The notes under the pieces are model-generated. The model made no database searches. It had not been told where the DNA came from and saw nothing but the letters and a program-made list of their open reading frames with translations. The position numbers and the translations under genes are program-made. Below are positions 1 to 64,000 of a stretch of 64,000 nucleotides of DNA, piece after piece. The stretch's first letter is position 1. The number at the start of each line of letters is the position of its first letter. Source of the DNA: Lysinibacillus louembei (GTDB lineage Bacteria; Bacillota; Bacilli; Bacillales_A; Planococcaceae); the NCBI RefSeq assembly GCF_033880585.1, contig NZ_CP137624.1:496001-560000 (forward strand), in the 5' to 3' direction.

Positions 1-1745
1 GATTTGATTATTCACGTATTGCTGGGGCTCTATTAGCTGATATTAAAGCAGGTCGCAAAGTACAAGGAGCGAGTACGTTAACACAGCAATATGCTCGAAA
101 TTTATATTTATCGCATGAGAAAACATGGACACGTAAAATAAATGAAGCACTTTATGCGTATCGTTTGGAGATTTTCTACTCAAAGGATGAAATTTTAGAA
201 GGCTATTTAAATACTGTTTATTACGGGCATGGCATGTACGGTGCTGAGGCTGCGAGTCGCTATTATTTTGGTAAATCGGCAAGTGAGCTGACTTTAGCTG
301 AGGCTGCGATGCTTGCAGGCATTCCAAAAGGCCCAACATATTATTCACCGATTGCTAATATAGAAAAAGCAACGAATCGACAAAAGCTGATTTTAACGTT
401 AATGGAGCAGCAAGGGAAAATTACGACAGAGGAAAAGGCGCATGCCGAAAAGGAGCAGCTCGTTTATAAAAATAGTGAATGGGTTGCGAGCAAGTCGATT
501 GCCCCTTATTTTTTAGATGTAGTATGGACAGAGGCGAGTGAAATATTAGAGTCTAAAAACATGAACATTAGCGAGGGCGGCTGGACGATTAAAACGACAT
601 TAAATCAGGCGCACCAAAAGGCAGCTGAAGCAGCGATTGAAAAAAATATGCCAAAGACTGATTTACAGGTTGGTCTTGTCAGCATGGATGTCAATACAGG
701 CTTTGTCACAGCGCTTGTTGGTGGACGCGATTATAGTACAAGCTCCTTTAATCGCGTAACTCTTTCAGAAAGACAGCCTGGCTCATCAATTAAACCGATT
801 TTATATGCTGCTGCATTAGAAAAGGGCTTCACACCGCTAACGTTTTTGAATGTAGGTGAAACAATTTTCACTTATGATAACGGACGTGCAACATATAAGC
901 CTCAAAATGTGAATGGACAATTCGCATCACAGGAAATGTCACTTGCACAGGCAATGGCGATTTCCGATAATATTTATGCAGTAAAGACGTTAGAGCAAGT
1001 AGGCTATAAAGCATTTCGTGAAATGCTACAGCGCTTTGATTTAAATTACACAGAAAAGGATAACCCTTCCATTGCGCTTGGCACAATTGAGACATCTTTA
1101 TATGATTTAACAAATGCCTATAATACGATTGCTGCGGAAGGAGAAAAGCGCAGCGCAACAACGATTTTATCCATTACAAACGCCAATGGTGATGTTGTTT
1201 ATCAGCATGCTAATCCTGAAGAAAAGCGGGTATTATCCGCACAGGATGCTTATTTACTAACAGATATGATGACAGGTATATTTGACCCTGTTTATAGCGA
1301 TTATTCACCTGCTACAGGAGTATCAATTCGTGGTCGCATGACACATACTTATGCTGCGAAATCTGGTACAACGATTAGTGACCAATGGTTAATTGGTTAT
1401 ACACCAAGCATTACAACAGGGGTTTGGAACGGCTATGACCAAGGGAAAACATTATCTGTTCAAGAGGATATGGCTGCCACAAAGCAAGTATGGATTGATT
1501 TCATGGAAACAGTGCATAACGGTAAGGCAAATGAAGAATTCCGTGTACCTGATGGCATTGAAGGTGTGGTCGTTGATATCGAAACAGGTAAGCTCGCAAT
1601 GGATGCCTGCCCAAAACAGCGACTTGTTCATGTGAAAGCAACTGATATACCAACTGAGAAATGCCGTACCTTTGAATTTTTCGAGCCAGATACTTGGGGC
1701 AACCTGCTTGACTTTGAGGTATTTAGCGATTTTTGGTGGAACTAA
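1..1745 (+). CDS. pbpG: Class A penicillin-binding protein PBP2D-like, 5' end missing
   Basis: This is a bifunctional peptidoglycan synthase that polymerises glycan strands and cross-links peptides outside the membrane. The frame is open from base 3, so the N-terminus lies before the window. The first visible residues contain the GASTLTQQYARN motif of the GT51 transglycosylase. The transpeptidase half shows SSIK (SxxK, in PGSSIKP), SDN (SxN) and KSGT (the KTG box) in the right order. In B. subtilis, pbpG (ywhE) lies beside ywhD and is made in the forespore; here it also lies beside ywhD and ends at a strong terminator. The family is certain. The choice of pbpG over other class A PBPs rests on gene order. 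Confidence 0.9.
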   Translation, partial: FDYSRIAGALLADIKAGRKVQGASTLTQQYARNLYLSHEKTWTRKINEALYAYRLEIFYSKDEILEGYLNTVYYGHGMYGAEAASRYYFGKSASELTLAEAAMLAGIPKGPTYYSPIANIEKATNRQKLILTLMEQQGKITTEEKAHAEKEQLVYKNSEWVASKSIAPYFLDVVWTEASEILESKNMNISEGGWTIKTTLNQAHQKAAEAAIEKNMPKTDLQVGLVSMDVNTGFVTALVGGRDYSTSSFNRVTLSERQPGSSIKPILYAAALEKGFTPLTFLNVGETIFTYDNGRATYKPQNVNGQFASQEMSLAQAMAISDNIYAVKTLEQVGYKAFREMLQRFDLNYTEKDNPSIALGTIETSLYDLTNAYNTIAAEGEKRSATTILSITNANGDVVYQHANPEEKRVLSAQDAYLLTDMMTGIFDPVYSDYSPATGVSIRGRMTHTYAAKSGTTISDQWLIGYTPSITTGVWNGYDQGKTLSVQEDMAATKQVWIDFMETVHNGKANEEFRVPDGIEGVVVDIETGKLAMDACPKQRLVHVKATDIPTEKCRTFEFFEPDTWGNLLDFEVFSDFWWN

Positions 1746-1748
1746 AAA

Positions 1749-1801
1749 AAGCTCTTTCTTCCCCGGAATAACGGTTTCCGTGGGAAGAAAGAGCTTTCTT
1801 T
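1749..1801 (+). terminator. Rho-independent terminator of pbpG
   Basis: A 15-bp perfect stem (AAGCTCTTTCTTCCC against GGGAAGAAAGAGCTT) with an 18-base loop starts just after the pbpG stop and is followed by TCTTT. Confidence 0.85.
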
Positions 1802-1802
1802 C

Positions 1803-1892
1803 ATGGTAAATGAAAGCATGAGAATCATGGGGCATTCGGCTTGGGTTGGTTCAAATGCCGCATAGCTCTCATAGCTTGCCTATTTACCATTC
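1803..1892. repeat. Long imperfect palindrome
   Basis: Two arms of about 35 bases match with a few mismatches and gaps. The left arm begins ATGGTAAATGAAAGC and the reverse complement of the right arm begins ATGGTAAATAGGCAAGC. Both contain ATGAGA and end in GGCATT. The loop is about 18 bases. There is no U-tract, so it is not a simple terminator. It could be a small palindromic element or a structured 3' RNA. I see no ORF in it. Confidence 0.5.
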
Positions 1893-2069
1893 ATTGTCCT
1901 AGCTCACTAACTGCAAGCCTTATATACAAGTGTACTTTTTTTCATGTGCACTTTCAACTACCTTATGTCGAATGAAGGAAATTGTCACATTTTGTTCATC
2001 TATTTTTCAACAATGAGGCCAAAAAAGATTGACGCATATTTTACAATCGTTTTAGAGTTCATAAATGTA

Positions 2070-2180
2070 TTGGCGCTTTTCTTTATTATATCTGCGCTTA
2101 TCCATAATATATCTGCGAATTCTTCACGGTTATCTGCGCTTTCCTCTCATATATCTGCGAATCTCCACAAGTTAGCGCTT
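2070..2180. repeat. 21-bp tandem repeat array, convergent intergenic (array 1)
   Basis: About five degenerate units with a 21-bp step. The core TCTGCG starts at 2091, 2112, 2133 and 2154; a first unit has GGCGCTT at 2072 and a last shortened one has AGCGCTT near 2174. The array fills the gap between the convergent genes pbpG and ywhD and ends at the ywhD stop. The core resembles array 4 at 54251 (TATTTGCGCTTTCTC). Confidence 0.75.
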
Positions 2181-2181
2181 T

Positions 2182-2694
2182 TTAAGCCAAATCATTTCGT
2201 AGCTTTTCCTCACTACGCTGCCATAGCTCGCTGTTATGCTGCTGTAGAAAGTCTGCTAGCACCTTTTTCGATACATCATCCATATGGTCTACAATAATTT
2301 GACGCTTCATGGATTTATCCATTTTGTTAACATGGTCAGCTAAAATTTTATAGCCGCGACGCTTTTCACGGTTCACAACCATTTCACATGCTGTCACACC
2401 TGCATAATATGGTCCATCCTCTTTATGATCAATTGTTACCCATACAAGCCAGTAGTTTTTCCCACCTGCTGAATCCTCCCGATTGACTGTAAACTTAATA
2501 CCACGCTCCACAGCACTTTTTGCATGCATTGCACCAATATCGACAATGGCTGTTTGCTCTTCCACATCTATAATAACAGGAGACACATTTTCCAATGTCA
2601 AAGAGCCGATACCGAATCCTTTATGTCCATCTGTTGGGTCATTTTTTATAATTGTAAAGCCCATTTTTTGCTTTGGTTTTTCTTCATTAAACAT
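2182..2694 (-). CDS. ywhD: YwhD family protein
   Basis: This 170-residue soluble protein matches the YwhD family, conserved in Bacillales and still of unknown function. It has no signal peptide and no membrane segment. The N-terminal half is rich in beta-type segments with a Gly-rich turn (GHKGFGIGSL); the C-terminal half is Lys/Arg-rich and helical. The ATG follows GGAGG at good spacing. It is divergent from the tautomerase gene, with a 66-bp shared promoter region, and convergent with pbpG, the neighbour it also has in B. subtilis. The family call rests on recognised sequence and on gene order. Confidence 0.85.
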   Translation of the reverse strand: MFNEEKPKQKMGFTIIKNDPTDGHKGFGIGSLTLENVSPVIIDVEEQTAIVDIGAMHAKSAVERGIKFTVNREDSAGGKNYWLVWVTIDHKEDGPYYAGVTACEMVVNREKRRGYKILADHVNKMDKSMKRQIIVDHMDDVSKKVLADFLQQHNSELWQRSEEKLRNDLA

Positions 2695-2760
2695 CTTTTA
2701 TACCTCCAATTGTGCTATTATTAATAATATACACTAAACTACATAGAGGAGGACAATATT

Positions 2761-2946
2761 ATGCCAATCATCACAATTAAAATGATTGAAGGTCGTACAG
2801 ATGAACAAAAACGTGCACTTGTACAGGAAGTAACAGAGGCAGTTTCTAAAACAGTCAATGCACCAAAAGAAAATATTTCAATTATTATTGAAGAAATGTC
2901 TAAAAATCATTATGCTACTGCAGGCGTACTGCACATGGATAAATAA
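2761..2946 (+). CDS. ywhB: 4-oxalocrotonate tautomerase-like enzyme (YwhB type)
   Basis: This 61-residue protein is the usual size of one 4-OT subunit, which assembles as a hexamer. It starts MPIITIKMIEG, so Pro-2 becomes the N-terminal catalytic base after Met removal. The stretch GRTDEQKRALVQEVT is typical of the family. Such enzymes catalyse keto-enol tautomerisation (2-hydroxymuconate in vitro); the physiological substrate in Bacillales is unknown. GAGGAGG precedes the ATG. A terminator follows the stop, so the gene is probably monocistronic. Confidence 0.9.
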   Translation: MPIITIKMIEGRTDEQKRALVQEVTEAVSKTVNAPKENISIIIEEMSKNHYATAGVLHMDK

Positions 2947-2952
2947 AAACGA

Positions 2953-2979
2953 GGGTGCGCTGCTGAGACGCACCTTTTT
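2953..2979 (+). terminator. Terminator after the tautomerase gene
   Basis: The stem GGTGCG/CGCACC with a 9-base loop is followed by TTTTT, 7 bases after the tautomerase stop and just before the sortase gene. Confidence 0.7.
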
Positions 2980-2999
2980 CTATAAGGTCGGTGTTTTTA

Positions 3000-3677
3000 A
3001 TGAAAAAACTGCGGGCTACTTTAAATTTAATTGCTATTATCGCCCTGTTTGCTATAGGGCTAACACTTATTTTCATTAAGCCCATCCAAGCATTGCTCGT
3101 GCAACATTTAAGCGAGGAGCTTGTGACTACCTCACCAGCAATACTCGAATTTAACAATGCATTAGAAGAAGCAGACTTCGATTTTGAAGAGGTACAATCA
3201 CTATCGATTTGGGAGGTATTGCAGGCACAAGCAAACCGCAAAGACTTGCCAGTAATCGGAAGTATTGGCATTCCAAGCGTTGACATGCAACTGCCCATTT
3301 TAAAGGGCGTTGGCAAAAATGCATTGGCAGTCGGTGCAGGCACAATGAAGCCTGAGCAAGTGATGGGGCAAGGTAACTATGCACTTGCCGCACACTATTT
3401 TGAAAATCGCGATATTTTATTTGGTCCTTTATATCACAGTGAAATTGGCGATGCCATTTATTTAACAGATACTACCGCCATTTACGAATATCATATTACA
3501 AAAATTGAGGTCGTTGAGGCAACGGCAGTTCATGTTATCGAAGATGTGCCAAACGAAACCCTATTAACGTTAATTACATGCGCTGACGAAGGTGTGCGAC
3601 GACTTCTCGTGCAAGCAAGCTTTGTCCAGCAGTACGACATCGAATCACCGCCAACGGCATTACAGCAAGCAAATTAA
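3000..3677 (+). CDS. srtA: Class A sortase (transpeptidase)
   Basis: Membrane-anchored cysteine transpeptidase that attaches LPXTG-type proteins to peptidoglycan. An N-terminal hydrophobic anchor (residues about 8-28) is followed by the sortase barrel. The catalytic His lies in YALAAHYF, the Cys in TLITCADEG (the TLxTC box) and the Arg in GVRRLL. The ATG at 3000 is preferred over an in-frame GTG at 2991, because the AAGG at 2984 is too close to the GTG. It converges on the large adhesin gene across a short shared terminator, which makes that adhesin the likely dedicated substrate. It may still act on other substrates, as housekeeping SrtA does. Confidence 0.9.
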   Translation: MKKLRATLNLIAIIALFAIGLTLIFIKPIQALLVQHLSEELVTTSPAILEFNNALEEADFDFEEVQSLSIWEVLQAQANRKDLPVIGSIGIPSVDMQLPILKGVGKNALAVGAGTMKPEQVMGQGNYALAAHYFENRDILFGPLYHSEIGDAIYLTDTTAIYEYHITKIEVVEATAVHVIEDVPNETLLTLITCADEGVRRLLVQASFVQQYDIESPPTALQQAN

Positions 3678-3710
3678 AAACCCTTCAAGCAAATGCTTGA
3701 AGGGCTTTTT
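3676..3710. terminator. Bidirectional terminator between srtA and the adhesin
   Basis: The perfect 10-bp stem CCCTTCAAGC/GCTTGAAGGG with an AAAT loop is flanked by AAAAA on the left and TTTTT on the right, so it can serve both converging genes. Confidence 0.85.
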
Positions 3711-3714
3711 GTGC

Positions 3715-6700
3715 TTACTTTTCAGTTGTTGTGAAGCGACGACGTAATAACACAAAGCCTAGTGCTACTAGCACAATACCTGCAAAGATAGCAGCTGTTT
3801 GGTCTGCATCATTTGTTTGCGGTAATTTGTTTTGGTTATTATTCGCTGCCCCAAGCACGTTTGCTGCTTGTTGTAATTCATGTAGAAGACTTCTCACTAA
3901 GTCCATATTTACAAGCTCATCAACATATGCCTGCTCCTCTGGAGATAGTGCTTCGTATTGCTTAACGAACGCTTCTAGTTCTTGAATTGTTTGTTGAAGC
4001 TTCGCTGGATTTTTCGATAGCTCCTCAACAATTTGTGGAATGTTTGGTACTTCATAACGTACTGGATCCTCTGAACCTGGCGTTGGTGGTACCGGTACAA
4101 TACCTGGGATTTCAGGTATTTTCTTAATTACTTCCTCAACTGCTGGAGGTGTTGTCGGTTTCTCCTGTGTTGTTGGTGGAGTTGTTGGCTCCTCCGGTAC
4201 TGTCGGTTCCTCTGGTGTCGGTGGAGTTGTTGGCTCCTCTGGCACTGTTGGTTTTTCTGGTGTTGGTGGCGTTATTGGTACTTCTGGTGTTGGTGGTGTA
4301 CCACCGCCACCTCCGCCTCCACCACCTGGTGGTGCTGGTACTGGCTTAGCTAATGCTGCACAATCTTGTACTGTAATCGCAAGTGGTGACTCTGTACCTA
4401 CTACTACATAGTTACCTGGCTCTACAGTATAAGGAACTGTCGCCTTACCTTCTGTATCCGTTGTACCTGTTGCAATTGTATTGCCAGCATTGTCTTTAAT
4501 AACGAACGCTACCTCTTTACGAGGGTTACCATTCACATCTTGAATTGTTAGTGTGAATAATGGGCATGCGTTTTCTGGGACTTTTACTTCTGCTCCACAT
4601 ACTTCGTCTGTGTAGCTTACGTCAATTGTTCCTATTACTTTACCAGCTTCGTTGATAACTGTGTATGTCTCACCCTGCTTTAACGGTCCATTGCCGCCAT
4701 CGCGCTCATAAATGATTTGCCCATCATTATTTGTTTCACGATTTGCGACTACTACATTACCATTTTCATCAACAATGCTTACTTTCACACCAGCTTGAAC
4801 GGATGTTCCATCTGCTGTTTTCACTGTTAATGTAAACTGTGGACATGCATTTCTAGGAAGTTCAACTACTGTACAATTATCCGCATATGTTACCTTTACG
4901 GGCTCTGTACCAATTTGGCTACCCTTCGAACCATCTTCATTCACCTCATAAACAGTGTAATTCCCTGGTTCTTGGTTTGCTGGGAACTCTACTTTACCAT
5001 CTTCGCCAACTTCAAGTGGGTCAGATGTAATAGGGTTACCATTTGCATCTTCAATAATAACTTTTGTACCTTGGTCTTCATTGCTACCATCTGGCTTTTT
5101 CACGGTAATCGTGAACACTGTACATGCACGTGTTTTTTCTACTGCATCGGCACAATCACTAGCATAAGAAACTTGGAATGCACCATCAATACTATCAAAT
5201 GTTCTAACTTTACCATGTGCATCTGTATAAGATACTACTGTATAGTTACCCGGCTCTAATGAATAGATTCCATCAGTTACTGGGAAAATCACTTGACCAT
5301 TATCACCTACTGTATAGTCAGTTGTAACGGTTTCACCATCTTTTAAAATCGTTACGATTGTACCTTCTGGTAATAAGCCATCTTCATTGCTTACAGTTAG
5401 TGTGAATTGTGAACATCCTGATACTAGTGGTTGAACTGTAGCTTCACAATTTATATTTGTTGTGAATTTGCCAATTTCTATACCACCTACTTCAACAGTA
5501 TATTCATCTGGCTCTAAACCATCAGTTGTACTTCCACCACCAAGTGTAATTTGACCATTTGTTGCTGGTCCCGTAAATACGGTACTACCATTAGAGTCTT
5601 TTATTATTACTTGCGTGCCATCAGCTACCGCATTTCCATCAACATCATTCACAGTTAGTACAAATGTTGGACACGTTGGTGCTAATGCAACCTCAAATTC
5701 ATGACCACAATTTTCAGTATATGTTAATGTTACAGTACCTAAATATTGCTTACCTTCGTAAACATGATAAGTATCTGGTTTAACTCCATCAACAGGATCC
5801 TTACCATTTGAATCAAATATGAATTGGCCGTTCGCATTTGGCTCTTGTTTCATCACTTCAATAGATCCTTGTTTTAAGGTTAACTCTGTGATATCTGTAC
5901 GAACTTGCCCATTAGCATCTTTAACAACTATTGTAAAAATATCACATGCTGGTGCTGGTTGAGCAATTGCTTCACAAGGCGTGTTGTTATACTGCACTAC
6001 AATCGTATCTAGTTCTTCTCCATTATAGACAATAGTATACTCGCCCGCTTTAACTTCAGTAGAAGTAAATGTAACTTGACCATCTGAATCCAGCGCTTGG
6101 TTTGTTGATAAACCTGTTGCTGTACTCACTAATGATACTGTTTCATTGCTAAGTGCTCTACCATCAATATCAAATACTGTTAATTCAAACTGAGGGCAAC
6201 CTAAACCGCCTTCTGGTTCATTTGTAATCTCGATAACTTGGAAACCTTGATACTTACCTGAAGTTTCAATTCTATCTGGGTCTAATATAAACTCATAATC
6301 GCCCAAGTCTTCATAACCATCTTGCTTTTCTTCCACTACCTTGTAAGGCGTTGAGTTGTTTCTGCTTTGCGCTAGTTTTAAACCATAATTTAAATAACCG
6401 TCTTCATTTGTTGAACCTGAAGCTAACATTGTACTTCCTGTATAAGGTCCATACAATTCAAACTTAACGTTCTCCATAGGTAGACCTGTCGCTGCATCTG
6501 TTTTCAAGATGACAAATGGAACTGTACCAACTGTACCTCCAGCATTATATTCAAAACTAAGGTTATTAACTACATCTGAGCCACTACTTCCATCTGCACT
6601 TGTATAGTCAACTCTTACCTCATTATCTACATTACTACCACTTGGCCCCATATAAACAGTTGCATACTCAACATAGTAAGCTTTATCGCCATCTGGTAAA

Positions 6701-9429
6701 TTTAATACAAATGTTCCTGCTGCAATATTAACATCTAAAGCAACACCTGTAGCTGTAGGGCTAACTTGACCATTTGTAATTACTTGACTACCTCTTGTTG
6801 GTGTGGAGTTAGTACCAGTAAAATCCATTTCCCACACATTAAATGAGTTTTGCAAAATCAATTGACCTGGATCACCATTAATTTTACCAACCTCATCAGT
6901 AATCACAATATTATTTAATTGTGATTGTGCGTAGTTAAATTTAAAGTTCCAAGTGACTTCTGGTGTTGCATTTGTTGATGTACCCGTTTTATCTAAAATC
7001 TGTTCTGTATATTCAACTGGTACATCCTCGTTCCATTCTCCTCTTGGTTGATCTTCATTACCTTGAGCGTATAATTTTGCAGTATTGCTAATAGTAATAG
7101 CTGAACCATGAGGATACACAGCATCTGCATCTTTTGTCTCATATGTTACTTTATATGGTGTTGTAATTGTACCTAATGCAATTTCAATTTCAATAGTAGC
7201 TCCATTTTCTGATACTACGTTCTCAATCTCTGCTGCACTATAAACTTTGGTATCATTTGGGTCTGTACTTGCCACAAAATTACCTGCTGGATTTAATGTA
7301 CCTTTTTCTACTTTAAGAGCTGTTACTTCTTGACTTGAAGGTAATACATCTTTAAATATCGCATCTGTAATTGAGTTATAATTGAAATTTAACTCTACGT
7401 CCCAATGGAATGTTTTTGTTTCATAGTTGTAGTAGCCTGTTTTATTACCATTTCGTGATTGTTCACCTCTAATAGCTTGGGACGCTGAATCTGTAGATGT
7501 ACCAAAATTAGGTATACCTGTATCACTTAGTACTACTCGATTGTTATAAACACGATCATTTTGGCCGACATCTTTAATTTCATACGTTGTTGTATACTCA
7601 ATTTCAATTTGTTGGCCATTAATAGGTTTTAGTAATTCAATGATAAAGCCAGTTTCCCTATTTTCTCCGTCAACTGCTCCGTGAGTAAGAGTTAAGCTGT
7701 AATCAGTATCCCTTTCTAAAGTTCCTCCTGCAGCCGTTGTAATTACTAGGCTACCTTCTTGCAAGTTTAAATATGAGCCTTCATATGTGTCTGTAAACTT
7801 TGTACCGACTGCTAAGTTATATTGTGCTTGGTTCGCAACGATTTTCCAGTACATTTCTTTAACATCTGTATAGTTCACACCTTCAGCAGTTTTATTTAAC
7901 ACCCAAGATGTTTTATTATAAGTAGCAGTGCTACTATTCTGTAAGCCTGTATGACTCGTAAAGTCCTCACGTGTTACAGTATTTGTAATAGTACGATTTG
8001 ATGTTGGATATACCTCGCCTACTTTGAGTTGCGTTTTATATTTAATTACATAAGCATCCTCTGTACCATTTGGGAATGCTAAGTCAAAACCTAGACCATC
8101 TGCTGCAAGTGTAAGATTATAATTAGCAGTAGGTTCAGCAGTTGATGAACCATTTTTATAAACTTCTACATCTCCATACAATTCGTGTCCTGTTGTCCAT
8201 ACATCAGTTAACTTCGCAACACCAGTTGGAATGTTACGTTTATTTTGATTGTATTCAATTTGCCACTCAGTAGTTATTACACCAGGGCTTTCCAATCTTG
8301 GTTGAGTAACAACTGATTTTCTCAAAGGTGTGTCAAATTGAACTTCCACTGTTCTATCAACTACTGGTGAAGTATTATAACTGGCAGCATTAGAAAATCT
8401 CGCTGGTGGGATATTGCCCAATTCATCTACTTTCGTTCGATAAACAATTTCGTAACCGATATGCTCTTGATTTGGTAGGTTAAGAGTCATTGATTTTCCA
8501 CTAATAGCAGGTAACGGTGTTGGGGCATCTCTATTTGTCAGTGTTACCGTACCATTTGGAGAAATATCTAACTCTTTAATTGAAACAATAGAATCAAATG
8601 TGTGATTACCTGTTAGCGTGTCTGTAAATGGTGTTGTCCCAACATTTGTATTGACAGCTAAATTTGTATTTACCCTTACAGTCCAGTCAATGTACTCACT
8701 GTTACGACCTGAATTATCTGGTGTACCTGTTTTAGTAATTGTAGCACCTGTACCACTTCTAGGCTGGAAATCCAGTGTGATATTGTTATAGCCAGGCACT
8801 TGGATTGTTTGTGTCCAATCATTTCCTACAGACTGCAATGTTCCCCGAATTTCAAAGAATACTCCAGAAACTATTCCACCTGTTAGACCTGTATCATCAA
8901 GAATATCATTAAATGTGAGTATCGCTTGTTGACCTGAAATACTTACTGTACCAATGTGCTTGCCATTATCATATATCGTTGCGGCACCTTGTACAGTTAA
9001 ATTTGCAAATTGATCTGGTAGATCATAAATAAGTTTAGATTCTGGACCATAACCATGCCCTGGTGCTAGCCCTAAATCTACTCTAAACACCACTGTATCA
9101 CCAACTCGGCCTTCTGCTGTTGTCCCACTAACCAAATCCCCATTAAATGTAAGGTTGATTACTTCATCAAAATCCGCATCATCTCTATCAACATCTGGAT
9201 AAACCCCTAATGGATTATTTAGTGGCATGATCACATTGGCTGAATCAGGTGTTGTTGTAGCTTCATCTCCTGTCTCACCCGCAGTTTCTCCAGTATCATC
9301 CGTTCCTTCAGTTACTGGCGGTGTTAGTTCAGGTATGGTTGTTTCTTCTGCAAACACCGACAACGGTCCAATGAATGTTTGGAACACTAATAGTATTGTC
9401 AGCATTGCAATATTAATCTTTTTCCTCAT
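3715..9429 (-). CDS. Giant LPXTG-type wall-anchored adhesin with Cys-bounded repeats
   Basis: This 1904-residue surface protein begins with a signal peptide (MRKKINIAMLTILLVFQTF, then FAEE). Residues about 90-960 hold around five repeats resembling the collagen-binding/isopeptide adhesin domain, each with a W-x-(I/V/F) strand motif such as TEWQIEYNQN and VTWNFKFNYA. A prealbumin-like SpaA domain (PFVILKTDAATG) lies near 970-1060. Seven modules of about 80 residues follow (about 1076-1690), each opening C-x-x-F-x-(L/I)-x-V and closing with another Cys. Then come a Gly run, a Pro/Thr/Glu-rich wall spacer, a helical segment, and a sorting signal near 1868 (KLPQTN, hydrophobic stretch, RRRFTTTEK). 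Asn instead of Gly after LPxT is unusual. It faces srtA. Ligand unknown. Confidence 0.9.
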   Translation of the reverse strand: MRKKINIAMLTILLVFQTFIGPLSVFAEETTIPELTPPVTEGTDDTGETAGETGDEATTTPDSANVIMPLNNPLGVYPDVDRDDADFDEVINLTFNGDLVSGTTAEGRVGDTVVFRVDLGLAPGHGYGPESKLIYDLPDQFANLTVQGAATIYDNGKHIGTVSISGQQAILTFNDILDDTGLTGGIVSGVFFEIRGTLQSVGNDWTQTIQVPGYNNITLDFQPRSGTGATITKTGTPDNSGRNSEYIDWTVRVNTNLAVNTNVGTTPFTDTLTGNHTFDSIVSIKELDISPNGTVTLTNRDAPTPLPAISGKSMTLNLPNQEHIGYEIVYRTKVDELGNIPPARFSNAASYNTSPVVDRTVEVQFDTPLRKSVVTQPRLESPGVITTEWQIEYNQNKRNIPTGVAKLTDVWTTGHELYGDVEVYKNGSSTAEPTANYNLTLAADGLGFDLAFPNGTEDAYVIKYKTQLKVGEVYPTSNRTITNTVTREDFTSHTGLQNSSTATYNKTSWVLNKTAEGVNYTDVKEMYWKIVANQAQYNLAVGTKFTDTYEGSYLNLQEGSLVITTAAGGTLERDTDYSLTLTHGAVDGENRETGFIIELLKPINGQQIEIEYTTTYEIKDVGQNDRVYNNRVVLSDTGIPNFGTSTDSASQAIRGEQSRNGNKTGYYNYETKTFHWDVELNFNYNSITDAIFKDVLPSSQEVTALKVEKGTLNPAGNFVASTDPNDTKVYSAAEIENVVSENGATIEIEIALGTITTPYKVTYETKDADAVYPHGSAITISNTAKLYAQGNEDQPRGEWNEDVPVEYTEQILDKTGTSTNATPEVTWNFKFNYAQSQLNNIVITDEVGKINGDPGQLILQNSFNVWEMDFTGTNSTPTRGSQVITNGQVSPTATGVALDVNIAAGTFVLNLPDGDKAYYVEYATVYMGPSGSNVDNEVRVDYTSADGSSGSDVVNNLSFEYNAGGTVGTVPFVILKTDAATGLPMENVKFELYGPYTGSTMLASGSTNEDGYLNYGLKLAQSRNNSTPYKVVEEKQDGYEDLGDYEFILDPDRIETSGKYQGFQVIEITNEPEGGLGCPQFELTVFDIDGRALSNETVSLVSTATGLSTNQALDSDGQVTFTSTEVKAGEYTIVYNGEELDTIVVQYNNTPCEAIAQPAPACDIFTIVVKDANGQVRTDITELTLKQGSIEVMKQEPNANGQFIFDSNGKDPVDGVKPDTYHVYEGKQYLGTVTLTYTENCGHEFEVALAPTCPTFVLTVNDVDGNAVADGTQVIIKDSNGSTVFTGPATNGQITLGGGSTTDGLEPDEYTVEVGGIEIGKFTTNINCEATVQPLVSGCSQFTLTVSNEDGLLPEGTIVTILKDGETVTTDYTVGDNGQVIFPVTDGIYSLEPGNYTVVSYTDAHGKVRTFDSIDGAFQVSYASDCADAVEKTRACTVFTITVKKPDGSNEDQGTKVIIEDANGNPITSDPLEVGEDGKVEFPANQEPGNYTVYEVNEDGSKGSQIGTEPVKVTYADNCTVVELPRNACPQFTLTVKTADGTSVQAGVKVSIVDENGNVVVANRETNNDGQIIYERDGGNGPLKQGETYTVINEAGKVIGTIDVSYTDEVCGAEVKVPENACPLFTLTIQDVNGNPRKEVAFVIKDNAGNTIATGTTDTEGKATVPYTVEPGNYVVVGTESPLAITVQDCAALAKPVPAPPGGGGGGGGGTPPTPEVPITPPTPEKPTVPEEPTTPPTPEEPTVPEEPTTPPTTQEKPTTPPAVEEVIKKIPEIPGIVPVPPTPGSEDPVRYEVPNIPQIVEELSKNPAKLQQTIQELEAFVKQYEALSPEEQAYVDELVNMDLVRSLLHELQQAANVLGAANNNQNKLPQTNDADQTAAIFAGIVLVALGFVLLRRRFTTTEK

Positions 9430-9930
9430 GTCTCTCTCCTTTTCTTAGGTTTCAGAGAGTGCCCTTGTTGTTTGCTGACGACATGTAGCCTGCTGTTAGG
9501 AAGGTTACTGCAAACAGTTGGCTAAGCTCTCTTGCCTAGTGTTAATTAGTCGTCATTTTTGAACACACTTTCAGTCTTCGAAGTGATGTGGAGACAAGAT
9601 ATTTATGTTGTCCGCTACTCCAATTGTGTGTATTCATTTTTTGTAACGAGCCGATAGAAATTTGTCTCACCTCCTTCAAAGCATCGACTCATGTACGGGC
9701 TTATTGGAATTAGATCTTTAATTGGAAATTTTACTTTTACTTTACTAAAGGAGACTAAACAGATTCTATACAACCTTTCGTCATGCGCAGCTGACAGTTT
9801 TTGTGTAAACTTTGTATTCTTTCAGCAAATGAAACATACAATTTATACCTACTAAAGAATCACTCAATGATATTTAGTATGTCATTACTCATTGTTATTT
9901 TCAGATAAATAGTCCATAACACCTAAAATA
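9430..9930 (-). other. Long 5' region of the adhesin gene; possible structured leader and 42-codon ORF
   Basis: About 500 bases hold no recognised gene. AAGGAGAGAGAC just before the adhesin ATG is its ribosome binding site. GTTTGC and GCAAAC (9471-9516 on the minus strand) could close a hairpin. A 42-codon minus-strand ORF runs 9670-9542 from a GTG that overlaps a perfect AAGGAGG, a spacing too tight for normal initiation. I compared the region by eye with c-di-GMP, c-di-AMP, SAM and T-box leaders and found no convincing match. Confidence 0.35.
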
Positions 9931-9971
9931 GCCGTTAAAGGATAATTCATGTTGAATTATCCTTTAACGGC
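9931..9971. repeat. Perfect 19-bp inverted repeat
   Basis: GCCGTTAAAGGATAATTCA and its exact reverse complement are separated by TGT. Neither side has a strong U-tract (TTCAATT on plus, TATTTT on minus). It could be a weak bidirectional terminator or a protein-binding palindrome. It lies upstream of the adhesin leader and downstream of the HD hydrolase gene. Confidence 0.6.
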
Positions 9972-10011
9972 TTCAATTAATGACTGCGGGATACTCCTCT
10001 TTTATCCACCC

Positions 10012-10051
10012 AAAAAATGAAGGCAAAGCTCCTTCTCACTTTGCCTTCATT
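10012..10051 (-). terminator. Terminator of the HD-hydrolase gene
   Basis: The stem AATGAAGGCAAAG/CTTTGCCTTCATT has a 10-base loop and, read on the minus strand, is followed by TTTT. It sits directly behind the stop codon. Confidence 0.8.
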
Positions 10052-10052
10052 T

Positions 10053-11351
10053 TTAATTATGGAGTAACTCGTATAATTCTTGTTTCACTGCTTCATCTAA
10101 AGTTTCATCTATTAATATTTCCTCAGGATAGTACACTTTATGATCGGTTTTTAATCTGCCTGCAATGGCGTCAACGAGTGAGCTTTCTTGCGATAGCTCC
10201 CGTATTTCACCATTTGCCATTTGTAGCATAATTGGTAGTTTTCCTGTTGCTACACCTGGCTGATATAAATCATAAGGTAAGTCTGAGGTTGAATCGTGGA
10301 CTAGATAGTAGGCTGGATCAATGCCTATTTGCTTAAATAATTGTTGTAAGCGTGCAAAGCGCTGTGGTTCTTTTTGTGGATCCATATTCATATAGCCAAA
10401 TAATTTGCGATTAATAAAGCGACTGCTTAAATCACGTAAAATAGCATCTTCTTCCTGCATCCAAAATTGAATGTATGTCAGCATAATACTTTCATCTAGT
10501 GCGATATAGTCTTCTAATGTAATTTCATTTTTGAAAAATGGTTTGAAGTGGCTTGGTGCATGCTTAAATGAATAACCTCGCTCACTTAACGTTTTTACGC
10601 GCTTTAATATATGATTTAAAATGACCTCCGCACTGCGTGACACAGGGTGAAAATAGATTTGCAAATACATTTGATAGCGCGACATAATATAGTCCTCTAC
10701 CGCATGCATGCCACTTTCTTTGATAACAACTTGACCTTCACGTGGTCGCATAACACGCAATATGCGCTCCATATCAAAATGACCATAGCTAACGCCCGTA
10801 TAGTAAGCATCACGCTGTAAATAATCCATACGATCTGCGTCAATCTGGCTTGAAATTAAGCTAATAACGAGCTGATTTGGATATGTTTTTTCAATGACCT
10901 GTGAAACCTTTTCAGGAAAATCTGCTGCAACTCGGCGTAGCACAGCGTTGACTTCTGTGTCTCCAAGCAAAATAGCACGTGTATATTCCTCATGATCTGT
11001 GCCAAAAACGTTTTCAAAGGCGTGTGAAAATGGGCCATGCCCTAAATCATGGAGTAGTGCTGCACATAGCACAAGCAAGCGCTCTGACGCATCCCATTCA
11101 GGTCGACCTGCAAAAATATCATCAACGATACGTCGCACAATTTCATAGACGCCAAGCGAATGATTAAAGCGACTATGCTCTGCACCGTGAAATACTAAAT
11201 AAGTTGTGCCGAGCTGGCGAATACGTCGCAAACGCTGAAATTCTCTTGTTCCAACTAAATCCCAAATCACTTGGTCACGCACATGAACATAGCGATGTAC
11301 AGGATCTTTGAATACTTTTTCCTCTATTAATTTTGCGGTTGCATAGCTCAT
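10053..11351 (-). CDS. ywfO: HD-domain phosphohydrolase (YwfO)
   Basis: This 432-residue cytosolic protein of the dGTPase-like HD superfamily shows the metal-binding pattern: His in GAEHSRFNHSLGV, the HD pair in LLHDLGHGPFSH, and a later Asp in QIDADRMDYL. Bacterial relatives hydrolyse nucleoside triphosphates; B. subtilis YwfO has been described as a nucleotide phosphohydrolase. A C-terminal helical region follows. It is transcribed alone: the Rpn gene upstream ends in its own terminator and YwfO ends in another. The family is clear; the substrate cannot be read from the sequence. Confidence 0.88.
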   Translation of the reverse strand: MSYATAKLIEEKVFKDPVHRYVHVRDQVIWDLVGTREFQRLRRIRQLGTTYLVFHGAEHSRFNHSLGVYEIVRRIVDDIFAGRPEWDASERLLVLCAALLHDLGHGPFSHAFENVFGTDHEEYTRAILLGDTEVNAVLRRVAADFPEKVSQVIEKTYPNQLVISLISSQIDADRMDYLQRDAYYTGVSYGHFDMERILRVMRPREGQVVIKESGMHAVEDYIMSRYQMYLQIYFHPVSRSAEVILNHILKRVKTLSERGYSFKHAPSHFKPFFKNEITLEDYIALDESIMLTYIQFWMQEEDAILRDLSSRFINRKLFGYMNMDPQKEPQRFARLQQLFKQIGIDPAYYLVHDSTSDLPYDLYQPGVATGKLPIMLQMANGEIRELSQESSLVDAIAGRLKTDHKVYYPEEILIDETLDEAVKQELYELLHN

Positions 11352-11403
11352 TTCTCTTCCCCCTTTGCTTTAGTTAGTCCTATTTTACCATTTTCTAATT
11401 GCC

Positions 11404-11431
11404 AAAAGCGAGGGTGCTAAAAAACCCTCGC
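11404..11431 (-). terminator. Terminator of the Rpn-type gene
   Basis: The perfect stem GCGAGGGT/ACCCTCGC is followed on the minus strand by TTTT, about 85 bases after the Rpn stop. Confidence 0.75.
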
Positions 11432-11513
11432 CTATCTCTTATAAATAATGTTTATTCGGTTCAGCTGCTTCATTTCACACAAAGCTTAAGAGTTACATCC
11501 TGTTTTCTTATTT

Positions 11514-12530
11514 TTATAACAGATAGCGTTTTACTTGGTCCAGATGTTCCACTGTAAAAATATTTGCCAGAATGAGCTGAAGAGCTGGCTGGTCCGCCTT
11601 TGTCAATGCTTCTTTAATTTCATCAGGCAGCTTGCCGAACTTACTTGTGAGCTGTAAAAGCGCTACATCTACTAATGCTTCACTTCTTCCTTTTTCCAGT
11701 CCTTTTTCCAGTCCTTTTTGCTCACCTTGTCTTTCCCCTATTTCCTTCCACATTTCTGCCAGTGTCATCGTAAATTCCTCTCCCTTCATTTCATTTGTTT
11801 CTAATTGTTTGATGATGCTCTTCATATCAGCTTGTGTTAATTTTCTACCTGCTTCAAAAACGTAGCGTAGCAATGTTTCCACATAACCCACTACCGAGGT
11901 TTTATTGTTTAACTCTTGCAAATGGTGGAATGCATTTGCTATGGAGTTAATTAGCTCTGTACCTTCCTTTGTCTGAACATCGCGTAATAACATTATTACA
12001 ATGCGAGTAATGACAGAGCCTTGAATATCTCCATCTTGATAGCGGGATAAATCGCACAAGACGTATTCAAAACTCGGTACATATATTTGGATAGCTGATG
12101 GCAAATTATCATATCCGTTCAACTGTGCACTTAGATTGGTTGGCAATGTCCATTCCTTTTTGCCATGATATATGACTAAGGGAATAACAATTGGAAGCTC
12201 TTGCACACGCTCTTTATTACGTTTTGCTTCCCAAATCTCTACCATATATTTTAGCAATTGTACTGCTGTGTCTTTATCAAGATAACTTTTATGTTCAAAT
12301 AATATATACAAATAGCCTTCTTGCTGATTGATTGCTACTTTGAAGAGAAGGTCGGAGAAGTTTTCCTCTAGCTTCGGATTTAAAAAACTATCCTTCTGTG
12401 GCTCCAATGTATTCATATCAATCACTTGTCGTATCGCTTCTGGAAGATAATATTGGATAAAATCTTTTGTCACCTCTACATTACCAAAAGTTTCTTTAAA
12501 AAACTTATCGTGCGGATTTTGCAGCTTCAT
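11514..12530 (-). CDS. Rpn-family recombination-promoting nuclease / PD-(D/E)XK transposase-like
   Basis: The N-terminus (PHDKFFKETFG, then FLNPKLEENFSDLLFKV and LYILFEHKS) matches the Rpn (YhgA-like, DUF4351-type) PD-(D/E)XK nucleases: D in FSDLLFKV, E and K in LFEHKS. E. coli RpnA is a DNA endonuclease that raises RecA-independent recombination. The C-terminal part has a KGLEKGLEKGRSE coil and an EHLDQVKRYL tail, both common in Bacillales members. Start: the ATG at 12530 lies 9 bases after GGAGG; an upstream in-frame Met overlaps the ribosome binding site. These genes are often multicopy. No terminal repeats or target duplication are visible, so I do not call it a mobile element. Confidence 0.8.
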   Translation of the reverse strand: MKLQNPHDKFFKETFGNVEVTKDFIQYYLPEAIRQVIDMNTLEPQKDSFLNPKLEENFSDLLFKVAINQQEGYLYILFEHKSYLDKDTAVQLLKYMVEIWEAKRNKERVQELPIVIPLVIYHGKKEWTLPTNLSAQLNGYDNLPSAIQIYVPSFEYVLCDLSRYQDGDIQGSVITRIVIMLLRDVQTKEGTELINSIANAFHHLQELNNKTSVVGYVETLLRYVFEAGRKLTQADMKSIIKQLETNEMKGEEFTMTLAEMWKEIGERQGEQKGLEKGLEKGRSEALVDVALLQLTSKFGKLPDEIKEALTKADQPALQLILANIFTVEHLDQVKRYLL

Positions 12531-12597
12531 TTCCTTTCCCCTCCTCACAGCCCTATGCTTTTATTATAGCAAATATATACTTATTAATTATAAAAAA

Positions 12598-12650
12598 AGA
12601 GCCTGTACAACAGGGAGCGATTTGGTCTTCTCCCTGTGACAGCACTCTTT
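12598..12650 (-). terminator. Terminator of the DUF1450 gene
   Basis: The hairpin arms are AGAGTGCTGTCACAGGGAG and CTCCCTGTTGTACAGGCTCT (imperfect), followed on the minus strand by TTTTTTT. Confidence 0.7.
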
Positions 12651-12885
12651 ATTTTTTTAATTTTGCCAGCACTTTTTCCATTAACTCATCCTCTGTTAAT
12701 GCAGCAACTGGTCTGCTATTTACAAAGGTAAATGTTTTTTTACGGCCAGGACCGCAGTATGAATGACAGCCAATTTCAATCGTTGCATCTGGATCAATTG
12801 CTTTTAATTTCGGAATTAACGTTTTTAAATTAACGGCCTGACATTCATCGCAAACTCGGAATTCGTTTGCCACTATCGTCAACAC
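12649..12885 (-). CDS. DUF1450 / YuzB-like small Cys protein
   Basis: This 78-residue protein has a CDEC pair and a second Cys-rich motif, CHSYCGPG. The four Cys suggest a metal or Fe-S site or a thioredoxin-like redox fold, as proposed for the YuzB/DUF1450 family. It has no signal peptide, so it is presumably cytosolic. The predicted order (alternating strands and helices, with Cys at the first turn) fits a small thioredoxin-like domain. Function is unknown. It stands alone between the Rpn gene and the divergent rsfA. Confidence 0.75.
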
Positions 12886-13070
12886 CTTTCTATTTTCGCT
12901 TTTAGTCTACTAGCTATTTTAGCTTATGACGACACTTTCATTCAAGTGGAATTGTATTTTCTCCAGCAAAGGTCTGAAAATTTATAGATACCTTGCATAA
13001 ATCATTTCAATATTGGTCATGCTTAGTAATGAACAATCAAACTATCAACATGCTAGGAGGAAAATAAATA

Positions 13071-13700
13071 ATGAAAGTAAGACAGGATGCTTGGTTAAAA
13101 GAAAATGATGAGCTGTTAGCAGAGGCGGTGCTACGACATGTAAAAGAAGGGAGCACACAATTAAATGCATTTGATGAAGTTGGTGATGCATTAAATCGTA
13201 CTGCAGCTGCATGTGGTTTTCGCTGGAATGCAGTTGTTCGTAAAATGTACGAGGACCAGCTAGCAGAGGCGAAAAAAGAACGGAAAGAGAGATTGCGAGC
13301 ATTGGGCAATCCATCTCGTCGTCGTGTACAGCAAATCGTCGTAACAGCAGAAGGACATGAGGCGAAATCTATTCCCTTATCAGCACTTTCTTTAGATGTC
13401 GTGATTGCCTATTTAATGCGTTTACAGCACAGCTCGGGCGATATTGAGAGCTCTAAATGGCGCTACTTAGCAAATACAGCGACGGAAAAAAATCACGAAT
13501 TAGAGCAGGAGCTTGAGCAATTGCGTAAGGAAAATATCGCAATTCGCGAAGATTACGAGCAATTCGTGCAAATTATGAACCGTGCACGTCGCTTCGTTGC
13601 ATTAGACGAGGAAGAGGAACGTATTGCGCCGGTCTTTAAAATGGAACGCAATGGAAATCTTATTTCTGCTCCTATGGAAAACAATGAAATACAAATGTAA
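13071..13700 (+). CDS. rsfA: RsfA-type prespore transcription regulator
   Basis: This 209-residue DNA-binding protein has an N-terminal Myb/SANT-like domain ([20 protein letters not shown], then [21 protein letters not shown]) and a C-terminal coiled coil ([19 protein letters not shown]). Both features are typical of RsfA/YlbO proteins, which tune sigma-F-dependent genes in the forespore. AGGAGG precedes the ATG. In B. subtilis rsfA lies in the same ywf neighbourhood as lipL and hemQ, as here. I could not identify a sigma-F promoter with confidence in the 180 bases upstream. A terminator and repeat array 2 follow. Confidence 0.85.
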
Positions 13701-13702
13701 TG

Positions 13703-13729
13703 GAGAGGAGCGAAATTGCTCCTCTCTTT
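13703..13729 (+). terminator. Terminator of rsfA
   Basis: The perfect stem GAGAGGAGC/GCTCCTCTC with a GAAATT loop, followed by TTTC, starts two bases after the rsfA stop. Confidence 0.75.
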
Positions 13730-13733
13730 CAGG

Positions 13734-13796
13734 TTTATTCCACGTTTTTTAAAGTTTATTCCACATTTTCATGAATTTATTCCACGTTCTCCATCT
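13734..13796. repeat. 21-bp tandem repeat array, convergent intergenic (array 2)
   Basis: Three units with a 21-bp step start at 13734, 13755 and 13776, consensus TTTATTCCACGTTTTTnnAG. The array lies between the convergent rsfA and lipL and ends at the lipL stop. The sequence is the same subfamily as array 3 at 25481. Confidence 0.85.
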
Positions 13797-14611
13797 CACT
13801 TAGCAAGCATACTTTGGTTGCGCTGCAAAACGCGCTGTAAATAATGCATGTATAATTCATTTTCAGATGCTTGCAGCGGCAAAAGCGTCCAGCCTTGTAG
13901 CATTTGCTGAATGCGTAAATTTAGCTCAACAACTGTTATATTTTCCCCTGTTAACTCTCGTAATGATGCCATAACACTGGGCTCAATGCGTGGGTACTGA
14001 AACTTTGTTTCCTCGTTTCGCAAGCTTTTTTCATAGAACTGCTTAATTAGCTCTGCGCGTTCGCTACCACTGCCTTCAACACATAAATAAATTTGCACAG
14101 CAACACCACCCTGCATGCGCCTTTGCGAAATGCCTGCAAACTTTTTACCAGCAATGCTTAAATCATATGAACCTGGGCAATAGGAGCCAACAATCTCATA
14201 TGCTTCGATGCGTTCTGCTATTTCGGGAAGTAGCCATTTAATTAGTTCCACCATCATTTCAAATGCTGCATTAATTGATAGCGGCTGCTCCTTTTCACTG
14301 ACAACGAGCGATATATTAAGTACACCAGGATCTAATACGACAGCTAAGCCACCTGAATTGCGCACAATCGGTGTGTAGCCTTGTTGATTAAGAAACTTCA
14401 TTCCATCTTCAATAAATGGTAGGCGATGGTCTTGGATGCCGAGCACAACAGATTCCTTATGTACCCATGTGCGGATCGTTGATGTAGACAGACGATGTCC
14501 AACTAAATGGCACAGTGTATCGTCCATAGCGAATGATGCTAATGGGGAACGTGTCTGCAAATTCGATTCATCTACTAGCCGCCATTCACTATTTTGTAAA
14601 AAATATTCCAT
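13796..14611 (-). CDS. lipL: Octanoyl-[GcvH]:protein N-octanoyltransferase
   Basis: LipL moves the octanoyl group from GcvH to E2 subunits in the Bacillus lipoate assembly route. The protein belongs to the biotin/lipoate ligase (BPL/LplA) fold: RNSGGLAVVLDPG corresponds to the RxGGG-type loop, the likely catalytic Cys lies in GSYCPGSYDLSI, and KKFAGISQRR carries the conserved Lys. Length (about 272) fits LipL. The ATG at 14611 sits 8 bases after GGAGAG and is preferred to an in-frame TTG at 14626 inside that ribosome binding site. It is divergent from hemQ, as ywfL is close to ywfI in B. subtilis. Confidence 0.88.
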   Translation of the reverse strand: MEYFLQNSEWRLVDESNLQTRSPLASFAMDDTLCHLVGHRLSTSTIRTWVHKESVVLGIQDHRLPFIEDGMKFLNQQGYTPIVRNSGGLAVVLDPGVLNISLVVSEKEQPLSINAAFEMMVELIKWLLPEIAERIEAYEIVGSYCPGSYDLSIAGKKFAGISQRRMQGGVAVQIYLCVEGSGSERAELIKQFYEKSLRNEETKFQYPRIEPSVMASLRELTGENITVVELNLRIQQMLQGWTLLPLQASENELYMHYLQRVLQRNQSMLAK

Positions 14612-14770
14612 GCTTAATCTCTCCAATATTACGAATTGAACTATTCTCTAGCATACACGAATAGGCGAATGCTGAAAAGTCATGACGAAATCGTGACAGC
14701 ATGTGTAGGATAGAGAAAGTTGTGCTAAACTAATAGAGAATGATTTTCACTTAAAAGGAGTGTTTCATAA

Positions 14771-15520
14771 ATGAACGAAGCAGCAATTACATTAGATGGT
14801 TGGTATACGTTACATGAATTCCGTTCAATCGACTGGGCTTCTTGGAAGCTTGTTTCAGTAGAGGAGCGCACAGCGGCGGTAGAGGAATTTGTCGCTTACC
14901 TAGAAAAATTAAATGAGGCAGATATTGCGAAAACAGGCGCACATGCATTTTATGCAATCGTTGGGCAAAAGGCAGACTTCATGTTAATGACATTGCGCGA
15001 AACGATGGACGAATTACAGGAATTAGAGGCTGAATTTAATAAATTAGCAATTGCTGATTTTACAATTCCTAGCTATTCATATGTATCTGTTGTGGAATTA
15101 TCAAACTATTTAGCAGGCGAATCAAACGAGGACCCTTACCAAAATCCACATGTGCGTGCACGCCTTTACCCTGAGCTACCACGTGCTCAATACGTGTGCT
15201 TCTATCCAATGGATAAACGTCGTCAAAATGATGACAACTGGTACATGCTATCAATGGACGAGCGCAAAAGCTTAATGCGTTCACACGGCATGATTGGTCG
15301 TGGCTATGCGGGCAAAGTAAAGCAAATTATTACAGGCTCTGTCGGCTTTGATGATCATGAGTGGGGCGTAACATTATTTGCAGATGATGTCCTACAATTT
15401 AAAAAGCTTGTATATGAAATGCGCTTTGACGAAGTATCAGCACGTTACGGCGAATTCGGCTCATTCTTTGTCGGCAACATTTTAGACAATGAAAAATTAG
15501 CGAAGTTTTTAACTGTATAA
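14771..15520 (+). CDS. hemQ: Coproheme decarboxylase HemQ
   Basis: HemQ performs the last step of Gram-positive heme synthesis, the oxidative decarboxylation of two propionates of coproheme to protoheme. The 249-residue protein has the chlorite-dismutase fold expected of HemQ. The catalytic Tyr lies in [11 protein letters not shown], the axial-His region in [16 protein letters not shown], and the C-terminal [20 protein letters not shown] is highly typical. AAAAGGAG lies 11 bases before the ATG. It is monocistronic, with a terminator directly after the stop. Confidence 0.93.
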
Positions 15521-15530
15521 GTAAGATGGA

Positions 15531-15573
15531 AAGGCAAACGGTGGAAGTATCTCTGACCGTTTGCCTTTTTTCC
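15531..15573 (+). terminator. Terminator of hemQ
   Basis: A 12-bp perfect stem (AAGGCAAACGGT/ACCGTTTGCCTT) followed by TTTT. Confidence 0.85.
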
Positions 15574-15613
15574 TGTTTAAATTGTGTGAGAATTGTATGT
15601 GTGCCTGGCACTC

Positions 15614-15799
15614 CTATTCGGGTGCGCGCAAAATCACAATAACTAGCTGAATAAAAAAGCCGATACATACAATTAAAATAAACAAATACCAATGGAGCGG
15701 TTGTTCAAAGTAGGCAGCGATTAAAAAAGCGAGGACTGCGCTGAACAGGATGCTGAATAGTTGACCTATGTCGATCACCTCGTCTAATAGCATGCACAC
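15614..15799 (-). CDS. Small hydrophobic membrane protein
   Basis: About 60 residues with two predicted membrane segments (GQLFSILFSAVLAFLIAAYF and WYLFILIVCIGFFIQLVIVI) joined by a short EQPLH turn. Start is GTG at 15799 or ATG at 15793; neither has a strong ribosome binding site. I do not recognise the family. It lies between hemQ, which converges on it, and cwlJ, whose promoter region it shares divergently. Expression is unproven; the amphipathic layout and clean stop make it a plausible gene. Confidence 0.5.
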   Translation of the reverse strand: MCMLLDEVIDIGQLFSILFSAVLAFLIAAYFEQPLHWYLFILIVCIGFFIQLVIVILRAPE

Positions 15800-15827
15800 T
15801 TTTCTCTTTCATATACAGGCGATTCTA

Positions 15828-15856
15828 CATATTTTTCACTAGTTGCTGCATACATT
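15828..15856 (+). promoter_or_regulatory. Sigma-E-like promoter of cwlJ-gerQ
   Basis: CATATTT (15828-15834), a 14-bp spacer and CATACATT (15849-15856) fit the sigma-E consensus of the mother cell. B. subtilis cwlJ is sigma-E dependent. The implied transcription start, near 15863, leaves a very short leader. Confidence 0.65.
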
Positions 15857-15879
15857 AGTTTCAAAAGGGGGTTTGTTGT

Positions 15880-16299
15880 ATCGCTGTTGTTCCAACGACT
15901 ACGGCACAAACAGCTTTGCTTGCTCGCTTAATGCGCGCAGAGGCTGAAGGAGATGGTGAATTAGGGATGCTGATGGTTGGCAATGTCGGTGTCAATCGAG
16001 TACTTGCAGATTGCCTTGATTTCCCTGATGTGCGAACGATAGAGGATATGGTTTTTCAACGACCTGGGGGGTTCGAGGCGACAACTAAAAGCTATTTTTA
16101 TCAACGAGCAAGGCCACAGGATATTCGCTTAGCGGAACGTGTCATTAGAGGGGAGCGTTTCCATCCTGCATCGCGTGCATTATGGTTTTTCATGCCGAGT
16201 GGAGACTGTCCTGCGCAATGGTATGGTCAATGGAATACGGGACGCTTTAAATCACATTGCTTTTTTGCACCGACAGAAAGTGAATGTCAAACTATTTAA
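15880..16299 (+). CDS. cwlJ: Cell wall hydrolase CwlJ (germination), apparent ATC start
   Basis: CwlJ is the spore-coat cortex hydrolase that acts during germination. The protein (about 139 residues) reads LLARLMRAEAEGDGELGMLM, then GNVGVNR, SYFYQRARPQD and GDCPAQWYGQW, matching CwlJ along its length, including the catalytic Glu in AEAEGDG. The usual start is MAVV; here the equivalent codons are ATC GCT GTT GTT at 15880, 8 bases after AAAGGGGG. No ATG, GTG or TTG lies in frame before TTG at 15916, which would remove 12 conserved residues. Translation may therefore begin at ATC, or the base is an error. gerQ follows after 17 bases. Confidence 0.85.
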   Translation: MAVVPTTTAQTALLARLMRAEAEGDGELGMLMVGNVGVNRVLADCLDFPDVRTIEDMVFQRPGGFEATTKSYFYQRARPQDIRLAERVIRGERFHPASRALWFFMPSGDCPAQWYGQWNTGRFKSHCFFAPTESECQTI

Positions 16300-16316
16300 A
16301 ATGAAAGGATGTTCTT

Positions 16317-16619
16317 TTGACTTATTATTGGACACCACCTATGCAACAAATGCCATCAGCAGCACCTAGACGAGAGGAATCTTATATTGAAAATATTTTA
16401 AGATTGAATCGTGGGAAGCCAGGTGTGTTCTACTTTTCATTTGATAATGCTGTAAATGGGCAAAACACAAAAGCGGTTCGCGGGGTTGTGGAGGCAGCAG
16501 GGCGCGATCATGCCATTATACGCGAGTTGAAAACAGACCACCGCTTCCTTTTCCCAATGATTTATTTTGATTATGCAGAATTTGATGAAGAATTAGCTTA
16601 TTTTACGCAAACACCATGA
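16317..16619 (+). CDS. gerQ: Spore coat protein GerQ (short form)
   Basis: GerQ is needed in the coat for CwlJ to work in germination, and in B. subtilis it is cross-linked by the transglutaminase Tgl. The conserved domain is clear: EESYIENILRLNRGKPG, VVEAAGRDHAII and IYFDYAEFDEELAY. The protein has only 100 residues, against roughly 180 in B. subtilis, because the Gln/Tyr-rich N-terminal region is reduced to about 17 residues. The start is TTG with AAAGGATG upstream. The gene is co-transcribed with cwlJ. Confidence 0.88.
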   Translation: MTYYWTPPMQQMPSAAPRREESYIENILRLNRGKPGVFYFSFDNAVNGQNTKAVRGVVEAAGRDHAIIRELKTDHRFLFPMIYFDYAEFDEELAYFTQTP

Positions 16620-16647
16620 AATGAAGCTTCATTTTTGTAAAAGAAAA

Positions 16648-16692
16648 TAGCTATTGGAAAAGCAAGTATACTCTTGCTGTTTCCAATAGCTA
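16648..16692. terminator. Terminator shared by gerQ and the chemoreceptor gene
   Basis: A long stem (TAGCTATTGGAAA plus AGCAAG against CTTGCT plus TTTCCAATAGCTA, one bulge) lies between the converging genes. The minus-strand side is followed by TTTTCTTTT. Confidence 0.8.
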
Positions 16693-16695
16693 CCT

Positions 16696-18381
16696 TTATA
16701 CACGGAATTTTTGTATTTCTAGTTGTAATCCTTGTGCATTTTCACTTAAGCTGACTGCAACTTCGCTCACCTGCTCCATCGTTGCAGATTGCTCCTCCAT
16801 TGCAGCAGCAATCATTTCGATATCAGTAGCTGTTTCAGTCGTGCCTGATGCAATACCATTAACAGAGGCTGACACTTGCTCGGCACTTGCAGATAGCTGC
16901 TGTGACGTTGCAGAAATTTCCTCAATTTGTGTCGTCATCTCTTCAATAGCGCCTTCAATTGCTTGGAATGCCTCTCCAGCTTCTCCCATAATCCGTACGC
17001 CATCTTTTACTGAGATTAAAGAATTGTTAACTGCTTTTTCTACACTTTCCGTATCGACTTGAATTTCTGATGTTAATAAAACAATTTTATGCGCTGAGCT
17101 TTTCGATTGCTCTGCCAGCTTGCGCACTTCATCCGCTACGACAGCAAAGCCTTTGCCATGCTCCCCTGCGCGTGCTGCTTCAATTGCTGCATTTAATGCT
17201 AATAAATTAGTTTGCTCTGTAATCTCTGTGATTGCCTTTGTCATCTCACTAATTTCTTCCGTTTGCTGTGATAGCTTTTGAACAAGCTCATTTACTTGAA
17301 CAGTGGAATGATTAATCGTTTCTATTTGCTCTCTTGCATGCTGAATAATTGTCTCTCCATTATTCGCTCTCTGACGTGCAGTTTCTGAGCTTGAATGCAA
17401 TGTTTGTGAAAACTCGGCAATCCTCTGTACCCCAACTGCCGTTTCCTCCATCGCATGTGCACTTTCATTTGCTGATAATGCTGCCTCCTGTGTATTTTCA
17501 GAAGTGTTTGCTACTCGACGGGTTACATCCACTGAAGTAGCCGTTACTTGCTCGGTGCTTGCTGATAATTCCTCTGCCGCTGCGCTTAATTGCTCTGTAT
17601 TTGATTGCACATTACTAATTAAACTTTTTAAGTTATCTTTCATCGTATTGAAGGCTACAGCAAGCTGACCGATTTCATCCTTACTCTCAACTGGTAAATC
17701 AGGCTCTGTTAAATCACCTGTTGCAATAGTATTTGTCGATTTCGCAATACGCACTAATGGTAACGTAATCGAACGTCGCGCATAAAAAATCGCCATAACA
17801 CTAACGATAATAACAATGACTAATGCTGCAATCGAGATAATTTTTGACATGCTAATTGTTGCATCCGATGCCTTCATCGCTTCTTCTAACTGCTCCTCTT
17901 GGAACGTTAAAATTTCGCTAGAAAATGCTGTAATGTCTTTGTTTGCCTGCTGTAAATCGTTGATAACAAAATCTAAGGCACGGTCTGTATCCCCTTTTCG
18001 AATAGCATCTAAATACTGCTCTGCTACTTGATTGAACATATCGACTGCCCCCGCTAAACCCGTATAATAACCACGCATTTGCTCCGTCATAATAAGCCCA
18101 TCTAACCGCTTCATTTCTTCATTTAAAAGCGTATTAAATTGTACAAAATTATCGTCATTGGTCTGCGTATATTCAATAACAAGCGCTCTTGCAAACAAGC
18201 CTTGCGATGCTCCCGCTAGCTTGATTTGATCGACGGAACGCACTGTTGCTACGCGCACATCTAATGCTTCATCTACTTTTTGCTCAATGTTTCTTAAATT
18301 AAAAAAGCTAAGCGTTGTGGAAGCTATTAGTAATACGATAATTGCTAGAAATACTAAATTCAATTTTTTTCCTATACTCAT
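16696..18381 (-). CDS. Methyl-accepting chemotaxis protein
   Basis: Transmembrane chemoreceptor of about 561 residues. TM1 (about 8-30) is followed by an extracytoplasmic four-helix-bundle sensor (4HB_MCP type), TM2 near 185-205 ([20 protein letters not shown]), a HAMP domain and the cytoplasmic signalling coil. The hairpin tip [20 protein letters not shown] and [17 protein letters not shown] are the CheA/CheW-binding signature. The start at 18381 is the ATG six bases after GGAGGA; the earlier Met codons precede or overlap that site. It stands alone. The ligand is not predictable. Confidence 0.92.
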
Positions 18382-18554
18382 AATCATTCCTCCATATATG
18401 TTTATTATAAAATGCATTTTTTTCCATTTATATTTAAAAAATAAAACGGCTTACGCCTTTAACACTTTAAATATACCACTGTTTTTCGAAAATTTTAATA
18501 TATTAAAAGACAAAAACTGTTCAAAAAATGAATGTTTTTTGAACAGTTTGTTGT

Positions 18555-18932
18555 TTATGCTTTTTTTAAAGTTGTTACAATAATTAGCACCCATGATGTT
18601 AAAAATAAAACGCCACCAATCGGTGTAATTGCGCCTAAAATACCTATGCCTGTTATTGCTAAAATAAATAAACTACCAGAGAAAAAGACAATGCCTAAAT
18701 TTAAGCAAATTGCAGCGATTTTTAATTGCCTTACTTCGCCAAATATTTTCGTGCTCATTAAAATACCAACTAAAATTAATGCGCTCGCATGAAACATTTG
18801 ATACTGCACTGCTGTATCCCAAATGCCCGTACTATAATCATCTAAAATACCTTTTAAAGCATGCGCACCAAATGCGCCTAAGGCAACAGCTAAAAAGCCG
18901 TGAATTGCCCCCGAAATAATAGAACCTTTCAT
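18555..18932 (-). CDS. ywdK: DUF423 membrane protein YwdK
   Basis: This 125-residue integral membrane protein has four hydrophobic helices. The N-terminal GAIHGFLAVALGAFGAHALKG and a later IGILGAITPIGGVLFL are characteristic of the YwdK/YgdD (DUF423) family, whose function is unknown. GGAGG precedes the ATG. It lies directly downstream of the ywdI-like gene (18 bases), so the two are probably one transcript, as in the B. subtilis ywd region. Confidence 0.85.
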   Translation of the reverse strand: MKGSIISGAIHGFLAVALGAFGAHALKGILDDYSTGIWDTAVQYQMFHASALILVGILMSTKIFGEVRQLKIAAICLNLGIVFFSGSLFILAITGIGILGAITPIGGVLFLTSWVLIIVTTLKKA

Positions 18933-18950
18933 TGCTAAATCCTCCGTATA

Positions 18951-19208
18951 TCAAAAATCGAAAAGCGAATCGCCATTTGCGCCATTTTCCTGTAATGGTG
19001 TTGCCTGCGCTGTTGCCTGCGCTGTTGTTTGCGGTGTTATAACTTGTGGTAATGCTGCTATTTGTGGCTTGCTCTGTGCTGTTAATACAACATCACAGAG
19101 CGCACGTACTGCTGACAAGTGCTCGCGCATTTCCTGCTCATTCACAGCATTTTTTGCTTGTAGCACATGCTGCTCTAGTTGCTTCAATAATACATCATAT
19201 GAAATCAT
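18951..19208 (-). CDS. ywdI: YwdI-like protein (DUF5327 type)
   Basis: About 86 residues, all cytosolic. The N-terminal half, ISYDVLLKQLEQHVLQAKNA followed by REHLSAVRALCDVVL, matches YwdI proteins of unknown role. The C-terminal half is a Gln/Ala/Thr-rich linker ending in GDSLFDF. The ATG at 19208 lies 7 bases after GGAGG and overlaps the stop of the 56-residue Cys protein gene; an adjacent ATG at 19211 is also possible. Confidence 0.7.
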   Translation of the reverse strand: MISYDVLLKQLEQHVLQAKNAVNEQEMREHLSAVRALCDVVLTAQSKPQIAALPQVITPQTTAQATAQATPLQENGANGDSLFDF

Positions 19209-19378
19209 CATTTTCCCTCCTGCTTTGGTGCAAATTTCAAACATTCCATGCCAGAGGATTGTCTCACAACAGCTGAAGGGATTTGCTTCGTTTTAAAGCC
19301 ATATGCCGTACAAGCTCTCGGATTTGCAGGCTCCCACGTAACACGAAAATAACGACATTTAAAACAGTTAACTGCCAT
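19208..19378 (-). CDS. 56-residue four-Cys protein, putative metal-binding
   Basis: A short gene with a strong GAGGAGG five bases before its ATG (19376-19378), whose stop overlaps the next start. The product begins MAVNCFKCRYF, has Cys at positions 5, 8, 23 and 46, and continues ACTAYGFKTKQIPS and GMECLKFAP. The CxxC plus two further Cys suggest a single zinc site or small redox centre. I recognise a conserved-looking pattern but no named function. It lies between ung and ywdI on the same strand, so it may belong to that transcript. Confidence 0.75.
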   Translation of the reverse strand: MAVNCFKCRYFRVTWEPANPRACTAYGFKTKQIPSAVVRQSSGMECLKFAPKQEGK

Positions 19379-19450
19379 GATTTCCTCCTCTTATCAATTA
19401 CGCCTTGCGAACTTTTTTCGAACTTGCTCTTAGTAAAAGTTAACCTAAAA

Positions 19451-19469
19451 GCGTCACATCATGTGACAT
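19451..19469. repeat. 15-bp odd palindrome in the ung downstream region
   Basis: GTCACAT-C-ATGTGAC (19453-19467) lies in a 183-bp gap between the Cys-protein gene and ung. A second small hairpin, CTGCGATTACTCGTCGCAG, lies close to the ung stop. This could be a regulator site or part of a dispersed element. Nothing else is recognised in the gap. Confidence 0.35.
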
Positions 19470-19561
19470 CCGCCAGGGCGTTTTCCGTACCTGTCGCGTT
19501 GCTTACGATTCAAAAAGACATTTGCCCCTGCGATTACTCGTCGCAGAAAAGAGTTACTGAA

Positions 19562-20242
19562 TCAAGATAAGCACCAATCAATTGGCTCTTTGCCCCAAGC
19601 CTCTAACTGAGCATTGACCTGAGAATATGGTTTGCTGCCAAAAAAGCCTCGATGTGCACTTAATGGACTTGGATGTGGGGCTTGTAAAATAACATGTGCT
19701 GTTCCACTTTTCTTAATAATTGGTACCTTTGATTGTGCAGGTCTTCCCCATAAAATAAAAATAATTGGCTCCTCACGCGCTGCTAGCTTTTCAATGACAG
19801 CATCTGTAAACTGCTCCCAGCCCTTACCTTTATGTGAATGGGCTTGTCCTGCTCTTACTGTTAATACCGTATTCAATAATAGCACACCTTGCTGTGCCCA
19901 TTTCATTAAATAGCCGTGATTAGGAATCGGACAACCTAAATCCTCACGAAGCTCCTGTAGCATATTGCGCAAGCTCGGTGGCTGCGGGATACCAGGCTGC
20001 ACCGAAAAGCTCATGCCATGCGCCTGATTTGGCCCATGATATGGGTCTTGTCCTAAAATAACAACTTTTACATCTTGATAGCTCGTCGCATGGAAGGCAT
20101 TCATTACATCCTCCTGCTTCGGATAAATTGTCTCAGTGCTATATTCTTTTGCAATAAATGAGCGCAGCTCGTTGAAATACGGCTTGCTTAGCTCCTCGCC
20201 AATAACTTGCTGCCAATCGTTATTAAATGCTTGTTTTCCCAT
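19562..20242 (-). CDS. ung: Uracil-DNA glycosylase, family 1
   Basis: Excises uracil from DNA at the start of base excision repair. The water-activating motif is GQDPYHGP and the minor-groove loop is [33 protein letters not shown] is also conserved. The length of about 226 residues is normal. The ATG at 20242 follows AGAGGTG by seven bases and is chosen over the in-frame GTG at 20251, which lies within the ribosome binding site. B. subtilis ung (ywdG) sits in the same ywd block. Confidence 0.95.
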
Positions 20243-20415
20243 TAAACTCACCTCTTAATTCAATAGTATACTATAAGTTTACCTTTATTCAGCAACATTT
20301 TCCGCTGTCAAAACAACCATCTACTCTGACATTAAAAAAAAAATAATTTCTGACTATTTTTATAAAGTCACAACAATTGTATAGTTGTATGTAAATAATT
20401 TTAAAGGAGCTTTTC

Positions 20416-21249
20416 ATGATGACATTAAAAAAAACATTAACAATTGCTGGCTCTGATACATCTGCTGGCGCTGGTATGCAAGCGGACTTAAAAGCATTTC
20501 AGGAGCATGGCACATACGGTATGGTCGCATTAACAGTCGTTGTAACAATGGACCCGAACGGCTGGCATCATCAAGTAACACCGCTCCCAACAGACTTATT
20601 GCAAAAACAAATTGATACAGCTTTATCGACAAAAGTAGATGCAATTAAAACAGGTATGCTATCAACAGAGGAAATTATTAAAATTACAAGCGATGCGATT
20701 CAACAATCTGGCACAGATATCGTTGTCATTGACCCTGTTATGGTATGTAAAGGCGATGACGAAGTATTAAATCCCGGCAATACAACAGCGATGATTGAAT
20801 ATTTACTGCCATACGCTACAGTTATCACACCTAACCTTTTCGAGGCAGGACAGCTTGCTGGAACAGGTACACCAAAAACGATTGAGGAAATGAAAGCAGC
20901 AGCAGCAAAAATTCATGAGCTTGGTGCAAAAAATATTGTCATTAAAGGTGGTAAAGCTTTAGCATCAGACAAGGCGGTTGATTTGTTTTATGATGGCACG
21001 TCTTATAAGCTCCTTGCCTCTGAAAAAGTAGCTTCCACTTATAATCATGGGGCAGGCTGTACATTCGCAGCGAGCGTTTGTGCCAATTTAGCAAACGGCC
21101 TTTCTGTAGAAGAGTCTGTCATTGAAGCGAAGGAATTTGTTTCTGCTGCGATTGCACATGGCTGGGCATTAAATGAATACGTTGGACCTGTAATGCACGG
21201 GGCAAAATCACGCTTCGGTGCACCAGAAGTAACAATCACAGAAATTTAA
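20416..21249 (+). CDS. pdxK: Pyridoxine/pyridoxal kinase of the ThiD family
   Basis: ATP-dependent kinase of the ribokinase superfamily that phosphorylates vitamin B6 vitamers and, in some members, hydroxymethylpyrimidine. Motifs: TIAGSDTSAGAGMQADLK at the N-terminus, VIDPVMVCKGD, ITPNLFEA, VIKGG and the anion-hole and base motif NHGAGCTFAAS. The length (277) fits B. subtilis PdxK (formerly ThiD/YwdB), which also lies near ung. The ATG follows AAAGGAGC; an adjacent second ATG is possible. A terminator follows immediately. Confidence 0.85.
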   Translation: MMTLKKTLTIAGSDTSAGAGMQADLKAFQEHGTYGMVALTVVVTMDPNGWHHQVTPLPTDLLQKQIDTALSTKVDAIKTGMLSTEEIIKITSDAIQQSGTDIVVIDPVMVCKGDDEVLNPGNTTAMIEYLLPYATVITPNLFEAGQLAGTGTPKTIEEMKAAAAKIHELGAKNIVIKGGKALASDKAVDLFYDGTSYKLLASEKVASTYNHGAGCTFAASVCANLANGLSVEESVIEAKEFVSAAIAHGWALNEYVGPVMHGAKSRFGAPEVTITEI

Positions 21250-21251
21250 AG

Positions 21252-21286
21252 AAAAGTATCAGGCTAATTCGGTCTGATACTTTTTT
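21252..21286 (+). terminator. Terminator of pdxK
   Basis: The stem AAAAGTATCAG/CTGATACTTTT with a TTTATT tail begins two bases after the stop. Confidence 0.85.
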
Positions 21287-21384
21287 ATTGGCGAATCCAT
21301 TTAGTTTTCAAGACGTCTTCTTTTCATTCTGAAAAAAATTCTACTATACTATCATATAGAGAGTTTAGAAAGGGGTTACGATAA

Positions 21385-21735
21385 ATGAAAGAGGTACATA
21401 TCGAAACACTTCAGGAATTGCTTAATTCTTTTGCTAATAAAGATGTTTTTATTCATTTAGAAACGACAAATGGCGCTTATGCAAGCCATTTTGATACGAA
21501 GGTTTTCAATGCGGGGGCCTTTATTCGCAATGCAAAAATTCGCTATGAGCTAGGAAAAGTAATTGATGATATGCCGCATCGCATCGGCTTAAAAATGGAG
21601 CATGGTTGGGTTTATGCGCAGGGCATTACTCACTATGAATTAGATGAACATGGTCGCTTATTAATGGCTGGTCTTGACTATACAGGCAAGCTAGCGATTG
21701 CTTTGGAAATTAGCGAAACACCATTTTCTTATTAA
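21385..21735 (+). CDS. yojF: YojF family protein
   Basis: This 116-residue protein matches B. subtilis YojF, a small soluble protein of unknown function always found with the YojG/BshB2 deacetylase. HLETTNGAYASHF and AKIRYELGK are typical family segments, and the protein is predicted to be mainly beta. AGGGGTTACG precedes the ATG. Its stop codon overlaps the region just upstream of the bshB2 ribosome binding site, so the two are translationally close and surely one transcript. A role linked to bacillithiol metabolism is inferred only from this linkage. Confidence 0.8.
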   Translation: MKEVHIETLQELLNSFANKDVFIHLETTNGAYASHFDTKVFNAGAFIRNAKIRYELGKVIDDMPHRIGLKMEHGWVYAQGITHYELDEHGRLLMAGLDYTGKLAIALEISETPFSY

Positions 21736-21747
21736 GGAGTGAAAGAA

Positions 21748-22458
21748 ATGACATTACCTTCAGAGCGTCATGTATTAATTATTTTCCCACACCCTGATGA
21801 CGAGGCATTTTCTGTTGCTGGGATTGCTAGACTATATCACCAAATGGGCGTACCTGTGACATATGCTTGTTTAACGCTTGGCGAAATGGGGCGCAATTTA
21901 GGTAATCCCCCATTTGCAACACGCGAATCGCTGCCAGAAATTCGCCGCAAGGAGCTTATAGCTGCATGTGAGGCGATGGCGATTCCTGATTTGCGCATGA
22001 TGGGCTTACGCGATAAAACAATTGAATTTGAAGATGATGAAAAGATGGTACAGCTTGTCACAGCATTAATCGAAGAGCTGAATCCATCCGTAATCTATTC
22101 ATTCTATCCTCACTATGCAGTGCACCCTGACCATGAAGCAACAGCACGTGCTGTAAAAGAAGCTGTGCGCCGCATTGATAAGGAGAAACGTCCACGTTTA
22201 CTTGGCTGCGCTTTTGCAAATAACACTTTAGCAGAGCTAGGTGAACCACATGTCGTTGTCGACATTAAAAGCGTTGGTCACCATAAATTAAGAGCATTGC
22301 AGGCACACGCATCACAAACAGGCTGGATGATGGCTGAAACAGCAAAGCGTGTAGATGATGGTGAAACACCTGCTGATAGCTGGCTAAGTATTGAGAAGTT
22401 TTATGTTGTACAACAGGATGATGAGCTTGGCGAGCCAATTCAACGTGTACACTATTAA
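21748..22458 (+). CDS. bshB2: Bacillithiol biosynthesis deacetylase BshB2
   Basis: Zinc-dependent LmbE-type deacetylase that removes acetyl from GlcNAc-malate in bacillithiol synthesis; B. subtilis BshB2 is YojG. The zinc motif PHPDDEAFS lies near the N-terminus and the third ligand His in HYAVHPDHEATA. The length is 236 residues. The ATG at 21748 is 8 bases after AAGGAG; the GTG at 21739 overlaps that site and is rejected. It forms an operon with yojF and is followed by a strong terminator. Confidence 0.9.
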   Translation: MTLPSERHVLIIFPHPDDEAFSVAGIARLYHQMGVPVTYACLTLGEMGRNLGNPPFATRESLPEIRRKELIAACEAMAIPDLRMMGLRDKTIEFEDDEKMVQLVTALIEELNPSVIYSFYPHYAVHPDHEATARAVKEAVRRIDKEKRPRLLGCAFANNTLAELGEPHVVVDIKSVGHHKLRALQAHASQTGWMMAETAKRVDDGETPADSWLSIEKFYVVQQDDELGEPIQRVHY

Positions 22459-22467
22459 ATTATAGTG

Positions 22468-22510
22468 AAAAAGCAGTATGTAAATTTCTTCGTTTACATA
22501 CTGCTTTTTT
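22468..22510 (+). terminator. Terminator of yojF-bshB2
   Basis: A near-perfect 16-bp stem (AAAAGCAGTATGTAAA/TTTACATACTGCTTTT) ends in TTTTTT. Confidence 0.88.
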
Positions 22511-22616
22511 ACGAATAAATGTATTTTTATAAATTATTTCAGCATAAAATTAAATTTAGTGTAGATTTTTTCGCTCACCGAACTTATAATTATACAGGAA
22601 ATAAATTAGGAGTTTA

Positions 22617-23978
22617 ATGAGATTTATGAAAAAGTATTCGTTTTATATTTGGTTTTTATTTATTGCATTATCAAGCTTAGGAATCTTTTTATTCATTTTG
22701 CCGATTGGCACAGAGAATGGCATTAAAGTACCAATTGCATTACTAGCTAGTGCCCTTGCTGGCGTTGTTGAACCATTTATTCAGTGGTTCACTCTGATTG
22801 TCTTTATTATCGCTGCGATAGGTTCTTTAATTACAAAAGTAGTTCCAAAGCATGAAGGCTCATACACATTATGGGATTCCATTTTCCGTGTTAACTGGTT
22901 TTGGACTATTGTACGCGTATTAGCTGTTGTATTTGCAGCAATGTATATATTAGATTTCGGTCCATCGCCAATTAACAGTGACAATACAGCAGGTATTTTG
23001 CTTGACCCTGCCGGTGGTCTTGTTACGTATATGTTTTCAATTTTCTTCTTTGCGGGTCTGCTACTACCGTTATTAACAGATTTCGGTTTACTTGATTTCT
23101 TCGGTTCCATGATGGTCAAAATTATGCGTCCATTATTTAAAATTCCAGGACGTGCTGCGATTGACTGTCTTGCTTCCTTCGTTGGTGATGGTACGATTGG
23201 TGTTTTATTAACGAACCGTCAATACGAAGAAAACAATTATACAGCGCGTGAAGCTGCAACAATTGCGACAACGTTTTCTGTTGTGTCCATTACATTTTGT
23301 ATCGTTGTTGTTGAAACAATCCATATTGAGCAATACTTCTTACAGTTTTATGGAACGGTCATTTTAGCAACGATTATATTAGCTGTCATTATGCCCCGTA
23401 TTTATCCGTTAAAGAAAAAATCAGACATGTTTTATAATGGTCAAGCTCCTACAGCAGAGCGTGAGAAAGTAGAGGAAGGCTTTAACGTTTTTTCATTCGG
23501 CTTAAAAAACGCATTGGAAAAAGCAGAAGAAAACAAAAACCTCGGCAAAATCGTTTTCTCTGGCTCTAAAAATGTGCTAGAAATGTGGATTGCGATTACG
23601 CCAATCATTATGACATTTGCTACAATCGCTTTGATGTTAGCTGAGTTTACAAGCTTCTTCCGTATTTTGGGTATGCCATTTGAGCCTATTTTAGCGCTAC
23701 TACAAATCCCTGAAGCTGGTGAAGCTGCTCAAACGATGATTGTCGGATTTGCCGATATGCTATTGCCATCTGTTTTAGGTGCTGGCATTGAGTCAGATAT
23801 GACACGCTTTTTCATCGCAACTGTTTCAGTAACGCAGCTCATTTATTTATCTGAGGTTGGTGGATTAATTTTAGGAACGAGACTTCCATTAAAGCTATGG
23901 GATTTGTTTATCATTTTCTTAATTCGCACAATCATTTCAATTCCAATTGTTGCTGCTGTTGCACATATGATTTTTTAA
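22617..23978 (+). CDS. YjiH-type nucleoside-recognition (GATE) membrane protein
   Basis: A 453-residue polytopic inner-membrane protein with about ten hydrophobic helices. The segments FFAGLLLPLLTDFGLLDFFG, then VGDGTIGVLLTNRQYEE and VGFADMLLPSVLGAGIES are typical of YjiH proteins with two nucleoside-recognition/gate domains (SpmA/SpmB and FeoB-related fold). Members are assumed to be transporters; the substrate is unknown. The ATG follows TTAGGAGTTTA. The gene has its own terminator and is not linked in strand or operon to a metabolic gene. Confidence 0.82.
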   Translation: MRFMKKYSFYIWFLFIALSSLGIFLFILPIGTENGIKVPIALLASALAGVVEPFIQWFTLIVFIIAAIGSLITKVVPKHEGSYTLWDSIFRVNWFWTIVRVLAVVFAAMYILDFGPSPINSDNTAGILLDPAGGLVTYMFSIFFFAGLLLPLLTDFGLLDFFGSMMVKIMRPLFKIPGRAAIDCLASFVGDGTIGVLLTNRQYEENNYTAREAATIATTFSVVSITFCIVVVETIHIEQYFLQFYGTVILATIILAVIMPRIYPLKKKSDMFYNGQAPTAEREKVEEGFNVFSFGLKNALEKAEENKNLGKIVFSGSKNVLEMWIAITPIIMTFATIALMLAEFTSFFRILGMPFEPILALLQIPEAGEAAQTMIVGFADMLLPSVLGAGIESDMTRFFIATVSVTQLIYLSEVGGLILGTRLPLKLWDLFIIFLIRTIISIPIVAAVAHMIF

Positions 23979-24007
23979 ACCACATGAGCTTTCATGTGGT
24001 TTTTTTA
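23977..24007 (+). terminator. Terminator of the YjiH-type gene
   Basis: The perfect 11-bp stem AAACCACATGA/TCATGTGGTTT with loop GCTT, followed by TTTT. Confidence 0.88.
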
Positions 24008-24127
24008 TGCATCCGCTTTCATTGTGAACATTTTGTAAACAGTTGAATTTACTAAATATTTTCAACATTTCGTCATTAAATTATGTTAGAATAAATAAAC
24101 GTTTTATCTTAATGGAGGTTGCTATAT

Positions 24128-25393
24128 ATGGAAGAAGTTTCAAACTCAAAAACCGTTGCGGTTGAGAATATTTTAATTGCCCATCATTTCTTAAAGGATG
24201 TTGTTGCACATACACCTTTGCAAAAAAATGATTATTTATCAGAGAAGTATGGGGCAAATATTTATTTAAAGCGCGAAGATTTACAGCATGTACGCTCATT
24301 CAAATTACGAGGTGCATACTATAAAATAAAAAAAATAGAAGAGCAAGCAAAAGAGGTAGGCGTTGTGTGCGCAAGCGCAGGTAACCATGCACAAGGTGTC
24401 GCTTATGCATGTGCCCATTTGCAAATTCAAGCAACTATTTTCATGCCTAAAACAACACCTAAGCAAAAAATTGGCCAGGTTCGCATGTTTGGTCGTGACT
24501 ATGTCGAAATTGTACTGTCAGGTGATACATTCGATGATTCTGCGCGAAGTGCCCAAGCTTACTGTGAAGAGCATGGGAAAATTTTCATTCACCCGTTTGA
24601 TGACTTTGATGTCATTGCTGGACAAGGCACTGTGGCAGTCGAAATTATGAACGATATTGAGGAGCCGATTGATTACATTTTCGGTAGCATCGGCGGTGGT
24701 GGCTTAATGTCTGGTGTTTCAACATATGTGAAAAACCTCTCCCCTACTAGCAAAATCATTGGTGTGGAGCCAGCAGGTGCTGGCAGTATGAAAGCTGCAT
24801 TTGCCAATGACGCGCCAACCTCTCTATCTTCCATCGATAAATTTGTAGATGGTGCAGCTGTACAATGTGTCGGCTCTGAAACATATGAAACGTGTCGCAA
24901 ATATTTAGACGATATCATTCTAGTACCAGAAGGCAAAGTATGTACGACGATTTTAGATTTGTACAATAAGCATGCAATCGTTGCGGAGCCAGCTGGCGCC
25001 CTTTCTGTTGCAGCGCTTGATTTTTATGCTGAAGAAATCAAAGGGAAATCAGTTGTCATCATTATTAGCGGAGGCAACAACGATATCGGACGCATGCAGG
25101 AAATTAAAGAGCGCTCACTTATTTATGAAGGCTTGCTCTACTATTTCATCGTCAGCTTCCCACAGCGTTCTGGTGCACTACGCCAATTTCTCACATCTGT
25201 GCTCGGACCAAATGATGATATTACAACATTCGAGTACACGAAGAAAAACAACAAGGAAAGTGGCCCCGCCCTCGTCGGCATCGAGGTCGCATATCGTGAT
25301 GATTATCAAGGCATACTACAACGCATGCGAGAAAACGGCTTCGAATATAAGGAAGTCAATAAAGACAGCACACTATTCGGACTGTTAGTATAA
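24128..25393 (+). CDS. ilvA: Threonine deaminase (ammonia-lyase)
   Basis: PLP enzyme that converts threonine to 2-oxobutanoate, the first step of isoleucine synthesis. The PLP Lys lies in KREDLQHVRSFKLRGAYYK, the phosphate-binding Gly loop in GSIGGGGLMSG, and ASAGNHAQGVAYA is conserved. The C-terminal part, beginning near ERSLIYEGLLYYF, is a single ACT-like regulatory domain, as in the short (about 420-residue) Bacillales form, so isoleucine feedback is likely. The ATG at 24128 is 9 bases after GGAGG. It is monocistronic and ends in a very long terminator hairpin. Confidence 0.93.
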   Translation: MEEVSNSKTVAVENILIAHHFLKDVVAHTPLQKNDYLSEKYGANIYLKREDLQHVRSFKLRGAYYKIKKIEEQAKEVGVVCASAGNHAQGVAYACAHLQIQATIFMPKTTPKQKIGQVRMFGRDYVEIVLSGDTFDDSARSAQAYCEEHGKIFIHPFDDFDVIAGQGTVAVEIMNDIEEPIDYIFGSIGGGGLMSGVSTYVKNLSPTSKIIGVEPAGAGSMKAAFANDAPTSLSSIDKFVDGAAVQCVGSETYETCRKYLDDIILVPEGKVCTTILDLYNKHAIVAEPAGALSVAALDFYAEEIKGKSVVIIISGGNNDIGRMQEIKERSLIYEGLLYYFIVSFPQRSGALRQFLTSVLGPNDDITTFEYTKKNNKESGPALVGIEVAYRDDYQGILQRMRENGFEYKEVNKDSTLFGLLV

Positions 25394-25394
25394 T

Positions 25395-25478
25395 GAAATC
25401 CCCCGCCAGCTGAACTGCACCTCCAATTATTAGATGTGTCTAACAATTGGGGTGCAGTTCAGCTGGCGGGGGATTTTT
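25395..25478. terminator. Exceptionally long terminator hairpin after ilvA
   Basis: Near-perfect arms of about 38 bases begin AAATCCCCCGCCAGCTGAAC and end with its reverse complement followed by T5 and GC. The loop is TGTG or slightly larger. The AAAT on the left would let it act for the minus strand too. Confidence 0.88.
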
Positions 25479-25480
25479 GC

Positions 25481-25578
25481 TTTATTCCATGTTTTTTTGG
25501 TTTTATTCCATATTTTCAGAAGTTTATTCCACGTTTTTTGAGATTTATTCCATGTTTTTCAGAGTTTATTCCACGTTA
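25481..25578. repeat. 21-bp tandem repeat array, convergent intergenic (array 3)
   Basis: Five units start exactly 21 bp apart, at 25481, 25502, 25523, 25544 and 25565. Consensus: TTTATTCCA(C/T)GTTTTTnnAG. The array lies between the convergent ilvA and NERD genes. The last unit encodes, on the minus strand, the final residues (WNKL) and stop of the NERD protein. Confidence 0.9.
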
Positions 25579-26506
25579 CCTCATTAGGAATCATATACTC
25601 TCTTTTTTTGCGTTCTCCAATCCTCTCTAAATTAAGCTGAGCTAATAAATTCCCTGCCACTTTCACATCCCGTATACCAAAAAACTGCCGAAATTCACTA
25701 TTTGTAATCTTGTCACTCACTAATATTTTATAATCACGTAAACCTTTTAAAATTGCATCATTTACACGCATTTCACAGCATGGACATTGAAAGGTTTTGC
25801 CACGCCAATGCTGCATGCGGATGGCAGGCTGACAAGTTGGACATAATGCACCCATTATTGTGTTTGGTGGAATCGTCAACCTAACAAACGGTTTTCTTTT
25901 ATAGCTTGCTAGTAATTGTTCCTTTAAGTAACTTAATTGATTGCTTGTAATTATAGGAGGATATTTTTCAAAAAGCTGTTGTAGCTTTGTACGTAAGCCG
26001 GTCACGTGGAAAATCAAATATTGAGGTGGCGTTGTAGCAATGTGTGATGAGGGAGTCGTCACAACGATAGCTGGAATTACAGGAAGCTCAACTCCCCATT
26101 GTAATAGGAGTGTTTCCATCAGTAGGCGATGGCGTTCAACCTGATCGATTGGATTTCGGTAAACATTTTGCGTACCATCATTTTTAGTGCGGATAAATTG
26201 ATGTGTCTGTTCTTCAAAATCGAGCCGCCCAACAATATGCTTTACTTCAATTAATAAAATAAAGGAGCGACAAATAAACAAGGTGTCAATTTGATGCGTA
26301 AAATTCGCTTTGTTTGTTAGTTGATAATCATAAAAAAGATAATGCTTCTGCTTTAAAAATATATCAGCCCATTCACGGTCTACTCGAAGCTCTCCTATGT
26401 ATCCCGCATTCACACTCTGATATTGCTCATAAAAGTCTGCATTTCTTTGCAGCAATGTCTCTAAAAATAGCAATTGTTCTGGCATTTTTCTACACATAAC
26501 AATCAT
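25559..26506 (-). CDS. NERD-domain nuclease-related protein with zinc finger
   Basis: About 315 residues. The N-terminal half is a NERD domain: HQIDTLFICRSFILLIEVKH carries the D and E-x-K of a PD-(D/E)XK nuclease-like core, preceded by YDYQLTNKANF. The C-terminal part has a four-Cys zinc finger (CPTC and CPCC, about 17 residues apart), as in topoisomerase-type C4 fingers. Start: ATG at 26506, 8 bases after AAGGGG; no ribosome binding site supports the longer in-frame upstream extension. A role in DNA processing or defence is only inferred from the fold. A decayed P-loop gene is divergent. Confidence 0.8.
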   Translation of the reverse strand: MIVMCRKMPEQLLFLETLLQRNADFYEQYQSVNAGYIGELRVDREWADIFLKQKHYLFYDYQLTNKANFTHQIDTLFICRSFILLIEVKHIVGRLDFEEQTHQFIRTKNDGTQNVYRNPIDQVERHRLLMETLLLQWGVELPVIPAIVVTTPSSHIATTPPQYLIFHVTGLRTKLQQLFEKYPPIITSNQLSYLKEQLLASYKRKPFVRLTIPPNTIMGALCPTCQPAIRMQHWRGKTFQCPCCEMRVNDAILKGLRDYKILVSDKITNSEFRQFFGIRDVKVAGNLLAQLNLERIGERKKREYMIPNEVTWNKL

Positions 26507-26576
26507 TAGCATTTCCCCTTTTTTAGACAATATTATATAATATTCCCCAGGGAATTTCTTTATTGGAGATGAAAAA

Positions 26577-27110
26577 ATGAAGCGTCTACTTATTATGACG
26601 GTTGGTAAAACACATAGTGGAAAAAGCTCGTTTGCTAAAGCATTGGAAAACAAATTTTTGTTATAGGCCAAGATAGCCATGCTGAATTTTTAATTGCTCT
26701 AAAAAACAGGCACAAGAACATTAAAAAATGGTCTTTCTAAATACATTTTGTCGTATGCCATTGAACATACGAGCCTACATATTATTGTGTGTAATGCCAA
26801 TCGTGATAAAGGTAGTCGCACACAGTTATTTAGGGAATTCTTCACAGAGGAAAAGTTCATTCGCATTTTCGTACATTTTGATTTATCAGATGAAGTGCTT
26901 TTATAAAGAGTAAAGACAAGCAACCGAAGCACCAATATATTCAGGGAAAGTTATTCAAGCTTTCAGCAAGTACTGAATCAACAGCAAAAAGCCCCATCAG
27001 AAAATATCTCGTCTGATGAGGCAGATTATTTATTTGTTATTAAAGATAATGCGGAAAACGATTTAGTCATTGAACAAATTATAGAAATTGCGCAATCTAT
27101 ATCACCCTAA
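26577..27110 (+). pseudogene. Decayed P-loop ATPase/kinase-like gene
   Basis: A start codon with GGAG upstream opens MKRLLIMTVGKTHSGKSSFA, a Walker A motif (GKTHSGKS), but the frame stops after 29 residues. Reading continues in another frame as QIFVIGQDSHAEF, then in a third as LSKYILSYAIEHTSLHIIVC and FIRIFVHFDLSDEVLL, and ends ADYLFVIKDNAENDLVIEQI. At least two frameshifts and a stop interrupt it. The intact ancestor would be a small NTPase or kinase of about 175 residues. It overlaps the stop of the ABC ATPase gene. Confidence 0.7.
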
Positions 27111-27896
27111 CAACGCGCGGTCAGAGTTCATTTTTTCGCCACGAATGCGCTCAAATTCTGCCATCAAATCAGGAATGGTCAAACCTGGTTTTGTTTCTTC
27201 ATCGATTTGTAAAATGATTTGGCCTTTGTCCATCATAATGAGTCGGTTGCCTAAGTCTAAAGCTTGCTGCATATTGTGTGTCACCATTAATGTTGTTAAC
27301 TTGTCTGCTTCAACTAGCTCCTTCGTTAAGCGAGTGATGAGCTCTGCGCGTGATGGGTCAAGCGCTGCTGTATGCTCATCTAGCAAAAGAATCGCCGGCT
27401 TAGTAAATGTCGCCATTAATAGCGATAATGCCTGACGTTCGCCACCTGATAATAATCCTACTTTCGCATTCAGGCGGTTTTCTAAATTTAAATGTAGTCG
27501 CTCAAGCGATGTACGGAAGAAATCACGGCGCTCACGGTCTACGCCACGGCGCAAAGAACGCTTTGTATTACGTGAATAAGCAATCGCTAAGTTTTCTTCA
27601 ATTGTCATTGATGGTGCTGTGCCTGCCATTGGGTCTTGGAATACGCGGCCCAAATATTGTGAGCGCTTATATTCAGGTAAACGTGTAACATCAGTACCAT
27701 CAATTGCGACAACACCATAATCTGGTGTTAATGCGCCTGAAATCATGTTCATCATTGTTGATTTACCTGCACCATTACTCCCGATAATTGTCACGAAATC
27801 ACCTGACGCTAAGTGCAAATTGATATCATTTAAGGCAACCTTTTCATCAGGTGTCCCTTCATTAAAAATCTTATTAATTTGTTGTAATTTAAGCAA
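27102..27896 (-). CDS. ABC transporter ATP-binding protein (TrpZ-like)
   Basis: ATPase subunit of an importer. Walker A is GSNGAGKSTM, the signature is LSGGERQALSL, Walker B is ILLLDEHTAALD and the H-loop is TLMVTHN. At 264 residues it is a single-domain ATPase. It overlaps the permease gene by 8 bases. The three-gene set matches the CDS order of TrpXYZ-type systems (lipoprotein, permease, ATPase) that bring in tryptophan in several Firmicutes. Proximity to the trp operon fits that, but the substrate is not proven by sequence. Confidence 0.9.
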   Translation of the reverse strand: MLKLQQINKIFNEGTPDEKVALNDINLHLASGDFVTIIGSNGAGKSTMMNMISGALTPDYGVVAIDGTDVTRLPEYKRSQYLGRVFQDPMAGTAPSMTIEENLAIAYSRNTKRSLRRGVDRERRDFFRTSLERLHLNLENRLNAKVGLLSGGERQALSLLMATFTKPAILLLDEHTAALDPSRAELITRLTKELVEADKLTTLMVTHNMQQALDLGNRLIMMDKGQIILQIDEETKPGLTIPDLMAEFERIRGEKMNSDRALLG

Positions 27897-28893
27897 GTGG
27901 CTGACCTCCCCGCTCTGCTAAGCGTTTTGCCTTGCTTTTTTGTTGCTTGCGTTTATTGACTATTTGCGGAATAACTAGCGCTAAAATTACAATGACTGCT
28001 GTAATTAATTTCATATCTCCTGTGTCTAACCAATCGATGCGTAGTGCAATCGCGTAAATAATACGATAAATAATTGCCCCTACAACAACAGCCAATGTTG
28101 TACGGAAAATCGTTTTCGTACCAAAAATGGCTTCCCCAATAATGACAGAGGCTAAACCAATAACAATCATCCCGATACCAAGCCCGATATCTGCATATTT
28201 TGCATATTGAGCGATTAAAGCACCTGAAAACGCAACAAGCGCATTAGAAATACCAAGCCCTAAAATAATGAGGCGGTCTGTATTGGCAGAGAAGCTGCGA
28301 ATCATGCGCTTATTATCACCTGTTGCACGAATCGCAAGCCCTACCTCTGTTTTTAAGAACCAATCGACAATCAGTTTAATAATAACCGTAATAATAATGA
28401 CAACTAATAAAATGCCCCATGTTGCTGGTACTGGTGCGATGCCCATGCTTGCTAGCATGTTATTTAATGCATCGTCGATTCCCAAATTACTCCAAAATGC
28501 ATAAAACTTCGTAAAAATCGTTTCTTCGTTCAATAACGGGATGTTGGAGCGACCAATTGTATTGTCAGCTGTTAATCCCATAATACGCAAATTGATTGAC
28601 CATAGGGCAATCATCATTAAAATCCCTGAAAGCAATGGATTTATTTTTCCCTTGGTGTGTAATAAGCCTGTCATGCATCCTGCAATAAATCCTGCAACAA
28701 TTGCCACTAACGTCGCGAGTATTGGATGATAGCCGAGCACAATCATCATCGCTGCTGTCGCCGCACCTGTTACAAAGCTTCCATCAACCGTTAAATCTGG
28801 AAAGTCTAACACTCGGAATGTTAAATACACTCCGAGTGCCATAATTGCATAGATGATTCCTTGCTCCACCGAGCCAAATAATGCTGTAAACAT
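27889..28893 (-). CDS. ABC transporter permease (TrpY-like)
   Basis: A 334-residue polytopic membrane protein of the branched-chain-amino-acid/sugar (BPD_transp_2) permease class. About nine hydrophobic segments are visible. The N-terminus IIYAIMALGVYLTFRVLDFP and ALIAQYAKYADIGLGIGMIV are typical of permeases paired with PF04392 binding proteins. It lies between the lipoprotein gene (22 bases upstream) and the ATPase gene (8-base overlap), so it is the middle of a tight three-gene operon. Confidence 0.9.
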   Translation of the reverse strand: MFTALFGSVEQGIIYAIMALGVYLTFRVLDFPDLTVDGSFVTGAATAAMMIVLGYHPILATLVAIVAGFIAGCMTGLLHTKGKINPLLSGILMMIALWSINLRIMGLTADNTIGRSNIPLLNEETIFTKFYAFWSNLGIDDALNNMLASMGIAPVPATWGILLVVIIITVIIKLIVDWFLKTEVGLAIRATGDNKRMIRSFSANTDRLIILGLGISNALVAFSGALIAQYAKYADIGLGIGMIVIGLASVIIGEAIFGTKTIFRTTLAVVVGAIIYRIIYAIALRIDWLDTGDMKLITAVIVILALVIPQIVNKRKQQKSKAKRLAERGGQPLA

Positions 28894-28915
28894 GCTGAAT
28901 CATCTCCTAGAAAAA

Positions 28916-29911
28916 TTATTTCACTTCCGCATTCCAAGTATCTTTAATTTCAAGACCTAATGCATCTGCTACACTTTTATTGATTACTAATTTTAAATTT
29001 GCAGGGTATGCTGCTGGTACTTCACTTGGTGATTTGCCATCTTGTAAAATTTGAATCGCCATTTGCCCTGCTTCATAGCCGATATCATAATATTCAAAGC
29101 CATATGCACCTAAGCCACCACGTGCTACTGAATCAAGTTCTCCTACCATTGTTGGTAGGCTGTTCACTTTCGCTACATCGATAACAGATTCTAAAGCTGA
29201 AACAACTGTATTATCTGTAACAATATAAAGCGCATCTACTTTACCTACTAATGATTCTGTCGCTTGCTTCACCTCAGCAGATGTTGCTACTGATGCTTCT
29301 ACTAATTCTAAACCTTCATTAGCTAGTGCTTGTTTTACCTGTGCAATTTGTGCAACAGAGTTTTGCTCACCAGAGTTATATACTGTCCCAACTTTTTTCG
29401 CACCTAGTTCATTTTTCATAAATGCTACTGTGTTAGCAATTGTATCTGGATGTAAGTCAATTGTACCTGTGACATTGCCCCCTGGCTCTTCCATTGAATG
29501 AATTAATTGCGCATCAATTGCATCTGTTACAGAGGTAAAGACGATTGGAATATCGGATGTTGCACTTTTTGCTGCTTGTGCAGACGGTGTGGAGTTTGCA
29601 AAAATTAAATCAACTTGATCCCCTACTAGCTTTTGAGCGATTGACATATTGGCATTATTGTCACCGTTTGCTGTCTGATAAATAAATTCTGCCTCAATAC
29701 CTGCATCGGCAAATGCAGCCTGAAACCCTTTATATGCTGCATCAAGCGATGGATGCTCAACGATTTGTGTTACCCCAATTTTATATTTTTTTGTATCTTG
29801 TGATGTTTCTTTGTCCTCTGTACCTGTAGATGACCCATTGTTTGAGCCAGTCCCACATGCCGCTAGTAACAAAACGACGGCTACTAGTAAAAATGCTAAT
29901 TTGTTTTTCAT
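28916..29911 (-). CDS. ABC transporter substrate-binding lipoprotein (TrpX-like, PF04392 type)
   Basis: Extracytoplasmic solute-binding lipoprotein. A signal sequence ends in the lipobox LLAACG, followed by a Ser/Thr/Gly linker. The mature part starts KKYKIGVTQIVEHPSLDAAY, typical of the ABC_sub_bind (PF04392) family to which pneumococcal TrpX belongs. The start at 29911 (ATG) is chosen for its signal peptide; a TTG two codons upstream, nearer to AGGGGG, is an alternative. It is first in the operon, with a strong promoter upstream but no T-box or other leader. Confidence 0.9.
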   Translation of the reverse strand: MKNKLAFLLVAVVLLLAACGTGSNNGSSTGTEDKETSQDTKKYKIGVTQIVEHPSLDAAYKGFQAAFADAGIEAEFIYQTANGDNNANMSIAQKLVGDQVDLIFANSTPSAQAAKSATSDIPIVFTSVTDAIDAQLIHSMEEPGGNVTGTIDLHPDTIANTVAFMKNELGAKKVGTVYNSGEQNSVAQIAQVKQALANEGLELVEASVATSAEVKQATESLVGKVDALYIVTDNTVVSALESVIDVAKVNSLPTMVGELDSVARGGLGAYGFEYYDIGYEAGQMAIQILQDGKSPSEVPAAYPANLKLVINKSVADALGLEIKDTWNAEVK

Positions 29912-29959
29912 TTTCAATAAATCCCCCTGCTTCATTTGAATAAAGTGATAATTATCGTA

Positions 29960-29988
29960 ATATTACATGGGGTATTCTATATAGTCAA
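29960..29988 (-). promoter_or_regulatory. Sigma-A promoter of the ABC transporter operon
   Basis: On the minus strand TTGACT (29988-29983), a 17-base spacer and TAATAT (29965-29960) form a near-consensus promoter about 50 bases before the lipoprotein start. Confidence 0.8.
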
Positions 29989-30101
29989 TACGATTTACGC
30001 AAATATTCTTACAATTTTTCGCTTTAAACCGCTAAACTAAAGTTTTTTCGGAATTATGAATTTTTTATGTCTTTTTTCTTTAAATGAATAAAAGTAATCT
30101 G

Positions 30102-30734
30102 TTAGTGATTACGTCGTTGGTTAATTGTGATGAATAGCCCTAATAATCGATCTGTCGTTAACTGCTTATTTTGCAAATCCTTTAAGTGAGATGCTTGAAT
30201 AATACCTTCCTTTACCGCTTGTGCTAAAAACAGTTCTGCTGCTGTTTGCATAGCTGGACTTGCTGGATTCCATCCTGTCATTTTTATCTCCTCCTTTGCT
30301 TGACTACTTGAAGGTATTGTCATCATATCTTCAAGCTGATGGCCCTTCGGTAACCGCCAATTTCCTGTAACCTCGAAATGTGGACGGTCAATGCTCCCTA
30401 GCCAATCACCACCCCATGTGATATTTAGCTTACGGGCAATAGCCCCTACTTTATTTAAAGTAACCACATCATGCAGTGATTGTGGTGGGCCAACAGCGAT
30501 ATCCCAAGCTAAGCGTGATTTATGCTTACTATCAAGCGTCCATGTCACAATCTGTCCTGGCCTTGTGCGCCCTTGTGCATACAAGTAATTTTGTCTTTCC
30601 TGTGAGCGGTAGGTTTCCGTTATAAAAATATTTCGTATCCCAGCCTTATAACATTCTTGAAAAAGCAATTTACATGCTCTTTGTGCTACTGGTAATAGCT
30701 CATTAACATCCCGACATGTTGTTGAAATACTCAT
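30102..30734 (-). CDS. Phage endolysin, M15 L-Ala-D-Glu/D-Ala peptidase
   Basis: Peptidoglycan peptidase of about 210 residues. The N-terminal catalytic domain is of the VanY/Ply500-like M15 type: TETYRSQERQNYLYAQGR, HKSRLAWDIAVG (zinc His and Asp) and DRPHFEVTG (third ligand). The C-terminal 60 residues (PASPAMQTAAELFLAQAVKE) look like a short helical wall-binding or dimerisation tail found in Bacillales prophage lysins. The start at 30734 lies just after the holin stop with GGGAAG upstream; the longer reading into the holin gene is rejected. It is last in the tail-lysis operon. No clear terminator is visible downstream. Confidence 0.88.
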   Translation of the reverse strand: MSISTTCRDVNELLPVAQRACKLLFQECYKAGIRNIFITETYRSQERQNYLYAQGRTRPGQIVTWTLDSKHKSRLAWDIAVGPPQSLHDVVTLNKVGAIARKLNITWGGDWLGSIDRPHFEVTGNWRLPKGHQLEDMMTIPSSSQAKEEIKMTGWNPASPAMQTAAELFLAQAVKEGIIQASHLKDLQNKQLTTDRLLGLFITINQRRNH

Positions 30735-30738
30735 CACA

Positions 30739-31131
30739 TCACTTCCCTTCACGATGTAGCAAGCCCTTGAAAAATTCAATAAAAGGGTCCATGCTCTTAT
30801 CATCCTCTGCTAGCTTAAAGTGATTTAAAATCGAATTAATCTCACTTAATAAATAAACGATATAAAGCGCATATAACGCACTAATACCTAAGGGCTTTGG
30901 CATTAGAAGCGCTACGGGAATGGCATATACTAACACAACAAATAAAGTAATTTTACGTGCCACACCAAAAATAGCCTTTGAGCTACTAAATTTCACCTTT
31001 TTATTCAATTTTGCATTCAGCCAGCCCACTACTGTATCTAAAATGTTGGCAAACAAAATACACGATAAAATATAAATTAGCTTCGTGCTATCTGACTCTA
31101 AAAAGCCTTGCAAATAGTCAATCATCTCCAT
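30739..31131 (-). CDS. Phage holin (Cph1/TcdE-like, holin 4 family)
   Basis: About 130 residues with three hydrophobic segments: LIYILSCILFANILDTVVGW, the segment KITLFVVLVYAIPVALLM, and ISALYALYIVYLLSEINSIL. The charged NAKLNKKVKFSSSKA loop and LDTVVGW are characteristic of the toxin-secretion/phage-lysis holin family. It forms the membrane lesion that releases the endolysin. The ATG at 31131 is 8 bases after AAGGG; earlier Met codons overlap that site. It is separated from the tail genes by a terminator. Confidence 0.85.
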   Translation of the reverse strand: MEMIDYLQGFLESDSTKLIYILSCILFANILDTVVGWLNAKLNKKVKFSSSKAIFGVARKITLFVVLVYAIPVALLMPKPLGISALYALYIVYLLSEINSILNHFKLAEDDKSMDPFIEFFKGLLHREGK

Positions 31132-31164
31132 ATACATCACCCTTCATTTTCGTTTTTATACAAA

Positions 31165-31196
31165 GAAAAGCCCTCCACAGCAGAGCTGTGAAGGGC
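31165..31196 (-). terminator. Hairpin terminator between tail genes and the lysis cassette
   Basis: The stem GCCCTTCACAGC/GCTGTGGAGGGC (one mismatch) is followed on the minus strand by TTTTC. It would reduce read-through into holin and endolysin. Confidence 0.7.
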
Positions 31197-31209
31197 ATAA
31201 AAAATAACG

Positions 31210-31404
31210 CTAGTCGTTGGACTGCGTTTCCATAGCATTTGTAGGTAAGACACTAACGATAATGTGCTTATTAATGATTGCCCCACCGATATTAACAAAA
31301 TTAATTTTTTGCTCATTTAATGTCGTTGTAAAAGCCTCCACATTAAACTCTGCATTTTTTAAAGTAATTGCTTGTCCATTGTTTAATTGTACTTGATAAT
31401 CCAT
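31210..31404 (-). CDS. Small phage protein of unknown function
   Basis: About 64 residues, beginning MDYQVQLNNGQAITLKNAEF and ending in a flexible polar tail. It appears to be a beta-rich soluble protein. It lies between the tail-associated Tal-like gene and the holin, the position often taken by XkdX-like or hemolysin-XhlA-like small proteins, but the sequence matches neither clearly. The start at 31404 follows AGGAG by ten bases; the alternative Met at 31413 is only one base away from it. Confidence 0.6.
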   Translation of the reverse strand: MDYQVQLNNGQAITLKNAEFNVEAFTTTLNEQKINFVNIGGAIINKHIIVSVLPTNAMETQSND

Positions 31405-31420
31405 GTTTATCATGCTCCTT

Positions 31421-33229
31421 TTAATTAATTTCTACTTGTCCTAAATAGCTACCATTTTGTCTGAAGGTGATATATTTTTTTCCTCCGGTTGAGGTATAGG
31501 TCATTGTGTAACCGTTTATTGAATTTGCAGATACTGCATTTTGTACATTTGCGTCCAGTCTACCTACAACTCGAATATACTCAGCATTTAATTCAATTCC
31601 ATTTGTTGCACTAATTACTAAGCTGCCCCCATTGTATGCAATACCTGCTGTACTATATTGTCCAGCAAATCGAATTGCTTTCGGATAAGTAGATTGCCAA
31701 TTTTGACCAATTTGTAATGTCGTTCCTATAACGATGCTCTCTTGAACATTTATAGATGTAGCACCACTTATTGTGCCATTAACTATGACAGCACCGTTGA
31801 GGTTAATGCGATTCGCTTGAATCGTCACATCTGTAGCGGTTTGGTTAATCAATGATGCAATTGTATTACCATTATAGTCCGTCTGCGAGACCTTTGAGCT
31901 AATATTATGTTGCATAATACCAATAGACGCATTTGTATTATATTCTAAATCTTTTACGGATAGGTTAATTTCATTTGCACGAGCATTGATCTCTGCCACT
32001 TCATTTGTTATACGGTTATTAACACTTATATTGATATTGTCAGCCTTGAAATTTATGACTGCCATTTCATCTGTGATACGATTGTTTACTGATATATTAA
32101 TATGGTCAGCTTTTACATCGATAGCAGCAATAGATTTTTCTAGCTCCTCCACTTCAAATTTAATTTGATTGTCTGTTTGCTCAATTTTGCTTTGAAATTC
32201 CTTTTTTGCTTCATCAATGCTTTCTTTCAATTCCGTTTTTGTTTCCGTTAATTTCTCTTTCGTTTCCTTCAGCTTTTCTTGCTGCTCAACAAATAAATCT
32301 GTAGAAGATTTATTTGTTGTATTGCCAAGGACAATAGAGGAAGTCACTAGCTGACCATTTTGTAAAATGAATATCTGCTGTAATATACGTGTCTGCATTT
32401 CAATATTTAACGGCTCGTATATTAGCCATACACGCTCACCAATTTCTCGTTTTGTCAGCTCTGGAATGGCTGATTCAATGACTAGCTCTGGCTCATCCTG
32501 GATTTGGCTCGCCATATATTCTTTGAATGCTTGAGCATTAGTAAATTGCTCATCATGAATAGGCTCTGCCTCTAGCTCCCCAAAAATATCAGCTTTTGGC
32601 GACCTATAAATTACCTCTAGCCCATCTTTTCCATAGCCACGCATAACCGTTGTTAGATTCGCTGTATCCTCTTTTCGCACAACACTTGAAACATTATGCT
32701 TATAACGATATTGATAATCATAATCTCCACCGATTTGCTTAGCAAAATACAGCCTTTTATTTGGTAAAATCAAATATTCGCATTGAAATACTTTACAGAT
32801 TTTCGTGATTAATGAAACGACATTATCATTACCAAACTTTCCTATATCACTAATTAAATTAGCAATACTACGATCTATTGTAGCTTCCCACTCAGTTCCT
32901 TGGAGTGCAAAGTTAATATAATTTTGTAGTGTAGAACTACTATTGAAAATATTATGCTGCTGTGTTTTTGCATGGTCATAAAATATACTAATAGCTGTTA
33001 CTGTCTTAATTTGTGCTGTATGGCTAAGCTGCTTCACACGAAAATCATAATCCATTATCGTAACCATAGATTCAGCTTGTAGCAATTCATAGCCATCATT
33101 ATTATTACTAGGAAAACAAGAAAACGACACTGTCAAAGTGCCGTCTATTGCTTGTTCCATTTTAAAATCGCTGCCGATGTTTATTAAAGGCTCTACCTGT
33201 GACCCATCTAAGTTTGTTACATAAAACAA
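31421..33229 (-). CDS. Tail-associated (Tal-like) baseplate hub protein
   Basis: 602 residues. The N-terminal 370 or so (starting MFYVTNLDGSQVEPLINIGS) resemble the prophage tail endopeptidase/minor structural protein family that forms the baseplate hub of siphovirus tails. A coiled coil (about 310-390) and three repeats (ADHINISVNNRITDE, ADNINISVNNRITNE, ANEINLSVKDLE) follow, then a tip domain (NGTISGATSIN to VNAQ-type beta region). The start is TTG at 33229; upstream in-frame codons are cut off by a TAG. It follows the fibre gene, whereas most siphoviruses place the hub gene directly after Dit. Confidence 0.75.
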   Translation of the reverse strand: MFYVTNLDGSQVEPLINIGSDFKMEQAIDGTLTVSFSCFPSNNNDGYELLQAESMVTIMDYDFRVKQLSHTAQIKTVTAISIFYDHAKTQQHNIFNSSSTLQNYINFALQGTEWEATIDRSIANLISDIGKFGNDNVVSLITKICKVFQCEYLILPNKRLYFAKQIGGDYDYQYRYKHNVSSVVRKEDTANLTTVMRGYGKDGLEVIYRSPKADIFGELEAEPIHDEQFTNAQAFKEYMASQIQDEPELVIESAIPELTKREIGERVWLIYEPLNIEMQTRILQQIFILQNGQLVTSSIVLGNTTNKSSTDLFVEQQEKLKETKEKLTETKTELKESIDEAKKEFQSKIEQTDNQIKFEVEELEKSIAAIDVKADHINISVNNRITDEMAVINFKADNINISVNNRITNEVAEINARANEINLSVKDLEYNTNASIGIMQHNISSKVSQTDYNGNTIASLINQTATDVTIQANRINLNGAVIVNGTISGATSINVQESIVIGTTLQIGQNWQSTYPKAIRFAGQYSTAGIAYNGGSLVISATNGIELNAEYIRVVGRLDANVQNAVSANSINGYTMTYTSTGGKKYITFRQNGSYLGQVEIN

Positions 33230-33260
33230 TTCCTCACCATCTTTCTATCATTAACGTTAT

Positions 33261-36200
33261 TTAACTGAAAGAAGTGACCTTACCGCCTGTAAGTTCCTGT
33301 ATTAAGTTTGTCGCTGTTAAGGTATTGGCACTATTGTATAAAACTGTAGAGCCTACACTAGCTCTATAGCCGTTAGTATTACCTGCACCGCTAACATTAT
33401 TTGCATACAGACTAGAAATTCTGTCTGCATACATAGCATACGTAGCATTATCAATCTTGACGTTAGATACTTCTACTCTAGCATTTTGAGATACGCTGAT
33501 GCCTACACTATTAGATACAGAGCCGCAATTGACTTGAACGCTTGTAAGATTAGCATAAGCATTACGTACAGATATTCCGACACGCCCTGTAAAAGTGCCT
33601 TGATTAAAGACAACTTTAGTAGACGTGTTTGTTACACTTATAGAGCCTGTGAATATAGCGCTAAACATATTAATCTCAATAGTGCCGCCCTGTGTACGCC
33701 CTATATAAGTGTTGGCGTCGAAATACGTTGCGGAGCTAAATTCAATCTTAATCGTAACGTTAGGTGCTATTATATCTCCGATGGAATCAATAGCCTCTTG
33801 TAATGTCTTTATCGGTCTAGTTGCACCTACTTGGATAGTTCTATTAACCTTCTCAACTGTCGCCCCTCCAGAAGGTATAGTGACGTTACCGTTTATATCT
33901 GGAGATATATCATTTACTGTTAAGACACCCTTATCAACATACGACGTAACTCTACCCCCAGTTGATTCCTGTTTCAGTACAGTAGTAGTTATAGTATTGC
34001 TAGGGTCGTACAGGATAGAGCCGCCTGTAAATGCACGATAGGCAAGGGTATTGTTACTGCCGATGATTCCTGTTGCACGAATAGAGGATAATTCATTGGC
34101 AAAGATAGCAGTTCCTCCATTATTAATTCTAACGCCTGCTATGTCCATGCTTCCTTTTCTCGCTGCATATAATGCTATACTACTCGAATTGTTATCACAA
34201 TCTATTTCAGTATTCATAATGCGGACTCTGGAGTTCAGGCTGTACACAGCAGTAGGTATCCCATTTTCAAGTAGGAACGAGCCGCCCCTAATATTTACTT
34301 CGGTAGTAGTATTTCTTACGTAAATACTACTTTTTATAACAGCACCACCTAACTGTAGCTCAATAGCGCCGCCTTGTGTACGACCTATATTTATAGTATT
34401 GCCTGTATACGTTCCTGCATCAAGTACTATAAATATTGTGACGTTTGAATCTATCATATCTCCAATGGAATCTATAGCATCTTGTAGTGTCGTAAATTCC
34501 CTAGTAGCTCCTACATAAATAGTTCTGCTATATTTCTCGACTATAGCGCCGCCTGCCGATATTTCTACATCGCCGTCTTCATCTGGAGAAATGCCATTTA
34601 TAGTTTTTACATAGTCCGTTGGTACTTCTAGAATAGGAATTGTGATATTACCACTTGCGTCAGGCGATTGGCCATTAACTGTTGTTACTGGATTATAATT
34701 AAAAGGGATAATTCGTCCACCATAACCTGTTTCTTTTGTTAATTCAATCTCATTGGATTCAGCATAATTAATTACACTACTAGTCTGTGCTTGGTAACTT
34801 GTGATGTTACCTGTACCTTTAACAGCATAAGCATTAATGATACTGTTAGTATTTGCACTAATTGCATATTTACTATTGTTGATAGTTACAGACGTAAGTG
34901 CTACATTAGCAGAATATGTTAATATACCATAATTATTATTAAAGCTATCTATCAATGACCCATTAAGAACTACTGTACTGTTCATAATAAAGATAGCTTC
35001 ATTCTTGTTGATATTGTTATTATTGAAGTTAATAGTCATGTTATTCAGAACTACTCTTGAAGATGTGTTACGTATATCAATACATCCATTAAGAGTAAAT
35101 CTATTCCTAGAACTTGTGCACATAATGTCAAGTACACCACCTTGAGTGCGACCTATGATAATATTTTCATCATACACACCTTGGTCAACAGAAATAACAA
35201 CACTAGTCTGGGGCGACATAATGTCACCTATCGAATCAATAGCACTTTGAATAGTTGTGAATTCCCTAGTAGCTCCTACATAGATAACACGACTTACAGT
35301 TTCAATCTTAATGCCTGTTTGTAAATCCAATTCCACGTTGCCCTGTTCGTCTGGAAGAACACCGTTGACAGAACTAACTGCACCTGTACCATCTACACCA
35401 CGTTGAGCAAACAAAAGCCAATCATCACCACTAACAGGCGTAACACCTGTATTCGCTCGTTTAGCTTGCCATGTAGACCCATTATAAGTAACAAGGTTGT
35501 GCTCTACATATTCAGCTGTATTGTTCCATCCGCCTTTTTGTTCCCAACCTTCTATTAGGTCTGCCGCTAAATCAGCACGCACTGCCGCATTATTTGCATC
35601 TTCTGTAGCGACTATGGCTTCACCAATTTTCACAATCACTTCATCTTTTGCACTATTGGCTTCTGTAGCTGCGATATTAGCTGAAAGAGCTGCTAGATTG
35701 GCTGCTGTGACTGCTTCATTTGCGCTTGTTGTTGCTTCACTTGCTGCTGTTGTAGCGGCTGTTGCATTTGTAGCTGCCTGTTCTGCTATACTTGCTGCTG
35801 ATGTTGCTTCATTTGCTGCTGTTGTAGCAGCGATTGTTGCCACATTCGCTGTATCTGTTGCGGTACTGGCATTTGTTGCTGCTGTATTAGCTGCTTCTGT
35901 GGCTAAATTGGCAGCCGTTATTGCTGTGTTTGCATTTTCAGTAGCTTGATTAGCGTTAATGGTAGCCGTTTCTGCGGCTGTAGCAATTTGTGTTACATCC
36001 GTTTGTAATTGCTGTAATTCGTCTTTCAACGCTTTAAGTGCCGTCAATAATTGTGTTGCTTCTGTTACTTTTTCGTTAGCTGCTTGTGCTGCATTGTTCG
36101 CATCTTCCGTCGCTGCTTGTGCATTTGCTGTAGCTTGAGCTGCGCTATCAGCCGATTCTTGCGCTAGTTGAGTAGCCTCGTTAGCATTTGTTGTAGCTGT

Positions 36201-36632
36201 GATGGACTCTTGCGTAACTGTATTAGCTGCTTCTGTCGCATCTTGTGCTAACTGCGTCGCATCATTTGCGTTTGTTGCCGCTTCATTGGCATTATTTTTA
36301 GCCTCAACAAGCGACGTTTGCATTTGCTCTAAAACATTCTGTAACACCGTTAAGTCACCTAAGAGCACCCTAGCCTCTGTTGTGATATTATTAGCTGCTT
36401 CTGTCGCTTCTCTTGCTTCCAACGTTGCATTTTCTGCATTTGTTGCTGCTTCATTAGCTGCGTCAATAGAGCTATTTATGCGTGCTATTAATTCCTCTAC
36501 TTCTTCGTTGCCTGTTAAAAAGCGAATATCGCTTTGAATTTTAGCAAAGCGGCTCAAAATATCCTGCCATGTCGCATTGATATTGTTTCTTTCTTCTCGC
36601 GTAATGGGCGAGTTTGTGTTATACATTGTCAT
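33261..36632 (-). CDS. Long tail fibre / receptor-binding protein with three beta-helix modules
   Basis: 1123 residues. An N-terminal capping region (1-45) is followed by an Ala/Thr/Asn-rich coiled-coil shaft to about 360 with many EAATNAN-like heptads. A carbohydrate-binding-like module (GGWNNTAEYVEHNLVTYNGS, then W-Q-A-K) lies at 360-412. Three pectin-lyase-like modules then begin near 447, 702 and 929, each opening (I/Q)YVGATR-type and carrying IGRTQGG. They are joined by VNG-x-SPD-x-x-GN linkers typical of phage fibres. It probably binds a cell-surface polysaccharide. ATG follows AAGGAAG. Confidence 0.8.
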   Translation of the reverse strand: MTMYNTNSPITREERNNINATWQDILSRFAKIQSDIRFLTGNEEVEELIARINSSIDAANEAATNAENATLEAREATEAANNITTEARVLLGDLTVLQNVLEQMQTSLVEAKNNANEAATNANDATQLAQDATEAANTVTQESITATTNANEATQLAQESADSAAQATANAQAATEDANNAAQAANEKVTEATQLLTALKALKDELQQLQTDVTQIATAAETATINANQATENANTAITAANLATEAANTAATNASTATDTANVATIAATTAANEATSAASIAEQAATNATAATTAASEATTSANEAVTAANLAALSANIAATEANSAKDEVIVKIGEAIVATEDANNAAVRADLAADLIEGWEQKGGWNNTAEYVEHNLVTYNGSTWQAKRANTGVTPVSGDDWLLFAQRGVDGTGAVSSVNGVLPDEQGNVELDLQTGIKIETVSRVIYVGATREFTTIQSAIDSIGDIMSPQTSVVISVDQGVYDENIIIGRTQGGVLDIMCTSSRNRFTLNGCIDIRNTSSRVVLNNMTINFNNNNINKNEAIFIMNSTVVLNGSLIDSFNNNYGILTYSANVALTSVTINNSKYAISANTNSIINAYAVKGTGNITSYQAQTSSVINYAESNEIELTKETGYGGRIIPFNYNPVTTVNGQSPDASGNITIPILEVPTDYVKTINGISPDEDGDVEISAGGAIVEKYSRTIYVGATREFTTLQDAIDSIGDMIDSNVTIFIVLDAGTYTGNTINIGRTQGGAIELQLGGAVIKSSIYVRNTTTEVNIRGGSFLLENGIPTAVYSLNSRVRIMNTEIDCDNNSSSIALYAARKGSMDIAGVRINNGGTAIFANELSSIRATGIIGSNNTLAYRAFTGGSILYDPSNTITTTVLKQESTGGRVTSYVDKGVLTVNDISPDINGNVTIPSGGATVEKVNRTIQVGATRPIKTLQEAIDSIGDIIAPNVTIKIEFSSATYFDANTYIGRTQGGTIEINMFSAIFTGSISVTNTSTKVVFNQGTFTGRVGISVRNAYANLTSVQVNCGSVSNSVGISVSQNARVEVSNVKIDNATYAMYADRISSLYANNVSGAGNTNGYRASVGSTVLYNSANTLTATNLIQELTGGKVTSFS

Positions 36633-36644
36633 TCCATCACTTCC

Positions 36645-37460
36645 TTACATATATAAGAATCTAAAATTAAAAGCGATACTTTGAATCGTACCGCCCTCCA
36701 CTGTGAATATATTTTGTCCAGGTGCTAAGGAAATTAGCTTTTTATTTGTCTCTTTAAATACCGACAAACCATTTTTCAATGTTTGTATCCCTTTTAATAC
36801 TAGCGTATCGTTTACGGTTAATGTGCCGCCATATTTATAAACATCGCCCGTTGTTTGATTCGTTATTTGCAAATAAGATGCGGCGTTTGCCTTCACTATA
36901 ATTTCAAGCTCATGCTGACGTGGATCAATCAATGCATTGCCAATGTTTTCAATACTGAAATGATTTGAGCTATGTTCATAGCTGTATGTTTTATCCCAAT
37001 CTATTCCCATGCCCCATCCCCATAAATCGGCATCCCATTGTTTCGTGCTTTGTAAATTTAAGGATGTTCCTACCGATTCAGCAAATAAGTTTTCCATCCG
37101 AAATTGCACATCAAAGCTGTTCATATGTGTGGAAGGCTCCATAGATAGCTGCTGCATTAAACGAACCTTATAGCGTTTATAAGGCTCTCTTTTAAAAATG
37201 ATATAAAATGGCTTCTCCTGTAAAAATAAAGCATTCAATTCATCGCGCAGTAAATAATAATCATAAATATCCTGTACGATATATAAAAATCTCACAGTAA
37301 TGACACGTTGTTTAAAATTGCTCGCTGTGACAATATCGCCATTGCCTTCCACAGATTGAATGGTGTGTGCTATTTCAACAGAGGGAATATCATGAAAAAG
37401 CCTTTTTAAACTATAGTTGGCAATATCATAACGAGTGCCATTTTCTAGTTCGATAATCAT
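36645..37460 (-). CDS. Distal tail protein (Dit-like)
   Basis: 271 residues with the start MIIELENGTRYDIANYSLKR and the internal YYLLRDELNALFLQEKPFYI, a pattern of siphovirus Dit (tail component, SPP1 gp19.1-like) proteins: an N-terminal belt domain and a C-terminal galectin-like domain (FRFLYM end). Dit forms the hexameric ring that links the tail tube to the baseplate. The gene overlaps the tape-measure stop by 4 bases (ATGA), which implies translational coupling. Confidence 0.8.
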   Translation of the reverse strand: MIIELENGTRYDIANYSLKRLFHDIPSVEIAHTIQSVEGNGDIVTASNFKQRVITVRFLYIVQDIYDYYLLRDELNALFLQEKPFYIIFKREPYKRYKVRLMQQLSMEPSTHMNSFDVQFRMENLFAESVGTSLNLQSTKQWDADLWGWGMGIDWDKTYSYEHSSNHFSIENIGNALIDPRQHELEIIVKANAASYLQITNQTTGDVYKYGGTLTVNDTLVLKGIQTLKNGLSVFKETNKKLISLAPGQNIFTVEGGTIQSIAFNFRFLYM

Positions 37461-40400
37461 AGCACCACTCCTTTCGTTAACGCAGAAAGATTGGCATTAC
37501 TATATTGGTGCGTTGATACAGCATTTGCTACCTCTTTGCCATCCATCGCAACAATCGTTTGTACTGGGCGACCTGCTAATTGTGTAATTGCTTCTACTAA
37601 TGAAGCTAAATCGATATTCGCACCACGCTGAATGATTTGTGTTTGTGCAATGTGATTAGCCTTTGATTTTTGAGTGGATGATGCTAGCGATCCATATACC
37701 GTGTTCATGGTGTCTTGCAATTTTAAGCTGGAATGCTTAATGCCTCCTACCAATCGCTCATTTAACTCGACTTCAAAGCCTTTTGAATAAAGTGAGGTTG
37801 AGCCAAGGTCAAGTGCTTGCTTAATTGATTGGGCAATTTCCGCCGCCTTTTGTGCAATAGCTGGCGCAGTATCACTCAGGCTTTTTAGCAATCCTTTACC
37901 TGCATTTTCACCAAAGGCATCTAGCATAAGCAATTCATCATCGGCTGCTTCAGCAATCGCCTGTACTGTACTTTGATAAGCCTTTTGTGCCTCTATTTTT
38001 TCCTTTGTTCCATCTTTGAAAAGGTTAGCCGATTTTCTCCATACCTCTGCCTCTTGAAGAAGATTTAGCTGATCCAATACCTTCTTCTCGCTAATAAATT
38101 GTTTAATTGCCTCTAAACGTTCTTTATCACTATCCGCATGTAACAGCGCTCTATCTTGCAGTGCTTTTGCTTCAATGGCATTTACCTTTTGCTCACTCTG
38201 CTCTTTTATCTGCACAATGGCATTTGCTTCATCGACTGTAAGAGCACGTTTTTTAGATGCTGCTGTTTGTCTAATTTTCTCGATGTCATCTGCAGCTTTT
38301 TGCTCAATTGCTTCAATTTCTGTATTGGCATCCTGTGCTATTTTTTTTTCATTTTTACGGAAGTCGATTGATACCTGCTCAAGTCCTTTTGTTAAATCTG
38401 TCATCACTTGATTCAGCTGCTGTTGTCTCTCGCTCATCCCAATTTCCATACCACGCACTGTGTCAGCACCTATTGCTGCAAAGACACGCGATGGAGATTT
38501 AATGCCTAACAGGGACTTCGCTTTGTTGATTACGCCATCCACAACACCTGTAATGGATTCAATCGCATTCACCGCCATATTGGAGATACCTCTAATTAAA
38601 CCTTCAATAATATTTTTCCCAATTTCAATGAATTTCTCTGGTAATACGGTAATACGCTCAAGCATGCCATCTTTAATTTCAGTCATTTTATTGATAACAT
38701 TTGTTTTCATTGTAGATATCGTATTGAAGAAATTAGTTGAAAGATCTTTTACAAATTGCCATACAGAGCTAGCCATTGTAGATATCGTTTCTTTTACTGA
38801 GGTGCTTAAGCTGCTAAAAGATGTAACTACATTATTCCAGAGGTTTTTAACTGTATTAATAACATTTGTTCCTAACCCTTTAAAGAAATTGACAATCGAT
38901 AGAGAAAAATTTGAAACGGTTGTCGATACAGTTGTTCCCATTGTCGAAAAGAAGCTTGCAATATTATCCCACATTCCTTTGAGTAGGCTGATACCTGCCT
39001 GGGCAAGCTCTGTGAAGATTTTTTTAATACCACCAAAGAATGTCAATGTTGTCCACCCGATAATTAGCTCAATAGCACCAGAGAATAGCTGCTTAATTCC
39101 TTCCCACATGGCAGAGAAATCGCCTGTAAATAAGCCACTAAATATTTTCACAGCGCCCATAATAATATCGAGCGCACCATTAATCACATTTTGAATGGCT
39201 GTCCATACGGTTTCAATGACAAATTGTATAGCAGGCATCACAAAGTCAATAACACCCTTAATGGTATTAAAAACATTTTCAACAGCCTGCATAATTTGTG
39301 TGCCATTTTCATCCCAAAACTGTTTAATTAATGCGATTTTTTCCCCAATAAAAGAAGCCACTGCTTCAAAAACAATGACTGCGACCTCCTTTATTTGATT
39401 AAACACATTTTGAACATTTTCTCTAAAGGTTTCAGAATTTTGGTATGCGGCTACTAAAGCAATTCCTATTCCTGCAATGGCTGCAATAACTAAGCCTACA
39501 GGAGATAATATCGCTCCTACAGCAGCAGCTAGTGCAGGCCATGCTGTAACTAAGCCTGCAATTGCAGGCATCAATGTAGCAAATGCACCAACTAAAATGC
39601 TAATCGTCATGGCAATCGCTGTGATAGCTGCAACAAGGCTTGCGTTATTACTTACCCACTCCGCTATTTTTCCAACAAAATCAGCGATCACTTCAAAAAC
39701 AGGCTGAAGTGAGTCCTTGATTTGCTTGCCAGCATCAGCAATGCGCATCAACGGATCAGCATTTACTCCATTGATAGTATCCGTTACACCTTGCATATTT
39801 TCTGCTGTTTGATCTTGTGCATTCGCAAGCCCTTGGAAAACAGATATCATATCATTAACTTGCAGACCTGTTTCTGTCCCAAATATCTCCATCGCTAAGC
39901 TGTTTTTTAAAGAATCATCCTCAATGGTTTGAAGCCAGCTTGATACTTCTCCCATTGCTGATGCTCCATCTTCTCCACCTTTTGCAACAGCTTGACCCCA
40001 TGCCTGAAATTGCTTTAATGAAACATCTGTACCTTCTAGTAGCTTGGCTAACGAATTAGGCACTTCCTGACCAAAGCTTTTCATATTGTTATTGGCTGTC
40101 TTAATACCATCATTTAATTTACTTACATCAAAGTTCTTTAAATCGATACCTTTTTCAAAACAGCCTGTATTTCGTTTGTAGTAAAGCCTACTTCCTTCAT
40201 TTGCTGCCCATAGCTTGCGATTGTATCTAACTGCTCAGGGGGAAAGCCTGATTTTAATAAGCTGTCTATAAGACCTAATGCTTCTTCATTGCTTATACCT
40301 AATGCTGCCCCTACATCATTGACCTCTTGAACAAGCTCAGCAAAATCGATTTGGCCATATACGTTTGCAATCGCCCCTGCCCCTTGAATAATAGAGGCAT

Positions 40401-41235
40401 TTGCTTCATCTGATTGATCTTTATTCAAGGCCCATTGCTTACGAACCCCTTCTAATGCGGTTTCTTGATCTCCGATATATGTTGTAACTGTTGTCACCGA
40501 GTCTCGTATCGTTGCCACACTTTCTTCAGGTACATCAAACATAATATCTATTTTCGTATTTAAGCTAGATACATCTAAGGCCTGTGTTACAACGCTTGTC
40601 ACATTGCTAGTTAAAGAGCCTGCTTGTTTCTGAGCAAAGTCATTAAGGGCATTACTTGCATCCCCAGCTTTTTTGCTAATGCCTTCTAAATCCTTTTTAA
40701 CTTGATCTAGGCTTGCTCCTTCGCCGGCACTCCTTAGTGCATTTCGCATTTCATCAATGTTTGCACTAGCTCCTAAAGTATTTCGCCCCATCAGCTTTAA
40801 TGCTTTATTTATTTCATCTGTAGAAGCTGTTCCATTGCGGATGGCGTTCGTTAAACGCGTACCTAAAACATCCGCAAAAGAGCTAACATCCGTTTCTGTC
40901 GCTTCAAAAAAAGTAGATAATTCTTTAGTTGCTTGCGCTAACTTCTCTTGCTCTTTTGTTGAACTGTTTAATTGTGCACTATATCTTCGTAGTTGAGCCT
41001 CAACCCTCGACTGCGTTTCCTGAAGCGTGTTTAATTTTTGCCCAGCTATTTCAGATGATTGTTGCAAAAGCTCCATTTTTTGCTTAATTAAATCTACATT
41101 GCCAGCATCTAATTTTAATCCACGCTCTACTTTTTTTAGTGCCTGCTGTACCCTATTGCTTTCTTGCGTTATCTCTTTTAGAGCGGCCGCTATTTTTTTT
41201 GCTTCATCATTGCTTCCACTTTGATTACTCGCCAA
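37457..41235 (-). CDS. Tape-measure protein, interrupted by a one-base frameshift
   Basis: Sets tail length and has the longest coding sequence of the module (about 1,260 residues when joined). The first part starts at TTG 41235, 8 bases after AAAGGTGG, and is coiled coil (LKEITQESNRVQQALKKVER). It stops at TAA near 40139. The second part continues in the -1 frame from IDLKNFDVSKLND and contains hydrophobic stretches (AITAIAMTISILVGAFATLM) and a C-terminal coil. The junction is TTG AAA AAG GTA; one more A restores LKKGIDLKNF. So this is either a lost A in an A5 run, a sequencing error or -1 slippage at AAAAAG. Confidence 0.8.
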
Positions 41236-41268
41236 TACTACCACCACCTTTTGTACTAAATTGACATA

Positions 41269-41828
41269 TTAAAAGCTATCAAAATCAATTTGATTCGCAT
41301 GTCTAGTTTTTGGCTTTTTATTTGGATTTTTACTCTCCAAATATTCATCTATATAATCTAAAACCATACCAAAGGACATCGTTTCAAGATCATCGTGTGT
41401 CAAATGACATTCTCGACACAACACTAAAAATTGTTCGGTGCTGATCTGGCTTGCGCCAGCAGCACCGCTATATGTTATTTTTTTTTAGAAGCGATTGTTT
41501 TTTCAAGCAAGCTTTGTAAAGGCTCAATAATATCTAAAATCGGGAATTCATCAAAGGATTCAAGCCAGCTTAGAGGATCTTGAATGGTATTGTCTGCTGT
41601 TTTAGCAAAAGTCCATGCAATGTCGTAAAACATATTAAAATCAATATTTTCACGCATCCAGCTAACTTTTTCTCCTTCTTCCATCTCCTCAAAGCCTTTA
41701 TTTGTAGCACCCATACTTAAAATATCCTTAAGTAAATCACGTTGGAATTGCATCATATAACGTTTTGCTACTGCACCATTCGATTTGAATGGAATTTGTT
41801 TACCATCAATTGTTAATGTAATCTCCAT
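41269..41828 (-). CDS. Tail assembly chaperone GT form by -1 ribosomal frameshift
   Basis: Frame-extended product of the tail chaperone gene. Frame 0 runs 41828-41475 and ends GCT TCT A9 TAA. A -1 shift within the A9 run (41478-41486; slippery A AAA AAA) continues as ITYSGAAGASQISTEQF and reaches TAA at 41269, adding about 68 residues with CRECHLTHDDLETMSFGMV and DYIDEYLES. This is the classic lambda G/GT arrangement of tailed phages, in which both forms chaperone the tape measure. The extension overlaps no other gene and fills an otherwise empty 200-base gap before the tape-measure gene. Confidence 0.85.
41475..41828 (-). CDS. Tail assembly chaperone G form
   Basis: 117 residues: MEITLTIDGKQIPFKSNGAV is followed by FQRDLLKDILSMG and WTFAKTADNTIQDPLSWLES. 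The beta-then-helical layout and the neighbour order (major tail protein, chaperone, tape measure) match Gram-positive siphovirus chaperones of the gp13/gpG kind. AATGGAGA serves as the start region and a strong ribosome binding site lies upstream of the major tail gene. The unshifted product is expected in excess over GT. Confidence 0.82.
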   Translation of the reverse strand: MEITLTIDGKQIPFKSNGAVAKRYMMQFQRDLLKDILSMGATNKGFEEMEEGEKVSWMRENIDFNMFYDIAWTFAKTADNTIQDPLSWLESFDEFPILDIIEPLQSLLEKTIASKKK

Positions 41829-41848
41829 TGTTTAGTCTCCCATCATAA

Positions 41849-42421
41849 TTAAGGTGCTGGTACTACTACTGGTTGAAATACACTTGAATACCAAGCATTA
41901 TAAACAACATCTTCTGTCTCACCTGTTGTTGAGCGTTTTACGACACCATCAATTGTTGGCGCAGCGACAAATGCCAGCTCCTGTGTGCCTGGCTCAGTTG
42001 TTTCACCCTTTGTTTGACCAGTTAATCCAGGGCGAGAAATGGTTACATTATATAAAGCATGACGTGTAGCCTTTACATCGCCATCAAATTCAAATAACAA
42101 TGCCACTGTTTTCGGCTTAGCATTCGATGTTTCTGTTAAAACACCATCTGCACTTAATTCATCGCCTAATACATCTACTCGGAACTGCTGCAATAATGTT
42201 GCAACCGTTAATGTACCAGAATAACCTGTATTTGTAGATGAAGTGTAATACACACGATCATCTGCATAGAAGTCAGCCTGCTCACCACGTGCTTCTAAAG
42301 TTAAAGATACAGCCCCTGGGAATGCTACTGGTGCAGCATATGTGAATTGCCCATCTGTGCCTTCCGTTGCTACTGCATAATGTACGTTTTTAATACCAAA
42401 TTGAACTTTGTTTTCTGTCAT
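41849..42421 (-). CDS. Major tail protein (tail tube)
   Basis: 190 residues, beginning TENKVQFGIKNVHYAVATEG. The segments PGAVSLTLEARGEQADFYAD, SSTNTGYSGTLTVA and RHALYNVTISRPG are typical of the phi13/TP901-like major tail protein family that polymerises into the tube. AGGAGG lies 9 bases before the ATG. It is the first structural gene of the operon: no capsid, portal or head-completion gene precedes it. Confidence 0.85.
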   Translation of the reverse strand: MTENKVQFGIKNVHYAVATEGTDGQFTYAAPVAFPGAVSLTLEARGEQADFYADDRVYYTSSTNTGYSGTLTVATLLQQFRVDVLGDELSADGVLTETSNAKPKTVALLFEFDGDVKATRHALYNVTISRPGLTGQTKGETTEPGTQELAFVAAPTIDGVVKRSTTGETEDVVYNAWYSSVFQPVVVPAP

Positions 42422-42826
42422 AAAAATGACCTCCTAGGTTAATTAATTTTTTTGTAAAATAAAAACTCCTTATGCATCATGTGACGATAGGAGCCTACTG
42501 CTTAATAAAATTGTGTCATTGTAGTACTAACGCCGCTTTTTCATCATGTTCTCAGCTCCGTCCATAGATTGTCATTGTTTTAGCTATTAATAATCTTCCA
42601 TTACTATCTACTTCATTGTGATTCTCTCCTTTCTGCCAATAACAAAAGAAGCCTATTCATGAGAATAGACTTCTTTTGTTAATTTATTTTTCACTGTTGC
42701 CTCAAAAGTTAAGCACATCCGGTGAAATGAAGGTTGATAGCCTTTTGCATAACTATCACGTTATCATCATAATATGATTTAGCAATAAAATTAATAGCCA
42801 CAATATAGAGTAAGTTTATAATAAGT
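42422..42826 (-). other. 400-bp gap before the tail genes, with hairpins and a decayed reading frame
   Basis: No intact gene is visible. A terminator-like hairpin lies at 42642-42681 (ACAAAAGAAG and CTTCTTTTGT arms), just downstream of the activator gene, and a weaker CTCCTAT/ATAAGGAG hairpin lies near 42466-42494. Between them a ribosome binding site (AAAGGAGAG) leads into a frame reading NEVDSNGRLLIAKTMTIYG that is broken by stops. It may be a decayed small phage gene. Confidence 0.45.
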
Positions 42827-43213
42827 TTATGAAGCACCATGAAATTTCATCAATCGTTTAATTTGAGAATGCTTCGTGTAAATATATTGTGCACTGTAGC
42901 CTAAGTCTTCTGCTACATGTTCTAACGTCTTTCCTTCAATATACTTTCCATAAATAATCTTTTGCTCAATGCCTTTGAATTTTTTTATTAACTGCTCTAA
43001 ATCATATAAATCGTTTAATTTGTGGGCTAATTCATACTCAATAATTTCAATGCGCTCCTCCAGCCTTGCTCCATCCGATTCTGCTGTCAGCTTATACTTT
43101 GCTAAATCACCATGCATCCAACGCTGTAGCTCCTTTTTCGAGCGACTTAAATTTTGTTCAAAATAACTAATTTCATCCTCCAATTGCTGATAATCCTTTA
43201 ACCATTCGTACAT
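42827..43213 (-). CDS. Phage late-gene activator with sigma-region-4-like HTH (ArpU type)
   Basis: About 129 residues. The N-terminal half is a long coil (EDEISYFEQNLSRSKKELQR). The C-terminal half contains IEGKTLEHVAEDLGYSAQYI, then YTKHSQIKRLMKF, a sigma-70 region-4-type helix-turn-helix as found in ArpU/RinA-like phage regulators. The start at 43213 follows GGAAGG by eight bases; an upstream GTG overlaps the site. Such proteins usually switch on the packaging and structural genes; here the next genes encode only a tail and lysis functions. Confidence 0.72.
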   Translation of the reverse strand: MYEWLKDYQQLEDEISYFEQNLSRSKKELQRWMHGDLAKYKLTAESDGARLEERIEIIEYELAHKLNDLYDLEQLIKKFKGIEQKIIYGKYIEGKTLEHVAEDLGYSAQYIYTKHSQIKRLMKFHGAS

Positions 43214-43261
43214 TTGCTGCACCTTCCTTTTGATTATTTTGATATGTATTATGTAATTTAA

Positions 43262-43372
43262 TTAATTTGCCCTTTGAAAACATAAAATTTTAAAAATAGA
43301 CTGAATATACCTTCGACTCATCCTTCGTTTAAATAATTCAGCTCAAGCTTGTATTGTTAAATACTTTGACAT
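43262..43372 (-). pseudogene. Remnant of a small helix-turn-helix (excisionase-like) gene
   Basis: AGGAGGGG precedes ATG at 43372. The frame reads MSKYLTIQA, then TGA, then AELFKRRMSRRYIQS and ends at 43262. MSKYLTIQxxAELFK is the usual opening of HTH_17/excisionase proteins. The internal stop after nine residues and the short end suggest decay. Confidence 0.5.
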
Positions 43373-43420
43373 CGTTCCCCTCCTTATATGGAATAATCAT
43401 TTCAACAAAAAGTGAATCCA

Positions 43421-43656
43421 TTGACTTAAAGTATCCAATAGTATAAAATTAGTGTACAGCTAAATAAAACTTATAAAAGCCTATTACGGTATACTTGATT
43501 TGTCTCTTAACAACGTAGATATACGGTAAGTAAGGCTATTTATATATACTGGGATTTAGCTAATAACTTAGCCTATGAGAATAAAATAATATAATTGGAT
43601 ACAAAAATCAATGATACAATATCCAAAAGTATAATTTATTTTTATTCAAGTATCCA
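43421..43656. promoter_or_regulatory. Divergent control region with repeated TATCCA operators
   Basis: GTATCCA occurs at 43431 and 43650, TATCCA at 43620 and the inverted form TGGATAC at 43596; AGTATAA accompanies two of them (TATCCAATAGTATAA, TATCCAAAAGTATAA). TTGACT (43421) and TAAAAT (43444), 17 bases apart, form a plus-strand promoter over the first site. The last site touches the repressor ribosome binding site, which suggests autoregulation. Confidence 0.6.
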
Positions 43657-43670
43657 GAAAGGTTGATACT

Positions 43671-44096
43671 ATGTTATTTGACAGAGTCAAAAAACTAGCA
43701 GAAGAACGTGGAGAAAATTTAAAAACAGTTGCTCAAAAACTAAGTTTTAGTGAAAATGCTTTTTATAAATGGAAAACGCAAAGTCCTAAATCTGAAACTT
43801 TAGAAAAGACAGCAGACTATTTTGATGTGAGTACCGATTATTTACTAGGTCGCACTGACCAAAAGCGCTATTACGATTTAACCGAGAAGGATGAGCAATC
43901 GATACAGGAAGAGCTCCAAAAAATGATTGAAGGATTATCTAATAGCGGACATGCTGCGTTTGATGGACGAACATTAGACGAATTAAGTGAAGAGGAATTG
44001 GAAGATCGAGAATTGTTACTATCCAGCTTAGAAAATTCTCTACGACTTGCTAAAAGAGTAGCTAAACAAAAATTTACACCTAAAAAATATAGATAG
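43671..44096 (+). CDS. XRE-family repressor (ImmR/CI-like)
   Basis: 141 residues. The N-terminal helix-turn-helix (VKKLAEERGENLKTVAQKLS, then ENAFYKWKTQ and TADYFDVSTDYLLGRTD) is typical of XRE repressors of Gram-positive mobile elements. The C-terminal half is acidic and helical. It probably binds the TATCCA sites upstream and holds the tail operon off. The gene lies 70 bases before an ImmA/IrrE-type protease, the usual partner that cuts such repressors in ICEBs1 and phi105. Confidence 0.85.
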   Translation: MLFDRVKKLAEERGENLKTVAQKLSFSENAFYKWKTQSPKSETLEKTADYFDVSTDYLLGRTDQKRYYDLTEKDEQSIQEELQKMIEGLSNSGHAAFDGRTLDELSEEELEDRELLLSSLENSLRLAKRVAKQKFTPKKYR

Positions 44097-44169
44097 TCAT
44101 GCTGTTATTTCCCTATCACTAAGAAAATTAGTTATAATATACTTAAAAGTATCGTTAAAGTAGGAAGTG

Positions 44170-44628
44170 ATGAATTTGTCACAAATTAAAAACTTAGTCA
44201 ATCAGCTAATCAAAAAGCATCGTACGCTTGATCCATTTGAACTTGCTGAGCGCATGGGAATAATCATTGTTTATGAGCCTTTAGGAAGTACTTTAGGTTA
44301 CTTTAGCAAGCAGTTTAGAGTCCCTATCATTCATATTAATCAGGATGTTAGCAAAGAAATACAAACGTTTATTTGTGCTCACGAGCTTGGCCATGCTGTC
44401 CAGCACGCCAATGTGAACACAACCTTTTTAAAAAGGCATACCCTTTTATCCACTGAAAAAATTGAAATAGAGGCGAATACGTTTGCTATTGAATTACTGT
44501 TACCAGATGAATATTTTAATGAAAAAAATAATACTAACTTTACCATCTATGAAGCAATTGAAAGTTACGGTGTTCCTACAGAGCTACTAATTTTGAAAAA
44601 CTTAGATGGTAAAAAACTTGCCCTTTAA
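44170..44628 (+). CDS. ImmA/IrrE-family metallopeptidase
   Basis: About 152 residues with the zinc motif HELGH in FICAHELGHAVQHANVNT and an EIEANTFAIELLLP segment that supplies the third ligand (Glu). ImmA proteins cleave and inactivate the neighbouring XRE repressor, for example after DNA damage. The ATG at 44170 is used with AGGAAG upstream; a GTG at 44167 is the alternative. It is co-directional with the repressor and is the last gene of the phage-like block. Confidence 0.88.
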   Translation: MNLSQIKNLVNQLIKKHRTLDPFELAERMGIIIVYEPLGSTLGYFSKQFRVPIIHINQDVSKEIQTFICAHELGHAVQHANVNTTFLKRHTLLSTEKIEIEANTFAIELLLPDEYFNEKNNTNFTIYEAIESYGVPTELLILKNLDGKKLAL

Positions 44629-44800
44629 CAGAACGTACATTCTATTGTGGAGCGGAAATTATCTTGATCAGCAAAACCTCTTCTACTCTTTATATCATCT
44701 ATTGCAAACATGATTTCTATAGAGTAGGAATAGTATGATTAAATATTTTTATTGCTCTCTAACGTTATTTTAGTTATAATTCATATTTGTGCTTATGCAC

Positions 44801-44840
44801 CGTGGTTCGTAACCATCCCACGTGAACAAAACTAGGAGGA
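44801..44840 (+). promoter_or_regulatory. PreQ1-I riboswitch of queT
   Basis: CGTGGTTCGTAACCATCCCACG forms the conserved stem-loop (CGTGG/CCACG with C-rich loop) and is followed by an A-rich tail, AACAAAACTAGGAGG, that contains the ribosome binding site. The pattern fits class I preQ1 aptamers, whose pseudoknot hides the Shine-Dalgarno sequence. Confidence 0.85.
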
Positions 44841-44847
44841 ATTGAAT

Positions 44848-45333
44848 ATGAAGGTCAAATTTTTAGCTACGAGCGCTATTATTGCGGCACTGTATATCGC
44901 AGTGACAATGCTTGTTGCACCAATTAGCTTTGGACAAGTACAGTTTCGCATTGCGGAGATGTTTAACCATTTAGTTGCATTTAATCCACGTTATATCGTA
45001 GGTGTGACCCTTGGTGTACTTATTTCCAATTTTTTATTATCATCAGTTGGACCGCTCGATTTAATTTTCGGTGTAGGTCATACAATTATCACATTAGGCA
45101 TTTTTATTTTTATTTGTAAATTTGTCAAAAATATTTGGGCACGTTTGATTATCAATACATTTTTATTTACATTTACAATGTTTATTATTGCGTACCAATT
45201 AAATTTAGTGTTAGAGCTACCATTTTGGGAAACATGGCTCTTCGTGGCGGCAGGCGAATTTACTGTATTAGCAGTGAGCGCACCAATTATGTATGCATTG
45301 AACAAACGACTTGACTTTAAAAATTTAATATAG
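44848..45333 (+). CDS. queT: Queuosine precursor transporter QueT
   Basis: S-component of an energy-coupling-factor (ECF) importer for a queuine precursor. The product has about 161 residues and five to six membrane helices. LVAPISFGQVQFRIAEMFNH is the hallmark of the QueT family, and ATSAIIAALYIAVTM and GPLDLIFGVGHTIITLG also fit. The ATG at 44848 lies 7 bases after AGGAGGA, which is preferred to a TTG at 44842. The preQ1-I aptamer in the leader independently supports the substrate. It has its own terminator. Confidence 0.92.
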   Translation: MKVKFLATSAIIAALYIAVTMLVAPISFGQVQFRIAEMFNHLVAFNPRYIVGVTLGVLISNFLLSSVGPLDLIFGVGHTIITLGIFIFICKFVKNIWARLIINTFLFTFTMFIIAYQLNLVLELPFWETWLFVAAGEFTVLAVSAPIMYALNKRLDFKNLI

Positions 45334-45341
45334 AATTTTTC

Positions 45342-45370
45342 AACTGAATGCTTAAAGCATTCAGTTTTTT
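45342..45370 (+). terminator. Terminator of queT
   Basis: The stem AACTGAATGCTT/AAGCATTCAGTT, followed by TTTTTT, starts a few bases after the stop. Confidence 0.85.
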
Positions 45371-45383
45371 TAATCAGAATTAA

Positions 45384-45412
45384 TTGACTTTTCTGTACAT
45401 ACCTTTTACAAT
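45384..45412 (+). promoter_or_regulatory. Sigma-A promoter of the trp operon
   Basis: TTGACT (45384-45389), a 17-base spacer and TACAAT (45407-45412) give an almost perfect promoter. The T-box leader follows about 10 bases later. Confidence 0.88.
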
Positions 45413-45424
45413 GACACTACATCT

Positions 45425-45740
45425 TTGTTCGGGTATGGTAGCAGGTTGCGGGAGCGCGACCACCAAGAGACGAGATGAGTAGAGTTTGAGCTGAGAAAAA
45501 TTGATGACTAAGAATAGTAGCTATTGTTTTATGTGAGAGAGAGTGCATGTTGGGTGGAAATGCACCATAAACAGTAGTGAATGGGCCTTAGGAGAGCTGT
45601 CGGCTTTTTTGTCGATGGACGGATTCCCTACGTTATAAGGGCATGAGTGGAAGCAAATAGGCTTCAAGCTGAGGTGGCAACGCGGTATTTATCGTCCTCT
45701 ACAAAAGGAACAATTCCTTTTGTAGAGGACTTTTTTTATT
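45425..45740 (+). ncRNA. T-box riboswitch of the trp operon
   Basis: The conserved T-box sequence AGGTGGCAACGCGG is at 45672-45685. The leader also holds an AG-rich bulge region (GAGAGAGAGTGCATG), a CTATTGTTTTATG/CATAAACAGTAG stem and GGGCCTTAGGAG as in stem III. It ends in a 17-bp terminator (GTCCTCTACAAAAGGAA and its complement, then TTTTTTT) at 45694-45737. Uncharged tRNA should promote read-through. Tryptophan specificity is inferred from the genes below; I could not assign the specifier codon with certainty. Confidence 0.9.
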
Positions 45741-45759
45741 TTAAAAGGAGGAAAATGAA

Positions 45760-46533
45760 ATGCAAAAAACTTCACGTACGACGATTCGCAAAGTAAATGG
45801 AGATTGTTTAACGCCAATTGTACTTTTTAATAGACTGCAAGGAACGCAAAAGTTTTTATTGGAAAGCGCCACAAAGCATGAAACAACTGGGCGCTACTCC
45901 TTTATTGGAGCAAACCCACGCAAGACATATAAAGGCAAAGGAGATACGCTACAGGAAATTAGCCATGTCACATATAGCCATCATGGCGACTTAATTCAAT
46001 CGCTCAAGCAAATGATGCCACGTATTTCACAGCATACAGAATACCCTTTTATGGGTGGGGCAATCGGCTATATCCATGAAGATGAGATACTGTTTCAAGT
46101 ATATGATACGGTCATTATTTTTGATCATATAACTGACGAGCTTGCTATCGTGCATACAAATATTGAAATCGAGCAGCAAACACCTAATTTAGATGCACTA
46201 ATTGAGCAATTGATGAATGGAACTACAGCAGACGCTCAGAACAAGGCTTTTGCGGATTACCGCAAATTCCGATTAGAGCAAAGAGCTTCCTATTTATATT
46301 ATGTAGAATTTGCGAATAGCACTCTTATTGGCTCTTCAGCAAGTAGCACAATTAAGGTAAAAGATGGCGTGATTACGACAGCAATTCCAACGGTAAACGA
46401 ATGGGCACAGAATGGGCAGCTCCCCCCTTCTGCCCATTCAATCGACGCATTAGCAGAAGCAGTAAAAAGCGTGCCAGCAATGTTAGGCTATATCGGTTTT
46501 AATGGACAAATTGATTTTACGGTGGAGGGATAA
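45760..46533 (+). CDS. trpE: Shortened TrpE-like protein, catalytic core deleted
   Basis: Intact TrpE (anthranilate synthase component I) has about 460-515 residues; this frame has 257 and no internal stop. The N-terminal regulatory half is preserved: LLES (33-36) with GRYSFIGANP (44-53), the tryptophan-binding feedback motif, and FMGGAIGYIHED (97-108). Only fragments of the chorismate-binding half remain (YYVEFANSTLIGSSAS 180-195, MLGYIGFNGQIDF 241-253). The stretches expected to carry AGDIFQ, PIAGTRPRG, LVDLxRND and GxLTGAPK are missing, as is the C-terminal tail. It should not make anthranilate. GGAGG precedes the ATG and trpD starts 6 bases after the stop. Confidence 0.88.
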   Translation: MQKTSRTTIRKVNGDCLTPIVLFNRLQGTQKFLLESATKHETTGRYSFIGANPRKTYKGKGDTLQEISHVTYSHHGDLIQSLKQMMPRISQHTEYPFMGGAIGYIHEDEILFQVYDTVIIFDHITDELAIVHTNIEIEQQTPNLDALIEQLMNGTTADAQNKAFADYRKFRLEQRASYLYYVEFANSTLIGSSASSTIKVKDGVITTAIPTVNEWAQNGQLPPSAHSIDALAEAVKSVPAMLGYIGFNGQIDFTVEG

Positions 46534-46538
46534 GTCAT

Positions 46539-47567
46539 ATGTCATTACAACAATACACGGCGCAAATTAATCATCATGAAAGCTTACCACTTGAAGAAAT
46601 GAAGGCGGCAGCAGCGCTTATTTTCAATGAGACAACTCCTGCTCAAGATATCGCTGACTTTTTAATTGGCTTAAGCAAGAAAGGGGAAACGGCGGAAGAG
46701 GTAGCAGGTCTTGCAATCATTATGCGTGATAATGCACTGAAAATTGATGTACCAGAAGGAATTTATATGGATAACTGTGGTACAGGCGGTGATGGTCTAC
46801 AAAGCTTTAATATTAGCACAACGACCGCTTTTGTCCTCGCTGGTGGGGGCTTGCTTGTTGCCAAGCATGGCAATCGCAAAATATCGAGCGCTGCTGGCAG
46901 TTCTGACGTTTTAGAGGCATTGCAAATTCGTTTGCTCCCTTCTGTTGAGGAAACTTCCGAATTACTTGAGCAGCATGGCATCGCTTTTTTACATGCACCT
47001 AATATGCATCCGAAATTAAAGCGTATCAGTGAAATCCGTCGTTCTATTGGCAAACCAACGATTTTTAATTTAGTTGGGCCTTTGACGAACCCTGTCCCTT
47101 TAAAGACGCAATTTGTCGGCATTAATCGTCCGCATTTTACGACAGATTATGCACAGGTTTTGCATATGCTAGGTCGAGAGCGAGCAATTGTTGTTTCGGG
47201 CACACAGGGAATGGACGAAGCTTCACTAGAGGGAGAAAACACGCTTGCATTGCTTGACCGAGGTGATATTATCCCATTTAAATTACGCGCTGAAGATGTT
47301 GGTTTACGTACTATGCCTTTATCTGCAATTCGAGGTGGAGATGCACGGGAAAATGCAAAAATTTTGCTCGATTTATTAAATGGTCAGCAAAGTGCTTACT
47401 TAGATACTGTGTTACTTAATGCCGGCATCGGCTTCTTTGCATATGGATCCGCACTATCAATTAAAGAAGGTATTGAAATGGCTAGGGATAGCATTTTTTC
47501 AGGTCGTGCTTTAGAAAAGCTACAGGCTGTCGTTGCCTATTCACAGCACAAGGAGGGTGTCCAATGA
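46539..47567 (+). CDS. trpD: Anthranilate phosphoribosyltransferase
   Basis: Joins anthranilate to PRPP, step 2 of tryptophan synthesis. 342 residues, normal length. The PRPP and anthranilate sites are visible: DNCGTGGDGLQSFNIST, KHGNRKISSAAGSSDVLEAL (Lys-His-Gly-Asn-Arg), FLHAPNMHP and FNLVGPLTNP. The ATG at 46539 follows GTGGAGGGATAAGTCAT. It overlaps trpCF by 4 bases. It is apparently functional although the upstream TrpE is not, so it would need anthranilate from another source. Confidence 0.95.
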   Translation: MSLQQYTAQINHHESLPLEEMKAAAALIFNETTPAQDIADFLIGLSKKGETAEEVAGLAIIMRDNALKIDVPEGIYMDNCGTGGDGLQSFNISTTTAFVLAGGGLLVAKHGNRKISSAAGSSDVLEALQIRLLPSVEETSELLEQHGIAFLHAPNMHPKLKRISEIRRSIGKPTIFNLVGPLTNPVPLKTQFVGINRPHFTTDYAQVLHMLGRERAIVVSGTQGMDEASLEGENTLALLDRGDIIPFKLRAEDVGLRTMPLSAIRGGDARENAKILLDLLNGQQSAYLDTVLLNAGIGFFAYGSALSIKEGIEMARDSIFSGRALEKLQAVVAYSQHKEGVQ

Positions 47568-48940
47568 CCATTTTAACGAAAATTATTGACCATAAAAAAA
47601 CAGAATTAGATAGCTTACGTGCAACAGAGCCTAATTTTATCGCAACGGCAAAGCGCCCTTCTCTTTATGAACAGCTGCGTCAAACAACGACTGTACAGGT
47701 TATTGCTGAAATGAAACGTGCCTCCCCCTCAAAGGGCGATATTGCGACACATGTTGAGCCCGTTGAGCAAGCAAAGACTTATGCAGCTGCAGGTGCTGCT
47801 TGTATTTCTGTTTTGACAGAAAGTAAATTTTTCAAAGGCTCTTTCGCTGATTTAAATGCTGTGGCACGAGCTGTTGATATTCCTTTATTGTGCAAGGATT
47901 TTATCATTGATCCAGTGCAAATCGATTATGCAAAGGCTGCTGGGGCATCAGTTATTTTGCTTATTGTAGCGGCTTTAACGGATGAGGAGCTCGCTTCGTT
48001 ATATGCTTATGCAACGTCTTTAGGGCTTGATGTTTTAGTAGAGGTACATGATGTTGAAGAACTAGCACGCGCATTAAAAATCAACCCGAAAATTGTCGGT
48101 GTTAATAACCGCAATTTAAAAACATTTGAGGTAGACTTAGCGCAAACAGCAGAGGTAGCGCAGCATTTAACAAATAACGACATCGTCTTTATTAGTGAAA
48201 GTGGTATTTGGGGACCTGAGGATGTAGAGGTAGTAGCAAAGGCTGGTGCACGTGCTGTGCTCGTTGGCGAGTCCCTTATGCGTAGCGACGATGTAGTAGC
48301 AGATTTACAAGCATTGCAAATTCCATTAACAAAGGTCAAAGTTTGTGGCTTAAAAACATCTGAGCATGTTGAAGCAGCAGTGCAAGCAGGCGCAGATTTC
48401 ATCGGCTTTGTTTTCGCACCAAGCAAACGCCGCATTTCAGTGGAGGAGGCAATTGAACTTGCTAAATTGATCCCTGCTAACGTGAAAAAGGTTGGTGTAT
48501 TCGTTAATGAAGATGTAGAAACAATTCGTGCTATTGCTAAGACAGTTCCACTTGATTACATTCAATATCATGGCGATGAAACGAATGACTTTATTCAGCA
48601 AGTTGGCTTACCTGCATTAAAGGCATTTTCGGTACGTGATGCAGAGGATGTAAAAAAGGCAGCAGCTTTTAATGTAGATTATTACTTATTCGATGCACCA
48701 GGCACAGATTTCCGTGGTGGTAGCGGGCATACATTCGATTGGTCTTTGGTAGAGGAAGCAAATATTCCAAGCTCAAAGGTAATTGTTGCAGGTGGTTTAA
48801 CGGTAGCTAATGTTGCAGAGGCCGTTCAATTTGTTCATCCCGCAGCAGTCGATGTATCAAGCGGTGTAGAACGAGATGGTATAAAAGATTCCACATTAAT
48901 TCAAGCATTTATTCGCAATGCGAAAGGAGCTAAACAATGA
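47564..48940 (+). CDS. trpCF: Fused indole-3-glycerol phosphate synthase and phosphoribosylanthranilate isomerase
   Basis: One 458-residue protein carries two TIM barrels. Residues 1-250 are Trp[26 protein letters not shown], and [11 protein letters not shown]. Residues about 256-458 are Trp[36 protein letters not shown] and [11 protein letters not shown]. Both active sites look complete. Most Firmicutes have separate trpC and trpF genes; fusion is typical of enteric bacteria. The order is reading-frame continuous without a stop or linker. It overlaps trpD and trpB by 4 bases each. Confidence 0.95.
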
Positions 48941-50124
48941 CAACTGTAAAAGGACGTTTCGGTGAATACGGTGGACAATTTGTGCCTGAAACATTGATGA
49001 CTCCACTTTTGGAGCTGGAGCAAGCTTATGAGGAAGCAACAAATGACTCTGAATTTTCAGCGCAATTTCAATATTATTTGCAGCAATATGTAGGGCGTGA
49101 AACACCTCTTTATTTCGCAGAGCGCCTAACAGCTAAATGTGGTGGTGCAAAAATTTATTTAAAGCGTGAAGATTTAAATCATACAGGGGCACATAAAATT
49201 AATAACGCCATTGGGCAAGCATTGCTAGCAAAGCGTATGGGTAAAAAGAAAATCGTAGCTGAAACTGGGGCAGGACAGCACGGTGTCGCAACAGCGACAG
49301 CCTGCGCATTGCTCGATTTAGAATGCATTGTTTATATGGGGGCAGAGGATGTGAAGCGTCAAGCATTGAACGTCTTCCGTATGGAATTACTTGGCGCAAA
49401 AGTTATTGCAGTTGAAAAAGGCTCTGCTACATTAAAGGATGCGGTAAATGAAGCTTTACGTCATTGGGTAACACATGTGGAGGATACACATTATATTTTA
49501 GGCTCAGCGCTTGGACCACACCCCTTCCCTACCATTGTACGCGATTTCCAACGTGTCATCGGTGATGAAACACGTGCACAAATTGTGGCACAGGAAGGGC
49601 GCTTACCAGACAGCGTTATCGCTTGTATTGGTGGTGGCAGTAATGCAATCGGCATGTTTTATCCATTTATCGAGGATGAAAATGTGCAATTAATTGGGGT
49701 TGAGGCTGCTGGTGCAGGTCTTGCAACAGGCAAGCATGCGGCAGCGATTTACGGCGCACAAAAAGGCGTGCTACATGGCGCATATATGTACTTATTGCAG
49801 GATGAAAACGGCTTTGTACAGGAGGCACACTCCATTTCAGCTGGGCTTGATTATCCAGGCGTCGGACCTGAGCATTGTTATTTGAGCGATATTGGTCGCG
49901 CACTTTATGAAAGTGTAACAGATGTGGAGGCTTTAGAAGGCGTCAAGTTGCTTGCTGAAACAGAGGGCATTTTACCCGCTTTAGAAAGTGCCCATGCTAT
50001 TTACTACGCAGCACAGCTTGCGAAATCGAAGACGGCAGATGAAATCATTGTCGTTTGTTTATCAGGTCGTGGCGATAAAGATGTGCATACATTAATTGAT
50101 ACAATTGGAGGGACAGAGGCATGA
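48937..50124 (+). CDS. trpB: Tryptophan synthase beta chain
   Basis: PLP enzyme that joins indole and serine. 395 residues. The PLP Lys lies in [13 protein letters not shown], the Gly-rich phosphate loop is GGGSNAIG, and [16 protein letters not shown] opens the protein as expected. [18 protein letters not shown] supplies the catalytic Glu region. It overlaps trpCF and trpA by 4 bases each, consistent with stoichiometric synthesis of the alpha2-beta2 complex. Confidence 0.96.
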
Positions 50125-50885
50125 TTCAACAAGCGATTGAGCAAGTTTTAGCACATGGTGACCGTGCGTTCGTCCCATATATTATGGCTGGAGATGGCGG
50201 CTTAGAAGCTTTAAAAACGACCATTTTGCGCTTACAGGAAATCGGTGTAACAGCCATTGAAGTAGGCATCCCTTTTACAGACCCTGTAGCGGATGGATCG
50301 ACGATTGAGCTTGCAGGACAGCGTGCATTGCAAAATGGCACTACATTAAAATCAGTCTTAGCTACACTAGCGAGCTTTGCTGAGGAAATTACTGTGCCAC
50401 TTGTTGCGATGACCTATTTAAATCCTATTTTAGCGTACGGGGCAGCAACATTCGCTCGTGATGCAAAGCAAGCAGGTATTTATGGTGTCATTATTCCGGA
50501 TATGCCGTTGGAGGAGCGTGACATTATTTATAGTGCACTACAGCAAGAGGAAATTGCGTTAATTCAGCTCATTTCTTTAACAAGCCCTGCGGAACGTATT
50601 GAAAAATTAGCTGCGGCGAGTGAAGGCTTTATTTATGCGGTCACAGTTAACGGCATTACAGGCGCACGCAGCAATTTTGCAAATGAGCTAGAAGCCCATT
50701 TTGCTAAATTGAAAGCGGCAAGCACTATCCCTGTATTAGCCGGCTTCGGCATTTCTACACCTGAGCACGTCAAAAAATTCGCCAGCTTTAGCGATGGCGT
50801 CATTGTTGGCAGTAAGATTGTTGATGCTCTTACAAATAATGATTGGACAACAATTGAAGCGTTAGTTGAGGCTTCGAAAAAGTAA
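50121..50885 (+). CDS. trpA: Tryptophan synthase alpha chain
   Basis: Cleaves indole-3-glycerol phosphate to indole, passed to TrpB through the tunnel. 254 residues, TIM barrel. The catalytic Glu lies in [19 protein letters not shown] (with the Asp in PVADG), and the phosphate site in AGFGIS and [10 protein letters not shown]. It is the last gene of the operon and ends at a strong bidirectional terminator. Confidence 0.95.
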
Positions 50886-50895
50886 CTAGCATGTA

Positions 50896-50929
50896 GAAAA
50901 AGCTCTGAAATTTTCTTCAGAGCTTTTTC
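50896..50929. terminator. Bidirectional terminator of trp operon and tdh
   Basis: The perfect 14-bp stem GAAAAAGCTCTGAA/TTCAGAGCTTTTTC lies between the converging trpA and tdh; both sides read into U-tracts. Confidence 0.88.
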
Positions 50930-50933
50930 TCAT

Positions 50934-51860
50934 TTACTTTTTCAATTTATCTAACATATCCACCGTCATTGATGCAAGATCATACTTTGCATTGAAGCCC
51001 CATTCCGCCTTTGCCGCAGAGGAATCAATCGCATTTGGCCAGCTATCTGCAATCGCTTGACGTACAGGGTCTACATCATACTCCATCGCAAAGCTTGGAA
51101 TATGCTTCTTGATTTCTGCAGCAATTTGTGAAGGTTCAAAGCTCATTGCTGAAATATTGAATGCATTACGGTGCACTAATTTAGAACCGTCTGCCTCCAT
51201 TAAATCAACAATTGCTTGCAATGCATCTGGCATATACATCATATCCATGTACGTGCCTTCTGCAATATAAGATGTATATTTCCCTTCTTCAATCGCCTTA
51301 TAGTAAATATCAACCGCATAATCTGTTGTGCCCCCACCTGGTGGTGTCGCATAAGAAATTAAGCCTGGGAAACGAACACCGCGTGTATCTAAGCCGAATC
51401 TTGTGAAATAGTAATCACATAGCAATTCACCCGCTACTTTGTTGACACCATACATCGTTGTTGGGCGCTGTAATGTATCCTGCGGCGTATTATCTTTTGG
51501 TGTCGATGGACCAAACGCACCGATCGAGCTTGGCGTGAAAAATTGCAAATTCAGCTCACGTGATACTTCCAATGCATTCATTAAGCCACCCATGTTTAAG
51601 TTCCAAGCAAACAGAGGGTTCTTCTCTGCTGTTGCTGATAACAATGCTGCCATATGAATCATTGTGTCCGCACCAAACTCCTTGGCAAGCTCATGCATGC
51701 GCTTACCATCTGTTACATCTAATATTTCAAATGGACCATCCTGCTGCGCTGCGCGAATATCCGTCGCTAAAACGGCATCTGTTCCATAAATTGTACGTAA
51801 TTTCCCCACTAACTCTGAACCAATTTGACCAAGTGCACCTGTGACAATAATTTTTTTCAT
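50934..51860 (-). CDS. tdh: L-threonine 3-dehydrogenase, short-chain (epimerase-like) type
   Basis: Oxidises threonine to 2-amino-3-oxobutyrate with NAD. 308 residues of the extended SDR fold: [15 protein letters not shown] is the nucleotide-binding Gly motif, Y-x-x-x-K is YGVNKVAGE, and the family hallmarks are [34 protein letters not shown] and [11 protein letters not shown]. The ATG at 51860 fits the Gly motif; no evidence supports the 19-residue upstream extension. The usual partner, kbl (2-amino-3-ketobutyrate ligase), is not in this window. Confidence 0.9.
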
Positions 51861-52063
51861 TCCCGTACCCTCCTGTGGCGTTATACATTTGTACACTGTA
51901 AAAATACAACAAAACACTGATATACAGCGTTTATTTTGTCCTTTTGCTGAAATTAATTATAAAATGTTCTTTTCAAAAACACAATCATTAATTTTATTTA
52001 TCGTTGAAAATACTATTAAATAGATAACTTAAAAGTTATGAGTACTTTCTACATACAAAAACA

Positions 52064-52099
52064 AAAAACTAGCCAGAAATTGACTTCTGGCTAGTTTTT
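52064..52099 (-). terminator. Terminator of mtnU
   Basis: The stem AAAAACTAGCCAGAA/TTCTGGCTAGTTTTT overlaps the mtnU stop codon. Read on the minus strand, the stem ends in AGTTTTT followed by TG. Confidence 0.85.
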
Positions 52100-52882
52100 C
52101 ACTACTTCTTCATATAAATTTGGTCGGCGGTCATCGTAAACTGGTATACGTGTGCGTACTTCATCTACAATGGCGAAATCAACATCGATAATGGCAAGCT
52201 CCTCATCAGCTGCACCTGTCCACAGCACCTCGCCCCAAGGCTGGATAATCATTGATTGTCCATTGAAGTTTTCTACTTTACGCGAAATTCGGTTGACCGC
52301 AATAACAAAGCATTGGTTCTCAATTGCTCGTGCTTGCAGCAACGTTTTCCAATGGTCAATACGCGGCGTAGGCCACTGCGCTGGCACAAATAGCACTTTT
52401 GCGCCTTGCAACGCATGGGAGCGTAGCCATTCTGGGAAACGAATATCGTAGCAAATGACACCCCCTGCCTCAACATCTCCTAAAGCAAAGCGGTTCATTT
52501 TATCCCCTGCCTGCAAATATAAATGCTCGTCCATTAGACGGAATAAATGCGCTTTGCTATATTCGCCAACAAGCTCGCCCTCCTTATTCAATGTATACAT
52601 CGTATTAAAAAATTTTTCGCCAACACGGATAGCGACTGAACCTCCAACAATATGGACAGCTAGCTCCTTCGCTAATTTACTTAAAAACGCTTGCGTACGC
52701 TCGCCGTTTTCATCTGCTAGCTCTGGCAACTTTTCAAGTGCATAGCCCGTATTCCACATTTCAGGTAAGACGATAATTTCAGCGCCACCTTGTGCAGCCT
52801 GACGAATAAATTGTTCCGCTCGTTCAAAGTTTTCATCTACTTTGCCAAAGCCGACATTTAATTGAATACATCCGATTTTCAT
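52091..52882 (-). CDS. mtnU: Nitrilase-superfamily amidase, likely omega-amidase MtnU
   Basis: Carbon-nitrogen hydrolase of 263 residues. The triad is visible: Glu in IIVLPEMWNTGY, Lys in GEYSKAHLFRLMDEH, Cys in GGVICYDIRFPEWL. The Bacillus orthologue (YkrU) lies beside the aminotransferase MtnE (YkrV), as here, where it is divergent; it is proposed to hydrolyse the alpha-ketoglutaramate left when MtnE uses glutamine. The ATG follows AGGAAGTG. The divergent promoter region with mtnE is 78 bases long. Confidence 0.85.
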   Translation of the reverse strand: MKIGCIQLNVGFGKVDENFERAEQFIRQAAQGGAEIIVLPEMWNTGYALEKLPELADENGERTQAFLSKLAKELAVHIVGGSVAIRVGEKFFNTMYTLNKEGELVGEYSKAHLFRLMDEHLYLQAGDKMNRFALGDVEAGGVICYDIRFPEWLRSHALQGAKVLFVPAQWPTPRIDHWKTLLQARAIENQCFVIAVNRISRKVENFNGQSMIIQPWGEVLWTGAADEELAIIDVDFAIVDEVRTRIPVYDDRRPNLYEEVVKN

Positions 52883-52960
52883 AGCTTCACTTCCTATATA
52901 GACATTTTTTCAAAAAAGCTTTACCATATTTTTATTATATTCAGAAAACGAGGGGATTGC

Positions 52961-54124
52961 ATGGAATTTTCAAAAAAACTACAGCAGTTACCGCCTCAAT
53001 TTTTTGCTTCGCTTGTGCAAAAGGTTAACGCGGCTATCGCTGAAGGGCGCGATATCATTAATTTAGGACAAGGTAATCCTGATCAGCCAACACCTATACA
53101 TATTATTGAGGCATTGCAGCAAGCTGCTGAAAACCCAGTGACGCATAAATATCCACCCTTTCGTGGCATTGCGGAGCTACGTGAGGCAGCAGCAGCGTTT
53201 TACATGCGTGAATATGGTGTATCTATCGACCCACAAACAGAGGTCGCAATTGTTGGTGGTACAAAAATTGGGCTTGTTGAGCTACCACTTGCCATCATGA
53301 ATCCTGGTGATTTAATGCTGCTACCTGATCCAGGCTATCCAGATTACTTATCAGGTGTAGCGCTTGCGGATGTGCAATTTGCCACAATGCCGCTACAAGC
53401 AGAGAATCATTTTTTGCCTAATTATGATTTATTAAGCGATGACATTAAAGCACGAGCAAAGCTTCTCTACCTTAACTATCCTAACAATCCAACAGGGGCG
53501 ATGGCAACTTATGACTTCTTTCAGGAAACGGTTGCCTTTGCTAAAAAGCATCAAATTGCTGTTGCACATGACTTCGCCTATGGTGCTATTGGTTTTGATG
53601 GCAAAAAGCCAATTAGCTTTTTACAAATAGAGGGAGCTAAAGAGGTTGGTATTGAATTTTATACATTATCAAAAACATTTAATATGGCAGGCTGGCGTGT
53701 TGGCTTTGCGGTAGGTAATGCCAAAATAATTGAGGCGATTGAATTGCTACAGGATCATTTATTTTGTAGCCTCTTCCCAGCAGTTCAACATGCAGCAGCA
53801 CATGCGCTCAATATGGAGCAAACCGTTGTTGGAGAGTTGCGAGCAGCTTATGAAAGCAGGCGCAATGTATTAATTGAGGAGGCAGCAAAAATCGGCTGGC
53901 AAGTGAAGGCACCTGCGGGTTCATTTTTTGCATGGCTTCCTGTGCCTGAAGGCTATACAAGTGAGCAATTTACCGATTTGCTATTAAATGAGGCGGATGT
54001 TGCTGTTGCCAATGGTCGAGGCTTTGGGGAATTCGGGGAAGGCTATGTGCGTGTTGGGCTTTTAGTTGAGGAGGAGCGCTTACGTGAAGCGATGCAACGC
54101 ATTGCCGCACTTCATATTTTTTAA
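52961..54124 (+). CDS. mtnE: Methionine aminotransferase of the methylthioadenosine cycle (MtnE-like)
   Basis: Fold-type I PLP aminotransferase of about 387 residues. The PLP Lys lies in YTLSKTFNMAGWRVGFAVG; LNLYPNNPTGA-like LYLNYPNNPTGAMA and INLGQGNPDQPTP are conserved. The N-terminal QQLPPQFFASLVQKVN matches YkrV/MtnE, which transaminates 4-methylthio-2-oxobutanoate to methionine with glutamine. The ATG at 52961 follows GAGGGGATTGC. No S-box is seen upstream. The neighbouring mtnU supports the call. Confidence 0.85.
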   Translation: MEFSKKLQQLPPQFFASLVQKVNAAIAEGRDIINLGQGNPDQPTPIHIIEALQQAAENPVTHKYPPFRGIAELREAAAAFYMREYGVSIDPQTEVAIVGGTKIGLVELPLAIMNPGDLMLLPDPGYPDYLSGVALADVQFATMPLQAENHFLPNYDLLSDDIKARAKLLYLNYPNNPTGAMATYDFFQETVAFAKKHQIAVAHDFAYGAIGFDGKKPISFLQIEGAKEVGIEFYTLSKTFNMAGWRVGFAVGNAKIIEAIELLQDHLFCSLFPAVQHAAAHALNMEQTVVGELRAAYESRRNVLIEEAAKIGWQVKAPAGSFFAWLPVPEGYTSEQFTDLLLNEADVAVANGRGFGEFGEGYVRVGLLVEEERLREAMQRIAALHIF

Positions 54125-54132
54125 AATTAAAG

Positions 54133-54164
54133 ACTGTTTGAAAGGAATAGCTTTTCAAACAGCC
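54133..54164 (+). terminator. Hairpin after mtnE
   Basis: CTGTTTGAAA/TTTTCAAACAG with an 8-base loop lies ten bases past the stop. It lacks a clear U-tract, so termination is likely but weak. Confidence 0.5.
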
Positions 54165-54250
54165 TTCATCTACAAGAACTATTATTTATGTCATAGCAAC
54201 AATAAATGCGTCCTAGAGAGGTTTAAAATTTTGTGCTGTGGAGGTTTTGA

Positions 54251-54690
54251 TTTATTTGCGGGTTTCTCGTTTTATTTGCGCTTTCTCAGATTTATTTGCG
54301 ACTTTCTCGTTTTATTTGCGCTTTCTCCGGTTTATTGGCGAGTTTCTCAATTTATTTGCGACTTCCCCGGTTTATTGGCGAGTTTCTCAATTTATTTGCG
54401 ACTTCCCCGGTTTATTGGCGAGTTTCTCAATTTATTTGCGACTTCCCCGGTTTATTGGCGACTTTCTCGTTTTATTTGCGACTTCCCCAGTTTATTGGCG
54501 ACTTTCTCGTTTTATTTGCGACTTCCCCGGTTTATTGGCGACTTTCTCGTTTTATTTGCGACTTCCCCAGTTTATTGGCGACTTTCTCGTTTTATTTGCG
54601 ACTTCCCCAGTTTATTGGCGAGTTTCTCGTTTTATTTGCGACTTCCCCAGTTTATTGGCGAGTTTCTCGTTTTATTTGCGACTTCCCCGA
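54251..54690. repeat. 20-bp tandem repeat array, 22 units, convergent intergenic (array 4)
   Basis: Twenty-two units step exactly 20 bp, from 54251 to 54671. Units alternate between TTTATTGGCGAGTTTCTC-AA type and TTTATTTGCGACTTCCCC-GG type, so a 40-bp higher-order repeat is visible over most of the array. The first four units are only of the TTTATTTGCG type. All three plus-strand frames stay open through the array only because 20 is not a multiple of 3 and the units lack stop codons; I do not regard it as coding. It sits between the convergent mtnE and deacetylase-like genes. Confidence 0.92.
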
Positions 54691-54739
54691 TTTCTTTAGT
54701 TACTCCATTCAAAATGAACGATGCACATAGCTAACACTA

Positions 54740-56485
54740 TTAAAACGTTTCAATGAAGAAATCTACGACACCATTAAACCATGTGGAAACATTATGCTCA
54801 GCCTTTGCCATTTTAGTATATTGATTTGAGAAAAGAACTTTTCCTGCTTTATCTGTTATTTCAATGTCCTCCACCACTGTATCGTATATATCATCTGCAT
54901 ATTGCTCATGCGATGTATCCTTTTTAGAATAAGCTGCACCGAAGCCAATTTGTGTACTTTGAATCGCCTCATTCATTGCAATTGTTGCTATAGGCTCATT
55001 ATCGACTACTAATTGCAGCTCCCCTTGCCCTACCTGTAGCTCAAAATGGCGGCGGTTTTTTAAATTGCGAGGATATTCCTCCTCATCAATACGAGAGCCT
55101 TTTTGTGTATCATAATAAGAATATACTGTCGCCTTATTAAAGGCATAATCCTCACCGTTCCACTCTATTTTCTTCAGCGGATAACGTTGCACCTCAGCCT
55201 CTGTTTGATTCGGCTGCTTTTCTAATACAACCATCTCGTTGTCCTTCAGCATAATACGCATATAGCTCTCATCGTCCGCCTTCACATAAAGCGATTGCTC
55301 ACCAACAACATTGCCATAAAAATCGAACTCTAGCTGATAAGTAGTAGGTAGCTCTTGCTTTAAAAATAATGTCGCTTGTGCAGAGGGCTCTGACGTTAAA
55401 ATAAGTTGATTATCTAAAAATTCTGCTGCGCCATTTGCTAAAATCCACTGCTTTGCAAGCTTCTCGTCACCGATAGCAAACTCTACATTTTGCTTGCTCG
55501 ATTGTTGAATTTTCATCATTAAATGGTTGGTTGGCCAATAGGGGGAAACCTGCAATCGACTCAAATTATAAATATCAGCATCCGCCTCGTTATAAGCATC
55601 TAGCTCTAAATTAAAATGCATTTTGTATAGCTCTTTAATATGTTGATCATTCGCCTTTTCAACGAGTGAATCCATATTATTATACAGCGCATTTGCATGC
55701 ATAATCGCATATGCTTGTGGTACTTCTCCAAGCGTCTCTGTATAAATATCACGCATTAGCCCATAATCCTCTGCAATACGCTGTTCTAGCTCCGCTCGTG
55801 TTTCTGTCGGAATCATATACTCATCACGAATAAAATCCATTAAATAATGGTTATAGTACTCAATTGTCATTTTGTCGGGCACATCGTTTTCATCTATCAT
55901 GCCTAATGACTTCCCTTCATCATTAAAAACATTAATGTATGTTAGGCGATAGCCGTTTGAGCCGAGCTCCCAATAGCCGCTGTTTTGCATGAGCTTCAAA
56001 TGATTAGGCTTTAAAAATTTTGTATCTTTCGTATCCATTTTATTTGCATATGTGTACATCGTTGCGCGATAGTTGAGCTTTTCCAATATTTTTTGTGCAA
56101 AAATACTTGAATCTGTACGCCCATCCTCAAACGATAAATACAAGGCCTTTTCAGGTAAGGGCTTGCCTTGCTCATAAAAATCAATAATATCCTGCTGAGA
56201 AATCGTTGTATAGCCCTGCTTCGCCAACAATGTTAATTGCTTTTCCAATTCAGCCTTTGCTACATATTTCGTTGACTCTCCTCGGCTCACACCGAAATAA
56301 GACAGAGCGATAAAGCCATCTCCATTTGATGTAGCAAAAGCTGTATCTTCATATTTGTTAAGTAAAAAGACAGCACGTATTAAAATAAAAGCTAGAAAAG
56401 CAACAATTACCGCTTGAATAATCGTTCGAATAACCTTCTTGCGCTCTTTCGATTTTTGATTTAATGCAACACCCTTTTTACTCAT
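54740..56485 (-). CDS. Membrane-anchored polysaccharide-deacetylase-like protein, probably inactive
   Basis: About 581 residues. One N-terminal membrane anchor (IIQAVIVAFLAFILIRAVFL) precedes a NodB-like domain (about 75-300) in which motif 1 reads LSFEDG (for TFDDG) and motif 2 reads WELGSNGYRL with the metal-binding His pair absent. Residues about 320-570 form a beta-rich, lectin- or LamG-like region (VGEQSLYVKADDESYMRI, RHFELQVGQGELQLVVDN). The ATG at 56485 overlaps the end of the upstream GT gene, and AGGTGAG precedes it. It may bind rather than deacetylate the polysaccharide. Confidence 0.75.
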   Translation of the reverse strand: MSKKGVALNQKSKERKKVIRTIIQAVIVAFLAFILIRAVFLLNKYEDTAFATSNGDGFIALSYFGVSRGESTKYVAKAELEKQLTLLAKQGYTTISQQDIIDFYEQGKPLPEKALYLSFEDGRTDSSIFAQKILEKLNYRATMYTYANKMDTKDTKFLKPNHLKLMQNSGYWELGSNGYRLTYINVFNDEGKSLGMIDENDVPDKMTIEYYNHYLMDFIRDEYMIPTETRAELEQRIAEDYGLMRDIYTETLGEVPQAYAIMHANALYNNMDSLVEKANDQHIKELYKMHFNLELDAYNEADADIYNLSRLQVSPYWPTNHLMMKIQQSSKQNVEFAIGDEKLAKQWILANGAAEFLDNQLILTSEPSAQATLFLKQELPTTYQLEFDFYGNVVGEQSLYVKADDESYMRIMLKDNEMVVLEKQPNQTEAEVQRYPLKKIEWNGEDYAFNKATVYSYYDTQKGSRIDEEEYPRNLKNRRHFELQVGQGELQLVVDNEPIATIAMNEAIQSTQIGFGAAYSKKDTSHEQYADDIYDTVVEDIEITDKAGKVLFSNQYTKMAKAEHNVSTWFNGVVDFFIETF

Positions 56486-58331
56486 TTTTCTCACCTGCAT
56501 TTCTAAAAGCCCATTTTTTCTTGCGACGAGCTTTTCTTTCCAATTTCTTTTCTCGCTCTAATACATCCTGTGGCGTTTCTCTCGTGCCCCATGTCGATTT
56601 CCAAAATGTGACCCAAGCAACAGGCATTTGCCATAGTAAAACAAACTCATAAAATAGCACAAAAATAAAGCCAAATGACCATAGCTTACTTCTTCTAAAA
56701 TAAAGATGTGCTAAGCTCATTAGCATTGCCATTAATAATAGCCCTAACAAAAATGTTCGAGGAAAAATACTTTGCGTAATCGGCACCCATATTAAGTTAT
56801 ATACAACCACAACAGGTGCAGCAATTGGCACGATTAAGCCAATAATGAAGAAGAGGAACATAAACGGCTCCTTTTTCCACATAAATGTAAAAGCGCGCAA
56901 TGATTCTCTTAGCCATGAACGTTTCCAGCGCATCTGCTGTGATAAAAACGACTTCGTATCAGATGGTACAATCGTTGAGCATACAGCATTATCCTGATAT
57001 GTCGTACGATGCGTTTTTAAAATATAGTTCGTCATGCTACGATCATCACCAAATGTTGCTGGCTGACCGAGAAATTTTTGATTGAGCCATGCTTCTTCAT
57101 TTTGTAAAACAAGGTCTTTGCGATAGCAGGAAAGCGGACCAGATAAGCATGTCACTGCATCAAACCACGACTCTGCTGCCTTCATAATGCGAAATGCAAT
57201 ATAATATCGAACCGTTTGGAGCTTCGTTAAGGCATTTGTAAATTTGTTTTCTACCTCAGTGCGCCCTGCTACGCCACCCATTTTTTCATCTTGAAAAGGC
57301 TGCACTAAGTTGCGAATCGCGTTTGGCTCTAAAAAACTATCAGAATCAACGAACACGACTAAATCGTGCTTTGCCATATGCACACCTGCTATTAATGCCT
57401 CACGCTTGCCACCATTTTGAGGCAATTGATGCACGATTAAACGCTCCTTCGTTTTAAAGCGCTCCCCCTCTTGATGAATGAGCTCTGCTATTTCATCCGC
57501 TTTTCGCTTCGTATCATCTGTCGAACAATCGTCAACAACAATGACCTCCAATTTATCAACTGGATAATATTGATTCATACAGCTTAAAATTGTTCGCTGA
57601 ATCCACTTCTCTTCATTAAATACAGGAATAATAATGGATACAGCAGGCTCATACTGTGGGTTAATGCGAACAGTTCGATAAAACATGCCAAATACATAAC
57701 GACTAATTAAAAATGCGGCCGCAATTAAACTATATAAATATAAGGATTTATTAAATTTGAAATAAATAACACTTTCCGCACGCATCAGCATTACTGTTAA
57801 TGTTGCAAGCAATAATACGAGGCTTGCAACAAAAATGGATAGACCCCAGCGCTTTTTTTGCATATATTGATTCAGCGACTGTAAAAATTCACAGGCATAA
57901 TAATAGCGTGTTTCTCCATCTACTTCCTTTGTAAATGTACGAATAATCTTACCCTTTAGCTTAACGTTTGCCTCATAGCCCTCAGGCATTGCACCGCCAG
58001 GAATTTTAAATGCTAATGTTAAAATTTCATCACATTCAAAAACATTTGCTGTATCTGAATAAATTAAAATCCCCGTAACAGAAATGTCCTCAGAATAAAA
58101 TTTTATAGCCGATTTTAATTTTGAAACCTTTACAGGGAATCTTGTAATATAGCGTAAGCTTAATGACTGTAAGCGAAACAATTCATTAACATCCGCAACA
58201 TCTACCTCAGCTTGCTGATAACTAGCCCCTCTTCGGTCTATCAGGCTACGCATATTTTCCGGGTCGGGAATATTTGATAAAATACGCCGATCCGGTCGTT
58301 TAGTCATTAACACTTCCTTTTCTATTGTCAT
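56478..58331 (-). CDS. PilZ domain fused to a family-2 glycosyltransferase (polysaccharide synthase)
   Basis: About 618 residues. A PilZ domain occupies about 55-150, with RYITR (60-64, the RxxxR motif) and EDISVTG (DxSxxG, 81-87), both needed for c-di-GMP binding. Membrane helices lie at 165-185 and 195-215. The GT2 domain follows: SIIIPVFNEEKWIQRTIL, VVDDCSTDD, VDSDSF (DxD), SGPLSCYRKD and SQQMRWKRSW (Q-x-x-R-W). Several C-terminal helices form the export channel. PilZ at the N-terminus differs from BcsA, where it is C-terminal. The ATG at 58331 overlaps the upstream stop; the Met seven codons downstream, after AAAAGGAAG, is an alternative. Confidence 0.85.
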   Translation of the reverse strand: MTIEKEVLMTKRPDRRILSNIPDPENMRSLIDRRGASYQQAEVDVADVNELFRLQSLSLRYITRFPVKVSKLKSAIKFYSEDISVTGILIYSDTANVFECDEILTLAFKIPGGAMPEGYEANVKLKGKIIRTFTKEVDGETRYYYACEFLQSLNQYMQKKRWGLSIFVASLVLLLATLTVMLMRAESVIYFKFNKSLYLYSLIAAAFLISRYVFGMFYRTVRINPQYEPAVSIIIPVFNEEKWIQRTILSCMNQYYPVDKLEVIVVDDCSTDDTKRKADEIAELIHQEGERFKTKERLIVHQLPQNGGKREALIAGVHMAKHDLVVFVDSDSFLEPNAIRNLVQPFQDEKMGGVAGRTEVENKFTNALTKLQTVRYYIAFRIMKAAESWFDAVTCLSGPLSCYRKDLVLQNEEAWLNQKFLGQPATFGDDRSMTNYILKTHRTTYQDNAVCSTIVPSDTKSFLSQQMRWKRSWLRESLRAFTFMWKKEPFMFLFFIIGLIVPIAAPVVVVYNLIWVPITQSIFPRTFLLGLLLMAMLMSLAHLYFRRSKLWSFGFIFVLFYEFVLLWQMPVAWVTFWKSTWGTRETPQDVLEREKKLERKARRKKKWAFRNAGEKNE

Positions 58332-59761
58332 CAATCCACACCTTCTTCTGCATATTGTTCTATCCATGTCGAGAGCTTTTCAAATGTGTAGCCTTGCTGC
58401 TGTAATTGCTCAATAACTAACGGCAATGCGTTCACTGTTTCTGTACCATCCAACACATGCATCACAATAATTTTCCCCGGTGCTACTCGCTCCATAATTC
58501 GGTTATAAATATCTTGTACAGTGTAGTCTGTTTTCCAGTCAAATGACGCAATATCATATAAAGCAATAGCCTTCATTCCTGTTGCTGTGACTACCTTTGC
58601 GGATTTTTCATCAATCACACCTTGCGCTGGCCTAAAATATAATAATGGCGATTGCTGCAAGGCATATGTTAGTGCACGATGTGTTTTTACAATATCCTCT
58701 TGAAGCTCCTCAGGCGTCATTTCAGTAATATTTCGATGATAGTAGGAGTGGCTTGCAACCTCATGCCCCTCATCTAAAATAAGCTTTGCTAAATGCGGAT
58801 CCTTTTCCACACCACTTCCGATTAAAAAGAATGTGCTTTTAATGTCGTATTTGCGCAATATGTCTAGAATTTCCTTTGTTCTTTCCTCGCTTGCCCAATC
58901 ATCAAAGGTTAAAGCAACTTCCTTTTTTGTTGTATTTTTTCGATAATAAATATATGGCTCTACATCTTCATAATTCGCGTTCATTTGAATGGCATCATAG
59001 CCTTCGATTTCCTCTAATTCATGCAATGTATACTGATCCTTTAACACTTCTGATAATGTCGTGAGCGTGTAGCCTCTTTCATTCGCTTTCTCTGCTAATA
59101 ACGGAATCGCCTCAATCACAGCTGGGTTAATATATGTGTTCAAATGAATGACAGCACCACTACTCCAAAAACGCTCAATATATGCTACAAGGTCCTCTGC
59201 GCTTTGCATTTTTCTATCCTGTGGATTAATCGAGTATTCTATAACCGCCTTTAACCCTAGTGTAGCGGCTGCTAAACGCATGTTTTCTGTTGCATCGCCT
59301 GAGCGGCTGCGCACATATTGTGGTGTATAGTGTAAATGCTTATCAAAAATTTCATTCGCTAAAAAGATTTCTTTATATGTTTGCTCATAATCTAGCGTTG
59401 ACATATTCTGAAATGTTAAGGTACCATTTTGCACTTCATGCCCTCTTGCTATAATTTCCTGTGCAAGCTCCGGCTCTTGTGCCACACGCATTCCCTCTAA
59501 AAAGAAAGTTGCTTTTATTTTATGTTTGTCTAGTTCATCTAATATTTTCATCATTGTGTCTTCGTCTGCTAAGCCGTTAAATGTAAGTCCTATTTTTGGT
59601 TCTAGGGTGTTAGATACTCGAATTACATCGCTTAGTGTTCCATCAGATGCCTCCACTTCAATTGAAGGTTCTACTGCCTGAACAGCTCCCTCTCCATTTT
59701 TTGACTGACAACCTATTAAAAATAAAATAGGCACTATACTATAAAGTAGCCATTTCTTCAT
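58331..59761 (-). CDS. Lipoprotein with two NodB-type domains, one degenerate
   Basis: About 476 residues. A signal peptide ends in the lipobox LIGC. The first NodB-like domain (about 55-255) has lost its motifs: GLTFNGLADE for TFDDG and HEVQNGTLTF for HxxxH. The second (about 285-470) is intact: EVALTFDDWASEE (TFDD), HEVASHSYYHR (SHxxxH), YFRPAQGV and IVMHVLDG. It probably removes acetyl groups from the exported polysaccharide at the outer membrane face. AAGGGG lies 8 bases before the ATG at 59761. It lies 12 bases after the UDP-sugar dehydrogenase gene. Confidence 0.85.
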   Translation of the reverse strand: MKKWLLYSIVPILFLIGCQSKNGEGAVQAVEPSIEVEASDGTLSDVIRVSNTLEPKIGLTFNGLADEDTMMKILDELDKHKIKATFFLEGMRVAQEPELAQEIIARGHEVQNGTLTFQNMSTLDYEQTYKEIFLANEIFDKHLHYTPQYVRSRSGDATENMRLAAATLGLKAVIEYSINPQDRKMQSAEDLVAYIERFWSSGAVIHLNTYINPAVIEAIPLLAEKANERGYTLTTLSEVLKDQYTLHELEEIEGYDAIQMNANYEDVEPYIYYRKNTTKKEVALTFDDWASEERTKEILDILRKYDIKSTFFLIGSGVEKDPHLAKLILDEGHEVASHSYYHRNITEMTPEELQEDIVKTHRALTYALQQSPLLYFRPAQGVIDEKSAKVVTATGMKAIALYDIASFDWKTDYTVQDIYNRIMERVAPGKIIVMHVLDGTETVNALPLVIEQLQQQGYTFEKLSTWIEQYAEEGVD

Positions 59762-59773
59762 AAATAACACCCC

Positions 59774-61078
59774 TTACAATTTATAGTAATTTTCATTTTG
59801 GAATAAGTAGTTTGTTTGACGAGTATCGAAAATAAAATTCGCATGAATATCGATTATTTCATAATCAATATTGGAATGGTTTGTTAAAATCAAAACTCCA
59901 TCTGCCTGCTGAACAAGCTCAGGTGTTAATAAAACGGTAGGTATATCTGTCATAAATGGATCAACGATTTGAATGTTGCAATTCATATTTTTAAGCAATT
60001 GAATAATAGCAAGTGCAGGTGATTCGCGTACATCATCAACATTCGGCTTATATGCCACACCAATAACGACTAGCGTTGCACCTGCTAACTGCTTGTGTAG
60101 CATATTCAAATAGTTTGCTAATCGATATACGATAAATTGTGGCATTGATGCATTCACTTTATCAGCGGTATCAATTAGTGATGTGTGCACACCATATTGT
60201 TGCCCTATCCATAGTAAGTATTTAGGATCGATTGGTATGCAATGCCCGCCAACCCCTGGTCCTGGAGTGAAACGCATAAAACCATAGGGCTTTGTAGCAG
60301 CCGCATCCACAACTTCCCATATATCAATATTCATCGCATGACATACTTTGCTTAGCTCATTAATCAAAGCAATATTCACTTGGCGGAATGTGTTTTCAAG
60401 TAGCTTCTCCATTTCGGCTACTTCCGGTGTCGAAACGCAGTGTACTTGCGTTTGCAATGCATTTTCATAAAATAGCCTCGCTAGCCATGTACAGCTTGTA
60501 GTTAATCCTCCGACGACTTTTGGCGTATTTTTTACATTAAAATGTTGATTCCCCGGATCAATACGCTCAGGAGAATAAGCGATAAAGCAATCTTCCCCCA
60601 CTGTATAACTATGTTGCTCAATCATTGGGTAAATAACTTCCCTTGTCGTTCCTGGATATGTTGTGCTCTCTAAAATAAGTAATGTATCTTTCGTCATATA
60701 GCGTTGTATTTGGATAACAGCGTCTTCTATATACGAAATATTCGGACTTCCGTCGACATTTAAAGGCGTTGGTACACAAATAACAATAATATCAGCTTGC
60801 TGTAATCGCTCAAATTGATTTGTTGCTATAAATCGCTCACTCTCTAATGCTGTTGCTATATCGTTAGAGAGCATATCTGAAATATAGCTTTTTCTTTGAT
60901 TCAAACTATTAATTTTATCGATGTTATTATCAAAGCCAATGGTAAAAAACCCATTGTTGACAGCTTCAATTGCTAAAGGTAATCCGACATAACCGAGACC
61001 AATCACACCAACTACCGCCTGCTTCGATTGTATTTTGTCAGCAAATATAGAGTATTTACTGCCCATTTTATTATTCAT
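59774..61078 (-). CDS. UDP-sugar 6-dehydrogenase (UDP-GlcNAc/ManNAc type)
   Basis: NAD-dependent dehydrogenase of 434 residues that oxidises C6 of a UDP-hexose twice to the uronic acid. The NAD motif is GVIGLGYVGLPLA and the catalytic Cys lies in GPGVGGHCIPIDP; FIAYSPERIDPG and LLENTFRQVNIALINEL place it with the WbpA/WecC group that acts on UDP-GlcNAc or UDP-ManNAc rather than UDP-glucose. ATG follows GAAGGGAG. It is first of the four-gene unit that continues with the two-NodB protein, suggesting that the polymer contains an aminosugar uronic acid. Confidence 0.88.
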   Translation of the reverse strand: MNNKMGSKYSIFADKIQSKQAVVGVIGLGYVGLPLAIEAVNNGFFTIGFDNNIDKINSLNQRKSYISDMLSNDIATALESERFIATNQFERLQQADIIVICVPTPLNVDGSPNISYIEDAVIQIQRYMTKDTLLILESTTYPGTTREVIYPMIEQHSYTVGEDCFIAYSPERIDPGNQHFNVKNTPKVVGGLTTSCTWLARLFYENALQTQVHCVSTPEVAEMEKLLENTFRQVNIALINELSKVCHAMNIDIWEVVDAAATKPYGFMRFTPGPGVGGHCIPIDPKYLLWIGQQYGVHTSLIDTADKVNASMPQFIVYRLANYLNMLHKQLAGATLVVIGVAYKPNVDDVRESPALAIIQLLKNMNCNIQIVDPFMTDIPTVLLTPELVQQADGVLILTNHSNIDYEIIDIHANFIFDTRQTNYLFQNENYYKL

Positions 61079-61432
61079 AAAAATCTCCCTTCATCTCTTT
61101 TCAACTAAACATCTATCATTATTATTGAAATTAAAATAAGTAATATTTTTACTTTTATAAATATATAATGAAGACTTAATTGATATATGCAATTATATTT
61201 CAAAGTATGATTTACCTGTAAATTCCAATATAAAAAGATGCACTGTTACCGAATTGAAACTTAGCATAGCTTGCAAAGGTTAAAATTAGGTTAAAAAATC
61301 ACAATTTTTCTCAAAAATCCCCTAAAATAATCCTATAGTTTCAATCATTATTAAATAGGATAAAACACATGTAATCCAAAATACCCAACCACTTTAATAT
61401 TATTCAAAAGTAATATTTACTATTGAAATAAA
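61079..61432 (-). other. AT-rich upstream region of the UDP-sugar dehydrogenase gene
   Basis: About 350 bases, very AT-rich, with no ORF of significance and no riboswitch I recognise. It should contain the promoter for the four downstream EPS genes. No convincing sigma-A pair stands out by eye. Confidence 0.6.
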
Positions 61433-61476
61433 AATGGAGTTATACGAAAGGATGATGCTCTTTCGTATAACTCCAT
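61433..61476 (-). terminator. Terminator of the BcsB-like gene
   Basis: The stem AATGGAGTTATACGAAAG/CTTTCGTATAACTCCATT (18 bp, perfect) is followed on the minus strand by TTTTATTT, four bases after the BcsB-like stop. Confidence 0.9.
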
Positions 61477-61479
61477 TCA

Positions 61480-63521
61480 TTATTCATTATTTTCTTCTAT
61501 TGGATAGCGCTTTTTTCTTCTTCTTAGCAAAATGTATATAATAACAGCAATGAGCGCCATAAAGAGGGCAAAGAACATGATTATTTGCCATGAAAGATTT
61601 TCTACTTCTTTTCCTTTCCCTTCCATTACCTGTACTTGCTTCCCTGCGATTAACTGCCCTTCCTTTGTCAACATCACCGTATTTATTGGTTGATTTACTT
61701 GGCGGAGCTGCTCTAAAAAATGTGGCTTTATAGACGCTGCTTCAGCTAGTTGTAACAGCATAAACGGCTGGTTTTCCTGCCAAAAGCTTCGTGTAATAAA
61801 CGCATATTGTGACATAGCCCCATATAGAAGTCCCTGATTTGAAAAATCCTCCTCTGTATGCACAATGCTATTTGTGTGCGCAGTAAGTGTTGAAAAATCT
61901 GCTAATGCCCCCACATAAATGACTGCATAGCTTTGCAAATTCTCCTCGCTAATTTCCTGCTCCTGTATTAATTTTATTTTAGCAGGTTGTCCATTCATCA
62001 TTAGCGACTTATAAAGCTGAACCATCTCTCCAAAATTCGTTTCTTTATTGTTTGGTACAACAATTAATGCATTTTTATAGAAGGCGCGTGGGAAGTCCAT
62101 CAATGTAAATGTAGGACTTGCTAGTTCACTTGGTATTGATAATGTGCTTGCTGAATCAATATATAACCAATAGCGCTCATTCGTTGTCTCACATGGCTCC
62201 TCCAATTGGAAGCCTGTTACTTCAAATTGAATGGCTGCCAGCTTGCTTTTGTTTAAGGTATTCGTTGACACAGGGATTGTTACCTCATATATGCCTGTAG
62301 ATGCTTCTGTTAGCTTTTGCAAATCTACTGCATGTGGCACATTATTAATTGTAACAATTAACTCGGTTTCCCGTTCCATTTCCTCAGATAATGTAGCGGA
62401 CTTTTTTAATAGCAGCTTTAAAGCTGCTTCTTTATCTGGCTGCAATTGTGGCAAAGCTACATAATAAGGAGAGGTCATCGTTACTTGACTTGATAATGTT
62501 TGCGTAGTAAAACCAAATTGCTCAAAGGAATTTCAGATGTTTGTAAATGGTCAAACACAGGCAGACTCTTTACTGAAAAGGTGTCTCCGACTAATTGCTT
62601 GTATAAATGCTCTGTTGTTAATAGCGAAATTCCTTGCTGTAAGCTAGCTGCCTCTTTTGCAGTGACGAATAGTGCAGGAACACTTTGCCTATTGGCTGTA
62701 CTTTCAAATGCAAAAACATTTAGTGTCGCCTCCTCAGCATTGATACCTCTCAGTATTTCTTTCATATAGGGCTCTGTAAATTCATCTTGCGCACCTACTA
62801 CAATGACTGCTCCTCTGACTGTTTGCACCGATGATTCTTTGACAATATGCACATCCTGCTCACTGTGCTCTGATAAATAGGCAGCGAGCTGATAAGCATT
62901 GTTTAATGTCGCTATAGATGCTTGATTTGGGATAATTAGTGTTGTTTCATTGCCTTCATAGCTAAAAAATGCAGAGGGATAATCAGCGAGTGTCCATGCT
63001 TGCGCCCCTTTATCAAATAAAGAAATAGAGGAAAGCGGGTCAATACGCAGCCAATTACCTGCATTACCTGACGCTACACAAACACCTTCTTTTACAATAC
63101 CATAAAAGCTTGCCGTCACTTTATGTGTTCCTTTTGCTAAAGCTTCCTTCGGTAATTGAACGGTTACAGACTGACTCAATTTATTTTGTGTTAATGGGAT
63201 TGTTTTAATGGCACTATCATCTATTTTTACTGTAAAAGAAGAGGGTGCAATTAATAGCCCAGAATGACGAATATGAAATATAACTTCATATGTTTTATCA
63301 TTCAGCACATCCTCTGTTAGCGTATAATAAAAATCTCTGGATGCTTCCGTTCCTTGCAGTTCAATAGATTTAGTTACTAAGGGCTTTTTCAGTGTTTCAC
63401 TTACATTCATTTGTAGCTTCTCCTCATCTATTTCAATCGTTGCTGCAGCGACCTGCTCGGAATAAAATAACAAGCTGATATATATCGCTATTAAATAAGC
63501 TATATTTTTCACTACCTTCAT
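61480..63521 (-). CDS. BcsB-like exopolysaccharide export subunit, split by a one-base frameshift
   Basis: Periplasm-like (extracytoplasmic) partner of a membrane polysaccharide synthase, like BcsB/YdaN. A signal peptide (AYLIAIYISLLFYSEQVAAA) opens the first frame, which ends at 62481; the second starts in frame near 62478 (TSPYYVALPQLQPDKEA) and ends with a C-terminal membrane anchor (IIMFFALFMALIAVIIYILL) and RRRKKRYP. The first ends PLSNLVLLRKHYQVK, while the other frame at the same place reads QFGFTTQTLSSQVTM. Restoring one T in AATTTGG joins them as SNFGFTTQTL. About 680 residues in all, the normal BcsB size. Confidence 0.75.
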
Positions 63522-63527
63522 GACCTC

Positions 63528-64000
63528 CTATTTCGTCTTTTTAGCGAAACGCTCCGTTTTATACCATTGCACCTCTTGCCCTGTAATAGCTCGCTTTATT
63601 TCTAAAAAGAGCGACCACACCACTAACACAATCCACATTTGTGAATAGGTGAAATACATTAAAATAACGTAAAAGAAGTTTTTTCGATTCATCTCCGTCT
63701 TTTCAATGCTTAACGTAATCATTACCTCTCCTAAAAAAAGCAAAAATGCTAATATCCATAAAATAATTGCGATATTACCTACTGTTAAATGAATATCAAC
63801 AAACAAATTGGTAATAAAAAGGGCATTAGATAAAATGACACCGAAAAAAAATAAAAAATAAGTAAAAAAGAAATAGAACAAATCAAAAATAATGCTTTTG
63901 CGTTTCAATGTCATAAACTGTGTCAAAAACTTCAATACAACATATTGGTTGCCACGCGCCCATCTCGTACGCTGCTTCCACCAAACCTTTAAATTTTCCG
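63528..64000 (-). CDS. Family-2 glycosyltransferase, C-terminal part only (QxxRW synthase)
   Basis: The gene runs past the window end, and only its C-terminal 157 residues are visible. The first readable part, KVWWKQRTRWARGNQYVVLK, carries the QxxRW motif (QRTRW) of processive synthases such as BcsA, PgaC and HAS. Four hydrophobic segments follow (such as FDLFYFFFTYFLFFFGVILS and MWIVLVVWSLFLEI), forming the channel. The stop lies 7 bases before the BcsB-like start, so the two are a synthase-export pair, as in B. subtilis ydaM-ydaN. Confidence 0.85.
   Translation of the reverse strand, partial: ENLKVWWKQRTRWARGNQYVVLKFLTQFMTLKRKSIIFDLFYFFFTYFLFFFGVILSNALFITNLFVDIHLTVGNIAIILWILAFLLFLGEVMITLSIEKTEMNRKNFFYVILMYFTYSQMWIVLVVWSLFLEIKRAITGQEVQWYKTERFAKKTK

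Follow-up and report, generated by a model that had tools for sequence, protein, structure and literature searches.

A catalytically dead TrpE at the head of the trp operon of Metasolibacillus and related genera, a candidate tryptophan-binding regulator

Dead enzymes that act as regulators are already known. PabB of E. coli is related to TrpE and carries tryptophan in the equivalent pocket, with its fold held by the bound tryptophan. HisZ derives from histidyl-tRNA synthetase. In the short-form ATP phosphoribosyltransferase, HisZ is itself catalytically inactive and carries the pocket for histidine (PMC9734150). The prozyme of trypanosome S-adenosylmethionine decarboxylase and a dead deoxyhypusine synthase paralogue are cases of a dead paralogue beside an active one (PMC5201418 and PMC3663545). 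In TrpE itself, anthranilate synthase component I, the pocket and contact residues used here are those described for the M. tuberculosis enzyme (PMC6437058). In B. subtilis, trpG lies apart from the trpEDCFBA operon (PMC11255114).

The window, a stretch of 64,000 nucleotides (NZ_CP137624.1, positions 496,001 to 560,000), contains a trp operon that starts with an unusually short trpE (Table 1). A preliminary description of the window had singled out this gene as shrunk in frame to 257 residues. The open reading frame is indeed unbroken, with LLES at residues 33-36, GRYSFIG at 44-50 and GGAIGY at 99-104 all intact, and the ribosome binding site and T-box that were noted upstream are both present. 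The PreQ1-like element is the upstream boundary and lies outside the trp unit; it scores just below threshold here and above threshold in three relatives, and the queT-like gene behind it is so named from a reading of its ORF. Between 37457 and 44628, the ORFs read as phage-tail-like, one of them tape-measure-like, beside helix-turn-helix and metallopeptidase-like ORF sequence (43671-44628), which suggests that a putative prophage edge flanks the trp region. The trpC-trpF fusion may be restricted in distribution, as the best aligned piece in most of the loci inspected from other genera was the trpC part only.

Table 1. Features of the trp region, in window coordinates
Feature	Position	Strand	Basis or remark
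PreQ1 riboswitch-like element, 5' of queT-like gene	44796..44841	+	Rfam RF00522, E 4.2e-06, 38.9 bits (gathering score 39)
T-box leader, Trp specifier GAA-UGG	45495..45702	+	Rfam RF00230, 111.7 bits (gathering score 93); GAATGG at element position 84
Shine-Dalgarno AAGGAGG of short trpE	45745..45751	+	Read in sequence
Short, catalytically dead trpE, 257 aa	45760..46533	+	ORF; ATG start, no internal stop
LLES, residues 33-36, first half of Trp pocket motif	45856..45867	+	M. tuberculosis TrpE 53-LLES-56; kept in 56/56
R45-Y46-S47-F48	45892..45903	+	Alignment; R45, S47, F48 = M. tuberculosis TrpE R65, S67, F68
H123, His170 equivalent (subunit contact also touching pocket)	46126..46128	+	Alignment
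Y178-L179, pocket Tyr284-Met285 equivalents	46291..46296	+	Alignment
GYIGFNGQIDF, residues 243-253	46486..46518	+	Alignment; Y244, D252 = pocket Tyr445, Asp453 equivalents
GGAGGG, trpD Shine-Dalgarno, within end of trpE	46524..46529	+	Read in sequence
trpD	46539..47567	+	Named by reading; yardstick for evolutionary rates
trpC-trpF, one fused frame, 458 aa	47564..48940	+	Named by reading
trpB	48937..50124	+	Named by reading
trpA	50121..50885	+	Named by reading

Compared with a full-length relative from genus g16, the short TrpE lacks four internal blocks of at least 16 residues (16, 46, 64 and 25) and the C-terminal 44 residues. The 16-residue loss lies in the N-terminal domain, and the other three are in the chorismate domain or at its edge. 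The three chorismate-domain gaps previously described are therefore there, but a fourth internal loss and the missing tail have to be added to them. The N-terminal domain is still recognised as the tryptophan feedback domain PF04715 (Anth_synt_I_N; 76.3 bits against a cut-off of 23), while the chorismate domain, at 15 bits, falls below its cut-off of 27. The whole protein scores 100.2 bits against NCBIfam TIGR00564, far from the cut-off of 517.7 for a TrpE equivalog.

The correspondence of MbtI active-site residues to TrpE motifs is one that we take from knowledge of the family rather than from a computed alignment; the pocket residues of M. tuberculosis TrpE were mapped onto the family by sequence alignment. 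(For the MbtI residues, see PMC8008425.) The same kind of TrpE occurs in 56 genomes, here called the dead group. The four metal-site glutamates are together in none of these 56 proteins, compared to 51 of 51 other TrpE rows, which are termed catalytic on their residues alone; 54 of the 56 have none of the four. Some single active-site residues survive: E257 is present in 30 of the proteins and H338 in 29. The equivalents of L53, L54, E55, S56, R65, S67, F68, H170 and D453, on the other hand, are kept in all 56, and positions 284, 285 and 445 are always Y/F, M/L and Y/F, respectively. The LLESx10S motif and its partner residues are present in the short form. A full pocket and dimer score is passed by all 56 dead proteins, by 17 of 21 catalytic operon relatives and by 4 of the 30 remaining TrpE, many of which fail through a Phe at position 54. 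The earlier statement that the catalytic core had been lost and the tryptophan site kept thus extends to the whole group. Other, residual chorismate chemistry, to which descent from a chorismate enzyme might point, is scarcely credible, as no row has a complete set of metal-site glutamates and the short forms lack most of the active-site region.

The retention of the pocket was also expressed as a statistic over sites that are at least 80% conserved among other TrpE. L54 was left out of the pocket set, as other TrpE vary there, leaving 11 sites. Leu at position 285 was scored as a loss of Met, and Phe at position 445 (28/28 Lysinibacillus rows) as a loss of Tyr. In the 27 shortened proteins, retention is 0.966 for the 11 pocket and dimer sites, 0.047 for 18 active-site positions and 0.421 for 126 others, and none of 20000 random site sets matched the pocket value. 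The 28 full-length Lysinibacillus copies fall in the same order (0.906, 0.349 and 0.595), with 84 of 20000 random sets matching. Judged by these residues, the retained set fits a protein that would bind tryptophan and dimerise, and the residues that have gone are those on which catalysis and partnership with TrpG would depend. Five residues fixed in the dead group only (R54, T56, T93, T125 and N134) were considered as signs of a gained function and discarded: they are unremarkable, because a control clade of ordinary, full-length TrpE has 13 such sites, and the catalytic operon clade has 0.

To map the distribution of the dead group, 200 genomes of the family were surveyed, an even draw from a larger set. 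A dead TrpE of one lineage lies directly before trpD, with no trpG, in all 56 genomes that were sampled from six genera, given here with their probable names: Metasolibacillus (g1, which includes the genome of the window; 5 genomes, 257-272 aa), Solibacillus (g14; 16 genomes, 325-332 aa), Lysinibacillus (g15; 28 genomes, 435-457 aa), g16 (1 genome, 457 aa), Caryophanon (g17; 3 genomes, 341-379 aa) and the L. odysseyi group (g19; 3 genomes, 383-396 aa). The smallest pruned form seen is that of 257 residues. None of the matches in the 56 genomes has an internal stop, although a frameshift near an end could escape, since a script set the start codons and every row was treated as an open frame. 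The check for the short form in related genomes, proposed at the outset, found it open in all five sampled genomes of its own genus, window genome included. Relatives of the short protein include a Metasolibacillus MAG (99.6-100% identity), Metasolibacillus meyeri (86%) and Bacillus ndiopicus (81%). The dead trpE copy in genome G004 has another end than that in G001, longer by 12 codons. Among the literature matches listed, in a search that covered few subscription journals, none describes a dead TrpE from these bacteria.

The order of events can be read from a tree of 74 of the 107 TrpE rows together with PabB, in which 29 of the 56 dead-group rows were included and the midpoint root serves for drawing only. 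A branch with 100/100 support separates the dead group from all other rows. Its neighbours are the operon TrpE of g6 and g18 (98/84), followed by that of g3 (Sporosarcina) and one genome of g5. In the 21 operon proteins of these four genera, every catalytic residue scored is retained, the metal-site glutamates included. Genera g6 and g18 have a second TrpE together with their still catalytic operon TrpE, the state expected of an earlier stage, and since they hold both, the second TrpE probably predates the death of the operon copy.

Death came before shrinkage, to judge from the sequences. The 28 Lysinibacillus copies are nearly full-length, yet they have lost the metal-site glutamates and the glycines of the GAG motif; the arginine of AIRT is lost in 27 of them and the glutamine of DIFQ in all 28. 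Caryophanon pairs in the tree with full-length Lysinibacillus, and Metasolibacillus and Solibacillus pair with the full-length g16 protein. As the shortened groups have different full-length neighbours, shortening occurred at least twice, and the tree indicates a single origin of the dead group followed by at least two separate shortenings. One loss of about 46 residues is nearly identical in the two lines, 182-228 in Caryophanon and 182-227 in Metasolibacillus in the numbering of the full-length relative.

No trpG is present in the trp operon of the window, as the preliminary description had remarked. As a sign of decay, its absence was set aside, being ordinary for this operon type: it has little weight because trpG is separate in B. 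subtilis and because the operon TrpE of sister genera (g3, the g5 genome G152, g6 and g18) has no adjacent trpG either. These 21 operon TrpE proteins keep the catalytic residues scored, and their DLxRND motif is intact in 0 of 21, compared to 30 of 30 other TrpE. They are possibly ammonia-dependent or have an altered contact with the amidotransferase.

The genome, a single contig of 3.96 Mb, has another TrpE. At 3.317-3.319 Mb lies a TrpE of 451 residues (561.4 bits against the TIGR00564 cut-off of 517.7), followed by a TrpG-like amidotransferase (218.2 bits against the NCBIfam TrpG/PabA cut-off of 121.05). The two other PF00425 matches in the genome are PabB-like, beside amidotransferase-like and PabC-like genes, and MenF-like (isochorismate synthase subfamily, 355.8 bits against 224.75). 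The earlier suggestion that the strain would need anthranilate from elsewhere or be auxotrophic at that step is rejected in view of this full-length TrpE with its adjacent TrpG-like gene. A full-length TrpE match (E 1e-60 or better) is found in 55 of the 56 genomes, the exception being a 2.1 Mb assembly rated 90% complete. As far as sequence can tell, the operon "trpE" is not the working anthranilate synthase, and the full-length TrpE apparently does the chemistry. The preliminary description had named a full-length trpE and trpG elsewhere, combined with absence or frameshift of the operon copy in sister strains, as what would speak against it; the first half of this is the case, but in the five sampled genomes of the genus the operon copy is neither absent nor frameshifted.

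In other genera, a superseded operon trpE has been cleanly lost, so such an exit was available. Among 24 genomes tested with a TrpE of the second type from genera outside the dead group, 23 have trpD, and at 18 of these 23 loci no TrpE or TrpG match was found in the 1.5 kb 5' of trpD (g5, 6/7; g11, 9/9; g10, 2/2; g18, 1/2). All 18 have a T-box core motif, recognised by pattern, 98-260 nt upstream. TrpE precedes trpD in g7 (2), g9 (1) and the remaining g5 and g18 genomes.

The dead copies that were kept are under selection. Pairwise dN/dS was calculated with our own Nei-Gojobori script for pairs with dS between 0.05 and 1.5 only, which left 9 of 10 pairs in Metasolibacillus, 34 of 120 in Solibacillus and 123 of 378 in Lysinibacillus, the remainder being mostly saturated; as dS is near 1 in many pairs, the values are approximate. 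The median for the dead TrpE of Metasolibacillus is 0.094 (0.079-0.105 in nine pairs; the two sequences of the tenth are too similar for an estimate), while trpD and the full-length TrpE of the same genus have values of 0.065 and 0.067, respectively. In Solibacillus the median is 0.100 (0.051-0.227) and in Lysinibacillus 0.139 (0.100-0.475). Selection on the protein sequence, evident in all three medians, and the loss of catalytic residues within a family of active enzymes, seen by sequence homology, are the marks of a pseudoenzyme. The earlier alternative of a dead gene that kept its frame by chance is not supported, given the low dN/dS of the nine Metasolibacillus pairs and the open frame in 56 of 56 genomes.

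A related explanation is that of an ordinary duplicate caught midway in decay, in which selection on the retained parts is only apparent. The full-length TrpE-TrpG pair elsewhere is consistent with this, as are the missing segments that differ between genera and the outright loss of the gene in others. It is nevertheless very improbable given the frame open throughout, the low dN/dS in three genera and confident, compact models for two separately shortened forms.

Within the protein, selection is uneven. In Metasolibacillus, the N-terminal domain of the dead copy has a dN/dS of 0.061, compared to 0.101 in the full-length copy, and the catalytic regions run the other way (0.093-0.153 compared to 0.015-0.082). 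The N-terminal values are 0.080 and 0.115 for Solibacillus and 0.105 and 0.090 for Lysinibacillus, from different pairs, and the tighter N-domain of the dead copy is thus not general, because Lysinibacillus goes the opposite way. The dead protein evolves faster than trpD, with a dN ratio of 1.36 to 2.44; the catalytic TrpE of g3 does likewise (1.57).

These rates bear on the idea of a frame-keeping relic, an inert protein translated only for coupling to trpD or as protection against Rho, in which in-frame losses would survive and residues would drift. The arrangement of the genes is suited to it: the Shine-Dalgarno sequence of trpD lies inside the end of trpE, and trpD starts 5 nt past the stop. 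Translational coupling and Rho are subjects of B. subtilis trp operon work, according to a title cited in PMC11255114, and regions outside the pocket do evolve faster. However, drift is hard to reconcile with the low N-domain dN/dS of Metasolibacillus and with pocket residues fixed in all 56. The 18 trpE-less trpD loci of other genera, each with its T-box motif, show that trpE-trpD coupling is dispensable, which weakens the case for a frame kept only for trpD. The explanation is accordingly considered distinctly unlikely.

AlphaFold2 gave a model of the 257-residue TrpE with a mean pLDDT of 89.3 and a pTM of 0.89 (65-row alignment). Of its residues, 248 superimpose on tryptophan-bound S. marcescens TrpE (1I7S), with Z 21.6 and an rmsd of 2.7, and 254 on M. 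tuberculosis TrpE (5CWA), with Z 23.0 and an rmsd of 3.1. The Caryophanon form of 341 residues (pLDDT 89.5, 58-row alignment) matches 1I7S over 328 residues (Z 31.5, rmsd 2.6). Such confidence is partly expected, as the input alignments consist of true relatives. Foldseek gave query TM-scores of 0.58-0.75 with a large rmsd, due to the deletions in the short form, and the figures quoted are those of a second aligner. The models thus predict a compact fold matching that of tryptophan-bound TrpE.

Alternatively, the protein may be a structural partner that helps TrpD or the working TrpE to assemble, as a scaffold or subunit in which bound tryptophan would hold the fold, as in E. coli PabB, and sense nothing. 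The pocket is drawn from both lobes, pocket and dimer contact form the best-kept set, and the gene is encoded next to trpD in all 56 genomes. There is a parallel in C. trachomatis, in which TrpB needs a catalytically inactive TrpA (PMC3937554, where TrpA and TrpB are named TrpEa and TrpEb). Permanently bound and sensed tryptophan look alike in sequences such as these; a structural role is regarded as rather unlikely, if the most serious of the rivals.

The division of labour between the two TrpE proteins appears not to be strict. Full-length TrpE keeps the pocket at ten of the eleven sites in 77 of 77 rows, in genera with and without the pseudoenzyme, with L54 replaced by F in all 77. This Phe, which replaces the second leucine in LLES, occurs in five genera; among the three full-length TrpE rows of the L. 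odysseyi group, one has Leu at position 54. The substitution was rejected as the mark of a lost sensor, as it is also found in 38 of 38 rows of g5 and g11, where none of 16 trpD loci tested has the pseudoenzyme before trpD. A strict handover, with the full-length TrpE surrendering its sensing, was likewise rejected, as the pocket is kept and relaxation of the N-domain is uneven among genera: the ratio of dN between N-domain and catalytic regions is 1.89, 2.08 and 1.52 where the pseudoenzyme is present (three genera) and 1.50 and 1.65 where it is absent (two genera). Having its own pocket, apart from L54F, the full-length TrpE need not depend on the pseudoenzyme for sensing, and TrpD is therefore at least an equally good candidate partner.

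The regulation of the two loci points to a common signal. A specifier scan covered 18 loci, one of which (L123) has no T-box. All 17 T-boxes examined carry the Trp specifier GAA-UGG, 13 before an operon trpE and 4 before a separate trpEG, the latter being all four such loci scanned. With Trp T-boxes on both, the two unlinked units should respond to the same uncharged tRNA.

The reading preferred here, to which about an even chance is given, is that selection maintains a pseudoenzyme which binds tryptophan and probably regulates the pathway. What the sequences themselves show is that the active site has been lost while pocket and dimer residues have been kept, that the protein is under purifying selection, that both units have a T-box and that a full-length TrpEG is encoded elsewhere. 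Tryptophan binding, which the preliminary description had proposed and which sequence, selection and predicted structure support, would come with dimerisation and with regulatory action on a target. Against a sensor stand the pocket of the full-length TrpE, the genera that live without the pseudoenzyme and its faster evolution compared to trpD.

In the proposed mechanism, an anthranilate synthase component I would have lost catalysis in the common ancestor of several genera, probably after a complete second TrpE-TrpG pair was present, and would have been retained as a small protein folding around the old tryptophan feedback pocket, with a subunit contact coupled to the pocket. When tryptophan is short, the T-boxes should switch on the pseudoenzyme together with trpDCFBA and, separately, the working trpEG. 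As tryptophan accumulates, it would most likely be bound by the pseudoenzyme, and the signal relayed within the pathway, the most plausible recipients being TrpD, encoded on the same mRNA, and the working TrpE, with which a dimer surface may be shared. More tentatively, and with less confidence than in the regulator as such, this could be a new type of tryptophan sensor, an allosteric domain freed from its own enzyme that would join TrpD or the working TrpE in mixed assemblies and, much like HisZ in the case of histidine, determine how sensitive the pathway is to tryptophan, with at least two lineages separately pruning it towards a minimal pocket.

A graded series from catalytic to full-length dead to pruned down to the pocket, within one bacterial family, is rare. 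It lets the transition from enzyme to ligand-binding protein be followed, names the residues that would build a tryptophan site without catalysis, and predicts a small, soluble tryptophan-binding protein. Metabolic models should not read the "trpE" of the trp operons of Lysinibacillus, Solibacillus and Metasolibacillus as anthranilate synthase.

Among known proteins, the closest is TrpE itself (S. marcescens 1I7S, M. tuberculosis 5CWA), with which the short form shares ancestry, fold over 248 of its 257 residues, the LLESx10S motif, a His170-type contact and the equivalents of Tyr284/Met285, Tyr445 and Asp453, although it has no active site and is about 200 residues shorter. PabB, with its structural tryptophan, is an active enzyme, unlike the dead TrpE. 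The prozyme and the deoxyhypusine synthase paralogue are eukaryotic and belong to known active complexes, whereas the dead TrpE is known here from sequence and has more than 40% of the protein gone. HisZ acts, by analogy, at the first step of an amino-acid pathway and may offer a working model, but it belongs to another fold family, and the end-product pocket that a HisZ-like arrangement would remove from the catalytic subunit is still present, L54F aside, in the full-length TrpE.
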